The notes beneath the pieces were generated by a model, which was given only the letters and a program-made list of their open reading frames with translations, was not told the DNA's origin and did no database searches. A program made the position numbers and the translations under genes. Positions 1 to 64,000 of a stretch of 64,000 nucleotides of DNA are shown in pieces. Location of the stretch: contig FN649729.1 of assembly GCA_000310025.1 (NCBI GenBank), positions 1,962,436-2,026,435 on the forward strand, in the 5' to 3' direction. Position 1 is the first letter of the stretch; every line of letters begins with the position of its first letter. This stretch comes from Ectocarpus siliculosus. Its lineage: Eukaryota; Sar; Phaeophyceae; Ectocarpales; Ectocarpaceae.

Positions 1-38
1 CCGCTGCTACTCTTCTCTCCACGCGACAGCTTGTTGCG

Positions 39-3000
39 ATGTCGGCTCTGTCCTTTCGTAGTGCAGCCTCTGCTACATCGACGGCAGGAAGAAAGCTCCG
101 CAGCAGCAGGCACAGCAGCATTCGTCCTCTTTCGAGCAAAGGTGTTTCTTACAATGATATGGTGAACGGCAACCCCCTCGACCTGCCTAGACTGCCGATC
201 CCGAAGCTGGAAAACACAGTGTCGAGGTACTTGCAGGTGAGTGGACACGACGTGTGTGTGTATCTGCCCTCTGCTGCAAGGGTTGTTGCTGTTGCATTTG
301 CTAAGAAAGGAACAACCGTGTTTGCAAATGTGCAAGTTGCGTCTTCAACAGCACCAGGGGTACCCTCTGGTCAAATGGGGCGTTTTGGAGGATATGGACA
401 CATGTATCAATCAATGCGATGACATGGAGATGTTTGCGGCAACCGGGTAGTATCTGGGTGCCAGCAAAGTAGACCGAAGAGCTTAGACCGGCGGTGTTTT
501 CGTTATGCACCATCAGACCATCAGCGGCGTAATTTGTGCCTGTTCAATCTACTCCGGACTTGTAACTTGGGACCTTTACAACAGCAGTCCTACTACTTCT
601 GTAGGGTAGTCTTTTTTTTATTTGTCTTAAGGTGACAGAACGAATTCATCTCTATCATAGAAAAGAGTCAGAGACTTTCTGTAGTTGTATTTATTTTTCC
701 TAAAACAGCAGTCCTACGGTTGATCTATAGCAGTAGAAGTTTGACAGCTTGGAACTTGGAACATGCCGATGGATTTGGAACTTACAACACCAGACCGACG
801 CCAGACCAACTGGGGCACAACTTTTTAGAGCTCTTGAGCGCAGGTACCCGTTGCCAACGCTGGGGTCTGCTGTCTTGGTCCTGTGTACCTGTCGCAGTCA
901 CAGTACGCAGCGGTTGCTCATGCACCTCTTGCACACCCGCCCGATTCTCACACCCTGTAGTAGTTGAACGATACACGGATGCCCGTTCCCGATTAATTAA
1001 TCCTGAACTACTCAGAATCTTGCGCAGAGATCTTACCGTTGAAAAATGTTGTACGTACGGTGGTGCAGCAGGCCTTGCTGTTCGGTGCGTTCTTCCCACC
1101 GCCTCCTCATCAATTCGTGCCCTCGCTTGTTCCGTGCCCGCCGTTTGGGTGCGGTGCAGAGCTTGGAGCCCCTGACGAGGGACCGCCCCGAGGACCTCGC
1201 CCGAGCGCGGGCGAGTGCCGACCGGTTTCTGAAAGGGGATGGCCCTTTGCTGCACTCCATGGTGAGTGAGCGGGCGGGCAAGTTTCTGGATATTTTTTTT
1301 GTGTACAGTCGTGGTTCCGTTATAGACCTTTTGACGGATATCCTACGGGCTGAGGGCTCACGAGATTGCAGGAAATGCAATCCTGATGCTCTCGTGCGCC
1401 TAGGGCCCTTTTTTCGCGGTTTCTCCGCCCGTAGACCTCGCCTCGAAGCGAGACTTGCACCTACCGATAGCCCTGTGTTGCGAGGGCTCTCCCAGCGTCC
1501 CGCGCGCTCTCGGGGCGGACTGCGTGCAGCGCCAGCGAGGGCAGAAGTCGCGTCTCCGACATCTACCATGGATCCACCAATCACGCCCCGATTTCTTAAC
1601 AGTGGCTCCGATATATGAGGGTACCTTCTAAGAGGGGGCTCCGATATAGGAGACTCGAAATCGGTTGTCACGGACTCGACCCACCATAGTATAGCTGGGT
1701 ACCCTCTTAATACCCCAACAAGACGGGGCTCCGATATAAGAGGGTCGAGGGCCTTTGTCACACCACCCTCTTATATCAGGAGCGAGACTGTAATCTGCGC
1801 AGGAAGCCATCACCCACCTTATTAGACCCTTCTTGATGGAAACAGAATCTTGCAAATATGTCCTGGCAATTTTGACCCAAGATTTGCTTACAATATATCT
1901 CCGCCAAGATTGCAGTATCGCGATTTGTGGGGGGAAAATGTTGAATGTTGAAAATGCGGCGTGTTGTTCCTCTCTTCTGCTTGAAGTTGATAAAGGCACA
2001 ATGGCCACCTGGTCCACAGAAAATGCCAAGGTGTGGCGAAAAGTGGGCATGACGCAGTTGTAGAAGGGGCGTCCCCCCCCCAGCTGTATTGCCTCAACAC
2101 TATGGGTGGATACTTGCGATGGGCGCCTACCTGGGGTGCAAAATAGAAAGACATCACCCACCCTATAAGTGAGTCTGGCAGATTTATCTCTGCGTGATTT
2201 GCTGACGCCGTCCACACCATTCTAGATTTGGTATGTTGACAACGTGTCGTCTTCATACGTGTGTCGAAGCCTTGTTCTGCTTATTATTATAAGCCCACAC
2301 TTCGGCGAGGGTGAAGCGAGCGCGGTTGACCACTTGCACCAAAACTCTCTCTCTCACACACACTCTCATCCCCCCCCCCCTCTTTAAGATTTACATCAAC
2401 GATTTGATAAGGGCGGTTGAAGCAGTAAGACAAGGAGTCCAAGTAGGTGGAAAGAGTGTGTCCGGACTGATGTTTGCAGATGATTTCGTGGGGGTATCCG
2501 AAACACCAGAAGGGTTGCAAGAACAAATAGATGCGGCGGTAGGATACACCCGAAAATGGAGACTGTCGGCGAACGTAGGAAAATGCGCAGTAGTGGTCTG
2601 TAACGAAGACAAGAAAAATCCCGTAGAATTCAAATGGAAATGGGGGGAGGAAGAACTACCGGTAGTAGACAAGTATACGTACCTGGGAGTAGAGATTTCG
2701 AAGGAGTGCTCATGGGACGCACACATAGCGAAGTTGATTGGGAAGGGTAAAGCTCAGATAGGCAAGATGGACGAGATCCTTACGGACCCACACCTAGACA
2801 CTAGGATTAAGAGGTGTATTCTCTTGAATGTGATTGTACCTAAGCTAGAGTATGCAGGAGAGGTATGGGAAGGTAACGAAAAGGCCGTCAAGCAGCTGGA
2901 AACGGTGCAGATGGCAGCGGCCAAGAAAATGCTAGCATGTTCAAGTACAACGAGCAACACTGTATTGAGAGCAGAATTGGGAATGTACTCTCTTAAAACA

Positions 3001-6000
3001 AAGAGAGACATGCAGAAGTTGAATTGGCAGTACAAGGTAAGTAGAACGTCGGACGATAGACTACCAGCCATGGTTGACAACGCAGCTTGGGGAAAAGCGA
3101 CTCCAGGAAAGAAGGGAATCAGATGGGACAAGGTGGTAGAGAAGGTTTGGAAGGAGATAGGGGACGAGGAGGAGACGTTGGACACGGAAGGGTTCGGGGG
3201 GTTCAAGACGAAAGTCAAGGAGATGCTAGAGAGTAGGGAGGAGGCAACCCTTCGGAAGAAGGTACGAAGCGAAGACCACTTGGAGATATACGGGGAAGTT
3301 GAAAGAAGGGATAGGGATGAAGACGTACTTGGACGGCCCCATGGACAATGCGAAAAAGCTGAAATTGCAATTTCGAGTAGGCGATCTGGACTTGCCAGAA
3401 CGGAGGAAGAGGTATACCAGCCGTAGGAGAGAGGAAGAGGAGGATAGACACACATGTCCATGTGGCAAATCGGAGGAGAGTAGACCCCACATAGTTGGGG
3501 AGTGTGAGTTGTACAAGAAGGAAAGAGAGGATCTCGGAGGAGGAAATGAGACAGAGAGGGTGTGACATGGACAAGTTTGGTAAATTAAACAACAGCGAAA
3601 AAACGATCGCGATAATTGGGGATAGATGGTGGGCACAAGAGGCCCTAGAGGACGGGGATAAGATGTGCAAGAAATTTTTATGGAGTTTGTGGCAGAAACG
3701 TAAAGAGCTCCCAAATGTTGGTGGTGTCTCTAGTAGGAGCGCTCCGTCTCGAAAGGGACGCGTGGTCAATGGTCAAATGACTACGGCAAGCAACAAATGA
3801 GTACGCCCCCCCCCCCCCTGCAAGTGGCTCGTCCACTGACTCGAAATAGAGACTCTTCCGGTGACTCCGAACGCAACCAGAGAGCCAACCACAACGACTC
3901 CACAAACATGGAAGGCCCCCTCTTTCTCTTGCACACACAACATGTCTCTCGCACGAACAACGTGTCCCATCCACATGTGCATACCGCCGCGTCCACCATC
4001 TGCGTGCTGAACGATGAAGGTTGTGGAGAAGGATGCTGCCCAGAAGGGCTACCCCCACAGCTACATCGAGGGGCTCTGGGACGACATGTACCTGGAGGGG
4101 AGATGGAGCCTGCCGATCAACTCGAACCCCTACTTGGCCCTCAAGCCACCCCCCAAGGACTCTGCGGTGCCCCCGGGCTCCGACCCGCAGATCGTTGGAG
4201 CCGCTAGGTTCGTGGAAGGAAGTGCAAAAGATGGTCGTTTTGCTAGCGGTTCGTGCGAAAGTGTCTGCGATGCTGCACCAGCAGCACGGGTGTAGTACAT
4301 CGGCGGATTCAGTCTTCCAAGGGTCTGGACTAGAAATTTTTTCTTGTGATGCTGGAACTTGGTTGCGATACGCGGTCTTCGGGGGTTGTTCATTCGTTTG
4401 GCGACTACAGCAGCAGTAGCACGCACAGCTTGTCGTGTGATGCCTCCGGCCCCGCCAGTCAATAATGTGACACCTAACACCATTTTTTTTTTAAGCCTTC
4501 TGAACTTTCACCCCCTATCACCAACTGATCACCGCTTGCTTCAACACTCCCCGACCCCGACAGATTCATCTCGTCGTTGCTGAAGTGGAACCGGCGCGTG
4601 CGGGATGGAACGTTCCAGCCGGACGCCGCACGGCCCGGCTGCGTCCGCGGGTAAGCTTTGTCCTATTATAGCGCTAATTGTAGAAAATCACAGCATTTTA
4701 TTTTTGAGTGTACAAGGGCATGTGCGTCTGGCGTGCCCACCTGGGTTTTTTTTTTCGAGCAGGATCACGAACAATCTCGGTACGCCGTGCACCATCAGGT
4801 ACGCTCTGCAGGGCGGCGGGGCGAGGGTGGCCGAAAAGGGGCGGGATACGGTGCAGCACTACCCTGAGTCCCGCCACGCGGTGGTTTTCTGCAACAACCG
4901 CATCTTCAAGGTTGAGCTGCTTGGAGGGGAGGACGGCCAGTCGCAGGTGCGTCATGTGCAATAATTGAACGATCGAACAATTGTTTTTTTCGTGTATGTT
5001 TCGGGCATGACAACCAGAAGGGGGGGGGGGTTAGGTTACGCAGAATACAACCCCGGACGGACCAACATACGCCTCCCTATGTCGGAAACCTTTTCCCGTT
5101 GCCGGACAGAGACCCGCCTGTCCAGCAGAGCACCCCTCCCCCCGCGCGCTACTCTGTACATTCTCGGATGTGGCAGAATCGCAAAGTCCACCGGAACGAA
5201 CGGTGCCGACGAGGTTGGTAGGAAAGGAACTCTGTGTCGAAAAAGAGGTGCTTGGAAATTGATCCGACGACCACGGGTATAGCAGTACTACTGGGCACCC
5301 CCGTCCCCTCCCTCCCTCCATCCCTCCCTCCTTCCTGCCCGTCTCCCGCACACCGACCGACGTGCGCGTAGATAAGCGAAGACGACCTCAGCAAGCATCT
5401 CGACGAGATCCGGAGCTCGGCCTTCTCGGAGCCCTACGGGCCCTCCCCCGGCAACTCGTTCGTGGGGCACCTGCTCACCTCCAAGGGGCGGGACGAGTGC
5501 GCCGCTGCCAGGGAGGCCCTGAAGGGATTCTCCCCGACCAACGGTGCCACGTTGTCGGAGGTTCGTGTGTGTGTGTGTTTATTGTTAGGGTCGACGGACG
5601 CTTTCCAGCCGACCAATGAGAAGTCGTCATCCTCAGTTTGTGCGGGTGATTTTTTGTTTTTCATCGACCACGCTATTGGCCGGCTGACCAATGAAAGTTC
5701 GTCCGTCTCATAGTGGGATAAAGAACATGAACGTGCCTTCAAGGGGGTCTGTGGGCGCAGGAGTTGGATGGCAGTGTTCTGCTTCTGAAGTACAAGGAGA
5801 AGACCCCATTCTACCAGCAGGCGGCATTGTGTGTGCGTCTGCCTGTCTTTTGTTTTGACATCGACCTCGCCGACCGGCTGACCAATGAAAAGACGCCAGT
5901 CTCAGCCCGACAACAGTGATGAACGCAGCGCCACACACAACAGAATTATTCTGAAGGTCATGATCTCGGACGCCGTGTATGGGTGTGTGCGGTTAGTTTT

Positions 6001-6472
6001 GGATCGATTACTCTCCAGCACCTTCTTAGCGCCGTGGTACATACGTCGTGCTAAAGCTTACACCGGGTGTTAACCTGTGTGTTGTGTCGATGGGTGATTT
6101 TTTTTTATCGTGCTTAGGGATTCCGTGTTAGAATTCAATTTGAACGAAGTTAGTTGCATCGTCTCTGTGATGTCTGTCGACAACGACCTTTCATTCAAGC
6201 TTTTGTCTTTGATAAGCCCGCTGCGGATGGGCTCTCGGCATTTGCACACAGCTGTTCCGTCAAGAAAAAGCGAACTCGGCCATGTTTTATTTGTTTCCCT
6301 GCGTCACTCACGCCTGCCCAAATGGTAGCGAGGAGGAATGAAATGATGGAAGTGAGGAAGGAGGAGTTAGTGTGCGTGCCTTGAAATACCTGAGCCGGCC
6401 GGACAGTACACCAGCCCTGTGCCATCCCTGATTTTTGGCCGGTGTCGCGCGTGCAGAGTACGCGTTTCGTGA

Positions 6473-6504
<32 letters not shown>

Positions 6505-6519
6505 CCTTCAATCCTCTCC

Positions 6520-6595
<76 letters not shown>

Positions 6596-9500
6596 CTCTT
6601 CCTCCCGTTCTCCCTCTCTTTATCCGATTATCTTGTCTGTCACTCTCACTCCTGCGTACAGATCGATTCGGCGATATTTGCCGTTGCCCTCGACGACCAC
6701 GACACCCCGGACCTGCAGGCCGAATCTCGCGCGTTTCTTACCGGAGACGGGGGCCGCAACAGGTGGTTCGACAAGCACCAGCTGGTGCGTACCACTGACA
6801 TGTCGCGTGCCCCCTCTTCCCTTTGGCACGGCACCCGGAATACAACAGTGCTCGTTCGCCAGCCAACTTGCGTGTTTTAGTTGGTGGCATGCAAGCGTGC
6901 TCTCTGTGCGGGACTGCTTTGGCACGCGCCTGAACAGCAGTAGTGTCGCTACACGGTCGCGGTCGAACGATGGGCATACCTTTTTCTTTGTGGCGAAGCT
7001 TTGGGTTGTGTCGGCTTTCTGCTGCGTAGTGCATGCTTCATAGCGTGTTGAGTGCGAGGTGTAGCGTATCAGCAGCAGAGTGTGCCGCGTCGGTGAGAGA
7101 CACGTTGGTTTTGTTAACCCGAAACGGCTTCACACCCGTTGGGTGATACCTCGGCCCCGAAAGGGACGTATTTTCCCCAAACGATTGTGTCGTGGATGGG
7201 ACTCGACGTCCTTGCTGCTCTTTCGACGCGTCCGTCAACAAGAAGCTCGTCCCACTTAAGGCGGCACGTGGGGTGCGGCACGGTCAACCGGGAATCGCCT
7301 CTCGGCCATGATCGAAGATGCCGCTGTGTTGTCTGCTTTACAACTCCACTTCTTGCGCCGCAGAAGAAAGAGCTTCTGCCAAGCGCAGGAGAATTCGCGC
7401 AACACTATACATGTGTTTGTGGTGTAATCGCCGTCCTGGTGTATATTTTGGCCTTGGTTGACTGATCCCACTGGCGCGACGGCTATTTCGTTGGTACTGA
7501 TGCTGGTCCTGCCCTCTCTATATCTAGGTGGTGCTCAAGAACGGCAAAATGGCCGTAAACTTCGAGCACTCCTTCTCGGACGGGATGGACTGGACAAGAA
7601 TGCTCGGCGAGGTACGAGACGAAAACGCTCCAATAATCGTGCGGGTACAGTAGGCAAGGCACACCAGCACCTCAGCTTTGCTTGTTTTTTGCCCCCTAGG
7701 GCTTTGGTCCGTGTGCATTTGACGGAACTAAGCTAGGTTTTGGTGGTTTCTTCGAAGCGAGAGATCATTTTCCCAAGAAACAATCAGCAACGCAGGTGTT
7801 TTCTTCTGCCTCGACACGATCGCTGCGGCCACGGCAACGTATCCTTTGGAGGCATTCATGGAGGGCTTTTGCGTTCTGTTCTGTGCGCCTCGAACAGACT
7901 CCGGGGTGTATCGATGCCGACTGGTTCAGATCCTCCCCCATTAACCCGAAACACACACAGAGAGAGAGAGAGAGAGAACGGGCGTCAGCGGTGGGTGGTA
8001 TCTATACGATCTATGCGATCGTTTCTAACCGGCCCTTCCGCGGGCGCGCACGACCAGCGTCCGCACAGTGTTGGAAAACCCGTTCCGCCAACACACGGCG
8101 ACTCGCAGTCTCAAACGCTTGAAAACAGACGGTCCCCGCGCCTCCTTTGTCCGCCTCCTCAAACGAAGGAGTGCACGACCATGTTAGGTAGTCTGCTATA
8201 TACCGGTGGCAAAGACATCCGGAATCCAGCCCGTGCTTGCCCACCCCGCCCCCGCCCGACCCGTCAAACCACCCGTTTTGTTGCCCAACGCTTAACCGTG
8301 GAAAGATCTGGCACGACATGTACAGCGTGCAGTCGAGGGGCGTGCTGCTCTTCCCGAAGGCCCCCCTGCTCGCGTCGCCGCCGCCGCCGCCGAGAGAGCT
8401 GCTGTGGAAGCTGCCGTACGAGCTGAAGCGGGAGCTGGCGAGTGCCCGGAAGGAGTTCGACGAGGCCTGCGAGGGGTACACGCTGGACCCGGTGGAGTTC
8501 CGAGACTTCGGGAAGGACTCTTGCAAGGTGGCTTGGGTTGTGTTGTTGCGTGGGGGGGTCGAGGGACAACTATGTGATTGTTTTTTGGGGGGGGGTCTGT
8601 GTTCATTCGTACGAAGTTTTGGGGGGGATGTTGTTTTTGTTGTTGTACGAAGGATTTGGGGGTGGAAGTAGCACGCGTGCGCGGCTCTATGGCGTTCAAG
8701 CCGTGTCGTACTGCTTGATATTCCGCTGCTTTATTTTCCCTCTAGCGGCCCAACAGGCGCAAAGCAGACGTTTATGCGTTCGCACGTTTTTCGCCTTGGA
8801 AGAACCACTCGTTTCGTGCTTGTCCAATTCCTGGGAAACGCGGGTCCGTTGGTGACGTTAGACGCCCACCCTACCTCGCTGCGTGATTCTGCGGTACCCC
8901 CGCCGTGCGGCAGGAGTGGAAGATGAGCCCCGACGCAGTGGCCCAGATGGCGTTCCAGCTGGCCTTCAAGAGGCTGCACGGCACGATGCCCTCGGTGTAC
9001 GAGAGCTGCACCACCCGCTGGTTCCACCGTGGGAGGACGGAGGTCATTCGCAGCTGCACGACAGGTGCGGCTGCTGGGGCGGTATATGCATACCTGTCCG
9101 CCTGTTGGAGGGTTGCGTGTTAGTTTCTAAGTGTCACACACACGCGCGTCTTTTCATTGGCCAGTCGGTTAGCGCGGATGATGCTAAGAATAAAGGCAAT
9201 GCTGTCAATAATAATACCACACGAGCGCGCGCGCACTTCGATGCTAAGAATAAAGGCAATGCTGTCAATAAAGACACACACGCGCGCGCACGCGCACTTC
9301 TTGTTGTGAAACTCGCCGAGCTAATGGTTGCACAAGAATGGAAAAGGATTGTGGTCACTACGACGAGCAGAGGATTGGAATATTGATATTTATCGAATAA
9401 ACTGCAGAGAAGCGTACCGTGCAGGAAGGTTGTCGGTGGCGTCTCGGTCGGGTACGAGAAGAAGCGGTCATATTCTGCCTCGAAACGGGTGACCCGTGAT

Positions 9501-10796
9501 CGATTTTTGAATTGACCAAGGTCAACGAGCGCTGCCCGTTCCGGCTCTCTGTCTCTCTCCCTCGCCCGCTTCTCTTTCCCTCCCTCCCTTCCTCCCCCAG
9601 AATCCGCGGACTTCGTGTCGGCGATGGAATCGGAGTCCAAGGGAAAGGACACCCTCCGCGAGGCCCTGAACGCCGCCGCTACCAAACACATCACGGTCGC
9701 CAAGGCTGCCGCTACAGGTGAAGGGGTGGACCGTCACATGTTGGCCATGCGCTCGGCGGCGGCGGCGGAGGCTGGTGGTGGTGGCGAGGGGAATCGTGCG
9801 GGGGAGGAGTTTTTCGGGGACCCGCTTGTGGCGGAGAGCGCAGGGTGGAGGCTGTCTACCAGCAACCTTTCGCCGCCTTTCCTTGGCTCCTTCGGGTGAG
9901 AATGAGAGAGGGGGAGGAATGGAGGGAGGTTACACCTAGAGGCAGATAGGCAAGCGACGGACAGGCAGGCATGCGGACAGACAATTCGGGCAGACAGACA
10001 TAGAGAGACAAGAGAGGTGGAGAGAGAGACATATGGAGGAGAGGGAAGCGAGCGGGGTATTCTGAATACTGTTGTCGTGGGGTGAATGCGCGAGTGCTAG
10101 ATTATTTTGACTGCTATGAGTGGGGTGCAAGAGGCGAGTCGTACACGCAGAGCATGCAGGGCTCTCACAGTAGCCGTTGATACCGCAGTATTTTGTGTTT
10201 GACCGGAACGGAAGGATTTCATGTTCACGGAGCATTCCAAACCAAAGGTATTGGAATGGAATGATCTCAATTGGGCACATATTGCCCGAAAAGGATGCTA
10301 GACCCCATCGCCCACGTCGGAGCGGAGGCTGCGTCATCCACGACGTACACACTTCGAGCACCACTGCATCAGAGGGGCAAGTGTACGCGTATGCCATGCA
10401 GCGCTTATCCGTTCACCCATACGTAGCCGGTGTTTATGTGAGTGTGTGGTCCGCTCTTTGTTAGGGTGGCTCCCTCGCCACCGTCTTGTTTTACCCCCTG
10501 TTAGTAGCCTGGGCACATCCCTCCGTCCCGGCATTCTAGGGACTCGAGGTCTATGGTCTAACGACCACGTCAGCCATTCGTTTACATGAGCATCCTCCCT
10601 TGTCTTTAACTGCACCACTATGTATCCCAGGTTTGGCCCTGTAGCCGGCAACGGGTACGGTCTCGGCTACAACATAGACGGAGACCGCATCACGGTGCCG
10701 GTCACAGCGTTCCGCGGTGGGGGGCACACAGACGGGAAGCTCATGGCGAAGGAGGTGGTGCGAGCGCTGAGGGAGATCGGCGATGTGTGCCGGTGA
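39..10796 (+). CDS. Carnitine O-acetyltransferase-like protein (choline/carnitine acyltransferase family), 12 exons
   Basis: Exons: 39-236, 1160-1261, 4020-4207, 4564-4650, 4763-4946, 5372-5560, 6662-6784, 7528-7611, 8306-8527, 8914-9064, 9601-9895, 10631-10796; all junctions are GT-AG and in phase, giving about 662 aa, normal for the family. The family moves acyl groups between CoA and carnitine. Visible landmarks are the N-terminal [14 protein letters not shown] segment, GLWDDMYLE, the catalytic histidine in NFEHSFSDG (about residue 371), the CoA-site region [13 protein letters not shown], the STS substrate motif in WRLSTSNLS, and a C-terminal GYGLGYNI. The Ser/Arg-rich start ([11 protein letters not shown]) resembles a mitochondrial presequence, and there is no C-terminal SKL-type peroxisomal signal. 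The frame stays open upstream to the window edge, so the true start could lie outside. Exon 3 uses a weak donor (gttcgt). Short-chain (acetyl) preference is inferred only. Intron 2 carries a LINE fragment. Confidence 0.9.
1603..1785. repeat. Short degenerate repeats with core GGCTCCGATATA
   Basis: The core recurs at about 1603, 1637 and 1724, each time followed by a purine-rich run such as agagggt, and a reverse-oriented copy (ctcttatatcaggagc) sits near 1769. It lies in intron 2 of the carnitine acyltransferase gene and has no coding content. Confidence 0.55.
2380..3800 (+). mobile_element. 5'-truncated, frameshifted non-LTR retrotransposon (LINE) fragment
   Basis: The reading frame at about 2380-3426 encodes the C-terminal half of a LINE reverse transcriptase: it opens at the IYINDL block, has the catalytic FADD motif near 2471-2486, then [10 protein letters not shown] and the YLGVEIS block typical of motif E and the thumb. 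The downstream frame (3299-3565) carries a cysteine-histidine cluster (CPCGKSEES...HIVGECELY), the C-terminal zinc knuckle of many LINEs. The protein continues in a third frame from about 3540 to 3800 ([18 protein letters not shown]). Two frame changes and loss of the endonuclease and N-terminal RT make this a dead, 5'-truncated copy, as expected of target-primed insertion. It sits in sense orientation in intron 2 of the carnitine acyltransferase gene. Its 3' end runs into a copy of the C-run dispersed repeat. Confidence 0.87.
3764..3822 (+). repeat. C-run dispersed repeat copy
   Basis: It contains atggtcaaatgactacggca followed by gagtacg and a run of 13 C. This is one copy of the family described in the findings, lying at the 3' end of the LINE fragment. 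Confidence 0.7.
5561..5915 (-). repeat. Three copies of the GACCAATGAAAAGACG short dispersed repeat
   Basis: Intron 6 of the carnitine acyltransferase gene holds copies near 5570-5635, 5645-5712 and 5825-5915. Each has a GT-rich start or T-rich lead, then cgaccggctgaccaatgaaa, then a short piece resembling gacgtcagtctca. Further copies, mostly in the other orientation, are at about 9147, 41746 and 54776, and one at 21300. Confidence 0.65.
6475..6593. repeat. (CTGT)n followed by (CT)n microsatellite
   Basis: A CTGT run at about 6475-6502 is followed by more than 70 bp of uninterrupted CT, 6523-6592. It lies in intron 6 of the carnitine acyltransferase gene, 70 bp before exon 7, and may act as a long polypyrimidine tract. 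Serine/leucine-rich reading frames across it are artefacts. Confidence 0.95.
9181..9300 (+). repeat. Two-copy 60-bp tandem repeat
   Basis: Units 9181-9240 and 9241-9300 both begin atgctaagaataaaggcaat and end in alternating CG/CA sequence. The first unit overlaps a copy of the GACCAATGAAAAGACG dispersed repeat, so the duplication arose within that element. It lies in intron 10 of the carnitine acyltransferase gene. Confidence 0.9.
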
Positions 10797-11714
10797 CCCC
10801 AGTACAAGAACCGCGTGCGTGCCTGCGCGCGTGGTTGCGGCGTTTGTGATTTTCCGAAAGTTCCTATCTTGTGGGAGTTTACGCAGCTGTGTAATGTCTC
10901 ACCCGCTAGACAGGAGTCCAACTGAGTCGTGCTGAGCTCAACTTTTTCAAATAGACCATAACTAAAGAGATGCCATAATTCATTGAGTGAAGAGTGGGAA
11001 TGGTGGGAATGACTTTAGTGAACGTATACTGGAGCCTACTCTACCACAGGGTAGACGCGTGTCAGAGACACTACAGGCGCCGCTCTTCACGTACCTGCTG
11101 TGTGGAGACACTTGCCATGCCCAATTCGACCAACAAACGCGACACAGTAATGGGAAACCATCGGCACGCACTCTATGCCAACGCGGCGGAATACATGATC
11201 TAAAACAACTGCCGTCCCCAAGGCTCAGCGTATCTCATTCCGGCCTCTTTGGATGCCCGGGTAGCTTGTGAACACCCAACTCCTTCGATCTTCACATGTC
11301 ACCCGTCTCCTTATCAACGATCCCCCGCCCCGGACAGTTCTAAAATAAACCAGCCAGTGGTCCTGGTCGTTTCTATCTGCACTACTACCGAGATCCCAAC
11401 CTATTGGCCGTGGTGGAAACTCATCAACAAGTAGTCGATGGCGTTTAAAAACATAACGAATTCGTACGGATAGAAAACGAGCCAGCTCGAAGGTAAACCG
11501 GCTCCGAATCCTTTTGGTATGAAAAGCCTTTAGGCGAAGCAAGGCTGTGTTTCGTCGTCGAAAATACCCTTGCAAAAGGCTTCATAAGCCAAGTGGTTGG
11601 CGATGGCTACGATACGTCGATTTGTGTCTCGCCCATCCCACACCATCTATCAAATCTAACGTCGACAGGAGGTGTATTATTTTCTGCGAGGAAAAATGAA
11701 GGCACAAGTTTTCT
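10797..11714. other. Convergent intergenic region between carnitine acyltransferase and HHL1-like genes
   Basis: This 918-bp stretch separates two 3' ends. No supported exon was found. It holds the 258-bp inverted-duplicate repeat (about 11359-11617). Its reading frames with AFHTKRIRSRFTFELARF belong to that repeat and not to a host gene. Confidence 0.6.
11359..11617 (-). repeat. Copy 1 of a 258-bp dispersed repeat (inverted relative to 54138-54395)
   Basis: The reverse complement matches 54138-54395 over nearly its whole length with scattered substitutions; shared blocks include the complement of gtagccatcgccaaccactt and of caccacggccaataggttgg. Both copies keep a partly open frame encoding KAFHTKRIRSRFTFELARFL, so the source may once have been coding. 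Confidence 0.8.
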
Positions 11715-14700
11715 CTACTTCGGGGGGGGGTTGATTTCCGGCCCTTTCATGCCCGCGGTGTTGACCGGGCTCAGGAGTCCCTCGAAGAATTTCCCAACTG
11801 GGTTCGTGGACGGTGCTCGCTTCTCGATCGGAGTCACGGGGTCATCCGGGAACATCTGGATTAATTGCGCCGCCGCGCCCGACCGCCCGACCGCAAGGAC
11901 CACAAATAGACGGCACCGCCAACCAGTGAACAAGACGGAAAAAAAGAGTGGGATTTCGACAAAATTAGGGCGGCATCACCAACAGGGAGTTATCTTCAAG
12001 CGAGGAGTCGTGCAAGCAACACACCGATTTGGACAGCAGTGAGGCAAATGGGTTCTGTTGATAACCTATAATAGAGCTAGCTGTGCTTGGGCGTCTCCGC
12101 CGTGAAGAGAGCGTACAGGACAACACGAGCCCCGAACACACTTATCAAGGAAAAATGGAGGCGTCGCAAACAGCCTGGGGTACAAATAATCATGGCAGGC
12201 AACACAAAGAACAATGGACTATCCTACGTCCGCCGGTGCTGAGGGTGCCGGGGGAGGGAGGGCCTTTGCGCCGCCCGATTACAACACTCGGCACCAAACA
12301 AACACCAGAATATGGCAGTTGTGTCCGGGCTAGCGGTATCAAAAGATGAAAAGTGCGAGGCAGGTCAAACTCTTGTACGGGGTGTAGCCGCTCCAAATCT
12401 GTGGTTTGATTGGTAAGGTGCTTCCGTGAACCCGCTACGTAGCACACCCACCGCGACATGCTCTTCATGATGGTGCTTGGGTTCCATGTGCCTCATGTCA
12501 TCGCACGAGGAGAAATTCTATATACCACGACGGTGGCGCCAAACAACGTCCCATCCCGCACACGTTTCCCAGGATGCACAAATGTCGTACTTGTACTTCT
12601 ATTGAATGCATCCCCTCTTCTGGCAGGTCAATGGTCCACGCGTCCAACGACTGCAGCATGCACGGCTACGAGTATCCCTCCCCCCCCCCTCGCACGAACG
12701 AACCTTCAAGGTGTAGCCGTACTCGAACTCGTCGTAGGCGGCGAGCTTGTCGTATACCCGGAACGCCGCCTGCGTGACACGCAAGTGACACCCGAGACAT
12801 GAAAAATTCGTAGTGCCAAAGAACGGTCAGGGTTCTTCCGTCGGGCGGCCGTCGGGCCGGTACAGGGCGGTAGGTGAAACCTCTTTGGCACAGAGAGAAA
12901 ATTTGAGCAACTTCGAATACATTGAACAGGCCGGGCGCTCGCTATAGGTTGGGTGAATAATCCAGGCACATGCCCCGCCCTATAAAGGAATGGCCCTTGG
13001 CCCTTGGTACATACAGAAAAATTCAGTAGTTTTAAACGTTGAACAGGCCGGGCGCCCTTCTGTAGGGCGCGCGAATCGTCCTGGCACAAGCCATCCCTTA
13101 GAGAGGAGCGGCCCACCACTGCATCGGCATGTAGATTAGGTCACGAGCGCAACGTAGGAAGGCGGCGGCAGCCATGCGGCGGTGGGGTTTGCGCTGGTAG
13201 CACCTCCCAAGCCCCAGCAACGCCGCCGGCACTACGCCGCAAGACGATACCGGTAATCGAGAAGCAGAGCGAACCTCACTTGCACCGCTATCGCGAAGGG
13301 GCCCTATGCCAGCCGTATATTCCCAAAAGCAAGTAAGTCTCCGCCAACCTACCCTCCGAAACAGTAGCCCCCGTCCGAAAAGAACAGAAGGATGCGGAAT
13401 GGTAGAATTTGGCGCACTACATTACACTAGATAACAGCGAGACAACAATCGCTGCACCTGTCATGACAGATCACTCGTGGTACCACCAGGCTCGCTCACA
13501 AGCAAGGGGAATGATGAGAACGAACGCTCCGCTAACACAAGGGGGGAGGAAACGAGAGAGAGCCTGAACGATCGTGGTTTCTCGTTGAGGAGTAGGGATG
13601 TTGCTCCTTGCCACAAAACGTACGCGTCATTGAGCACCAATATTCACAGAGGAACACCCCCCTCCCCGGCCACGCTTCACGACGTCGCCCCTCCCCCCTC
13701 CGTCCCAAGCACGGACCATCTTGATTCTCGTGTTCTACCTATCGGGTGAAGCTGATTTCCTTTTCCGGGAGAGACGGGTATCGAAGCAAGCCCCCCCGAC
13801 ACTGGCACTGGCTTTAACCCACCTTTTTCAGGTTCTCCTCCTGCTCGAAGATCGCTTCGGAAACCTGCTGGCTCCTAGGCACGGCCATTACTCCCGCAGG
13901 CAAGTAGTCATCGGTTCCCGCAGGCTGGATGATGTACGCCAAAAAGAACGAAGCCGAAAGTTACGGGAAAGAAAGATTTTCGAGTGAGCTGATGCTTGCG
14001 TCGTCATCAACGGGAATACTTGTTGCTGACAAATAACACTGCCGGTCGGACCTCCCACGGCGCGGCGCCCGCTTGCCGCAGAACGCAAGACAGACGACGA
14101 CATACCCAGTCCACGGCATCCCTCCTGCCGTCGCGCCACCGGATGCCGGGAAACAAGCCATGCTTGTGAATACAAGGAAGCACAACAATCCATTCAAGCA
14201 GCCGGTCGGGTTCTTCCATTGTCCCTACACCCACACTTGCGGCACAGACTACCGGGAGGGACAACAGCGACAGTATACTGTAGCTGTACCCCCACTGGCT
14301 GCCGCACAAAGTGCACGACATTTCTGTGAGGAAGAAACCAGCGGTCTGCACGCACAGTGATACACACTTACCCCCTCATTTCGGAGTTAAAAAATCAAAT
14401 AGTATACTGTAGCTGTACCCCCACTGGCTGCGCACAAAGTGCACGATATTTCTGTGAGGAAGAAACCAGCGGTCTGCACGCACAGTGATACACACTCACC
14501 CCTCATTTCGGAGTTAAAAAATCAAATAGTTGGGGTCACGCAACGGCAACGATCCCCATCCGTTGTGCCGACGGCATTTGCAGCAGGCGCGCACATGGTG
14601 CCCATGAAAAAAAACGATCAGACGTTGGTACGGGACAGGGACCCCCGCTAGAAGCAAGGGAGTCATCCATCCGCAGCAGATGTTCGACCACAAGATATCT

Positions 14701-16830
14701 CACAATATACAGTGCGAATGATTGTGATCGTGGCACTGAAGACCACTTGACTTTTTGTCTGCTGTCGTGAGGTGTTCGTGCCAACTGTCGGGTTAAGTTT
14801 TCATGATGGAGGCTGACGTTGTTTTGCTTACCTTGATGAGGATGTTGTACTCAGGAATACCGGCCGCCGACATCTCCTCGTAAGCTTTCGCGGCGGCGTC
14901 TCTCTTCAAAGGCGCAAGTCGATTGGGTGGGTATGAGGCGAAGAAAAAGAGAGAGAGAGAGAGGAGGGAGACAGAAGCTTTAACAAAAATCTCAACAAAA
15001 TCGACACCGAAGTCGAAAACGCCTGCCAGAGATAAGTAATTGAAACCTGTGACACGAACCCATCGTCGCCGAATGAGAGACGACGAGGACCAGCATAACG
15101 ACGGCAAGGGGAACCCCGGGTCGCAACAGTACCGCTGCCGCCGCCGCCGCCGCGGCTAAACGGCCACCGTCGCACCACCATCCGAAGTAGAGACTTCTCC
15201 CACGCGTTGGAAGCAGACTTAGGACCCCCCGGCCGCAGCGCTGCACCTCTCTCCCGAGGCTCCAATGACAGGACTGAAACAATGACAGGAGTGAAACACC
15301 CACCAAGAGGAACTCCCATTTTTTGGCCGCCCAAGTTCAGCCTTGTCACCGGCGGGGCCGTGGCCTGGTCGGTGCCCGCCTCCCCCCCTACGCCTGCTAC
15401 CCGCCCGAAGTCGTCGCCAGATTCGCCTCCGGCCATTCGTTGTCCCTTGGAGCTTCGAGCTTGCCGACATATACCTAACGCGAGCATACGTGGAATGCAT
15501 CGCCCTCCTCCTCCCGTAGCCTCTGCGTAGTTGATAGTACCACCTTTAGAAGCCGAACATTAGGCTAGTCAACCACTAGTCAGCGGCTGACTAGTCTGAC
15601 GGATTGATTTCGGCCTACTAAACACCCCGTTTCGGGACGTACGTAAGACCCAGAAGGAAGATAGCAGGCCAGCCTCGCCGCCTCACAGCCCGGCGTCTCC
15701 ACCCGTCTTACCACGCTCTTCCCGCTTGTCCCCCTCGCGGACACACGTTTGTAAGCACGCCTCTTTTTTGTCGTGTATGTAGCATTGCTGGTCAAAATGG
15801 CGTGCTCCACTATCTACTCCTGCGAGTTATGCCGCAACTCTGCCATGCAGCGTTTATTGATTTCTTTCGGAGGAGCTCCTAGCGGGAACGCAGCAGCCAA
15901 TGTCGTCGATCGGTGTGGGGGGCGACGATGGGCCATTTTTCGAGGTTTGGAGCATCAAGGCCGTGATGGGTGACCTGCTGCTGCATTTGGTACCCACACC
16001 ATTTACCATTAGTCTAAGGAGGGCAAAACTGGATTGTAAGATTCAATTTACTTGATCCATCAACGACGACCGCTGCGTGTATCTCTCTTGCCACGAAGGA
16101 AGAGGTGTGAGGAGGATCGGGAATGATAACCACATGGAGCACGCACACAACGCGGTTCACGTCTACCAAGCCGTATACATATATGCACCTCAAAAACCTG
16201 AGGCCACAAAAATCAATGTGGTGTGACAGCGATCGAGTCAGCTGGTTCAAGTACGTGTGCGGCGAGTCGCATCAGCAGAAATCTTGAAATCTTCGCCCAC
16301 GAGAACCGGGCAGCAGGGAACACTTTTTTTGCGTCACCTGAATGCTCTTCTCTGACTTGGGCGCCTTGACCTTCTTCGGCGGGGGAGGCTCCCTGTCGTC
16401 ATTGCAAGCGAGAGCACCAGCTGGTGAGCAACGAACGACTCACACACAGCAGCACAGCGGCTGTGAACAGGTACACCCACCGGTGACGTATTCCAGCGCT
16501 TGCCCGCGAGCAGCTACCGACAGATATCTCTCGAAAACAGCTTCACGACGCTGGCTGGCACCCGTGGGGTAGGTACTACAGACAAATTTCAATCCAACCT
16601 CGTCTCTCGGCGACGCAGTTCTCTCCTTGTCCCTGCTTGCTGGCTCCTAGCGCGCGCTGTTGCTCAAACACTCACCCGAACCCTTTGCTCATGCTCATCG
16701 CTCGACGACATGCTAATCGGCCAGCAGCAGCAGCGGAGGAAGAGGAGGGAGCGCACGGCGTAGACACCAAGAACGCGCTCGCCGAGGCTACCGCCGCCGA
16801 AGCACACGCTAGAGTAAGCAATCCTCGCAT
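11715..16830 (-). CDS. HHL1-like (DUF6523-type) plastid protein, 6 exons
   Basis: Exons in transcript order: 16830-16676, 16392-16338, 14903-14832, 13924-13823, 12769-12704, 11855-11715; all GT-AG, phases consistent, 196 aa. The leader (MRGLLTLACASAAVASASAF, cleavage expected before F20) is a hydrophobic signal peptide ending in an ASAF-type motif, then a Ser/Ala/Arg-rich transit region: the classic bipartite plastid import signal of stramenopiles. The mature part runs MSKGFG, a Pro/Lys linker, IPEYNILIK, GVMAVPRSQQVSEAIF, AAFRVYDKLAAYDEFEYGYTLK in outline, and a C-terminal FFEGLLSP tail. The layout resembles Arabidopsis HHL1 (a thylakoid protein protecting photosystem II in high light) and related cyanobacterial proteins: a short beta strand, a conserved IA-type segment, then an EF-x-YGY-x-L motif. 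Family placement is from remembered similarity and moderate; the gene structure is more certain. Exon 5 has a gttcgt donor. Confidence 0.75.
12885..13115. repeat. Two-copy tandem repeat of about 120 bp
   Basis: Both copies contain ttgaacaggccgggcg followed by a hairpin-like block and a ccaggcaca or cctggcaca piece (about 12900-13000 and 13018-13100). They lie in intron 4 of the HHL1-like gene and show no coding signal. Confidence 0.7.
14272..14527. repeat. Two-copy 129-bp tandem duplication
   Basis: Units 14272-14400 and 14401-14527 are almost identical: both start agtatactgtagctgtaccc and end ggagttaaaaaatcaaat. A few single-base differences and small indels distinguish them. They lie in intron 3 of the HHL1-like gene, and the high identity points to a recent duplication. 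Confidence 0.95.
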
Positions 16831-17903
16831 GGTGCCGTTGATGGGGGCTTGCGTCCAGTGGGACCGACTGGATCGCCCCACAGCCCAAGGACGCGGACCC
16901 AGTGGGGGGCGCACAGAGAATAACCATGGCAATTACTTTGGGGATGTAGCGAAAGTCCACTCTTTCGTGCCCTCTGCCCAAGCGCTTGCGAGCGCGAGGG
17001 GGTGCAACACCAACGTACACTCGCTGTGTTTGCTTATCAAGGATGGGACGACCTGCTATTACCTTGTCGGTGGCTGTGGGTGAGTTCAAGAGACGTACAC
17101 GATGCTGTCGGCATCACTGTAGCGTGTTTGTCTGGGCTGCATATTCGGACTGAAGAAACATGCGGCAAGGCTGCTGTGTTGGTGTCTTCGACACGCACCG
17201 TCGTTGCTCTCGTTCATGTGTCATACCGCTCAGAGCCTGCCTCGCTGTCATGTGCCGACTCTCGATAGATGATCGAGGACCTACCTCCGTACAATATTTG
17301 CCAGATATGTTGAGGTCTCAACGAAGAAGCAAGAGGTACCGTTCTAAGCGTGGGTTAGCCCGTGCTGTGAAAATATGCCAGATTCAGTACTGTCACAAGC
17401 GACAGGGAGCCGCTGTGCACCTCTGGCGTCTCGGCGCAACGGCAACGGGGGGCTTGCTTGCTTGCATCGGCGTTGTTGTCCCGTCACGCAGAGAGAAGCA
17501 GTAGGACATTCATGGCGTGTCCCTCAACCAAGGCAGAACTCGCGTTTTTGGTCTTGATTCTCATGTCGCCAAAACCCCAGCAAAAGAAGTAGTTTTACAG
17601 CAGTAGTCTCATGTGACGTATTGCCTTGTGCTTGGCGAGGATGACCTGGGGGACGTTCGCACACACTCGCGAGCATGTGTTTCGCCTTTTATGCTTGCAC
17701 TGCTGTCGTCCAACAGGGACAGAATGTTAATACCGTGGTTTTTCCAGTATATTGCCGCAGCTCATGCGACCATTAGAAACCAGAAACTCGTTTTCTGCCT
17801 TGGAGTAACGGTTGTAGCAGAGGTTTGTAGCGAATTTTACCCGTTGGAGACAGGGTACATGCAGCCATCGCAGGGTTTTTCGATTAGTCAACATGTTTGG
17901 TAA

Positions 17904-18017
17904 GCATGCAATCGGGGAAGTTGGGTTGGGTTAGGGATAGGGTCAGGGTTAGGGTCTGCGTATCCCCTCCCTGTTCTATTTCCTCATTAACTTAATTTCT
18001 CGCAAAGGCGGTCCGTC
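17904..18017 (+). repeat. Telomere-like dispersed repeat, copy 1
   Basis: This copy begins gcatgcaatcggggaagttg, continues with degenerate TTAGGG-type units, then tctgcgtatcccctccctgt and an atttctcgc end. A second copy is at 57757-57872 in the same orientation. Confidence 0.85.
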
Positions 18018-18845
18018 TTGAAAGTAAGTGTTGGATAGTGCAAGAGGTCCTAACAGCGATGTTTCATTTTCGAACGACACGTAACGACTAGAACAAAACC
18101 GGTCGCAACAAAACGACAGCAAACGAATCAAGCACCTTCAGATTCGGAAGTCGGAGATGGATAGGAAAATAATAGGAAACGTTTGGGCGCTCTCGCCAAC
18201 CGTACTTTGGTACGTCCATGCCTTCCTAACCTTGCCAGCTAGACTACAACTATATCCTACATACGTACTCCATTTTACCCCGGTAGGACAACTTCGTACA
18301 ACACCAGCGCACACCCTCGTTCGTACCCCTCTCAAACCTCATGCCCGCTTCGTCTAACGCTACCCACCCTGTCTGTATGCGCACCCAACCGGCTCTCCTC
18401 ATCGTCGGCACTCACCCACCACCAAATCAATCGATGGATGAATCGACCGGTCCGAACCGATGGATGGATCGATCGGAACGATCAGGCCTCGGGCTCTTGG
18501 GGGCCGAGGCGTTCGTCTTGCCGTCGGCGACTCTCCGACAGGTGAGCCACAGCAGCAATACCGGTACGCTGCTGCCGCCCTTTGTGGTAGCCGAGGTCTT
18601 GTCGAGAGGTCTTGTCGAGAGGTCTCGTGTCGAGTGAGGGTCCTGTTGGGGCACACCCCCCTCAGACGCAGAACCTCTGCCCAGGAGCACGCAATACAGC
18701 ACGGACACGGAGACAAGAAACGTCGATAACCGGGTCGAGGCTCAGCTTCTTGATATATCGCTACAGCCGACCACATGTTATATAGATTTGTGTAAAGGAT
18801 CCACCGCTTAGCTGTGTTGTTCTGTACCCTATTTTCTTTTTGTTC

Positions 18846-18975
18846 TTAACAAAATATTTCTACACTTCGGGTATGGTTCTTTACAAAATATTTCGAAGTT
18901 GCGGTAGAGTCAGTAGTTTATGTCGTAACAAAATATTTCGAAGCTGCGGTGGAGTCAGTAGTTTGTGTCGTAACG
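18846..18975 (+). repeat. Tandem repeat of about 48 bp, nearly three copies
   Basis: The core aacaaaatatttcgaagctg, followed by cggtggagtcagtagttt, recurs with variation starting near 18848, 18880 and 18928. It is non-coding. Confidence 0.75.
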
Positions 18976-19398
18976 TGCCTTCCACAGCCGTGTCGATGCT
19001 GCCCTGCAGCACGCATTGAAATTTTCACTACACATCGGCATTTATTTCATTTGGTGTCGGAACGCGCCTTCCATAGCCGTGTCGAACACACACGCCCTGC
19101 AACCCACCCTCGACCCCCCCAACTCGCTACCTGAACATGCTAACCCCTTCGTAGAGCTCGGCGCACTCTTTTTCTTATTCTCCGACGCACGAGGCTAGGG
19201 AGGAATTTTGCAGCGTCTTTGATAACCCCGCATGCCGAGTATGACCTTGCCCCCCCTGGGCCCTTCACCGTGCGTGTGTTTTCTTGATGGTTGCAGGGAT
19301 CGTTTGCGCAGCAGCAGCAGCAGCAGCGAGGAGTAACGCGATGGACGGCCGCCGCGGGTCCGCGAACGGCGAGGGGCGGGGGGGTGGGGGCGCTATCG

Positions 19399-22300
19399 AT
19401 GGGGTCTACGGCAGACTTCAAGAACGGGATGACCATCGACATTGACGGTGCGGTGGCGTATGTGTGCATTTATCGCTAGCTTCGACCGCACAAACCGGCC
19501 GACGAAATGTTTTGGTGTGTATCTCTTCTTTACCCTTGCGTGATGACAGGCGGATTAGGCTCCGTTCTCAGCTCCGGTCGCTTTGCGTGCCGAAAGATCG
19601 CCGTTGTGCCTCGGCTAAGAGCAAAAAACATACATAGAGACCATCAGGGAGACAGAGGCAGCACGCCCCAACAGCACGCTTATCAGCAATGCGCACAGGA
19701 CTCACATTGTACATATTTTTCACCCATGCCTAATCTCTCTGACGTGGGGCAGATATCCTTTCCAGATCCAATCTACTGCCTACCGGTACTGTAAGATTCA
19801 AACGCAACACACCACCGGAGGGTACATACAGCACCCTGAACATGTGATCAACCCGGTGCCGTATCCGCGGGGGAGAGCAGAGAAAGCGCACACCGGAGCC
19901 GATGCTAACGTACTGCCTCGGTACTTGATGTTGTTGTGATTGCGGTGCGTGTGGTTCCCAGTATTGGGAGTGAAGGGTGGTTCGTCTGCTGTGTGCAAAT
20001 TTTCGCTCAAAGGCAAGGGTTTTCGGGACTCCAGCTCCGATCACAGCTCCGATCACAGCTCTCTATTTGTAGTACAGAATTTTATCACGATTTTTATGCA
20101 TTTTGTGCGATAGTGGATGATGGTCTCGATTCTCTGATGAGCGGGCCGTTTTTTTCGTCGATCTGGCGCTTCTGTGAGGCGGTTTCCCGCGAGCGTCTTC
20201 GCATCTAGCGCCGCTAGCATTTGCGCTTGCCGTATGCTCTGTCCAAGGATGAGGTGGAGAAGATGTGCCAACAGGTATTGCTTGCACAGGTACACCCTCT
20301 GTGCGGACGTTTGCTGTCGGAGACCGGCATGCACACCTGCTCAGAAACTACTGCTGCTGTACAGTCTATTTCTCTCCGCATAGCTGTTACTGCTGTACAG
20401 CAGTAGTACTACAAGCTGGGCCAGCCAAGAAGGTCATGTTTGTTCTTAGGCGTCTCACGCTGCCGTTTAAACGAGTTTAGGCTTGAAATTTGGCAGCTGC
20501 TCGTACAAGACAATAGGGAAACCGCAGGTACCAGAATTTTTCGAATCTGAGTTGATTTAGGTATTACACGATCAACTGACTGCGTAGTACCCGATACCTC
20601 TGGTACTGAAATCAGTATAAAAAAAGTTTTTCAGATCAAGCTGAAATTTGGTGTGCACGTACCTGAGAGTAGTGCGAGGGTGTCGATGGTAGTTACAGGG
20701 CTCAATTCATCTTCCATCACAAGTTATGGCCTCGTAAAGATTCATATACAAAAGACAAGATAGCTGAGGGAATATGAGGATATCGCGATTTACACCACGA
20801 TTTTTACGAGTTGGAATCTGAAGTTTTTGACTGTGGTCGGTATTAGTACAACCAAGACCTCGACTGGAAGCACCCTCTTTTTTTTTTGTCCACCTATATA
20901 CTAAAAAAGGATCACCATTTGTCCTTTAACAGGGCTACCTCGTGAAGAAAAGAAAAGAAAAGAAGGGTGCTCCAGTCAAGGTCTTGGTTGTACTAATACC
21001 GACCACATATCAAAATTTCAGGTTCTAATTCGTAGAAATCGTGGTGTAAATCGTTTCCAACCATTTTGCATGCAATTTGGCTGGCCCGGCTTGTACTGTA
21101 CTCCTGTTCGTTACCCTTACATATACCGCGTCCCCATCCCTGTGAGCCCCACACATGGACCCACTGCTGTACCATTCTTGCCGCCGTGATTTATGGGTGT
21201 ACACGCATGCTTGGAAGATCTTTGACCGCAGAGAGCCAATTGTGGGGAAAAAACAAAAAAAAACAAATTAACCCAGTCACGCAAAGGGTTAAGCGTCGAC
21301 TGCGCTAACCGACTGACGAATGAAAAGACGTCAGTTCCAGTGCGGCTGAAAACAGAAATTATCTCTATTGTGTGTTTGATGATGTGGTATCTGGCTGGCT
21401 TGAAGGATGGTTCTGTTTGGTTTTTCTCTTCTCACGTGTTCTGCTGTGAGGTCGCTGTGGTCGTATGTGTTTGGGTTGATTTCTCGTGTGTTTGGGTCGC
21501 CGGGAGGTTTGAGTGCGTTCCGGCACACCGCTGCTGGCCTGCAAGCTTGTTGGCCAACAAGTTGGCGTTGTTTGGTCGTTCACGCTGGCGGCCTTTCATG
21601 GTCTTATGTAGAGCACGCCGCAGTATCGCACCCATGCGTCAGGCACTTTGACGTGCTCCCTGTACCACTGGTGCGTGCGTGTTGTGTGCCTCCCGCAAAT
21701 GGACAAAGGGCGCTGCTCCTACAAGCGCCTGGTCGTGGCTCGTTTGTGCGATGAGGAAAAATACGAAGATACAGAACATGGCATTGTGATCAAACATCTC
21801 GCTGTCTTCGTGCAACACACGTTGACGCGGCGCAGGAGCTGCTTGGTGGAATGACCGACCGTGCCCCACCCGAATAGGCAGTAGTAGATCACGGGATGTT
21901 TTGCGGGTGGCGTCCATTTGTATTGCGGCACGACGCGAATAGCGGGACAACTCCATGGCAGTAGCGTGGTTCAGACCAAGGATCCATGCCTATTTACTGG
22001 TGCTGCGACCACGAACGCCCCCGCCCACGCCTAGTTTCTCTCCGAGCTTCGCGTCTTTGGCTTTGGGGGTGTGTGCGAAACCGCGACACTGGAACCACCA
22101 CAGTGGATAAGTGTCGGCAGTATTCTTTGTCCTTTTTTTTTTTTTTCCCTCTCAGTGGCTCGCAACCTTCGCCAGTGAAGGGCTGCCACAACCGCGTTGC
22201 TCCCGTCGACGCGATGGCTTTGCTCGTGACTCTCCCCACCCGATGTTGTCGTTGCCGCCCCGCTACCCAGGCAACCCTTGCAAGATTCTGGAGTTCTTGC

Positions 22301-22483
22301 ACGTTAAGCCGGGCAAGGGGTCGGCGTTCGTGCGAACAAAGGTCAAGAACCTCATCACGGGCAACTCTTTGGAGAAGACGTTTCGGGCGGTGAGAGGAGA
22401 AAAGGATGAACGCTGCTCAGCTTTGGTGTTGGTGTTGCGATTGTGTCTGGTGGGGGTCCCCGCAGATTGAACGACTGCCTTAA

Positions 22484-22515
<32 letters not shown>

Positions 22516-24694
22516 CCTGAACCTTCTACTTTTTTTTTCTCTCTTATACTTCTGTTTCATAATATTGTGGGGAAAATTCCACTCTTGATGCCGTCGTGCG
22601 CGCTCATCGCGCTTAAGAAAACAGGGCGACCCACCCAAACTCCACGGCGCAGTCTATTGAAGCCGAAATCAAACCATTGCACTAATCAGCTATGACTAGT
22701 CTAACGGTGTGATTTGGCTTCTTTAAGTCGAATCAAGCCCGCAGGCCGTGCGGACTTGCAGCACCCTGACTAGTCGAATGATTTGATGTCCGCTTCGATA
22801 AGTCGCATCAAGCCTGCAGTCCGCGCGGACCTGCAGCACAGGCATCCTGGTATCGATGTTTGGTCATGCATGTTAGACCAGGAGTCGTTTTGTTCGTTCC
22901 TCATCCAACTCCGGATACGCCCATGCCATCATGATTCCCTCCTTCCCTCCGTGTCAAAACACTCTCGTTGCTCTCACTCTGGCGCGTGGCACCGCCTTGC
23001 ACGAAACCAGGGAGAACCGGTAGAACAAGCGCAGGTGGACAAGGTCGACCTTCAGTACACGTACAAGGAAGGGGACATGTACTACTTCATGGACTCGGCA
23101 ACCTACGAAGAGGTGTCCATCGCGGAGAAGGTTGTGGGGGACAAGGCGGGCTTCTTCCTGGAGGGAATGGAGCTTTCGGTGAGCGGGAGAGGGGCGGGGG
23201 GAGGGGGGGGGGGGGGTACGCCCATGCCGTAGTCTTCAGACCTGGACCCCTCCCATCCCTACAATGCTGGGACGGGGCGATGTTCCGTGTTTTCGCCGGC
23301 CCAGCGTAGGTTTGACCAGGGTTATCCAGAAGCTGGCCATCATGCTTGAGTTTTTCTGAACCAGATATTCCGCAGAGGGGTTGAGAAGGATGACGTGGGC
23401 CGGAATTATTTCTATTGTGGGGAGGGAGGGAGCGGGCTACGCGGGTAGACAAAGTTGGTGCGGGATTGGCTCCTTCGAGCGGATGGCCGACGGTTTTGGA
23501 TTGGCTTGGTGATTTGGCCAGCGGCTGGTGCTTTCGAACGAGCTGTGTTACCGGTTTTCAACGGTGGTTGTGTATTCGCGCTAGTCCAGGTATCATGGGG
23601 CTGTAGGGTGGAGTAGTCTGGTTCTCCCTGTGCAAATTAAATGTTCAGAGGCACCGCCGTAAAGTTCCAGCTCTCAACTGCCCGCCCCAAGTGAAACGGT
23701 CTTCATCAATGCGAAGATGGTGCACCACGGTACACATTTGGTATCTAACCCTCTCGATGATTGACACTTCCCCCTTCGTAGGTGACCCGCCCATACAACC
23801 AACGCAACCTCTTTTCGATCCTGCGAACCTCTTCCCCACGCCCGTTCCCTCCATCGCGCAGGCTACGTACTTCAAGGGGAAGGTGATCGAGGTGACCCTG
23901 CCGAAGCAGATGATCCTTGAGGTGGTGGAGACGGACCCCGGGGAGAAGGGGAACACCGCACAGGGTGCAACGAAGGTAATTATGGTTCGGAGAACGAAAA
24001 TTGTCGTTCGGAGACCGCAAATTATCGTTCGGAAAACGAAAATTATCGTTAGGAGAAACCAAGATTTCCGTTCGGAGAACGTACATTGTCGTTCAGAGAA
24101 CGAAAATCATCGTCCGGATAAGGCAAATACTACATGACAGCAGTTGTTTTGGCGGGGCAGCACCCCCCCGCGTCCCGCGTTGTTTCGATGGACTCGTTGT
24201 AGATATAACGACCGTTGCGTGCGGAACGTGGTGGTCGAATGGCCAAGCCTTTCTTGATTGATTGCAACCGGCGAAGGGCGTCTACATGCTGGGTCCGGCT
24301 CTGCATGCACGCACCACTCACGTGTTTCGTCTGTATGCATAGATGTCTGTGATAGGACGGGTAGTCTGGTGCAGACGGCAGCAGTTATTCCGCGCTTTGT
24401 TAACTCGAAGTGAAAGGTCGGATGGCCGTGGGCCAGCAACGTGGCCGTGGCCAGCAATATCAGATGGTGCCCCGCCTCCCAGTCCACCCCGCCTCACTTC
24501 CACTCCCTCCCTGATCACTGTACCGCCGGCCGCGCCCTCGGAAATTTTGTGTCATGCACGCGGTTATTTTTTGCCCGCAGCCGGCAAAGGTGGCCGCCGG
24601 AGCGATTATCAACGTGCCCCTGTTCATCACCACCGGCGAAAAGATTAGGGTTGACATCGATTCCAAGAAGTACATGGAGCGCGCAAAAGAATGA
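19399..24694 (+). CDS. efp: Elongation factor P (bacterial-type, organellar), 5 exons identified
   Basis: Exons: 19399-19447 (start uncertain), 22271-22389, 23011-23178, 23862-23975, 24581-24694; all junctions GT-AG and in phase. From the ATG at 19399 the protein is 187 aa, the usual EF-P length. EF-P relieves ribosome stalling at polyproline by binding between the P and E sites. The three-domain fold is visible: domain I with [14 protein letters not shown] and [15 protein letters not shown] (the lysine of PGKG is the tip residue that is modified in bacteria), domain II with [13 protein letters not shown], and the C-terminal OB domain with [18 protein letters not shown] and [14 protein letters not shown]. 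Eukaryotic cytosol uses eIF5A, so this should serve plastid or mitochondrion. The frame is open upstream of 19399 back to 19288 with a Gln run and Arg/Gly/Ala residues but no ATG, and ttgcag at 19291-19296 is a good acceptor, so an upstream targeting exon is likely. Confidence 0.92.
20786..21053. repeat. Foldback (inverted-repeat) element, MITE-like
   Basis: The left arm, about 20786-20876, and right arm, about 20963-21053, are inverted copies of each other: left has cgatttacaccacgattttt and cggtattagtacaaccaaga, right has the complements in reverse order. A spacer of about 85 bp with A- and T-runs separates them. It lies in intron 1 of the EF-P gene. No flanking direct repeat was firmly identified. 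Confidence 0.8.
22483..22511. repeat. (GA)n microsatellite
   Basis: About 29 bp of GA repeat in intron 2 of the EF-P gene. Confidence 0.9.
22694..22845 (+). repeat. Two-copy tandem repeat of about 75 bp with GACTAGTC core
   Basis: Both copies read gactagtc, a short variable part, tgattt, a stretch ending agtcgaatcaagcc or agtcgcatcaagcc, a gcag-rich part and ggacttgcagcac or ggacctgcagcac. A related piece (gactagtctgacggattgat) is at about 15590. They lie in intron 2 of the EF-P gene. Confidence 0.75.
23985..24118 (+). repeat. Minisatellite with unit of about 20 bp (GTTCGGAGAACGAAAATTATC type)
   Basis: Six to seven degenerate units of about 19-21 bp run from just 10 bp after the EF-P exon 4 donor. 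Each unit contains a cgttcggaga-like half and a cgaaaatta-like half. Confidence 0.85.
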
Positions 24695-26090
24695 CCATTC
24701 ATTCAATTAGGGCGGTCTACGATTGATAGAGATGCACCACTTCTTGCTGATGAGGTCGCTGGCGCATTCGTTGGGAGCTTTTTTGGCCTTTAGAAGGTCG
24801 CACGCGTGGTTCGAGGCGATGCGTCGTGGGGGGTTGGGGGCGCGCTCCGCGGGATTGGTTAGTATGCTAGGTAACGGGTGCGTTTTTTATCGCCTTAGTT
24901 GGGGCGGTTTGGCTAGTCATTCAATAGCTAGATGTGGTTTTTCCCCGTTTGTTGGGAGGAACCGGACACGCCGGAGTATGATGTGCGTCGTGCGGGTGTA
25001 CCACTAGTCGCTTTAGATATAAAAGGTACCCGCGATTTTCTTTTTGGTCAATTTCATTGAAAGGAGATTTCCTTTGATCGAAAATTCCATGGTCCTACGC
25101 TTGCGGTCCTACGCTTGCGGGTCGTTCCCGAATAGAAGACACTCGACAGCACTGCCGTTGTGCACCTGAAGTTTGCGGAAATCACAGTAGTTTGTAGGAG
25201 GTGTCGCTGGTTTCTTGTGCCACACCACAGGGCAGGCGGCGTTCCTTTGAGGCCGGAACTAGCCGGCACCAATCGGCCCGACCGGGTTAAGAAGAAACAC
25301 GGAAAGAGCGGCGGTGGCGGTGGAAACCAGTGATACGCGTACCATAACTCAAGGACGCACTCAGACGCTGAATGTCATCGGAGTCCAGCAAGGAGCCGAA
25401 AGCGCAATGCAAGTAAAATCCGCAGACGTTGGGAGTGTCCATGTCCCGACTGACCAAGGGCGACCCATCCTACTCTTGAATTCTCTCTCTCAGCTGTTGA
25501 ATCCTCAACCAGTGCGACGTGGGCATCGTCACCTGAAACGCCTACAGTCAACAGACGACAACCATACAGCTCGGTCCTTCTCACGCTGAACGGCGTCTGG
25601 ATTAAAACACCTCCGACATCTTCGGACTCTTTGCTGCCTTCATGTAGTAGTCGGCATTCGCTCATGCGCTTCTGCGGTCGAGAGCTAGCCGAGGAAGAAA
25701 TCAACATCTTTTGTACTGCTTTCCCACGGCATAATACCAGCTTGCCAACGTTGGGACCAAGGTTCTTACAAGAAATCGTCATCGCGTCGTCTTCAAGATT
25801 GTAAAACCATACATAACGAGGCTGATGTCACGGCACCTCCTTTCGTGCATGTTTACTTTATTTGGATGTGTGTGCGAGATTTCAGTTGTTCATGACTTGA
25901 CATGGGATGAACGCTGGCAAAGGCCGCGCTGTGAAAGCTCTCAGGAGGTTGACACTTGATTATTATGTAGCACATTAACCTGCATATAGGCAGGTTACTA
26001 TACAAGTTTTTTGAGTATATCTTTCTTGTTTTCACATGATCACAGAATGTCGCAGGCAACTTTCATTGAGTGATGATATGGAAATATTCA
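24695..26090. other. Intergenic stretch downstream of EF-P
   Basis: No supported gene was seen on either strand. Reading frames here are short and lack family features. A short duplicated phrase (tcctacgcttgcgg) is at about 25093-25121. Confidence 0.5.
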
Positions 26091-26098
26091 GTTCCAAA

Positions 26099-26350
26099 GC
26101 CGGTCGCCCCGGTGGTCTAGTTGGTAGCCTCGAGACCTTCTGGAGGTCAGCTGAGTCAGGGGTTCGAATCCCGGCGTAGTAAGCGAGCGTTTCTTGCAAA
26201 CAAAGTGAGTTTTTCTCTCGCTTTTCCGCTCCTGGCCTAGAGAGTGCTGAACTCTTCTCGTATCTTCTGTGTGACCACGGGTTGGAGTAAACGGCACTAT
26301 TAATAGCGCTGTGAGCGCTGATTTGAAGTGAAGACAAAAAATAATAATAG
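26099..26350 (+). mobile_element. Candidate tRNA-derived SINE
   Basis: A polymerase III box A match (TGGTCTAGTTGG, 26113-26124) is followed 36 bp later by a perfect box B (GGTTCGAATCC, 26161-26171). The acceptor and T stems pair poorly, so a functional tRNA is unlikely. An unrelated body of about 160 bp follows and ends in an A-rich simple tail (aaaaaataataatag), the usual SINE layout of tRNA head, body and simple-repeat tail. Flanking target duplications were not resolved. A degraded tRNA pseudogene is the alternative. Confidence 0.6.
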
Positions 26351-26490
26351 TCGCACCTCGTAAAAGTCTACACCATTTTGGGGCAAGTTAGCCTGTGACC
26401 ACGGGGGAATCGACCCCGTCAAGTATTACACGTGCGGACAGAAGAAGGTACTGGACAGAGAGAACGGAACGAACGGTTGTTAATGTTAAG

Positions 26491-26547
<57 letters not shown>

Positions 26548-27749
26548 GCGACAACATAGTTTGTGTCAATGTTCGGTAGCTGATGTGGATCGTAGTCGGT
26601 GTCCAAAGTTTGAACACTGGAATGCTGTTCGCCGATCGGTGTGTCTCGTCGACGACAGACAGCGCTCCACAGTTGTATGCATGTAGGCCCACAGGCAGGC
26701 GCTGTTGTTGTTGTTGTTCCAACCTTGGCATGCATGCGGTGCAGTCTTGACTGTAGCTTGTACCGGAAGCGCTTCGCCACTTGGCCACTTTGGGCCAGGC
26801 TTTGGGCAGCTCTTCCACAGCTTTATTTTTCTCGATTTTCGGGGGGCCACTTCCTCCTAAGATCCAACCCGCTTCCTTCGTTCACAAGAGTGCAGTGCGC
26901 ACCTGTCGACACGTAACCCAGCTTTTACAAGCGTCAACCCCCCCTCATTTTCTCAGAGTACAGTGTTCGGAGACCGGCGCTTCTGGCATAGGCCCCAGCT
27001 TCAGAGTTGATGGAGAGTAGTCAACCCCCTTCATGCATGCGGCTCAAACATGCCTCCTTTTGTTTTCCTCAAGCGGGCTCGCGGAGCCAAATTAATTATG
27101 GAACTATACAACGCTTTTAGTTGTTGTTTGTTATCCACACCCCACCCCAATTTTTTCCGGCGTTATTCATCCACTTTGTTCGTTTCGTTGCATTGACTTT
27201 AAGAGTGTGGTAAGACTTTATACGTCGAAGTGGACAGTTAGCACGGGATCGCTCAAGTTTCTTCTACAGTGGTATTTTTCCTGAGGCCGAATTTCGTTGT
27301 CCCTCCATAACTTTTGACTGAAGTGGAGAACAAAAAAAAAAAAAACATGTTATTAACGCCCGCGAAGAGGCGCAAAAGAGTAGCGAGTCGGAAAAAAAAA
27401 AAAAGGGGAAAATTATGCCTTTCGCCGGGGCTCGAACGTTAGTCCTGGGTCATTTTTGCACCATTTTTGTTTTTTTTTGCGTCGATTTTTTTTTTTTCTT
27501 TTTCTTTTTTTTGGTTGCAAACATGCGTCACGTCGAGTAAAACACCCCCAAACACCGCACAAACGCAGGTACCCTTCACCTACTGTACTGTATCACCCTA
27601 CAGCAACTTTTGGCAACGAGCAACCGCACAAAATACGTGTATTCACACAAAAAAAAAAAAAAACAGGTAAAAAAGCTGAGAAAATGTGGCGAAAACAGGG
27701 GGAAAAAAGTCAGTGCTGGACAGCACAAGGAATACAAACGCATGCCTCT
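26351..27749. other. Gene-free stretch with (CAA)n microsatellite, downstream of the DDE transposase
   Basis: It holds an (ACA)n run of about 57 bp at 26491-26547, several A- and T-homopolymers (27331-27345, 27392-27404, 27487-27510) and no supported host exon. Poly-leucine, poly-valine and poly-glutamine frames over the microsatellite are artefacts. The 3' end of the DDE transposon must lie here, but no terminal inverted repeat could be matched by eye. Confidence 0.55.
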
Positions 27750-30700
27750 CTACTTCCTCCACGTGTTCGGCGTCGGGCGCCTGTGGGACTTGAATTTCTT
27801 GTAGATCTCCTTGCCCGTGGGTCCAAGTGCACGTGCCTTCAGGTACACGAGGGCATGCGTGTAAGCCTTCTTGCAGTAAGCCTGGACTACCGCAATGGCC
27901 TGTCTATCCTTCTCCGGTCTAAAGCTCAACGGCACGTTTTTGCGCAAGCATTCCATCGAATATGTGCAGTTCTGGCGCGTCCAGTCCTTCGCACGGCCCC
28001 AAACGAGCTTGATGGGGTTGCACTCGCAGTGGTACTTGGGGAGCATCACGCAGACTCCCCCGTGCCGCCGCATCAACAGCACCAGACTAGAGTCAACTTC
28101 CTTGAAGTCTCGCTGCTCTCCCAGAACATGCTCCATGCTCATGCTGAGGTCCTTCTTCTCGCCCGTCCCCCCCAACTTCGACATGCCCTTCTTCAGCAAC
28201 CCCCTCTCGAACAAGATCTGCCGCATCCCCTTCAGCTTCCCGACATACTCCGACGGTCGGAGGTGCTCGGCGTAGAAGGGGGGGTCGTCCCCCCTTTGGA
28301 AAACCAAGTGCTGTGTCGTGCCAGCTTTGAGGAGTGGCGTATCTTCCAGAATCGTCACGGCATCCATCGCCGCAAGCTCTTCTCCCTTTCTCACTCCACC
28401 GAAACCCACGTTCATCCCGCTCACCCTTGGCGCGCCGACCTCTAGGCAGTCATGGCAGGACGACCAGTCGAACAGGCACACAGGCTTGTGGTTGGGGTAG
28501 AGGACGGCCACCACATCCAGGACGTCGTTCGTGTGGTCCAGCATTTTCAGACCGGTCCAGTAGCCCTCCTTGTTCTTGCCGTACTCGAAGAGATGGAAGG
28601 ACCAATAGTTGCCGTCGTCGTCGACATGCAGCATGTCGATTGGCCGGTACTTCTCTGGTTTGATGTTCTCCCCTCGTCTAGCTGCAGCGGCCGACTCACG
28701 GCAACGTTTCTTCCGGTTGCTCTCGGCCTCAGCTACCTGGCTCGGCGACGCCGAAAAGAAGCCAACGTTGTGGATGATCGTTCCTGACACCATGATGCCC
28801 TGGCCGGGTGACTTCTTTATTACCACACGCTGGTCTTTCCTGAACCACGCCCACTTCTGGTCGTCGTTGGCTGCCGAAGAAAGAAGAAGAAAACAGGGGC
28901 GGCCAAAAAAAAAAGAATCAGAGAGTGCAACAAAAACGTTCAGTACTCTGCTGTAATGTACAGTACTCCTACACAGTACTGCTGTATGTGCGAGACCACT
29001 GCACACAACCCAACCTTGTCGAAGTATTTTTGCAACTTTAACTTCACGTGGTGGACGACAATTTTTGCATTGCTCTACAATATTTTTATGTTTTGACTTG
29101 ACTTCCCACTAACCTCGGAAGATGCTCTCGTCCTGGTAGAGAAGCAAGGCCTTCTTCCCGTCCGGGTACGTTTTCTTGCTCTGTACTTTAGCTTGCAGGT
29201 CAGGCGACAGGTCCGCCAACGCCGATTGTAGATCGTCGACACTCACCCAGACACCGTCACCTTCCTGCATGCGGTCGGCCTCCGGCACTTCGTTCACGTC
29301 AATGCCCCAGGCCTCGGCTTCCTCGTTCGGCACCGGAATCCACACGTCCATGCGGTCGCGAGCGTCGAACAGTTGCGGCAGAAAGTCGTTGTTCCGGTAC
29401 TTGAGGGTCTCCGGGTCGTCGTGGCCGTCGAAGTAGAGACCCTTTTTGGCACCGTGGTACTCGCACCCTAGCTTCTTCAGCCATGCCGTTGCTGTAGACA
29501 GGGAGATGAAACGCTTCCCGGGAACGGGGGGCTCGCCATCTTTCTCTGTTGGTTCTTCCCGCCGCACTCTCAAGCCGTCGAAAGGGTCGAAGTCCTCCGT
29601 CTCCAGCGCCTCCAGCTTGGGCATGATGGTCTTGTTGATCCACTTGCGGAAATCTTCTGCCGTCTTGTTGGCTTCACCGCTCAGTATGCCGCAGTTGTCC
29701 AGCATCCACTGCTTCACCAGCTTTTGGATGCCTTCGTCGAGCTCCAGGAGAAAGGTCCGCTGGAAGCGACCTTTTTCTGGCGGCTTGATTTTGCCGCGTG
29801 CTAGAAAACCATGCTCCCAGTCGTTTACGGTTCCAATGCTTCGTCTGCCCACTCGTGCGGCAGCTGCTAGCGCATCGGTGCGGTTGACCCCGTCTTGCTG
29901 GAGAAGGTACAGATGGAGCAACGTCATGGCCTGTTGAACCACGTGGGCCAGCTGGTAGTTGGACAGGGCAGCCCCCGGTGCGCTCGCCTCGTCCTGTGGA
30001 GAATGCCGGAGGGAGAGAGCGAGGGTGTGGGGACGGGGGGGTTAAACAACTGTTGTCGATGAAATGAACGTTACAGTATTGCTTTCGGATGTGCACTGCA
30101 CAGCAGAGGCGCCCATGGTGCTGGGCGGACGCAGCAGCAACTTAACAGCAGTGTTTTACAGCAGTATACTTATTCGAGTGGTGACACTGTACACAGCAGT
30201 ACAGTGGTTAAAGGAGAAAGTAGTTTGCGGCAGTACATTACTGCTGTACAGCAGTTCTTTACACACTCAAAAAAAACACTCACATCTTCCAGTGCCGCTG
30301 CCGCACTGATGGCCTTCTGCGCATCCCTCAACACGGTATCAAAATACTCGATGCTGTCCGCGCGAAATTCATCCGCCGCCGCCTCAACCGCCCGTGCTCT
30401 GAGATCTGCCTCGCGAGCACGCTTGATCTTTTTTCTAGCCTGCGATGTGTTGTACGTGCCCTTGTTCATGTACCTCTTCATCGCCTCATCGGCCATCTCA
30501 GGCTCAGTTGCCTTCCACGCCCGCAACAATTCTGCCAGCGTCCCAGCTTGAAGTTCGAGTGCGCCTGGAAAGGCTTTGACGAGCTCCTCGCGCAGCATGG
30601 TAGCTCTTTCTCGCCGGGCCCTCTTTCCTAGGCTTCCTTTCTTCCTCCCGGCGCCCTCTCTGGCGCCGCCGCACCCTTCTCGCAACCTTTCGGCGCCTCC

Positions 30701-31066
30701 AACACCAGGTTCTTGAAGAGAACCAGGTGCGGGAGCTGCAAGTCTGACACCCGTTGTAACCCGGGAGGGTGGTTGCTGGATCGCTTCATGCTGGATGGTC
30801 TTTGCTGCAAGGTCTAACCATGTTTGCGCTGTGATGGTTCTGCATGCTTGAGACTCGGCGGCTCTGTCTCTGCCACGTGCACTCTTCGTGGTGAACGTCC
30901 GGCTGTGCCACTGAAGTAACGGCTGGCCGGCCTGGCTGCTGTGTCTTGCTTTCAGACCAATGCGGTACTTTCGTGGAGCCCCTCTGTGCACCTCGAGTTC
31001 TCCGAGCTCGTACTCAGCAGGCAGAGTTCCCTTCACATGCAGCAGCGCATCTGTATCGGGGTCCAT
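27750..31066 (-). CDS. DDE transposase (IS630/Tc1-mariner-like), 3 exons
   Basis: Exons: 31066-30284, 29993-29114, 28870-27750; donors gtgagt and gttagt, acceptors ccacag and ggcag, phases consistent, about 927 aa. The N-terminal exon is charged and Ala/Arg-rich (GGAREGAGRKKGSLGKRARR), probably DNA-binding. Exon 2 has a helix-turn-helix-like block (AARVGRRSIGTVNDWEHGF) and KKGLYFDGHDDPETLKYRN. The catalytic core follows: first Asp in LLYQDESIFRAND (split by intron 2), second Asp in CLFDWSSCHD, and the Glu in YHCECNPIKLVWGRAKDW, the D-D-E order and spacing of this clan. The intact coding frame suggests recent activity. Superfamily naming is from motif pattern only; terminal inverted repeats were not found. 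The first ATG is used, though the frame is open further upstream to about 31162. Confidence 0.8.
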
Positions 31067-31736
31067 GGTCCCGCCCAAGATCTGTGGCAAAAGCGTACCC
31101 TGCACGCCCTGAGAAATTTGAAATTTTCCTCTGCTATGCAGACGCTCGGAGGTTCCAACCAAACGTTTTTAGAACCCATTTTTTGCGGGGATTCCAAAAA
31201 TGGAACTTTTTTTTGCGGCAAAAAAAGTCTTCGTCGTCGATTGCGCGTTTTTCCTATTTCTCGCCGATTCTATGAAAACGGCCAACCCAGCGTAGCTCGT
31301 GCCCATCTAATTTGCCGCAGCCAAAAGTGTGTTCATTCGAAAGCTCTCGTTCATAGCTTTCACATGATATATAGTTTGCTGTGTGAATCGTCTGCATAGT
31401 GGAGATATTAATCAATTGTGCCTGGGCTGGGGGCCGGAAAAATACCACTGCTGTAGTCTCCTTATTCGACATGTTTTGGAGCTTGATTGCTGTGTTTGTT
31501 GTTGCAACATCAGGAAAGGAGGTGAAGCCGTAGACGGTAGCTTTTGCTCCTAGAGGTAGATGAAGGTTCTGTCGTTGACACTCTTATCTACGACCACGTA
31601 GAGATGCGAAGGTTGCTTGTTTATGCTGAGAGACGATCAGTAAGGCAGCAAGGGTCTGAGATAAAGTGGGGATTCAACCTCATCTCCGCAAGTCGTAAAT
31701 AGTACAACTACCCCAAAGCTGGCGAGATAAAGAGGT
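31067..31736. other. Spacer between the DDE transposase and the DIRS-like element
   Basis: This 670-bp stretch has no supported gene. It should contain the 5' end of the DDE transposon and ends at the left repeat (A1) of the retrotransposon. Confidence 0.5.
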
Positions 31737-31899
31737 CGGCAGAAATAAACCGTTGGCCAATCAGAAAGCAGGAAGCGGACGAGCGTGTTGATTCCTGTTT
31801 TCAGTATATACTCGCTTCGCCGTGTTTAACCGGGGGCGAGCGAGAGCACGTGTGTGTGCTTGTGGTGGCCAAGGGTTGTTTCTGCCGTGACGTTTCTTT
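31737..31899 (+). repeat. Split direct repeat A1 (left end)
   Basis: It starts cggcagaaataaaccgttgg and ends gccgtgacgtttcttt. It matches A2 with one single-base indel in a T run (near 31825) and includes a TATA-like piece (cagtatatactc, 31802-31813), a plausible element promoter. Confidence 0.95.
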
Positions 31900-31960
31900 A
31901 CGTTTCGAGCGAGAGCACGTGTGTTGTTTCTTTCGCTTTCCCTTCTGTCTCCGGGGCGAT

Positions 31961-33562
31961 ATGGATTCGAACCCGAATCTCGGAAAAGGGCCTGCCGACG
32001 GTATTCGTACGTCGGTGGATGCCTCCATCGACGGCGGCGGCGGCAGCGGGGGCGGCGGCGCCCCTCCCTCTGCCGCGGTGGCGGGCGCGGCTGCCGCCAT
32101 GGTGTTGGCAGCACAGCAGGACCCGTCGGGCCCGCCGCCGCCGCAACAGCAGCAGTCGCAGCCGCAACCGCAATGGCAGCAGCAACAGCAGCAGCAAACG
32201 CAGCAGCCGCAGCAACTTCAACGTCAGCAGCGGGACGCAACAGCTGAAGCCGTCGCCGCGGCGGTCAGCGCGGCTGAGGCACGGCTGGCCGACGGCATGG
32301 CTGGTTTATCCGTGGAGGGCCCCGGTGGGTCGTCCGCCGGGGCCGAGGGGGACAACCGGGGTGCCGGTGCGGCGTTGGAGGCGCCGGGTGGGTCGCAGCT
32401 GGTGCGGCTGCAGCAAGATAACGAGAATCTTGTCTCCAAAGTGTCCGCTTTGGAGCAATCGTTGCAACAGTTGTTGAACGACCGAGCTGGTGGGGCGGGT
32501 TCGCACGTGGTCGGCCCGCAGGATGCTGGTGGCGCGGCGGACGCCGCGGTGGCGGTCAGTGTGGGTCTCGGTGCCGCTGCCGCTCCGGGATCTGACGCTG
32601 ATCGCCGGCGTCGCTTCGCCAAAGCGGAATTCGAGAGCACGGCTTCCGCTTGGCGTGCGGGGCGTTTGATGTGGGTGCTGCGTGGCATGCGGGGACTTGA
32701 CGTTCCCAACAAAGAGACCCTGCAAACGATGCTGGGAGGGACTGTAACCGGCACCGACAAGACCCTGCAGCAGCTGCGCACCATGTCCGGACTCAACGTC
32801 CTCGACTTCTTTCCCGTGGGCAATTCGGGTGAGCTGTCGGTCCCGGACCATTTCGACTTGACGTGTGCGTCGATAGTTAGTGTGTTAAAATTTGGGCTCT
32901 CTGCCACCTCTGCGGACAACGCCGCAGCTCTGGCGCGCTTGCTGCCCATGGAACAGGCCATGCTGTCGGCGCGGGGTACGTTGCGCATGCAAGTCCTTCG
33001 GAACATGGGTGATTTCCAGGGAAGGGGGTCGCGGGGGACCTTCGCCGACCTCCCCAACGACGACTTTCGTGAATGGGCCAATGCGGTAATGTTGTGGATG
33101 TTACCGATGCAGAATTTGCCGGTGCCGCCGGCGTCGTTCGAGAGCTTTGGCCCCCCGCCGGTCCCTCGCTTCGACGGCATCCGCGGCTTCTCCATGTCCG
33201 GAGGCATTGCGCTCCGGATGTTCGGGACGGCGGGTGGTGGCGGTTCTGCTGGATCGAGTGGGGGTAAGCGGCGGCGGGGGGACTCCCGTTCCGGGGGCGG
33301 GGACTCCAAACGCCGGTCGAAAGTGTGTTTCGAATATCGCGACTCCCAAACGTGCAGGTGGGGCGACTCCTGCGTGTTTCGCCATGCGGCTGGGGGCGGC
33401 AAGGGTGGCGGTGGCGGCGGCGGCGGTGTTGGTGGCCGGGGTGGTCGTCCGCGCGGCGGTGGGGGCCGTGGTTCGGGGGGGGGGGGGGCCTCGGATGCCG
33501 CGGCCGATGGTGGAGGCGGCTCGTCGGCGCTGGTCGTTCGCCGGGGAGGGGGCCGCAACTGA
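31961..33562 (+). CDS. DIRS-like element ORF1, gag-like protein with CCCH zinc finger
   Basis: From the ATG at 31961 the protein is about 533 aa; the same frame is open into repeat A1. The N-terminal third is low-complexity, with Gly/Ala runs and a Gln-rich stretch, then a short leucine-zipper-like coiled coil (ENLVSKVSALEQSLQQLL). The middle contains an RFAKAEFESTASAW block and a mostly helical region with no motif I recognise. Near the C terminus a CCCH finger (CFEYRDSQTCRWGDSCVFRH, spacing C-x8-C-x5-C-x3-H) is followed by RGG-type Gly/Arg repeats. Both are nucleic-acid-binding features, consistent with a nucleocapsid role. The function is inferred from position and these motifs. Stop at 33560-33562. 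Confidence 0.85.
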   Translation: MDSNPNLGKGPADGIRTSVDASIDGGGGSGGGGAPPSAAVAGAAAAMVLAAQQDPSGPPPPQQQQSQPQPQWQQQQQQQTQQPQQLQRQQRDATAEAVAAAVSAAEARLADGMAGLSVEGPGGSSAGAEGDNRGAGAALEAPGGSQLVRLQQDNENLVSKVSALEQSLQQLLNDRAGGAGSHVVGPQDAGGAADAAVAVSVGLGAAAAPGSDADRRRRFAKAEFESTASAWRAGRLMWVLRGMRGLDVPNKETLQTMLGGTVTGTDKTLQQLRTMSGLNVLDFFPVGNSGELSVPDHFDLTCASIVSVLKFGLSATSADNAAALARLLPMEQAMLSARGTLRMQVLRNMGDFQGRGSRGTFADLPNDDFREWANAVMLWMLPMQNLPVPPASFESFGPPPVPRFDGIRGFSMSGGIALRMFGTAGGGGSAGSSGGKRRRGDSRSGGGDSKRRSKVCFEYRDSQTCRWGDSCVFRHAAGGGKGGGGGGGGVGGRGGRPRGGGGRGSGGGGASDAAADGGGGSSALVVRRGGGRN

Positions 33563-33721
33563 GGACACGGGCTCTGCCTTTCGGCGGGGCCAACTCCGGA
33601 CGTGTGTGGGAGCGTAGATCAGACAGCGAGGCCGGGTTCCCGCGCGCTTGGGGCCGCGGCGTTGGCGGCGGCGGGCGTGGGCGTCGATCGAGGGGCGTGT
33701 GTGCCCGGAGCTGTCTCTTCG

Positions 33722-35311
33722 ATGTTACCAGGTGACGTCTCGTTTAGGTCGGTTGCAGGTTCGCGTGAACTTGGCGTGTGGCGATATCGTGTGTCTGCTT
33801 TAGCGGCGGTGTGTTCACCCTCCGACATGGGTGTGGGTCTTCGTGAGGTGGCTTCCGCTGGTTCCGCCTTGCTTAGACAGTGTGGGGGGCGCATTGAAGT
33901 GCTCGTGGCGGCCGGTGGTGCCGGCTTCTTTGCGCCCCATGTTGATGTTGCGTCGGTTCGTGAATTTTTTGGAGTCGCGAAACGTTTTCCGCACATTGAC
34001 AACCTCCTCCGTGTGTTGTGTCCTGGCGCCCCCGTCGATGTGGCGCCGGGGGGGTGTCTCGACGCCGAATTAAAATACGGCAATCATTCCAGCATTTTAC
34101 CATACACTTCGCAGATTACTGACAAGATCGTTTCGGATGTTACGTTAGGTCGTGCTCTTGTCTTCGACGTGCAGTTCATCCGTGAAATTTTGGGTGTGCG
34201 TGTTTCCCCCCTTGGGGTGGTGGAAGATCCGAAATTCCGCATCATTCATGATCTCACATTCACAGCGGCTGGTGCGTCGTCTAGCGTTAATGCAGATACA
34301 GATTTTGATCGTGCCCCCGAGTGTCTGTTGGGACATGTGCTTTTCGATATCTTGTCGCGCGTATTGTTTTTGCGCCAATTGCACGGGCCACATCTCGAGA
34401 TTCTGTTATGTCGTATTGACGTACGTGAGGCTTTTCGTCAAGTGTTGGTCGACCCTTCGAGGGCATCGGTATTCGGATACACGATGGGGGGCGTGGTCGT
34501 TATTGACCTTCGTTGCCAGTTTGGCTGGCGTTCGAGCCCAGGTTTTTGGTCGCCGTTCGGTTCCGCTCTTGAGCATGCACACACCCACACTACTTTTCAG
34601 ACAGCTTCTGTTTTGCCTGCCGGCGTTGCGGCGGTTGATCATGTTCAGCTTGTTCCTCCCCAACACCTCCCCGTTTCGCTACCGCGTGATTGTGCCCAAA
34701 TTACTATGGAGGGCGGTTTCGCTGGTTCCGCGTTTTTCGTTCGATATTATGTGGATGACGGCGTGCTTGTCGAGGCGCGGTTTTTCAAGGATGGTCGTCG
34801 TTACTTACGTGCAGTGCAGTCGATCGCGTCGGACCATTTCCGCCTGCTGGGACACCGGGGGCCACACGATCCTCCGTTGCTGTCTGCAAAGAAGATCACC
34901 GATTTTTCTACACGTTTGGAGGTGTTGGGATGGATTTTGGACACGCAAACTCTCACAGTGACCATGCCTCTGCGAAAACAACAGAAATTACATCGTTTGT
35001 TGGGCGAGTGGCCGCGGTCGCGTCTGTGTGCGACCGCCCGCCAAGTCGCGGAATTGACCGGTTTTCTTCTTCACGTGTCTTTTGCCTTGCGTCCAGGCAA
35101 ATATTTCGTCGGCTGTCTGTTGGCTGATGTCGGCATGCCGCAATCCGACGTGTTTCCTTCGCGTGTTTCTAACCCCGCTCGGCGTGTCGTGTTGGGCCCC
35201 ATGTTTCACGATGATTTGGATTTTGGCGCTGGTTTGTGCAGCGCGGTCTGGCGTCGCGTGGCGGACAGTTGTGTGCACCGATGTACAATGTGGTGCTTCG
35301 CCCTCCGGTAA
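33722..35311 (+). CDS. DIRS-like element reverse transcriptase
   Basis: The frame is open from 33602; the first ATG is 33722. RT blocks in order are KFRIIHDLTF, the first catalytic Asp in CRIDVREAFRQVLVDP, FGWRSSPGFWSPFG, and the second catalytic block YYVDDGVLVEA (GTGGATGAC at 34751-34759), then LEVLGWILDT and a helical thumb/connection (TARQVAELTGFLLHVSFAL). The spacing and the SPGFW block fit DIRS-type RTs. The frame stops at 35311 just before RNase H, which lies in the next frame. The homologous reading switches frame at a T run near 35220-35224, so RT and RNase H are probably one protein interrupted by a 1-nt change, or joined by programmed frameshifting. Confidence 0.9.
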   Translation: MLPGDVSFRSVAGSRELGVWRYRVSALAAVCSPSDMGVGLREVASAGSALLRQCGGRIEVLVAAGGAGFFAPHVDVASVREFFGVAKRFPHIDNLLRVLCPGAPVDVAPGGCLDAELKYGNHSSILPYTSQITDKIVSDVTLGRALVFDVQFIREILGVRVSPLGVVEDPKFRIIHDLTFTAAGASSSVNADTDFDRAPECLLGHVLFDILSRVLFLRQLHGPHLEILLCRIDVREAFRQVLVDPSRASVFGYTMGGVVVIDLRCQFGWRSSPGFWSPFGSALEHAHTHTTFQTASVLPAGVAAVDHVQLVPPQHLPVSLPRDCAQITMEGGFAGSAFFVRYYVDDGVLVEARFFKDGRRYLRAVQSIASDHFRLLGHRGPHDPPLLSAKKITDFSTRLEVLGWILDTQTLTVTMPLRKQQKLHRLLGEWPRSRLCATARQVAELTGFLLHVSFALRPGKYFVGCLLADVGMPQSDVFPSRVSNPARRVVLGPMFHDDLDFGAGLCSAVWRRVADSCVHRCTMWCFALR

Positions 35312-35913
35312 TGGCCGTGTTTGCCGATGCGTCCAAAACAGCGTTCGGAGCATACTGTGTGCAAACTGGGTGTTATTTCCGGCGTGATTTGACGTGTGAC
35401 GAGCAGTCCCGTTTTGTGGGGTCTAGCAAGTCTGTATCCGCGTGTCCCGATGTCAGTATCAATGTTCTTGAGCTACTCGGCATGGTCGCGGCGGCGTGGG
35501 TGTTGATCGTGCAACAGCGTCACGCGCCGGTGTCGGCCGGTGACTGCATCCAGTTGCGAGGAGACAATGAAGCGAGTGTGGCATGGATTGAGCGGTGTCG
35601 CGGAGGCAAGGAGCCGCGGTCCGGCGCGCTCATGCGGATGCTGGGGGCGATTGAGGTGTCTAGCGGGTGGCTTTTTCAATCGTCCCATGTGCCTGGTGTG
35701 CTCAATTCGCTTGCCGATGGTATTTCTCGCTGGCCCGCCGCTGATGTGTACGACAACCTTTGTGCCGCTGCCCCCCATGTGCGATGGCAGGAAGTGGAGT
35801 TGAATCGAGCCGGGCAAGAGATGTGCTCTGCCGTGCTGGGGCCAGCCTCGTCCGCCAGTCACTTGCGCGAACGTCTGAACGAACTTACCTGGGCCTTTTT
35901 GGAGGCTGGGTGA
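35236..35913 (+). CDS. DIRS-like element RNase H domain
   Basis: This frame has the RNase H acidic residues in order: Asp in VFADASKTAFGAYC, Glu in NVLELLGMVAAAW, Asp in LRGDNEASVAW, and a late Asp in SLADGISRW. There is no ATG before 35281, which supports it being the C-terminal part of the RT polyprotein. RNase H removes the RNA strand during cDNA synthesis. The end overlaps the recombinase ORF by about 130 bp in another frame. Confidence 0.88.
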   Translation: MQRGLASRGGQLCAPMYNVVLRPPVMAVFADASKTAFGAYCVQTGCYFRRDLTCDEQSRFVGSSKSVSACPDVSINVLELLGMVAAAWVLIVQQRHAPVSAGDCIQLRGDNEASVAWIERCRGGKEPRSGALMRMLGAIEVSSGWLFQSSHVPGVLNSLADGISRWPAADVYDNLCAAAPHVRWQEVELNRAGQEMCSAVLGPASSASHLRERLNELTWAFLEAG

Positions 35914-36923
35914 AATATCGTGTGGCCGTTGTGTGTCGGCCGGTGTTTATTGCTGCTGAGACTGTTCCGCGTGATGTCGTTGCTCAATTGGTTGAGTACG
36001 TCGCGTATGGTTTTTCCGTTTTGGGCCTGCAAAACTCGACGATTGCTAGTCACCTTTCCGCTGTTAAGTTTTTCCATCGTGTGTCGGGTGAAGGGGAGCT
36101 TGATACGCAGCATCCGCTGATTCGTTGTGCTTTACGTGGAGCGGCGCGGGGGCATGCCGACGTGGGAACACAGCAGCGGTTGCGGCGGCCGGTGTCTTGG
36201 GCAATGTTGCAACAGGGGAGTTCGTTGGTGCCTCAATGGGGCGTAGGCGGGCGCGTTTTGTTTCTTGCGCTGAGTGCCTCTTTCTTCTTTCTGACGCGAG
36301 CGTCTGAGATGTTTGCGGTGTCGAAATTGTCCATGCATGAGGTTCATGGGTTGCGTCGGGGGGACGTAGCGTTTTTTCGGGGGGCGGTCCAGATATTGCA
36401 GTCGGCGCAGTGGCCGTTGGCCGATCGCGTGGAGGTACGTTTTCGTTCGTCCAAAGGGGACCAGTTTCGGAAAGGGGCGGTTTGCACGCGCACACGGCGA
36501 GGTCCGTGTCGTGGCGTAGACCGAGGGGGTGGTGCAGTGGATGTCATGGTGGAGCTGCTTTCTCTGTATACGTTTCTGCCTTCGCATGCGCCTCTCGTGG
36601 CTTTCGGCGTTGGTCGGGGCCAGTGGGCCATGTGGACTAAGTGTCAAGCTGTTGTGGCCCTTCGCCAAGTCGTTGCGTTGGCGGGTTTGCAGCCCGAGGA
36701 GTACGCGCTGCACTCCCTTCGTATTGGGGGCGCCACTTTCTTGGCGGCGGGGGGTGCATCGCCGGAGGTTCTTCGTAGAGAAGGGCGATGGTCGGGTGAG
36801 AGTAGTTACCAGTGTTATGTTCGGAATGTTGGGGGTGATGCTTCGTGGGTGTCAGAGGTGTTGGCGAACAAGGAGAAGGTGACTACGCAGCCAGGGCAGG
36901 GTACCCGATGGGGTGACGTGTGA
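35784..36923 (+). CDS. DIRS-like element tyrosine recombinase
   Basis: The first ATG in frame is 35784; the protein is about 379 aa. An N-terminal SAM-like core-binding region (RTSERTYLGLFGGWVKY, then NSTIASHLSAVKFFHRV) precedes the catalytic domain. Catalytic residues are visible: Arg in FFLTRASEM, the His-x-x-Arg pair in LHSLRIGGATF, a Trp in GRWSGES replacing the later His as in many members, and the nucleophilic Tyr in YQCYVRN. It would integrate a circular cDNA without making target duplications. The frame is intact from start to stop and overlaps the RNase H frame. Confidence 0.9.
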   Translation: MAGSGVESSRARDVLCRAGASLVRQSLARTSERTYLGLFGGWVKYRVAVVCRPVFIAAETVPRDVVAQLVEYVAYGFSVLGLQNSTIASHLSAVKFFHRVSGEGELDTQHPLIRCALRGAARGHADVGTQQRLRRPVSWAMLQQGSSLVPQWGVGGRVLFLALSASFFFLTRASEMFAVSKLSMHEVHGLRRGDVAFFRGAVQILQSAQWPLADRVEVRFRSSKGDQFRKGAVCTRTRRGPCRGVDRGGGAVDVMVELLSLYTFLPSHAPLVAFGVGRGQWAMWTKCQAVVALRQVVALAGLQPEEYALHSLRIGGATFLAAGGASPEVLRREGRWSGESSYQCYVRNVGGDASWVSEVLANKEKVTTQPGQGTRWGDV

Positions 36924-37120
36924 AGGGGTTATGTGGCGCGTGGTGTATGTCGAGGTCCTTGTTGTACCGATGTTATTTTGCTGTACATTGTGTATGCCGT
37001 ATATATTGTATGTCGTACATATGGTGTGTGTTGCATTCATATTCATGGTTTGCGGTATATGTTGCGCATAAAAAAAAGGGGGGGGGGGGGGATCAGTATG
37101 GCGCACCAGCCTTAGGTTTG

Positions 37121-37301
37121 GGGGCAGACAGAGTGTATATATTTCTGTCCGTTGGGTGGCTGATGTTTATACTGATCGTAAGGAGTAGACCGGGGGCGTG
37201 TGTGGTGTGTTGCCCTGCCTGGTCTCCGCTCTTTTCCCCTCCCCCTTGGCGAGCAAAGGGGGTACGCAAAATAATGACAAATTTCGAAAGCATCGAGAAA
37301 A
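37121..37301 (+). repeat. Split direct repeat B1
   Basis: 181 bp, beginning ggggcagacagagtgtatat and ending gcatcgagaaaa. It matches B2 essentially base for base, and lies about 200 bp after the recombinase stop. Confidence 0.95.
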
Positions 37302-37350
37302 GCGAAAGATTGACTGACGAAGTAAGGGAAATCTGTGTTTTGTGAGAAGC

Positions 37351-37512
37351 GGCAGAAATAAACCGTTGGCCAATCAGAAAGCAGGAAGCGGACGAGCGTG
37401 TTGATTCCTGTTTTCAGTATATACTCGCTTCGCCGTGTTTAACCGGGGGCGAGCGAGAGCACGTGTGTGTGCTTGTGGTGGCCAAGGGTTGTTTCTGCCG
37501 TGACGTTTCTTT
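37351..37512 (+). repeat. Split direct repeat A2
   Basis: 162 bp, identical to A1 apart from one T fewer in gtgttaacc near 37440. It is separated from B1 by 49 bp. Confidence 0.95.
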
Positions 37513-38090
37513 TTCCCACCCACCCACCCTTGCTTTTGGGGGTGTCAGTGGACATGGAAATCGGAGCGGCGGCGTTGTGTCCAATGTGATTGCCTGTCGG
37601 GGGGATTCACTGTGTAGCCGCAGTCGGGGTCGCGTGTGCCTATGCTGGGCGCGGTTCCGAGGTGCTCGTCCCATTTCAATTTTTTTCTGAGTGGGATGTG
37701 TGTGTATCGCATTTACTTCAGGCTATATATATGCAGGACGCATGTTGGTGTGTGTATCGGACCGTTGCATGGTTGGGGGCGTGCACTATTGGCTGCTGTG
37801 TGCGGCTGCGTTGGTGCTGCGCGCTTCCCCGTTGCGTGCGTTACGAGTCTGATTGATTGGTGGACACCCGTATATATTATATGATTAATTGTACGTGGGG
37901 TCCTGGCGACATGTATGTGTGTTTTTTTCTGCAGTGCGATGGAGTGTCAGGGGAACAGAGAGTAGCGAGAGACGGGAAAATGGTTTTTTCTTGGTGGCCC
38001 GAGTGTTTCGCCTAGTGGCGATGTTAATGTTGATGGGCCTTGTGGGGTTCTCTCGTGGTTTCAGTATGAACACATAGGTGTGGTTACCAG
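37513..38090. other. Non-coding 578-bp segment between repeats A2 and B2 of the DIRS-like element
   Basis: It begins with a pyrimidine-rich CCCACCCACCC run and has no convincing ORF. Alternating TG/TA tracts (tatatatgcagg, cgtatatattatatgatt) occur at about 37722-37737 and 37870-37886. It would be inside the element's terminal region, but no copy exists at the left end. Confidence 0.6.
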
Positions 38091-38271
38091 GGGGCAGACA
38101 GAGTGTATATATTTCTGTCCGTTGGGTGGCTGATGTTTATACTGATCGTAAGGAGTAGACCGGGGGCGTGTGTGGTGTGTTGCCCTGCCTGGTCTCCGCT
38201 CTTTTCCCCTCCCCCTTGGCGAGCAAAGGGGGTACGCAAAATAATGACAAATTTCGAAAGCATCGAGAAAA
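38091..38271 (+). repeat. Split direct repeat B2 (right end of the DIRS-like element)
   Basis: 181 bp matching B1. The sequence diverges from B1 right after gcatcgagaaaa, which marks the element boundary. The next 177 bp lead to the SMU1 start codon. Confidence 0.93.
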
Positions 38272-38448
38272 AGGTTCTCCAAGGAAATGGGTGGGGGCTC
38301 CGCGGAAAGGGGGTTCGCCAACACCATGTGGGACACCGCGCACGCTGTGCACTGCTGTGCACCGTAGCAGCTACGCTAGCTGCGGCCGTGACACACACTG
38401 CTATTGCTGTAGGCTTTGCTCAGCTCTGCTGTCCATCCATCGACGACA

Positions 38449-41400
38449 ATGAGCTTCGAGGTGGAGTCGGAGGATGTCATTCGGCTCATCCTACAGTTCC
38501 TGAAGGTGCGTCTCTCCTTCCCCAAAATGGTAGCACAAGGCAGTCGTATTATCTGTAAGTGTGCTACTGCCGCTGAGGATACTGCGTGTGGCTGCACTGC
38601 CGTACGCTGGACCCGAGCCAGTGATGGCAGGAGAGCCATGGGCAGCCGGCTGCATTGCGGTGTGTTTGGTTGGTTTTGCAGAGAAGCTTGCAAGATTCGC
38701 AGAATATGGGTCACAGCGCGGAACAAGGGCAACGGAAGGCGATCTTTGGGGGGGCTATCCTCTCAACAGCGGCAGCATTATCAGCTGCAACGTCGACATG
38801 TGGACGAGCAACCCGCCAACATCGGCGGAGACGCTGCTGCAGTAGTTGGTGCTGCTGGAGTTGCTCGTGGATAGTCAGCAGACGACGACAACGTCATGTC
38901 GTCTTTTGCTGACATGAGGGTTCCTTGTTAAAAGCAGTAGCACTGCCGTGGTGCACAGCCTATGGTCTACGCTACAGCCTGTACAGATATCATCATGCAC
39001 CCCGCGTGTTCCATCACACTGCTGTGCATGTCGTTGGAGTGATCACCCCCCATACTCGATGCGGACCTCATGAATGCACGTCTACTACTGCTGTGACTGC
39101 ACTTGTTCACGAAATTGATGTAGGGATGCATATGCCCCAACAGCAGTCTGGTCGTCACACAGCAGTCACGCACAACCGCCGTGAGGCCGCAGACTACATC
39201 TCACCGCGTACAGGACACGACACACATCTAGGAGGGGTGGATACGTAGGTTGCTTAAGATGCGTCACCCGCCGGATTGATTTGCACCAGCTCGATTGCAC
39301 TCGGCAGGAACAGTGACCGTGTGGGAATTGGCGGCGTTGGAACTGCTTGTCTCGTCGAGAGCTTCTGAAAATGCATCATTTGGTTTCGGCATCCTCTTCG
39401 TGGAACACAGCACAGCAGTGTAGAGGTTTGAAATTGGGTCCAGGGGGGGTGGTATCTTACTGGTGTTTAGCGAACAGCAGTGCTACTTCCGAACACGAAA
39501 GGAATGGACCCCCCTCGCGATATTTTTTTAATTAATCTATGAAGTAGAGATGGGGGTTTCGCATCCCTATCCCTATCCCTAACCCCAGCCCATACCCCCT
39601 ACAAAGACCAAGCTTACACCCGCGAAGGCTACGTAGGAAAGGCAACGGTTCCATGCGGAACGTCACCCCGCGGTTTCGCTCGCACGCCCAATGCATTCAT
39701 GCCAGGAGAACAACCTGACCAAGACGCTCAGGGCTCTCCAGGCGGAGTCTAGCGTGTGCCTCAACACCATCGACAACCTGGACAACCTCATGAGCGACAT
39801 CAACCACGGGCGTTGGGAGGCAGTCATGCCTCAGGTACGGAAACCCACCTCCGTCACACAAACTTCGAAAATAGTCTCTTTTCCCTGACGGGATACCTGT
39901 GTTGCGCCCACCGGGGCTTTTCTTGTTCATGGTGTACGCTGATGCTATATGCTGAGGTCTAAACGAGGCGTCACCTGTTGCTGTCATGCGTTAGACCGAC
40001 CTCTCTGTTGGACTAGGATTAAGACGTGTCTTAGAAGGCTGGGCCTTTTTCTTGCCGAGGCCCTCTGCTGCTAATGCTGCTGCTGCTTCTGCTGCTGCTG
40101 GTGATGCCGGTGTTACCGTACTGCTGCTGGTGATGGTGGCGGTGGTGATGCTGGTGTAACTGCACTTGGCCTCGTCTCGGCCTTTGCGTTTCTTGTTGGG
40201 GCGGCAGGTGTCGTCGCTGTCTCTTCCCCTGGCCAAGCTCGTGGCGGTGTACGAGCAGCTGGTGCTGGAGCTGCTTGAGATGAGGGAGCTGGACGTCGCC
40301 AGGTATGTAGGGGGATAACCCCCCTGACGTGGTGCGATCCGCCCTCTTGAGGTAGTGCAATGGTTCGATACATCCTCTTGCGGTATTGCACGAAGTCCAC
40401 CCCCGCATAATCCCTCGCTGTTGCTAACCGCCGTGCCCATTGCTCAGTATTGCAACGGTGCGATGCATCCTTTTGGCGGTATTACACTGAACATGCCTCA
40501 AGGAACCCCACCCCCCGTGTCCCTGTTGCCATCGTCTCGCTTTGCGCATCTCCGGAGAACAGGGAGATCTTGCGCACGGCCGACCCATTCCTCCAGATGA
40601 AGAAGGAGGAGCCCGACAGGTATCTCCGGCTGGAGCACTGGCTGCAGAAGGGCGCCGCCATCGACCCGCGAGACTTGTACCCGGCAGGGAGCTCGAAGGA
40701 AAAGCGCCGAGCGGAGATTGCCAACATGCTCATCCCTGAGGTGGGCTGCCGGGGGTGGGGGGAGGCGGGGGTGGGTGGGTGGGGGGAGCCGTACATGCCT
40801 TAGTCGTTAGACCACTGACCTCGCATCCCTTCAAAGCCGGGAAGGGGGGGGCACACTCATTGTTTTGCATGCCTCACTTGCAGCTGTAGCTGTTAGACCA
40901 TTGACCACGCGTCAGTCCTCGAGCGGACGGAGCGTTGTTACCTCAGGACCGATCGCCGATGGCCAATCGTTCCTTCCTACTTGAACGAAGGTGGGAGGCG
41001 GGTATCAGGGTGGATTTTTCATGTCGAGTGCGGCAGGGGTGCGGTTTTTTTCGGGCTCCGCTCGCTGCATGCCTAGAATAGCGGGGTGTTGGCTCAAGAG
41101 ATGCGTGAAAGATGTGATCTGTTGTCATCCGTACTGTAAATCTGTAAGTACTGGTTTTGGTTTACAGGGAAACACGCACCTGTATCTATTACAATAGCAC
41201 TTGTTCACGACGATAGCACTTGGAAAGGGTCCAGAATATGTTCGCGTGAGGTTTCCCCCTCGTGGTTTCCTCTCGCTCGAGTCTCGCCTTTTCCTGCGAC
41301 GACGTGATATCGATGCGTTTATTTTAGCCTTGTGAGAACCGCACAAGTCGCCGCACCATCGTCTATTGGCTTATTTTCTGCACGTGACCTTCTCACGTGC

Positions 41401-44400
41401 TAAGGTACGCCCCTGAACCAAAGTATCGAGCATTCGATGTTCCATATAATGAATGCTCCGCAGACGTACTTACGCTCCCGTTTCCTCCTTAGCAAACGCA
41501 GCGACTTTTTCCCGCTGATATAGGCGTCTTTTCACTGATCAGATGGTCGGAGTGATCGAGGATGCATCCATACCGAATCATGCGGTACGCGCGAGCGCGC
41601 TAACTCGCCCGCTAAATCTTCTGTTCTCCTGCAAAGACTACGATGGTGCCTGCCGTTCTGTTGGTCCGCGAGTATGCGCGTTAGATACGAGCTTTGTCTA
41701 AGCTTGCACCCTCCCGCGCACCCTATCACAACGACAAGAACTAGACTTACGTCTTTTCGTTGGTCAGCTGGATAGCGCGGTCGATGCTAATAAAGCACAC
41801 ACACGCACACGCACATACACAGGTGAGCGTTGTCCCGCCGAGTCGTCTCTTGGCGCTGGTGAACCAGGCCCTGAAGTGGCAGCAGGTGCAGGGCCTGCTG
41901 CCCAGGGGCCAAAAGTTCGACCTCTTCAGGGGCGGTGCCCGCGCGAGCAAGAAGGACATGGAGGAGAAACCTCCCAGGAAGATGGCCGGCCAGATTAAGT
42001 TCGGTAAGAGAGGGGTGTATGCCGTTGTCGGTAGACCTTTGGCCTCGCATCCCTGTGAACCCGGTGGTACAGACAAACAATATGTGCGTATATGTGCGCG
42101 TTTGGCGTCAATCGGTATGACATCTACAGCTGTTTCTTCTTGCGCACGTTGCTCACCTGTTGTTTGTATTCGGATTTACTTGAAGCCTCCTCCGAATCCA
42201 ATCCTCCACCTAGGGTGCCTGGTGTCCGTTACTTTTGTTTCACGTTGAGCTTGCACCTCCTTTGGATTGGCAAGTCTCTCACGGTCCCTCGCTTGCCCCA
42301 CCCCGTCGGCATCCCCACAAACAATTTATCGGTATCTATCACGCAGGCACGAAGAGTCACCCCGAGGTGGCTCGGTTTAGCCCGGACGGACAGTACCTGG
42401 CTTCCGGCAGCGTTGACGGCTTCGTCGAGGTGATGTTGCGCTCCTGACATCTTGAATCCTGTTTGCCGTTCGTCGGTAGACCATGGCCTGTTTTATGATC
42501 GAATTTTGGCCAGACATCCTGCCGTCCCCCGAGGTTGTCGTTTGTTTCCGCGACCAGGTATTTTTTTTTCCTCGATGGGGTGTGCGTCGATGTGACAGGC
42601 CGTAACGACGGAATGTGTGAGGTGGGAAACGTGGATGCTTCCCGCTTGGGCGAGCAGTGGGGGGGTTGGCGTTGCCCCGCACGCAACTCGGGGCGTTTCT
42701 GTGCGCTCCTTCTGACCCGGGGCTTGAAAAAGTCGAAACGGAAGGACGCAACTCGAAACACACAAAACATTCAACACCACACATATATTTTTAGTCCAAA
42801 CTGCAACAGCTTGAGAAGACAAGCTAAGACGACCAAAAACTGGCACCACACCACGTTAGGCACCACAGAACATCGACACCAAGAACACAATTCTGAAGAC
42901 TCAACCAGAACCAAGAAGGAAGGATGAAACCACACGTACCCGACGGCCGGGCCGACCACAGGTGTGGGATTTCGACACGTGCAGGCTGCGCAAGGACTTG
43001 GCGTACCAGGCCAAGGACGAGTTCATGATGCATGACAAGGCGGTCCTGTGCAGTTCCTTCAGCAGGGACGGCGAGCACCTGGCCACCGGCAGCACCGTAA
43101 GCGCTTTTGTTCTCCTTGCTGTCGAGACGGGGCGTCGTTGTTGTCGCGTGTGTTATGTTTGCCGGAGAGGTTTCGGTACACGGGGCGGCCCTGATCTTCA
43201 GTCCTTTTCAACGGAGTGGCGTGCACACAAGAGTACCATGATTTTTTTTCCCCTTGAAGATGGGATATTCGGCTATTGCAAACCCTGATTTCGCTGCGTT
43301 GCCGTGCTCTTCTCGACTCCCCTGCACAGCTTCCCCCCCACACCCTCCCAGCTTCTGTTTCACCCTTGTGGAATGTAGCCTGGGCCGGCGAAAATCCTGC
43401 ATGTAGCTCCGTCCCGACATTGTAGGGATGCGACGGCAATGGCCTAACGGCTACGGCATGCGTTTACATGCGTACCCCCCCCCTCCCTTCTTCCTCTCGA
43501 GGACGCATGCACAATGGCCTAACGACTACGGCGTGCGAAACTTGAGTACACGCCCCCCTTCCATTGACGACGGGCGAACCTGGTTCGGTGAGAACCCGGC
43601 GTGCTCCGTCCCGGCTTTGTAGGGATGCGAGGCAAATGGTATAACGACTACGGCATGCACGGCTGAAAGGATGCAAGGAAAATGGTCAAACGACTACGGC
43701 ATGCACGGCTATTAATACGCTCGCTCCTTCCTCGCCCGTCTTATTTTTTCTCGTCAGGATGGCAAGATGAAGGTCTGGAAGGTGTCCACCGGGCAGTGCC
43801 TGAGGCGCTTCGAGAGCGCGCACACACAAGGGGTGACCTCCGTGGCTTTCGCGAGGGACGGGTCTCAGCTGCTCTCGTCCTCCATGGACCAGACGGCGCG
43901 AATCCACGGCCTCAAGTCCGGGAAGATGCTCAAGGAATTCCGGGTAAGGATAGCATGCTTCGAAGGAGGGAGGGGGGTGTTACTCATGTTTTTGCTTGCC
44001 TTACCGGTTAGGACATTGACCACGCGTCCTCGAGAGGACGGAGCATTGTTCCCACAGGACCGGTCACCGATGGGGGGGGGGGAGGGGCAGAAACCTCAGC
44101 CTGAGCTGCCCCTGTGGGGCGGGTTGCGATTTTCGCAGCCGGTGGTCCCCACAACCAGCAGAGAGTATCACCGTTCCTGTTCCAGTTTTTATGTTTTTAT
44201 TGGAGCTCGTCCTCGCAGGTGCCGTGAAACTCACTTATTTGGACCGTAGCTGGCTCCCTCTTCCGGAACGCATGTGAGGAGGCAAATATTCACATGCCGT
44301 GAAAGTAGGACCGACCTCACAAGACATCACCAAAGAAAGCGTCTCCCCTTCTCTCCGATGGTTTGATTGCCTAGAAAACTCAAGGCTGTACACGTCACAT

Positions 44401-44974
44401 GTATCTGTGAGCTCACATCACGTGTATCTGTGAGCTTCTCCGACGCTGGCCATGGTCTCTGTGGGATTTGTGTGTTGGTGTGTATGCATTGATAGGGCAA
44501 CATACCGTGTGAGCAAAGGGAGCAATACATCCACCCACAAGCACGATCCCTTTTCCTTTGAGTGAAACGATTTTGTGCTCATCATCGAGGCAAGGTTTCT
44601 TCGAATGGACGGCGTTCCTCTTAATAATTCCCACAAGCTCTCACATCTGTTTTGGTATTCGAGTGCCTCATATGTTGGACATGCTTAAGGAGTTACCTCG
44701 GATACGGGCTCCCTCCCTGATGGACTCGTCAGTGGTAGACTCCCTGAAGTGGGGATTACGAGGGAGACTGATGAGTGAGACGCGAAGTTGCCTCGCCAAC
44801 GTTGTGGTGTCGCTTCCGCAGGCGGCGTGATTTCCGCGCATTCGACGGGAACAACGAGGTTGTGTCGTGCTGTTTGCTCGCGTCAAGGGGGCCCCGCCGA
44901 ATGCAGCCTCCGAGGTGTACTTGGGTGCCATACACGGTCGGTGTCGCTCTCCTCCCTGCGCTGTAAGTTCATTC

Positions 44975-45009
<35 letters not shown>

Positions 45010-48000
45010 GATTGCTCTGTGCCCAGGGTCATACGTCCTACGTGAACACCGCCGTGTACATGCACGACGGTGCTAAGGTGGTCACCGGGTCAGCGGACGG
45101 CACGGTAAAGGTGAGCGTTAGGATGTTTTCCTCTGTACATGTTCGAGTTCAGTGTTTCTCCACATCTCCGCGCTTTCGGCCCGAGGCGGATTTCGTCCGA
45201 TGGGCAATTGTTAGATCTGTGATGTGGTCGTCAGTACAATGCACCAGCATCAATCCCAACTGGTGAGAGTACATGGTGGTGTTTATCCACGAAAGATGCC
45301 GCCCGTTCAACCATGATGCCGACGTCGCGGCGGCTTTCCACTTCGTCGATCCGTAGAACTTTTGTCTTCCATGCAAATCCCCACAGGCCTTGTCTTTCAA
45401 CTCTAAATATCATATTCCCGTGGCCTGGGCAGCTACTGATCACTTGGGGCTGATTTTCACTCTCGCATTTCACCACCGCATCAACTGTCACAGGGTACTG
45501 TGTGAGCAATTGCCCTAGTTCATTCGCGTGCGAACCGAATTTTCAAATTTTTTCACAGAGAGTCAGACGGCAGGCAACCTAGAACCTAAACGGATTTCAG
45601 TTCTGGTGTCACGATGACCGCAACGAAACCTCAATCGAGTGAGCGATATTCAGATTCAATCATTTTCATTCGCATAAGGCTTAATCCCCGGGAACCCCAT
45701 CCACAATGCCTGCCAGAACCCCGCGCCGCTTTCACCATGAAGCCCACGTCTCAGTCGCTACAAATGGCTCGTTTTGCAGCTTCGTTTCATTTGTTTTTCG
45801 ACGGCACACACGCCGCTTCTGTAATCCAGGAATATGTTTTCACTTTGGTGTTGATATGAATTTTCGATCGACAGCTTCAGGCTCATTTTCACTTGCATTT
45901 CACTATCCACTAAATCTCTTGGTGCGTTAGCAATTCCCTCGTTGAGTCGTATGAACCGCAAATGCACGAAAGCCATAACAAAGGATCAGACACCAGTTGC
46001 CTAGACGGCTTTTAGTTCTGCTGTCACCATGGCCGCAACGACCCCCCAATCGCACTAGATTTGTGAATTATTTCAACCCTGGTTCACGCGCTCGAGACTC
46101 ATTCCCCGGGAACATAATGTCCCATTTGCCAGAACGACCGTCGCCCGTTGGTCATGAAACCGACGTCCGTATACAAAAATGTACATTTTTTTTTGCTCCG
46201 GCCTTCACACGAGTCTTGTTTTTTTCGACAGTTTCAGTCTCTCACTTTCACTATTGCATTTCAGTTTACGGATAGGACTTTGTCACAAGTTGCTTTGTGA
46301 ACAATAGCTCTAGTATATCCAATCAATAACGTTTTACTATCATGGAGAGTTATCGCTAGGCGACTTAGAGCTGTGCGGCTTTCAGTGTGCTGTCACCATG
46401 GTCTCATGTGCATCAAATGCACGAGTCATGTGAATAGTTGTTACTCGGGTTTGTTCGACCGAGATTCATTTCCCATAATCGAACTTCACCCGCGCCGCCC
46501 CCCGCGAGAGCTGCACTGCGGTCTATTGGTGTTGTTTGTTGTGTTTCACTGGTGCCCACAGGCCAACAGATTACCCAAATGCATTGTTTCTTCACTCCGG
46601 TCTTGAGACCGCCATGTTCGTTTTAGGTCGGCAGCGTAGGCACACTTCCCGTATCGCTAGAACCTTATATAACAGGTTGATGTCAGAACAACCGCCCCAG
46701 TACGTTCGAGCGAATTGAATTCTCATGATCACGGCAAGCCAGACGCTAGGCGGCGTAGAACTTGCATGGCTTTCAGTTCGTCTGTCACCGGTCACCATGA
46801 CCTCAGCCAGAAAATCACAATCCCATCAGAGGTGTGAATATCTCTTTTTCGGGTTCACGTGCAAGACACTCAATACTCTCAAACCAAATTTCACAATTCG
46901 AGAACGACGACACCACTTTCGCCATTATATCGACATCTCCTTGGCTACACTTGTGACCCTCCACACCGAACCAACACCACATTATTATTTTTGCTAACTT
47001 GGTTTGACCGAGTTGCAGATGGGTTGTTTGATCATTAGTGACGTACTACGCTTCCATCGGAGCAGTTTCTTTTCATTCCGGCCTTCACTCACATCGACAT
47101 TTTGTTTGGATGGTGGCACTTGCGGGTTCAGTTTCACTCGAATTTCACTACGCGGTAGGGATGAACCAAAACCGTCACAAAAGTTGTCACAAAGAGGTTG
47201 ACACCATGCGACCTAGGGCCTTTATTGCTTTCAATCCTGTTGCCACCATGGCCCAAACAACGCCCTAAGCACACTAGAGATAGGAGTTATTTTCACTCGA
47301 TTTCACTCGCGTGCACGAGACTCATTCCCCACGAACCTGGTATGACAATCCTAGAAAGTGGTAGCATCGGAAGCGCAGGCTCCCCGTACAGACCTCAAGT
47401 ACCCACCATCGCTGTAATAACAAGCAAGTCATTCGGGTGCATTCTTCCGCCGCCACTGCTGTATCTACCGCGGCTGGCACGAATCACGTATTATACTCCA
47501 AACCTGAGGTCCTGCACTACAGTGTTCCCATTCTACCACTCGCTTTTCGTTCACGAGATCGACACCGATAACGCGGCATATTGTTTGGCACATGAACTAC
47601 GTGGCACCGGACCTTTCGGACATCCGCCGCCCTGTTGAACTCTCGATCGCCACTTGTTGTATTTTGTCGTTCTTGTCAGGTGTGGGATGCGAAGACGACC
47701 GAGAATCTACACACGTTCCACCCCGCCCTGTCCATCGGCTCCCACACGGAGGCGAGCGTGCACACGGTCCGCCCGCTGCCGGGCTCCGCCGAGCAGGTGC
47801 TGGTGTCCAACCGAACGTCTACGGCCTTCCTTTGCACCCTGCAGGGACAGGTGGTGCGGAGCTTCACGAGCCCGAAGGTGCGCGAGAGAACAGAGGCAGA
47901 GAGACATAGAGACAGAGAGAAAGAGTATTCGGGGATAAGGGGGCTGCATGACTTTTGAAGTCGTGTTTTTGCCGCCCTACTGGCGCACTTTGAGACGGTG

Positions 48001-49482
48001 AAGGTGCGTGCATCGCACGGTGCTTGTGAAGAAGCCCCGGGACAGAGCGGCAGGGCAGGAGGGGATCCGACGGCCGCGTAGTTCGTCTGTTTGGTATCCT
48101 GGGTTGTGGACGTCCATGTGGAGCGCCGTCCCTTCTGGTGTTTGAATCCGTAGACGGGCGAAGTGTACAGCGCATCCATGGATCTCTGTTGCCATGGTGT
48201 GGAAGAGGTTGGGAATAGCTCCATGGAGCGTTGGCAGGAGCGAGGTGCGGGGGGGGGTACACGGCAAGCAGGCTGATTACCTTTCGTGGTTCCAGAGACG
48301 TGTGAAGAAGTGAACAGAGACCACGAGTTCATTTCCGTGTTGAGCCGGAGAGAAGGCTCGAGTAGGGAGTGGATAACGAACAACCAAGTCTCAAGGTTGA
48401 ACATCATTTTAGTAGAGGAAGTGACGGGGACATAAAGGTTGAACATCATTTTAGTAGAGGAAGTGACGGGGACATAAAGGTTGAACATCGTTTTAGTAGA
48501 GGAAGTGACGGGGACATAGATTCAACATTTTCGAGATGCGGCTTTATCTTGTCTTGATCTTTCCTTCGCACCGCAACAGCTGTGGTACCTGCACCGCACT
48601 ACCTACCTGGACTTTGAAGATAGATGATAGGTTAGTACTTTCGAGTAGCACCAGTGTGAGTTCGGGCTTGGAATACGCAAGAGCTGGGAGTACTGCCGCG
48701 GATTTCGTCGCAGTGTTGCACGCCGGCAGACGCTTGAGAGTGAGGGGTTGCTTCTGAGGAACATGTGTTCGCTGGCGTCTCGCTCTCAACTTTATGTCGA
48801 CCCTTGTGCCCTCTTTCATTGAAACAGAATATGACCCTACCCGTTGATGGAAACTCCTCCGTCCGGCTACCTCGAGACAGAACATGACCCCGCCACCCCC
48901 AAATCCTCGAACTTTGTGCCGCGGAACAGTCTGTGCGCGCAGACTTCACGTGCGCGTGCCTTTCTCCCAAGGGCCGGTGGGTGTACTGCGCGGGGGAAGA
49001 CGGGGAGTTGTTCTGCTTCGACGCGGCCACGACCGAGGTTGAGAAGACGCTCAAGGTGTCGGAGAAGGAGATCATCGGCCTGGCGCATCACCCCCACAGG
49101 TATACCATTGTCCAAGCACTGCGAAAAGTGTTCTCGATGCACGAGATTAAGTGCGCCCTTTGTTTGAAGGCGTCAGTCATTGATTGGAACGTTTGCCGCC
49201 ATGCTGCCCTCAGCGACAACACCCGCGTGTGTGGTGCATCAAGAATTTGGTAAACATATACACAACGGTGCATGTGTTGATGGAAGCGATGCGTGGGAGG
49301 GGCGTTTCAGGGTGACGCAACATCGCGAAGAGTGACCGCGCTGCACTTTCGACGGCGACTGCTCATCCTCCCCCCACCCGCCACCGCGGTCTATGTGCTG
49401 TTTGTTCGGTCCTGTTCCTCCTGGCAGAAACTTGCTGGCGACGTTCAGCAACGAAGGGCTGCTAAAGCTTTGGAAGTCATGA
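38449..49482 (+). CDS. smu1: SMU1 spliceosome-associated WD40 repeat protein, 12 exons
   Basis: Exons: 38449-38505, 39706-39834, 40208-40302, 40563-40740, 41823-42003, 42347-42429, 42962-43096, 43758-43943, 45027-45110, 47680-47877, 48930-49099, 49428-49482; all GT-AG and in phase, 516 aa (human SMU1 is 513). SMU1 binds RED (IK) in the precatalytic spliceosome and acts before activation. A LisH motif ([18 protein letters not shown], split by intron 1) and a CTLH region fill roughly residues 5-100. A conserved linker follows (DPREAYP-like [16 protein letters not shown], then [20 protein letters not shown]). Seven WD40 repeats run to the end, with [38 protein letters not shown] and a final EGLLKLWKS. 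Near full-length similarity makes the call secure. Exon 4 was set to start at 40563, which keeps phase and family length. Confidence 0.96.
39555..39595 (-). repeat. Short telomere-like (CCCTAT/CCCTAA) tract
   Basis: Four to five degenerate CCCTAT/CCCTAA units in intron 1 of SMU1, without the flanking sequence seen in the longer telomere-like repeat. Confidence 0.6.
40058..40160. repeat. GCT/GGTGAT trinucleotide-rich tract
   Basis: Imperfect ctg and ggtgatg runs in intron 2 of SMU1, close to the exon 3 acceptor; non-coding. Confidence 0.75.
40797..40935 (-). repeat. Two reverse-oriented C-run dispersed repeat copies
   Basis: Copies at about 40797-40860 (tagtcgttagaccactgacc, then ccgggaaggggggg) and 40880-40935 (tgttagaccattgaccacgc) are reverse complements of the family described in the findings. 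They lie in intron 4 of SMU1. Confidence 0.7.
43425..43725 (+). repeat. Cluster of four C-run dispersed repeat copies
   Basis: Within intron 7 of SMU1, four successive copies of the ACGACTACGGCATGC core occur near 43447, 43524, 43645 and 43690, the first two ending in C-runs. A reverse copy is at about 43990-44060 in intron 8. Confidence 0.8.
44976..45009. repeat. (CTG)n microsatellite
   Basis: About 11 CTG units immediately before the exon 9 acceptor of SMU1, possibly part of its polypyrimidine region. Confidence 0.9.
45470..47350 (+). repeat. Array of about five degenerate repeats of roughly 330 bp
   Basis: Each unit carries a block like taggcggcttttagttctgc followed by tgtcaccatggccgcaacga; these recur near 45580, 45998, 46358, 46745 and 47208. 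Between them are shared pieces such as ttcactcgcatttcac and gagactcattccccgggaac. The array occupies most of SMU1 intron 9 (45111-47679) and shows no coding signal. Confidence 0.75.
48393..48518 (+). repeat. Three-copy 42-bp tandem repeat
   Basis: Three units start at 48393, 48435 and 48477 with aaggttgaacatcattttag and are almost identical. The period is a multiple of three, but the array lies inside SMU1 intron 10 with no splice support. Confidence 0.95.
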
Positions 49483-51618
49483 CAACGGCAAGGAACGAGA
49501 GCTGCGTCTGTTCAGCAGTGACTTTTCATTTTTGTGAATTTAGCAAATGGTACGGCGGATTCTTCTCTGAAGGTTGGCTCGGCTGTCTGTGTGGAAAAGT
49601 TTCTCTTTGTCTTCGCACTGCTGTGTCACGGCGGATGAAATGTATTCATACAGTACCACTTTTTCGATTTATCGGTTTCCGGGAAAGCCAGGGAGGGCCA
49701 TGGTTTTTCCGACGCGCGGTACCATATGGTAGTGCGTGCTCAAGGAATGTGACGAACGTCTTGGTTGTTTTAAGCTGCAAGAACATGGGTGGCGATGGCG
49801 GCGTTGCCAACTTCAATTCTGGGCGGTAATTTGCTCCGGCCCGTCTTTGTTCTTGCTGTGGAAAACATTACGGCAGCCGCGGCACGTTGGATTTTTCTTG
49901 GCCGTGAAGATGCACGATGCCGATTCGATATTGAACTTGTGTTGGAATAGGGAGCCTGGGGCGTGCAGCAAAGCCGAGGGTGACTGGTCACCTCCAAGAC
50001 TTGATTACTGGGGCATTGTTGTTTTTTGTCTTCAGTTGTTAATAGTTTCGGTGTGAAAACTGGTCGAGCCGACCAGCGGAAGCGACGATAAGGTCTACAA
50101 TAAACTGTCTCTTGCGTGCTCTATTCCTCGTTATGCAAGTTGGCCAGTACTAGCCTCATCGGCACCACTTTCCCCCGTGCTTTCTTTCTGCGCATCAAGA
50201 ACTCAGCACCCGTGAATACACCCGCATATTTTAGTCTATTTAATTTTGCACAAACATTGCAAACACGACGACGTAGCAGCATGTGGTTCTTGCTTCCCTC
50301 GCAAGCCCGTCAGAGCATCGAAAGAGGATAGTGAGTGCCTCCAAGCATGCCTCATCAATGCCTAGCCACCCTCCACCTCACTCCTGTAACCCATACCAGC
50401 AACCCTCCCTTGAAAGTGATCCAATATTCTTCGCGTTGAATTCCGACAGGCCGGTGCTAGCCTCAATGGCAACGCTCTCCTGCCTGCGTTCAGCGCATCA
50501 ATACCTCAATACCCGTCACCACGTCCGCTTTTTGTGATTTACGAAAGCACAAGTTGTAGAAACGAAAAACAGTATGTGCGTCTTCTTGCCCTCTCATCAC
50601 CATCAGAACATCGAAAGAGCAGGAAGTCCCTTCTAGCGGCCCTCATCCATGCCTTCGCCACCCCCCGGTCTCAATCCTGTAGTAAACGACAACCGCCGCC
50701 CCCTCTCGGTGACCGAATACCCTCTGCAGTAAAATTCCAACAGCCAGATATGTCGAAAAACAAACTTCGGGGCGCTCATTACCCCCGCGCTCACTCTCAC
50801 TCTCACTCTGTCCCCCCGAGGACAACGAATTGTTTACGCGGTATAATGGGCGGTTCATCTGTCCCCACCGCGTGTAGACGGAGGCTATGATGATTTCGTC
50901 AGTGCTCCCGTTCAAGCAACCGCCCCCGTGTTGGTAAGTGACCGAATATTCTCTGCAGCGAAATTCCAACAGCCAGCCGGAGTACGCCACAAACCAAACT
51001 TCGGGGCACGCGCCCACTCTGCCCCCCGGAGGACAACAAAGCGTTCACTGTATAATGGGCGGTTTATCTCTGTCGTCCCCACCGCGTGTAGACGGAGGGT
51101 ACCACGATTTCGTCAGTGCTCCGGTTCAAGCGATGGCGACGCAAAAGACTCCCCGAAACATGTTCACATCATGGGCCACTTGCGACCATGTAAAGAATTC
51201 ACTCACACACGCCGCTGGGCAAAAGACCTTCTTGCATCATTTTGCCCGCCGAGGCCGTCGTCGTGTTTTTCACTCGGTGGCCGGCTAGCGGCGTCGGGCG
51301 ATGATAGAGGAGCCAACGACACACACATTCACCTACATACAAACTCGCACGCCAATGAAACAACACGCGGAACGGGGCACCTTCTCTCGCCGAACATGTA
51401 ACAACATCTACGCATACACTACGGGAGGCCCAACACATGGCACACGAAATGTCGAATCGTCGCAGCTTCTCTACCTGCTGTGTGCCTCCGCTCGTTCTCC
51501 GCGCATGTGTGACCGAGGGCAACCCCCCCCCGCCCGAAACCTCTGCGAAATCCCGCCCGGAATCGAGTCAAAATTTCAACCCTCTGCACCAATCCCTTCC
51601 TCGAACCGCGATCGACCG
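49483..51618. other. Convergent intergenic region between SMU1 and SET
   Basis: About 2.1 kb between two 3' ends. A possible polyadenylation hexamer (aataaa) is at 50099-50104. The right part is made of repeats (50700-51135). No supported exon was found. Confidence 0.55.
50699..51135 (+). repeat. Two-copy tandem repeat of about 235 bp
   Basis: Copies at about 50699-50925 and 50937-51135 share tgaccgaata, tctgcagtaaaattccaaca-like, ggacaac, tataatgggcggtt and accgcgtgtagacggagg, with small indels. Weaker partial copies of flanking sequence (cagagcatcgaaagag) occur at 50311 and 50607. Confidence 0.85.
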
Positions 51619-54600
51619 TCATCCTTCATCGACAATCGTGTCTCCTCCACCCTCCTCCAACCCGCCGCCGATTTGGTTGACACCACTATCATACTCTCCT
51701 CCCTCCCCGTCTCCCTCGGGCTGCGCCGCGGCTCCGCCTTCCTCTTCCTCCTCTGATGCTTCTGCGTCGAAGTCGTGCTGGTACGGTATACCGTACCAGA
51801 TAGCGGAACGAATAGGCGGGGTTTAGGGGTGAAAAGAGCAAGACGGCGGAACGGCCAAGGCTGCTGGTGCTTCTGCCGCTTCTGCTGGTGCTTCTGCCGT
51901 CGCCTCGGTGATGGTGGCAATACAACACCTCAGGCCTCAAGCAAGCGTCCCGGTACTATTCGCCTGAATCGAACTGTCCGCTACTGCCCGTTGTAAAGTT
52001 AAGGGGTGCATGCACTACCGAGTGCCCTGAGCAACAGGTGCGACGAGTCATTCAACCGCGACACGATACCTACACTAACAACCCAAAGAATCTGTAACCC
52101 CACGAGCATGTGTGCGGCGATATCTTCGTTCCCTGGCACCGTGGGGGAGTAAAACCGTCGTACACAGCGGCCGTTCCTTACCCGCATGTAGATGTCGAGC
52201 GGGTTGTCCGTGATGTCTCCTCGCAGCGCCTCTCCAAGCTCGTAATCCTCCATGTCGTCGCCGAAAATCTGTCTCCCCACCCAATCAAACAGACAAGGGA
52301 GGACGGGCGCACGCGGAACAACAGCAGCAGCAACGGTTCGGAACGAAGTCGGACAACGTGTGTGCCGCACAGTGGCGTCATCCGTCGACAAGGCTATAGA
52401 CTATCTTCAAGGGAAAAGACACTGAGGTGAACGTGACGAACACCAGCAACAGGGGCAGTGCCGACAACAATAATAGCCACAAGCAGAAGCAGCTGCGGCA
52501 GCAGCATGAGATGGCAGCAGCAGAGGCAGCAGCAGCAGCAGCAGCAGCAGCAAGACCACCACCACCACCACCACCACCACCACCACCACCACCTACACCA
52601 ACACCGACACCAACACCAACAACCCCAACAACAGCAAACAAAAAAAAACGCACGGAGAAAAAGGACGGCGTCTCCTCGTGCAGCGCCGGGTCAAGGTTCC
52701 AGAGCAGGCAGGACTGCAGATCCCTGGATTCGTCTGTATCCTTCCAGTTCACCACCGAAAACGACGCCTGGGATTATAGAGAGAGACAGAGAGCGAGAGG
52801 GAGGGTTGTGTAAATTGGGATACACCACGATTCCCAAAGTGCGCGAAACCCCGCAACACTTCGATGAAAGCACGCACATGGGATTGAAATGTCTGCTTTT
52901 CACCTGTAGGTGGCACTGTTGCCCGACATGCTTCAAACTCTAGCACCTCAGGAATGGGCACGCCTACTGCTGTCATCGACGGGCTGCTAACGTTGGCGAA
53001 TCGTTAATCAAGTGTGCGTCTGTGGGCAGGACATAGAAAACAGTGCCGCCCTCTCCGGAGCTACGCATCTCCGCCTTGCCTCACGTTGTCCAGTCCGGCA
53101 CGACTGCGAGCAAAAAATGAACGCATGACTCACACGTGCAAGGCGTTCGTTACGGCAAGCGTTACGTCATGACCCGTGGGACCATGCGGGCAGGTAGAGC
53201 CAACGTCGGAAAACACGAGACCCAGAGAGCACCGGGGAGGGAGATAAATACAATCGCGGGGGAGGTGAGGTGCGATGTACACGACGGACACAAAGCTCGG
53301 CCCCGGCCCCGTCAGCAACGACCGACCGCACTACATATTTTTCACATCCTCGCAGAATTGGGCTGTTGCCGTGGCGCTAACGCGTTGATGCAGTCCCCAC
53401 CTTCTCGTCAGCGGGCTCCCATTCTCGCCAGAGCTCCGAGTTAGAGAAGAACGGATTTTCTCGAAAAGTCTGCGTGCGTCGGACGCAGGATCGACCATCA
53501 GCGAATGAAGGTGGAGGGCGGGGTACATGGGTTTGTCAAGGAGACAGCGCGTCTGCGATTGAGATACGGGAATGATGAGGCCACCGACGAGGGTGTGCAT
53601 CGGGGTACGGTCCAACTGGTGGCAATACCATTGATTGGACCGCGTCCGGAGCCACCACCGGGTGGCATGTTAACTTTCCTCAAGGACAGACAGACGGACA
53701 GACACACAAACACACACACGCGCGCGCGCGCGCAAAAACCGGTGCATCGACCTTCCTGCACAACAGGATGATTCGCGTGATAATAAAGACGTTACGCGAA
53801 TGCCACATGCCTATTGCAGTGGAAGATTATTCCCCTCTTACGATAGGCACTGGTAAGGGGAAAAGGGCTCTACAAGATGGATTTGGTGATCCCCCGAGGA
53901 TTACATGCAGGAGATAAAGAAGAGGAACTCTGCACCAAGTCCATTCTTATAGACGTAACAATCGTCACCCATCCGCAAGTCCAAGCATCGACAAGCCGAT
54001 CCAAAAGCCAGGACCCGCCCTCGAAGATCGAGCCGCAATTAAGGCAAATCATTATGCGGGAACTTTCAACCCGTCTAGATCTACCCTCCATACTGCTGTT
54101 TCTTCAACGAATGGTGGTCTTGGCAGAGGCACAGATCGACTTATCGTAGCCATCGCCAACCACTTGGCATATGAAGACTTTTGCAAGGGTAATTTCGACG
54201 ACGAAACAGCCTTGCTTCGCCCAAAGGCCTTTCATACCAAAAGGATTCGGAGTCGGTTTACCTTCGAGCTCGCTCGTTTTCTATCCGTACGAACTCGTGA
54301 TGTTTTCAAACGTCATGGGCTACTTCTTGATCAGTTCCCACCACGGCCAATAGGTTGGGATCTCGATAGTAGTGCACATAGAAACGACCAGGATGGCAAT
54401 GAGGGGGATTCCTTTGGCAGCGATGAAGGAGGAGGAGAGGGAACGGGAGGAGGACAAGACAGAGACCAAAGAAGCAGTCGAGGAGGGAATAATGGCGTGG
54501 AAGAGAGCAAGAGCTTCGAGCCAGGTGACCTTCCCCACCACAAACGATGCAGGGCTAGAGGCGATAGGGTTGGGTTGGGGTGAAGGAGGATGACGGTGAA

Positions 54601-56746
54601 CGCACTCCAAAACGGAATCGAGTGCAAAGTAGCAGCCTTCGTAGATGTGTGCATTTTTCTTCTGTTGCTACCGTTTCTGTCTTTGATCCGGAGAATAGGT
54701 TTGTCTCTCCCATGCCACCCTAACGGGGTCCCAGTTGATGGCATTTAGAAGTGTTTTGCATTTTCAACTGCACTGAGACTGACGTCTTTTCATAGATCAG
54801 CCGGTTAGGGCGGTCGATGCACATAATAAACACACACACACACACAGAGGACGATGAACAAGAGGCGTGCCGCACATATGACGGCAAATGGCTTGTCCAT
54901 CTTACGTCCGGCCGTATCGCCTCACTCACGAAGGTCACCCGGAACCCCACGTCGTCGTCATCGTCCAGCTTCCCCCCCTCCCCTCCGACACTCTCCGACA
55001 CCTCCTCTTTCTCCTCCTCCGATGCTCCTGACTTCCGTCCCTTGCCACCGTCCGCTGCTCCCGCTGCTGCCCCCGACGCTGCCACCGCCGCAGCTGTAGG
55101 GGTAGCTTTGTGGACAGCCACTGCTTCGAGGTACGACAGCGCGAGCTGATCGCCGTCAGATATGTACGGCTGAGTCAAAGGGTGCGCGAGGAGCTTGGGA
55201 GTGGGGCGAGGGGGGAGGAGGAAGGAGGACAAGGTGTAGACGAAGAGAGGCAAGCGAAAGGGCAAGCTTGTATGTGGGGGACAAACGGCGTGGATGGGGT
55301 GGGAAAACGGGCAAGAAGGGAAACGACGAAACCCTCTCCGCGTCAACGTACCGCTACATCTCGTTCTTCACAGCGTTAGAAATCAGCCGTGTCACAACAA
55401 ACAACACTACAAAGCCCGCACCCCAGCGGACGCCAGCAAGTCGCAATGGCAAGTAGCTGGAGAAGAGCAGTGCAAGTTTCCACCAGCTTGAGATGCATGC
55501 TGTCTCCGTTTCTTACAGCGACCAGGCGATCCAGCTTGTTCGTCCCTTCACAAGCCGTTGTCGGGTTCTGTGGGGGCGCAGAACGATGTGTCGATAACTA
55601 CAGTATTAGCAATTTTAATGTCGTAGCAACCGAACCCTCACCACTTTCAGCCAGAAATCCGGCACTTGCGCGATTGCCTCTTGCCGCTTGATGTACAGCG
55701 GACGCTTGCGCTTCAGAAACGCCTTGTGGACAAGCAGCACCTTTGAGAAACACCGCGGCCCCAAACCGGCAAGTCGCGGTAGGTGATTGGCGGGCACGAA
55801 CTTCAGCCACGCTCATAAGGACAGGCATGCGTACGAGAGCACCGAGCGGGGGAAATACCTATCGCGTTCCTAGAAAAGGTGTACCGCCCAATCTGGGTAC
55901 TTCAGCAGGTACATGGTACATCTATTTATAGTAGTTTGGCTGTGACCGCGGAAGGCGTCCGAGTCCTTTGAACCAGCAACGATATTAGAAGGAACTGAGG
56001 GGAGACCGCAACGGTTTCAATGTCAACACAACAACAACAACAACAACAACAACAATCACAGTACGCGAAAGGGTTCGCGAGTGGGGTCGGTGGAACGCTT
56101 GGAACACGCGGCAGGAAAGGTGTCCTCCAGCCTGGTGTGGACGTGGCAATTGCATACAACTGTAGTACGTAGTGGGGAGGGGACGGGAGGAGGTGCGGGA
56201 TATTCCATGTTCTGCTTTCATGGAAGAGAGGCTGTCGCCGACCACCCGAAAAACTCTGAATACACGCAACAGGAGGGACCATGACGCAAATGAGTGTTGC
56301 GTGGACCCAGCATTGTTGTTGCTAGGGTGTGACCATCGGCACAGCAGGCGCCACATGTCGGTGCATGTAGATCTACTCGAACGGTAGGAAACATGTCTTC
56401 CTGCACGGGATCCACTTTGAGTCGAGGTACAGGCGAGAGCACCTCCGTACTGACATCCGCAGCAACTGCCGTAAGCACCAGCTGCAATATCAGCAGCCAG
56501 CACGGGCGGCCTCTTGTCCTCCTGCTGCAGCTAAACGCTCTCCTTTGTCGCCCTTTGAAGCAAACACACCTGCTGAGCCTCCTCCTCTTCCAGAGCGTTT
56601 AGCTCGTCCTGGACATTTGATACCGCTTCCAAACGCTGAAATTCTTGATCTTCTTCCGCCAAGCCCGGCCTATCGGCGTTTCCGTCACCCTCCCCTTGGG
56701 CACGTTGCCTTTTGGCTGGAGGTTCGGACAGCAACGCACGAGACAT
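51619..56746 (-). CDS. SET/NAP-family histone chaperone, 7 exons
   Basis: Exons in transcript order: 56746-56570, 55740-55642, 55193-54906, 53469-53401, 52767-52654, 52268-52182, 51777-51619; all GT-AG, all phase 0, 330 aa. SET/NAP proteins bind histones H3-H4 or H2A-H2B and act in nucleosome assembly. An N-terminal basic PPAKRQR (possible nuclear signal) leads into the long dimerisation helix (EFQRLEAVSNVQDELNALEE). The earmuff domain follows: KRPLYIKRQEAIAQVPDFWL, then HPLTQPYISDGDQLALSYLE, then ENPFFSNSELWREWE, then NWKDTDESRD. The IFGDDMEDYELGEALRGDI and NPLDIYM blocks match the SET C-terminal fold. A Glu/Gly-rich acidic tail ends the protein. Exon 3 inserts about 50 low-complexity residues in a beta-hairpin position, making it longer than human SET (about 290). 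It is divergent from RPB7. Confidence 0.92.
52503..52600. repeat. (CAG)n-(CAC)n microsatellite
   Basis: CAG repeats at about 52508-52549 are followed by CAC repeats at about 52555-52595. They lie in intron 5 of the SET gene; the polyproline, polyhistidine and polyvaline frames there are artefacts. Confidence 0.95.
54138..54395 (+). repeat. Copy 2 of the 258-bp dispersed repeat
   Basis: It begins gtagccatcgccaaccactt and ends near aaacgaccaggat; it is inverted relative to 11359-11617. It lies in intron 3 of the SET gene, antisense to it. Confidence 0.8.
54776..54846 (+). repeat. GACCAATGAAAAGACG-family repeat copy with CA tail
   Basis: It reads gactgacgtcttttcataga, then cagccggttagggcggtcga, then aataaa and a CA run. 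It is the best-preserved copy of this family in the window. Confidence 0.75.
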
Positions 56747-57183
56747 GATTGCTTTTAGTCAGGTCTGTAGTCACCCACGGGCTTGGCTTTGGCTTCGAAG
56801 GGAGGGGCACGGCCAATAGCCGAGCGGAGCAAATTAGGTACAACGGTAGGTGCCGCAGAATATACCAGGTGTTGTCCCCCTCCCGCCCTCGAGCCTCGAG
56901 AAGCATGCCCACATCCCATCATCCTCTGCTCTACGCCACGTCTGTCAGCTCCCACAGCAGTACTGCCAGCAGCAGAGAGAATCAAAGCCTTTGGGTTTTG
57001 GGACCAGCAACCGCATACGCCATCGTCACAATTCTTGTGAGAGGCGAAGAGGGAGAGTTCACAGTCCCGTGGGCAGCAAGCAGTGTCGGCGGGCCGTGGG
57101 CTGTTGGAGAAAGGAGGGGAGTGCTCTCTTCCACGGGCACAGATCCTACGGGGGGGGGGGTGCTTGTTGGCGTCGGCGGCAAC
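56747..57183. promoter_or_regulatory. 437-bp divergent promoter region between SET and RPB7
   Basis: The start codons of two head-to-head housekeeping genes lie 437 bp apart. No TATA box or other element could be assigned with confidence, so a shared bidirectional promoter is inferred from spacing only. Confidence 0.5.
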
Positions 57184-60100
57184 ATGTTTTACCTTGTGAG
57201 TTGGGAGAGAGAGAGAGCAATGGTGAAGGAGATGGTTGTGGAGCATCCGCTGGTGCCCCTAGCGGTGAACCGGGTTTGAATTGACTCAAAAAACTGCTGT
57301 GCGTAAATTTTGAGAGTGTAGCAGCGGACGTCACGGTCGTAAAGGTCCAGACACATAAAGACATATATACTTTCAGTGAGAGGCGTCGTCGGCTTGTGAG
57401 AATGCGGCCGCATTACATTGCTCAACGCTGAGAGGCCCTCCCCACCATCGTGCACGACGGACTCCTTGCTATATATTGCACGACAAGGTGTCGGGTGCAC
57501 CGTGGAAGCGTGCTTGTTTTGCATCACCGCCAGGCAGCGCACAAACCACGATGTTGGTTTTGTCTTCTGAAAGCGCTTTCTGGGCGACACGGATGTTTTC
57601 AACGTCCACGCACAGAGAGGACATGGCAAATAATTGGCAGCCGCAGGACAGCAGCAGTAATACTACTGCTGTAGCACGTTGCCATCAAGGGGTGGTATCA
57701 CGCAGTATCCCTACATATTAGCAGGGTTTTCTATTATTTATCAAGCTTGGATGAGGGCATGCAATTGGGGAAGTTGGGTTAGGGTTAGGGATAAGGACAG
57801 GGATAGGGTCTGCGTATCCCCTCCCTGTTCTATTTCCTCATAAAAATTTGATTTCTCGCCAAGACGGACCGTATTACGGCAAGGGCACTCGTGGTATTGA
57901 CGTTCTATCGTCGCCGTCCAACTTTGAGGCTAAACTCTTCTTTCCAGTTCTCCTCCACTGCTGTCCCCCGCTGCAGGGGGCCCCGCGGATCAGAAAAATG
58001 TTCAAGCGTTTTTTCTCCCCCAGTATACGACCTTCGTCTTGGTCATGGATATTTTGGGAGATTTGTTGCCATTGAACGAGAACACACCGACGGTACATAT
58101 AGATTCAAACTTTGTAGAAAAACATTCCATCTTGTGTCGCCGAACAAACATTGGCTTATTTCCCCTTTAGCTGCGGGCGACCTCAACAACAGCATTCGTA
58201 GCCCCGGTTTTAATTGCGGCCCAGCTGGGGCATGCGGCTGGACTCTCGTTCTCCTGCAGCGCCATGCATGTTTTTTGTGTGTGGTGGTGTACGAAGCGCC
58301 TACATACACACCTCTGTCGAACAAACGCCGTGGTCAGTACAGTTGCGCTACAGAAGCATGCACGCCGCTTGACTGGCTGGAGCACCCATCGTGAGGGCCA
58401 CTGCTGATAACTTCAACGCCTCCTACCTTGTTGGTTGTTGTTGTTGCTGCTGACTGGATTCTCCGAAAACGCATGCTGCCGCTGCCGCTGCCGCTGCCGC
58501 TGCTGCAGAAAGAGCTGCGTCGGCCGATGCTCGTCCCGCCGTCAGATTTCGGGCCAAAGCTCAAGGACACGATACGGTGAGGAATGACCATACGAGAATC
58601 ACCCCCCCTTCTTGGTCTTTCCTCTTGGCGACTTGAAAGAGTCGTGTGTATAAACTCCGGGTGTAATGCTATCCTCGTTTCGCGATATCCGAGACACTTG
58701 GAAACTGGCAGCCGCGTTCGTTCGCCGTAAAGTGTTTTTGACCTCAGGCGAGATCGAATCTTTCGTCAGGATTTTTTTGTTTGCTTCAGAGCGACGCAAA
58801 TCCGGAGCCTTCATGGGTGCCGCCGCTGCGCTTGAGATACTGCATGTTTCCCCCCCTAAATACGGAGATTGTGAAGGCGGAGCGAGACCCGTCCCGAGTG
58901 ACCGTTGTATATGCTTACAGGAGCGTGTGGCCTTCGGGCCTTTGTGTTTGTCCAACGATTATTGTGTTGTGTTTTTCCTTTGATCTCGCCGATCGTCCAA
59001 ACATCAATCAAGTGGACTTGCTTTGCCGCTGCTCTGGCCTATCAACGTCCTTTCACCCCCCCCTTCCTTGCCGACTGTTTGCCATCGGGGTTGGGTTTTC
59101 GTCGCTTGGCAACGATGTTGTAAAACAAGCCGCCCCCCCCGGTGTTTGCCATCGGGGTTTGGGTTTTCGTCGCTTGGCAACGACGTTGTAAAACAAGCCC
59201 CCCACTCGGTGTTTCCCATCGGGATTGGGTTTTCGTCGCTTGGCAACGACGTTGTAATACAAGCCAATTCACTTCGTGAACTCGGCAACCAGGTTACCGT
59301 TTTTTTTTTTTCCTCGTTTTTTTTTTGGCGGTAACCATAATGGTGGTCGAGTAGATCATGTTGTGCGGGGTCGAGAAACCTCACTCCGCGCAACGGGGGA
59401 TGATCGCACCACGTTGTGTTAAAATGGTCAAGCTTCCTCGAGGCAGTTACACAGTGCTTACAACTGTCTCTGGAAGTGAAAGCACCAGAAAATAAATTAA
59501 GTCATACGCAGCTGTCATCCGTACGCAAGGCAGTAAGCACAAGATGCCGAACACCCTTAGCAGGATGCAGCTCACCCTTCATGCGACTCGCCGAATACCT
59601 CACGGCGCTTCGCGCTTGGTGATGTGAGAGCCTGGGCCGGTGAGAACCCGGCGTGCTCCGTCCCGGCTTTGTAGGGACGCGAGGTCAATGGTCAAACGAC
59701 TACGGCATGCACGACTATGAGTACACCCCCCCCCCCCCCCCCCTTCCTTGCCGACTGCGATCGACAGGCGAAAGCTTATCGAGGAGGTCGAGGGGACTTC
59801 GGTGGGATCCCTGGGGTTCGTCATCACCGTCACAAACGTGAGCGGCCTTTTTTGTTCTTCTTCCTGGAAGCCGCTTGTCGTTCCACTAGTGATTGTACTG
59901 CCGGTTGTGTTGTGTGCGCCTCAGGTCGTCCTCCCATTTCGGTCGAACAGTGGGGAACGGAAGAGCCATCGAAGGAAGTACGACACTCTTGAGTTTTATC
60001 GTGTTTCTTGTGCTGGGGCTAGTGCGATGGCTTGGTGGCTTTGCTCACGCGGTTGAGGGCGGCCGCTGCCCATGATGCTACAGAGTCGGCGAATCCGTCA

Positions 60101-63100
60101 AACTGCACGAGCTCTCGGCCGTGTAGCGATCGTTGGCTCTCCGTTGTGCGAGCGTCGGTGTTAGCTCGATTCCTGTGTCCTTTCGTAGTGCCCACCGTGT
60201 GTTGCGTGTCTGTCATGACGGAGCGGTGGGACCTCCGCGGGGTGCTTGCCCCAAGCCCCACGAAGGGTGTACATGGGTATGACGTACATGGGCATGGCTG
60301 CATCTATTCATCCCGTGGACACAGACTGTCGTGTTCAACAGAGTGCCAACTTCTTCTTTTACCACGTGGCTGTGCCGAGTTCCCGTCCTCCCCGCGGTCG
60401 TACGTATGCACCTATCGAATGTGCCTTCTCAAGTATTTTCTTCAGTTGCTCCGTGCACTCAACACCGACGACCTTCCTCATGTCAACCTCACAAAGGTAT
60501 CCGACGACCAGATCCAGATGGGCACGATAGAGTTCGACACCGGGTTCGCGAACGTGTTGGTAGTTTACCGCGCTATCTGCTTCCGGCCGTTCGTGAACGA
60601 GGTGCTCGATGCCGCCGTGAGCCACGTGACCGAGCTCGGGTTCTTCGCGGAAGTCGGGCCCCTCGAGGTTTTCGTCTCGCGCTTGGTGAGAGCTGCAGCT
60701 GGTGCTGCTGGTGCCGGTGCTAGTGCCGGTGCTGGTGCTGTTGTTGTTTTTGTTGCTGCTTGTGGTCGATGCCGTTGATTCTGTGTTGACGCCCAAAACA
60801 TTGGTGCCTTTTCCAATCTCGTTTGCGGTCTGGCCCCTGCGAGTCAGCCCCTTTCCTTGTTCCGTTCTGCTGTGACCTGTGGGTAAACCGATGGCTGTCG
60901 TAAACCCTGTGGGCAGACTGATGACGTAAACACGGGTCACGGGCAAAGTAACTTTGGGACCACGATGGCAAGAGAATCCCACAATGGTTTTGGAAACAAG
61001 TGCACAAGTCATGTTTGCGTGCAAGACGCCGACGTTTGGTTGTACTTGGTATTTGGCACCGCGATTGGTGTTTTTCCTGTAGTGCAAACCACGCTGGCCT
61101 CCGCAGGCGCACACGGAGGCAGGCCGACCAACGGCAAGTCGCGAGAGACTGGTGTAGTCTACCCTCTATTCCATCTCGTTGCCCCAGACTTCGTTTCCCA
61201 TGTGGGGCCGCCCTGGCTGTACCCTGTTTTTTCGACCTCTGGCTATACCTCTTTTTGTCTACCTCTGACTGTACCCCTTTTTGTCGATCTCTCGCTATAG
61301 CCCTGCTGGTCGACTTCTGACTATTCCCGCTTTTTGTCGACCTCTGGCTGTACTCCTTTTTGTCGACCTCTGAATTTTCCAGGGATGTTCCCGGTGCGGT
61401 GCGGTGCGGTGCGGTGCGGTTTAACCGCACCGCACCGCACCGCGACATTTCCAAATGAAAAAAACCCGCACCACACCGCACCGTCAAATACCGACATGCA
61501 CAAAACCGCACCGCACCGTCATATTTCGAGACGAAAAACCGCACCGCACCGCACCGCACCGCACCGTAAGGATTCACTTACAACCGTAGTTGCGGTTTTA
61601 TTCGGTGCGGTTTGTCCCACCCCGTAGCCACAACAACCGCGGTAAACTTCGGCAAAAAACGCAGGTAAGGCACGGTTTTGTCGTGCAGGCACACACCAGG
61701 AACTTTCCAAATTGATATTTTTCTTCTATTTTTGAACCAGCACACGCGCCACACCGCGTCCCCACACGACACACACACACCGCCACGGCTGCGATACGCT
61801 CCGTGCACAGCTCTGCCCATCTCTGATGGAGTCACCCCCCGACGATGGCGACCAGCCTCGTGCAGAGGTGGTCGCCACGCGTCCCATCTCCTTCTCCCGG
61901 TGGTTCCACCACTGCTGCTGGTGCTGCTGGTGCCGCGCAAACTGGGGGCACCCCGAAGACGGTTCGCAGCGTGCAACGCACCGTCGTCAACGTATTCGCG
62001 GGTTGTAGCCCGTGGCGTGCATGAGCCGCCTGGTGATGCTGCCAGATTTTTCTCCATTTTTTCTAGCATATTCGCATAAATTCCTACAACAGGAGTAGTA
62101 GTAGAAAGAAGTGAGGAATGTAGCTCGTGTTGCCGGAACGTATGGTGACTGGGAAAACGAAGTACATGATCAGTAGCTTCTCGTTGGTCGGGGGTTTTCG
62201 GGTTTTCTGACTGCAAGCCGCGGGATTTGTCGTGTCGGCCTCAAACCAATGGACTAACCCTAACGTATTCCACGAAAAAAAAAAATCATGATTTTGTCCC
62301 CCCGTAGTATTCTCCGCGATGTTCTTCGACGGTGTACCGCTGCCAAGGCCGCGGATCGCGCGGTTTTTGTCACGGGGTAGAAAAAACGGCACCGTCATAA
62401 AAACCGTGCGACGGTGAACCGCACCGCACCGCACCGTCGAATTGGAGATGGTAAAAACCGCACCGCACCTCACCGTGATTTGAAAAAACCGCACAGCACC
62501 GCACCGTCAAATATCGAGATGAAGAAAACGCACCGCACCGCACCGTGACCACGTCAAGATACAAAAAACCGGATGCGGTTCCACACCGTGAACATCCCTG
62601 GGATTTTCCCCTCCTACTTACGACCCCGGCACGACCGGGCTTCGTTTTTTCCTTAGGGCATGCCGGACGACATCGCGGGGGGCTACGATCCGGTTGGAGA
62701 CATGTGGGTATCCTCCGAGGATTCGGATACGGAGATCAAGTCCGGCTGCGGGGTACGGCTGCGCATCATCGGAGTCACCGTTGGGGCAGAGTTGGTGAGA
62801 TGATCCGGTGTGTTCCAGGCAATATTCGTGTCTGCATTCGGGCTATCGCAGTCTCGCGAAGCTTTGATTTTCAGCAAGGGCACGGCTTCAAGTGTGTGTG
62901 TATACTGTAACCGCCTGCACCGATGTCAAGGGGAAGCGTCTTCGGCATCTGGAAACCATCTTGCTCTCGACGGGATGTCTGGGACGTACCTTTTCCGCCT
63001 CGAATGGCAAACGCTTAAACAGCTAAATAGGACCGGATGAGGCAATATATTTCATCGAGCTCGAGGATGGCGTGCGGTGGTGTTGCTCCTGTGTGAAGCA

Positions 63101-63330
63101 CGTGCCGAGCGGCGCATTAATCCAGCCACTGATCCAACACGAACCAACAGTCGGTGTCCGTCGGTAGCGTGCCCGCTACCACCTCCTTTTTCCCTTCCCA
63201 GGTCTTCCCTTCACACCCTTCAACTGACTTGATATCTTGCCTTGCTTGTGCGCGCGTACACCCTCGGCAACAGAAAGCGGTGGGCAGCATTAAGGACGAC
63301 TTTCTGGGACTTGTGTCTGGTCCGGTATAG
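57184..63330 (+). CDS. rpb7: DNA-directed RNA polymerase II subunit RPB7, 6 exons
   Basis: Exons: 57184-57195, 58509-58576, 59768-59837, 60497-60685, 62657-62794, 63274-63330; all GT-AG and in phase, 177 aa (human RPB7 is 172). With RPB4 it forms the stalk of RNA polymerase II, which binds emerging RNA and helps initiation. Exon 1 encodes only MFYL; joined to KELRRPMLVPPSDFGP it matches the family N terminus without a gap. The tip domain continues as RKLIEEVEGTSVGSLGFVI and YRAICFRPFVNEVLDAAV. The S1/OB domain has GFFAEVGPLEVFVSR, then MPDD, GVRLRIIGVTVG and a terminal GSIKDDFLGLVSG. Intron 4 (60686-62656) carries a hAT-type element. RPC8 or archaeal-type paralogues are less likely because of the conserved C-terminal DDFLGLVS. 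Confidence 0.94.
57757..57872 (+). repeat. Telomere-like dispersed repeat, copy 2
   Basis: This copy begins gcatgcaattggggaagttg, has degenerate TTAGGG units and then tctgcgtatcccctccctgt, matching 17904-18017. It lies in intron 1 of RPB7. Confidence 0.85.
59076..59265 (+). repeat. Three-copy 66-bp tandem repeat
   Basis: Units start near 59077, 59143 and 59209, each with ccatcggg, ttgggttttcgtcgcttggc and aacgacgttgtaaaacaagc. They lie in intron 2 of RPB7. Confidence 0.93.
59628..59752 (+). repeat. C-run dispersed repeat, longest copy
   Basis: It reads cctgggccggtgagaacccg, gcgtgctccgtcccggcttt, gtagggacgcgaggtcaatg, gtcaaacgactacggcatgc, then tatgagtac and an 18-base C run. This is the best reference copy of the family. 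It sits just before RPB7 exon 3, whose acceptor follows it by about 15 bp. Confidence 0.85.
61225..61378 (+). repeat. Minisatellite with unit of about 26 bp (TTTTTGTCGACCTCTGACTGTACCCC type)
   Basis: Five to six degenerate units with gacctctggctgta or gacctctgactgta cores end directly at the left target duplication of the hAT-type element. It lies in intron 4 of RPB7. Confidence 0.85.
61380..62600. mobile_element. Non-autonomous hAT-type transposon with GCGGT subterminal arrays
   Basis: The left end (CAGGGATGTTCCCGGTGCGG) and the inverted right end (CAGGGATGTTCACGGTGTGG) agree at 18 of 20 positions. The flanks gaattttc (61372-61379) and ggattttc (62601-62608) form an 8-bp target duplication with one mismatch. 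CAGGG ends and 8-bp duplications are hallmarks of the hAT superfamily. Long arrays of GCGGT or ACCGC lie at 61391-61566 and 62405-62555; subterminal repeats of this kind bind hAT transposases. The 1221-bp body has no transposase ORF, so it depends on a partner elsewhere. Confidence 0.87.
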
Positions 63331-64000
63331 CAGAAGCAAGCGTCGGAAGGGCGGCGCACGCGGTCACCGGCTTGATAAGTTTTGTGTAGAACTTTTTTTT
63401 TTTCGCTTGAGCCGCCGGGGTCGACTTAGCCAGGGAGTGGATTCTGCTTTTTCGTGGTTGTTTTCCAAGTTGATCTGCTGGGATCTCCCAGACCAGCCGG
63501 CTCCGCAGGGCCACATCAGAAGCAAGAAATTCGCGGGGCATCTTTCGGAAGCTAGCACTTGGTCAGCGCACGTCGTGTCATTTTTTTGGGAGCAGGACTT
63601 TTGGCTAGGCTCCGGCGCAGCAGGTGTTCGGTGGTCCGTTCAATTTGGAAACATAGTTCATGCGATCAGACGTGCGGGTCCATTCTTGGATGCCCTCCCT
63701 CACGTCTCGTCTGCTTGGAGATTTTCGTGTTGATGCACTTGTTAAAGCCTGTCGCGCAACAGAAGGGAAGCCGTTGTACGGTGTCAAGAGTTCCAGCGCC
63801 CTCAAATGGAGTTCAGCAGCAGGTGACTGTTCGCAACGACGTTGTGGTGGTCCCACCCGCGGTCACATTGTCGGTTGTCTCGTCGAACGCAGGAAGAGTG
63901 ACGGGCGAATTATCTGAGATGGTGAGAAAGGCGAATTTCAAGTTTCGGCGCTTCCATCGCGGGGTTGCAGGAGTGCCTCCTCACCAACAACTCAAACCGA
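63331..64000. other. Downstream of RPB7, unexplained
   Basis: Besides the RPB7 3' UTR, a forward frame at about 63395-63733 stays open with ordinary amino-acid composition (contains EASTWSAHVVSFFWEQDF), and another at about 63720-63917. No family was recognised and no splice structure could be supported; it may be part of a further gene or a repeat running out of the window. Confidence 0.3.

Follow-up and report, generated by a model that had tools for sequence, protein, structure and literature searches.

The window analysed here, a 64,000-nucleotide stretch of an Ectocarpus siliculosus contig, holds a genuine tyrosine-recombinase retrotransposon with split direct repeats, a conclusion that our data support for this algal genome, and we are confident that the element is best explained as a recently inserted member of a family of Ngaro-type tyrosine-recombinase retrotransposons. 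An earlier note on this DNA had described all parts of a DIRS-order element following each other as A1, gag, RT, RNase H, tyrosine recombinase (YR), B1, A2 and B2, and we found the same order, with coordinates and repeats as described. The features, all on the + strand, are as follows.

31737-31899 (+): A1, the 5' terminal split repeat, 163 bp, identical to 37350-37512 and lacking the 48-bp S that precedes A1 elsewhere.
31961-33562 (+): gag-like ORF of 533 aa with a TGA stop at 33560-33562, called from the open frame and a third-codon-position bias against four other copies (p = 5e-6).
33326-33385 (+): CCCH-type zinc-finger-like motif near the gag C terminus (Pfam zf-CCCH_4, E = 0.011, under the curated cut-off; spacing read from the sequence).
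33563-33591 (+): 7-nt spacer, then a 9-bp stem with a 4-nt loop (33570-33591), a candidate readthrough signal; the stem has 9/9 pairs in 7/7 window-family copies and 3/5 second-family copies.
33563-35311 (+): RT open frame, in the frame of gag; first in-frame ATG 33722, motif A Asp 34418, YVDD 34748-34759; motifs conserved with the second family.
35215-35913 (+): RNase H frame, out of the RT frame in the window copy; D-E-D-D residues read from the sequence, Pfam PF05380 at E = 0.002, under the cut-off.
35745-36923 (+): YR frame, open, 392 aa, first ATG 35784; weak Cre match and BLASTP match to a PF00589-positive YR.
36297 (R), 36711 (H), 36720 (R), 36789 (W) and 36816 (Y) (+): putative catalytic residues of YR, with an HxxR..W..Y core.
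37120-37301 (+): B1, 182 bp, identical to 38090-38271.
37302-37349 (+): S, the opening 48 bp of the full A repeat, retained in the window copy at this internal position only; S-A without a preceding B occurs at no fewer than 23 places.
37350-37512 (+): A2, 163 bp, identical to A1.
37513-38089 (+): segment of 577 bp between A2 and B2, found in many other copies.
38090-38271 (+): B2, the 3' terminus, ending ...GCATCGAGAAAA; identical to B1, with ends common to other copies.
31733-31736 and again 38272-38275 (+): AGGT flank, by direct reading of the sequence.

Of all direct repeats that the repeat finder returned for the 64-kb window, the A and B pairs are the longest two. Compared within the window, the B copies are identical at 182/182 positions, as had been noted before, and the A copies at 163/163, so that the single-base difference attributed to the A pair does not exist; the identical repeats bear out the proposal of a recent insertion. 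Using A1 with the start of gag as the query, we obtained at least 49 genome matches (40 of 165 candidates scored), and B gave at least 40 (40 of 58 candidates scored). The B matches, the S-A and B-S-A joints and the shared ends elsewhere in the genome contradict the possibility, raised in the earlier note, that no other copy has the same termini.

The coding parts were called from motifs and from sequence comparison. The YR core weakly matched Cre in the PDB, with E = 0.033 when the whole sequence is scored and 1.5 when only the HxxR..W..Y stretch is, and pairwise BLASTP linked YR at 1e-7 to another YR encoded in this genome, at C76, which scores above the PF00589 cut-off. This second recombinase (L080, C76:55488-55793, minus strand) is the only Phage_integrase (PF00589) match among the matches listed for the genome (47 candidates scored), and it has diverged from the window's YR. 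The RT is a motif call: IDV.E.FRQ, FGWRSSPGFW and YYVDDG are common to a second family at C186, with 70% amino acid identity. Pfam RVT_1 did not score the window RT, nor did PF00589 score the window YR; the PDB sequence search returned nothing relevant for RT and RNase H, no relatives of YR and RT were confirmed in IMG/VR and none of RT among INPHARED phages, and NCBIfam and PHROGs gave no matches to window proteins. The element's proteins had no integrase-like Pfam match, YR being present in place of a DDE integrase. Two AlphaFold models, with mean pLDDT of 36.4 and 31.5, were unusable, and no fold search was made from them. We also counted distinct variants relative to the window copy at codon positions 1/2/3, which gave 13/27/51 for gag (4 copies, p=5e-6), 30/25/49 for YR (13 copies, p=0.01), 12/8/20 for RT (4 copies, p=0.06) and 4/7/8 for RNase H (5 copies, p=0.5). 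The third-codon-position bias indicates that gag and YR evolved under protein constraint; for RT and RNase H the count does not show it.

To place the true ends of the element, we relied on segment S (37302-37349, 48 bp), which lies between B1 and A2 in the window and precedes A1 in other copies as part of the A repeat. Among 43 matches to a B1-S-A2 query (40 of 94 candidates scored), the B-S-A joint occurs at at least 17 places and S-A without a B in front at at least 23. In the fetched loci, 20 distinct left ends, chosen because their S match begins at base 1 or 2, all start with GCGAAAG, and the right ends read GAGAAAA in 19/20 and GAGACAA in one (C12). The joints and the common left ends imply that the full A repeat is 211 bp and that B1 directly abuts A2, which gives the family the layout S-A1 / gag / RT-RNase H / YR / B1-S-A2 / 577 bp / B2. 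This arrangement also bears on whether the window holds two adjacent elements (A1...B1 and A2...B2) instead of one, a reading that might be entertained since B1 is a block distinct from A2 and the short forms S-A-577-B and S-A-B occur alone. We rejected it as extremely improbable, because independent adjacent insertions would not repeat the same B1-S-A2 joint at so many places.

We then examined integration by joining in silico the flanks of eleven insertions with both flanks, and of the window copy, and comparing them with the loci and the window. For C12, C30a and C33b, paralogous empty sites run gap-free through the junction (93-98% over 119-195 bases, with only ~20 bases on the left side for C12 and C30a), and the insertions caused neither duplication nor loss of target bases. 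C111 also has a spanning match, but within a GA repeat; beside the junction, its filled site carries an extra AGAG that the empty site lacks, and this excess of four bases could be a repeat-length change or a 4-bp duplication. In the spanning match of C24-1877, a gap of 12 bases falls at the junction. We discounted the matches that C4-2041 and C111 gave to their own loci, and the remaining insertions had no spanning matches. In the left flanks, base -2 is A in 19/20, against an A frequency of 0.234 in the loci (binomial 1.6e-11), and -3 and -4 are mostly A (12/20 and 13/20), whereas in the right flanks the top base count is at most 11/20 at each of ten positions. This pattern fits a circle joint GAGAAAA|GCGAAAG recombining with a target that ends in A followed by any base. 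Integration looks recombinase-made, and the element appears to insert as a DNA circle. DIRS1-like elements are described as having a 3-bp circular junction, often AAN, with no target duplication, in the part of PMC3266345 drawn on here, and the window family resembles them in its AAN-type junction and the lack of target duplication. No inverted-repeat recombinase site was found at the B|S joint. A common target repeat or hot target family was dropped after an all-vs-all flank comparison returned scattered shared repeats only. Under the mechanism that we propose, transcription would start inside A1 and end inside B2, the internal B1-S-A2 block would let reverse transcription restore the missing ends, the circle would be closed at the B|S joint via this block, and a short, A-rich site would serve as the target with which YR recombines the joint.

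The window copy itself lacks the 5' S, and its left junction reads GATAAAG-AGGT-A1, with AGGT also directly 3' of B2. A later loss of S is the simplest reading, and it is favoured because GATAAAG followed by AGGTTCTCC matches the usual target pattern. The copy may instead have entered by another route, as linear DNA without S that made a 4-bp target duplication AGGT, which we consider unlikely. Such a route would account for AGGT standing exactly at both ends (31733-31736, 38272-38275) and for this copy being the sole left end in the fetched loci to start exactly at A; however, four given bases match by chance about 1 time in 256, and a later loss of S would leave AAAG|AGGTTCTCC in agreement with the ordinary target pattern. 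The short C111 element, which is flanked on each side by AGAG and whose filled site exceeds the empty paralogue by four bases, offers a possible parallel, yet it carries S and sits in a GA repeat, and C12, C30a and C33b show no duplication. CCAAT- and TATA-like motifs within A1 presumably place the RNA start well inside A1 and not at 31737, which also speaks against a linear molecule beginning there. We therefore keep to the later loss of S. The empty site of the window copy was not found in the genome, its right flank being unique at the search sensitivity; in the left flank, the repeat present stops short of the junction, so no empty site was found there either. Just upstream of the element, 31515-31686 is an interspersed repeat of ~170 bp that is 82-86% alike at at least 39 other places, with common ends; it is SINE-like in size.

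By structure, the element appears to be Ngaro-type, with split direct repeats, internal repeats after YR and no room for a methyltransferase, which narrows the earlier 'PAT/Ngaro-type' label to its second half. The Ngaro-like series A1 ... B1 A2 B2 is present, the window copy lacking 48 bp of A1; the RNase H and YR frames overlap, and the internal repeats lie downstream of YR, the gap from the YR end at 36923 to the B1 start at 37120 being only 196 bp. The methyltransferase domain of PAT-like elements was not found in the coding part: Pfam gave no match, although it also misses RT and YR here, and a diverged domain could lie within gag. Of a Pat1-like gag zinc finger there is a CCCH-like match (E=0.011, under the cut-off). 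Inverted terminal repeats of the DIRS1 kind are absent, the ends being direct repeats and the sole inverted pair of at least 20 nt in the region measuring 29 nt at 79%. The element also differs from an LTR retrotransposon in its split repeats and in its empty sites, of which three are gap-free, one is ambiguous and one is gapped. Part of PMC4157794 sets out a scheme of Ngaro, PAT and DIRS features, cautions that structure alone misleads and reports a lineage, derived from Pat1, that lacks methyltransferase. Pat1 elements too have split direct repeats and a zinc-finger-like motif in gag, so that a PAT-like element that has lost its methyltransferase domain, which would work in the same way and belong to another clade, has to be weighed; the lack of room between RNase H, YR and B1 counters a kept domain, not a lost one. 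We regard such an origin as quite improbable and retain the Ngaro-type assignment.

Comparison with published systems changes one claim of the earlier note, namely that elements of this kind are sparsely described in such hosts: the portion of PMC12477816 available to us reports 15 Ngaro and 5 PAT-like families in Ectocarpus, and the corresponding portion of PMC8547959 describes four Ngaro types in Cafeteria, also a stramenopile. The Ectocarpus Ngaro families resemble the window family in belonging to the DIRS order and in residing, with numerous intact copies, in the genome of a photosynthetic stramenopile, a likeness drawn from their description only (PMC12477816, in part). According to the same excerpt of PMC8547959, Ngaro types 1-4 of Cafeteria burkhardae have the layout A1-[ORFs]-B1A2B2 with gag/RT-RH/YR, a size of ~6 kb and solo AB repeats, which the short S-A-577-B and S-A-B elements resemble. 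The window family differs from them, as far as that excerpt goes, in having 577 bp between A2 and B2, and its RT and YR are not recognised by Pfam models, whereas those of Cafeteria burkhardae are. DIRS1-like elements differ in their inverted terminal repeats and methyltransferase, as given in part of PMC3266345. With exact termini, with empty sites and with a target preference that can be measured, the algal Ngaro-type family is now well bounded, and its 5' end has been corrected.

Gag and pol lie in the same frame and are split by a single stop, TGA in the window family and TAG in the second family. All seven window-family copies that keep the gag-stop stretch (C4 window, C12, C30, C33a, C50, C63 and C9b) have TGA, GGACACG, a stem with 9/9 pairs and a 4-nt loop, and in 7/7 the shared frame is open over the 30 codons that lead up to the stop and the 60 that follow it. 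In the second family, represented by five copies 96-98% alike, the stop TAG is followed by GGGTGCG, and the stem has 9/9 pairs in C186, C178 and C13 and 8/9 in C25, while in C24 a 4-nt insertion displaces the stem and shifts the frame. The two families share the 7-nt spacer and the 9-bp stem; their loops differ, and one pair that is U-G in one family is C-G in the other. Third codon positions agree between the families in 9/11 first codons after the stop, against 18/42 of the others upstream of codon 54 (p=0.01). Shuffling produced a 9-bp stem that begins 5-9 nt past a stop in 0.9-1.4% of cases, and such stems follow 20/1737 and 4/1726 stop triplets on the window's two strands. As the two families are homologous, their stems are not independent events. 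Taken as a whole, the 121-nt fold that begins at the gag stop is unexceptional (z -1.82 and -0.83); the case for readthrough rests on the matching stem.

From these sequence features, we tentatively propose that the stop and hairpin may let ribosomes read through the gag stop into pol, and we treat them as a candidate signal that is possible and somewhat short of probable. The main alternative is reinitiation downstream of the gag stop. The first ATG after the stop is at codon 54 in 5/7 window-family copies and at codon 23 in C9b. C63 has no ATG within the 60 codons that follow the stop, which slightly raises the case for readthrough; in the second family it is at codon 29 in 4/5 copies, and the ATG position is not conserved. 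We also sought the gag stop of a third family at C34 and C1 and found no gag-RT junction in the stretches examined, one of which is partly masked. The MuLV gag-UAG-pol readthrough signal consists of an in-frame stop, an 8-nt spacer and a pseudoknot, as stated in part of PMC4178896, and the Tca2 gag-UGA-pol junction looks alike, but did not direct readthrough in yeast, according to part of PMC2194720. On these partial accounts, both are like the window family in combining an in-frame gag/pol stop, a short spacer (8 nt there, 7 here) and RNA structure; however, they are different kinds of element, and the window family is known with a stem only, the pseudoknot being that of MuLV. No report of readthrough of such a gag-pol stop in the DIRS order was found in the literature searched. 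The conserved stop and stem make readthrough in a tyrosine-recombinase retroelement a testable idea.

To the earlier description of the copy as 'nearly complete', two defects have to be added. The 48 bp of 5' S are lost, and RT and RNase H are in different frames, whereas in the C50 copy both lie in one 703-aa frame; given these two defects, the window copy is probably dead or non-autonomous. C50 has another break near the RT start and a single B repeat without A2. Single-base differences could instead be sequencing errors. Indels apart, substitutions leave the window copy 97.9-100% identical to C30a, C33a and C50 over the coding segments compared and about 98-100% over non-coding ones. The YR gene has 29 genome matches, of which 18, the window copy included, span the full gene at 94% or more, two are partial at 96-97% and nine, at 69-79%, are diverged relatives. 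Stops make up 5/104 distinct YR variants, so copies are decaying. With a query across the gag-RT junction, 7/17 matches begin only at window position 33606, and in the three such copies fetched (C16, C33b and C483) gag is joined to RT by a nearly identical internal deletion; a non-autonomous deletion subfamily seems to have spread. A tblastn search for an in-frame gag-pol fusion in the deletion copies gave no gag match.

Short elements of the forms S-A-577-B, S-A-B and S-A with part of B retain both termini. At L018/L059 (C4:3259-3260 kb), S-A abuts an oppositely oriented B-577-A-S block, forming a head-to-head chimera of the window family. L034 (C24:1134 kb) is an S-A-B-S-A tandem that lacks a coding part and whose B|S joint is exact; an integrated short circle dimer might leave such a structure.

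The host genome, 189 Mb in 492 contigs, has 87 PF00504 light-harvesting matches, which marks the host as photosynthetic, and contigs C92, C232 and C488 carry light-harvesting gene clusters of equal score in a tandem-like arrangement (at least 10 places in C92 alone). Elsewhere in the window, an ORF at 2293-3423 (+) has a near-threshold RVT_1 match (1.6e-6, 28.4 bits vs 29.6) and represents the remains of another retroelement. An inverted repeat pair of ~275 bp, 91-92% complementary, lies 42 kb apart at 11361-11635 and 54121-54393, and a 101-nt inverted repeat occupies 20786-20886 and 20953-21053, its arms 66 nt apart and 84% complementary.
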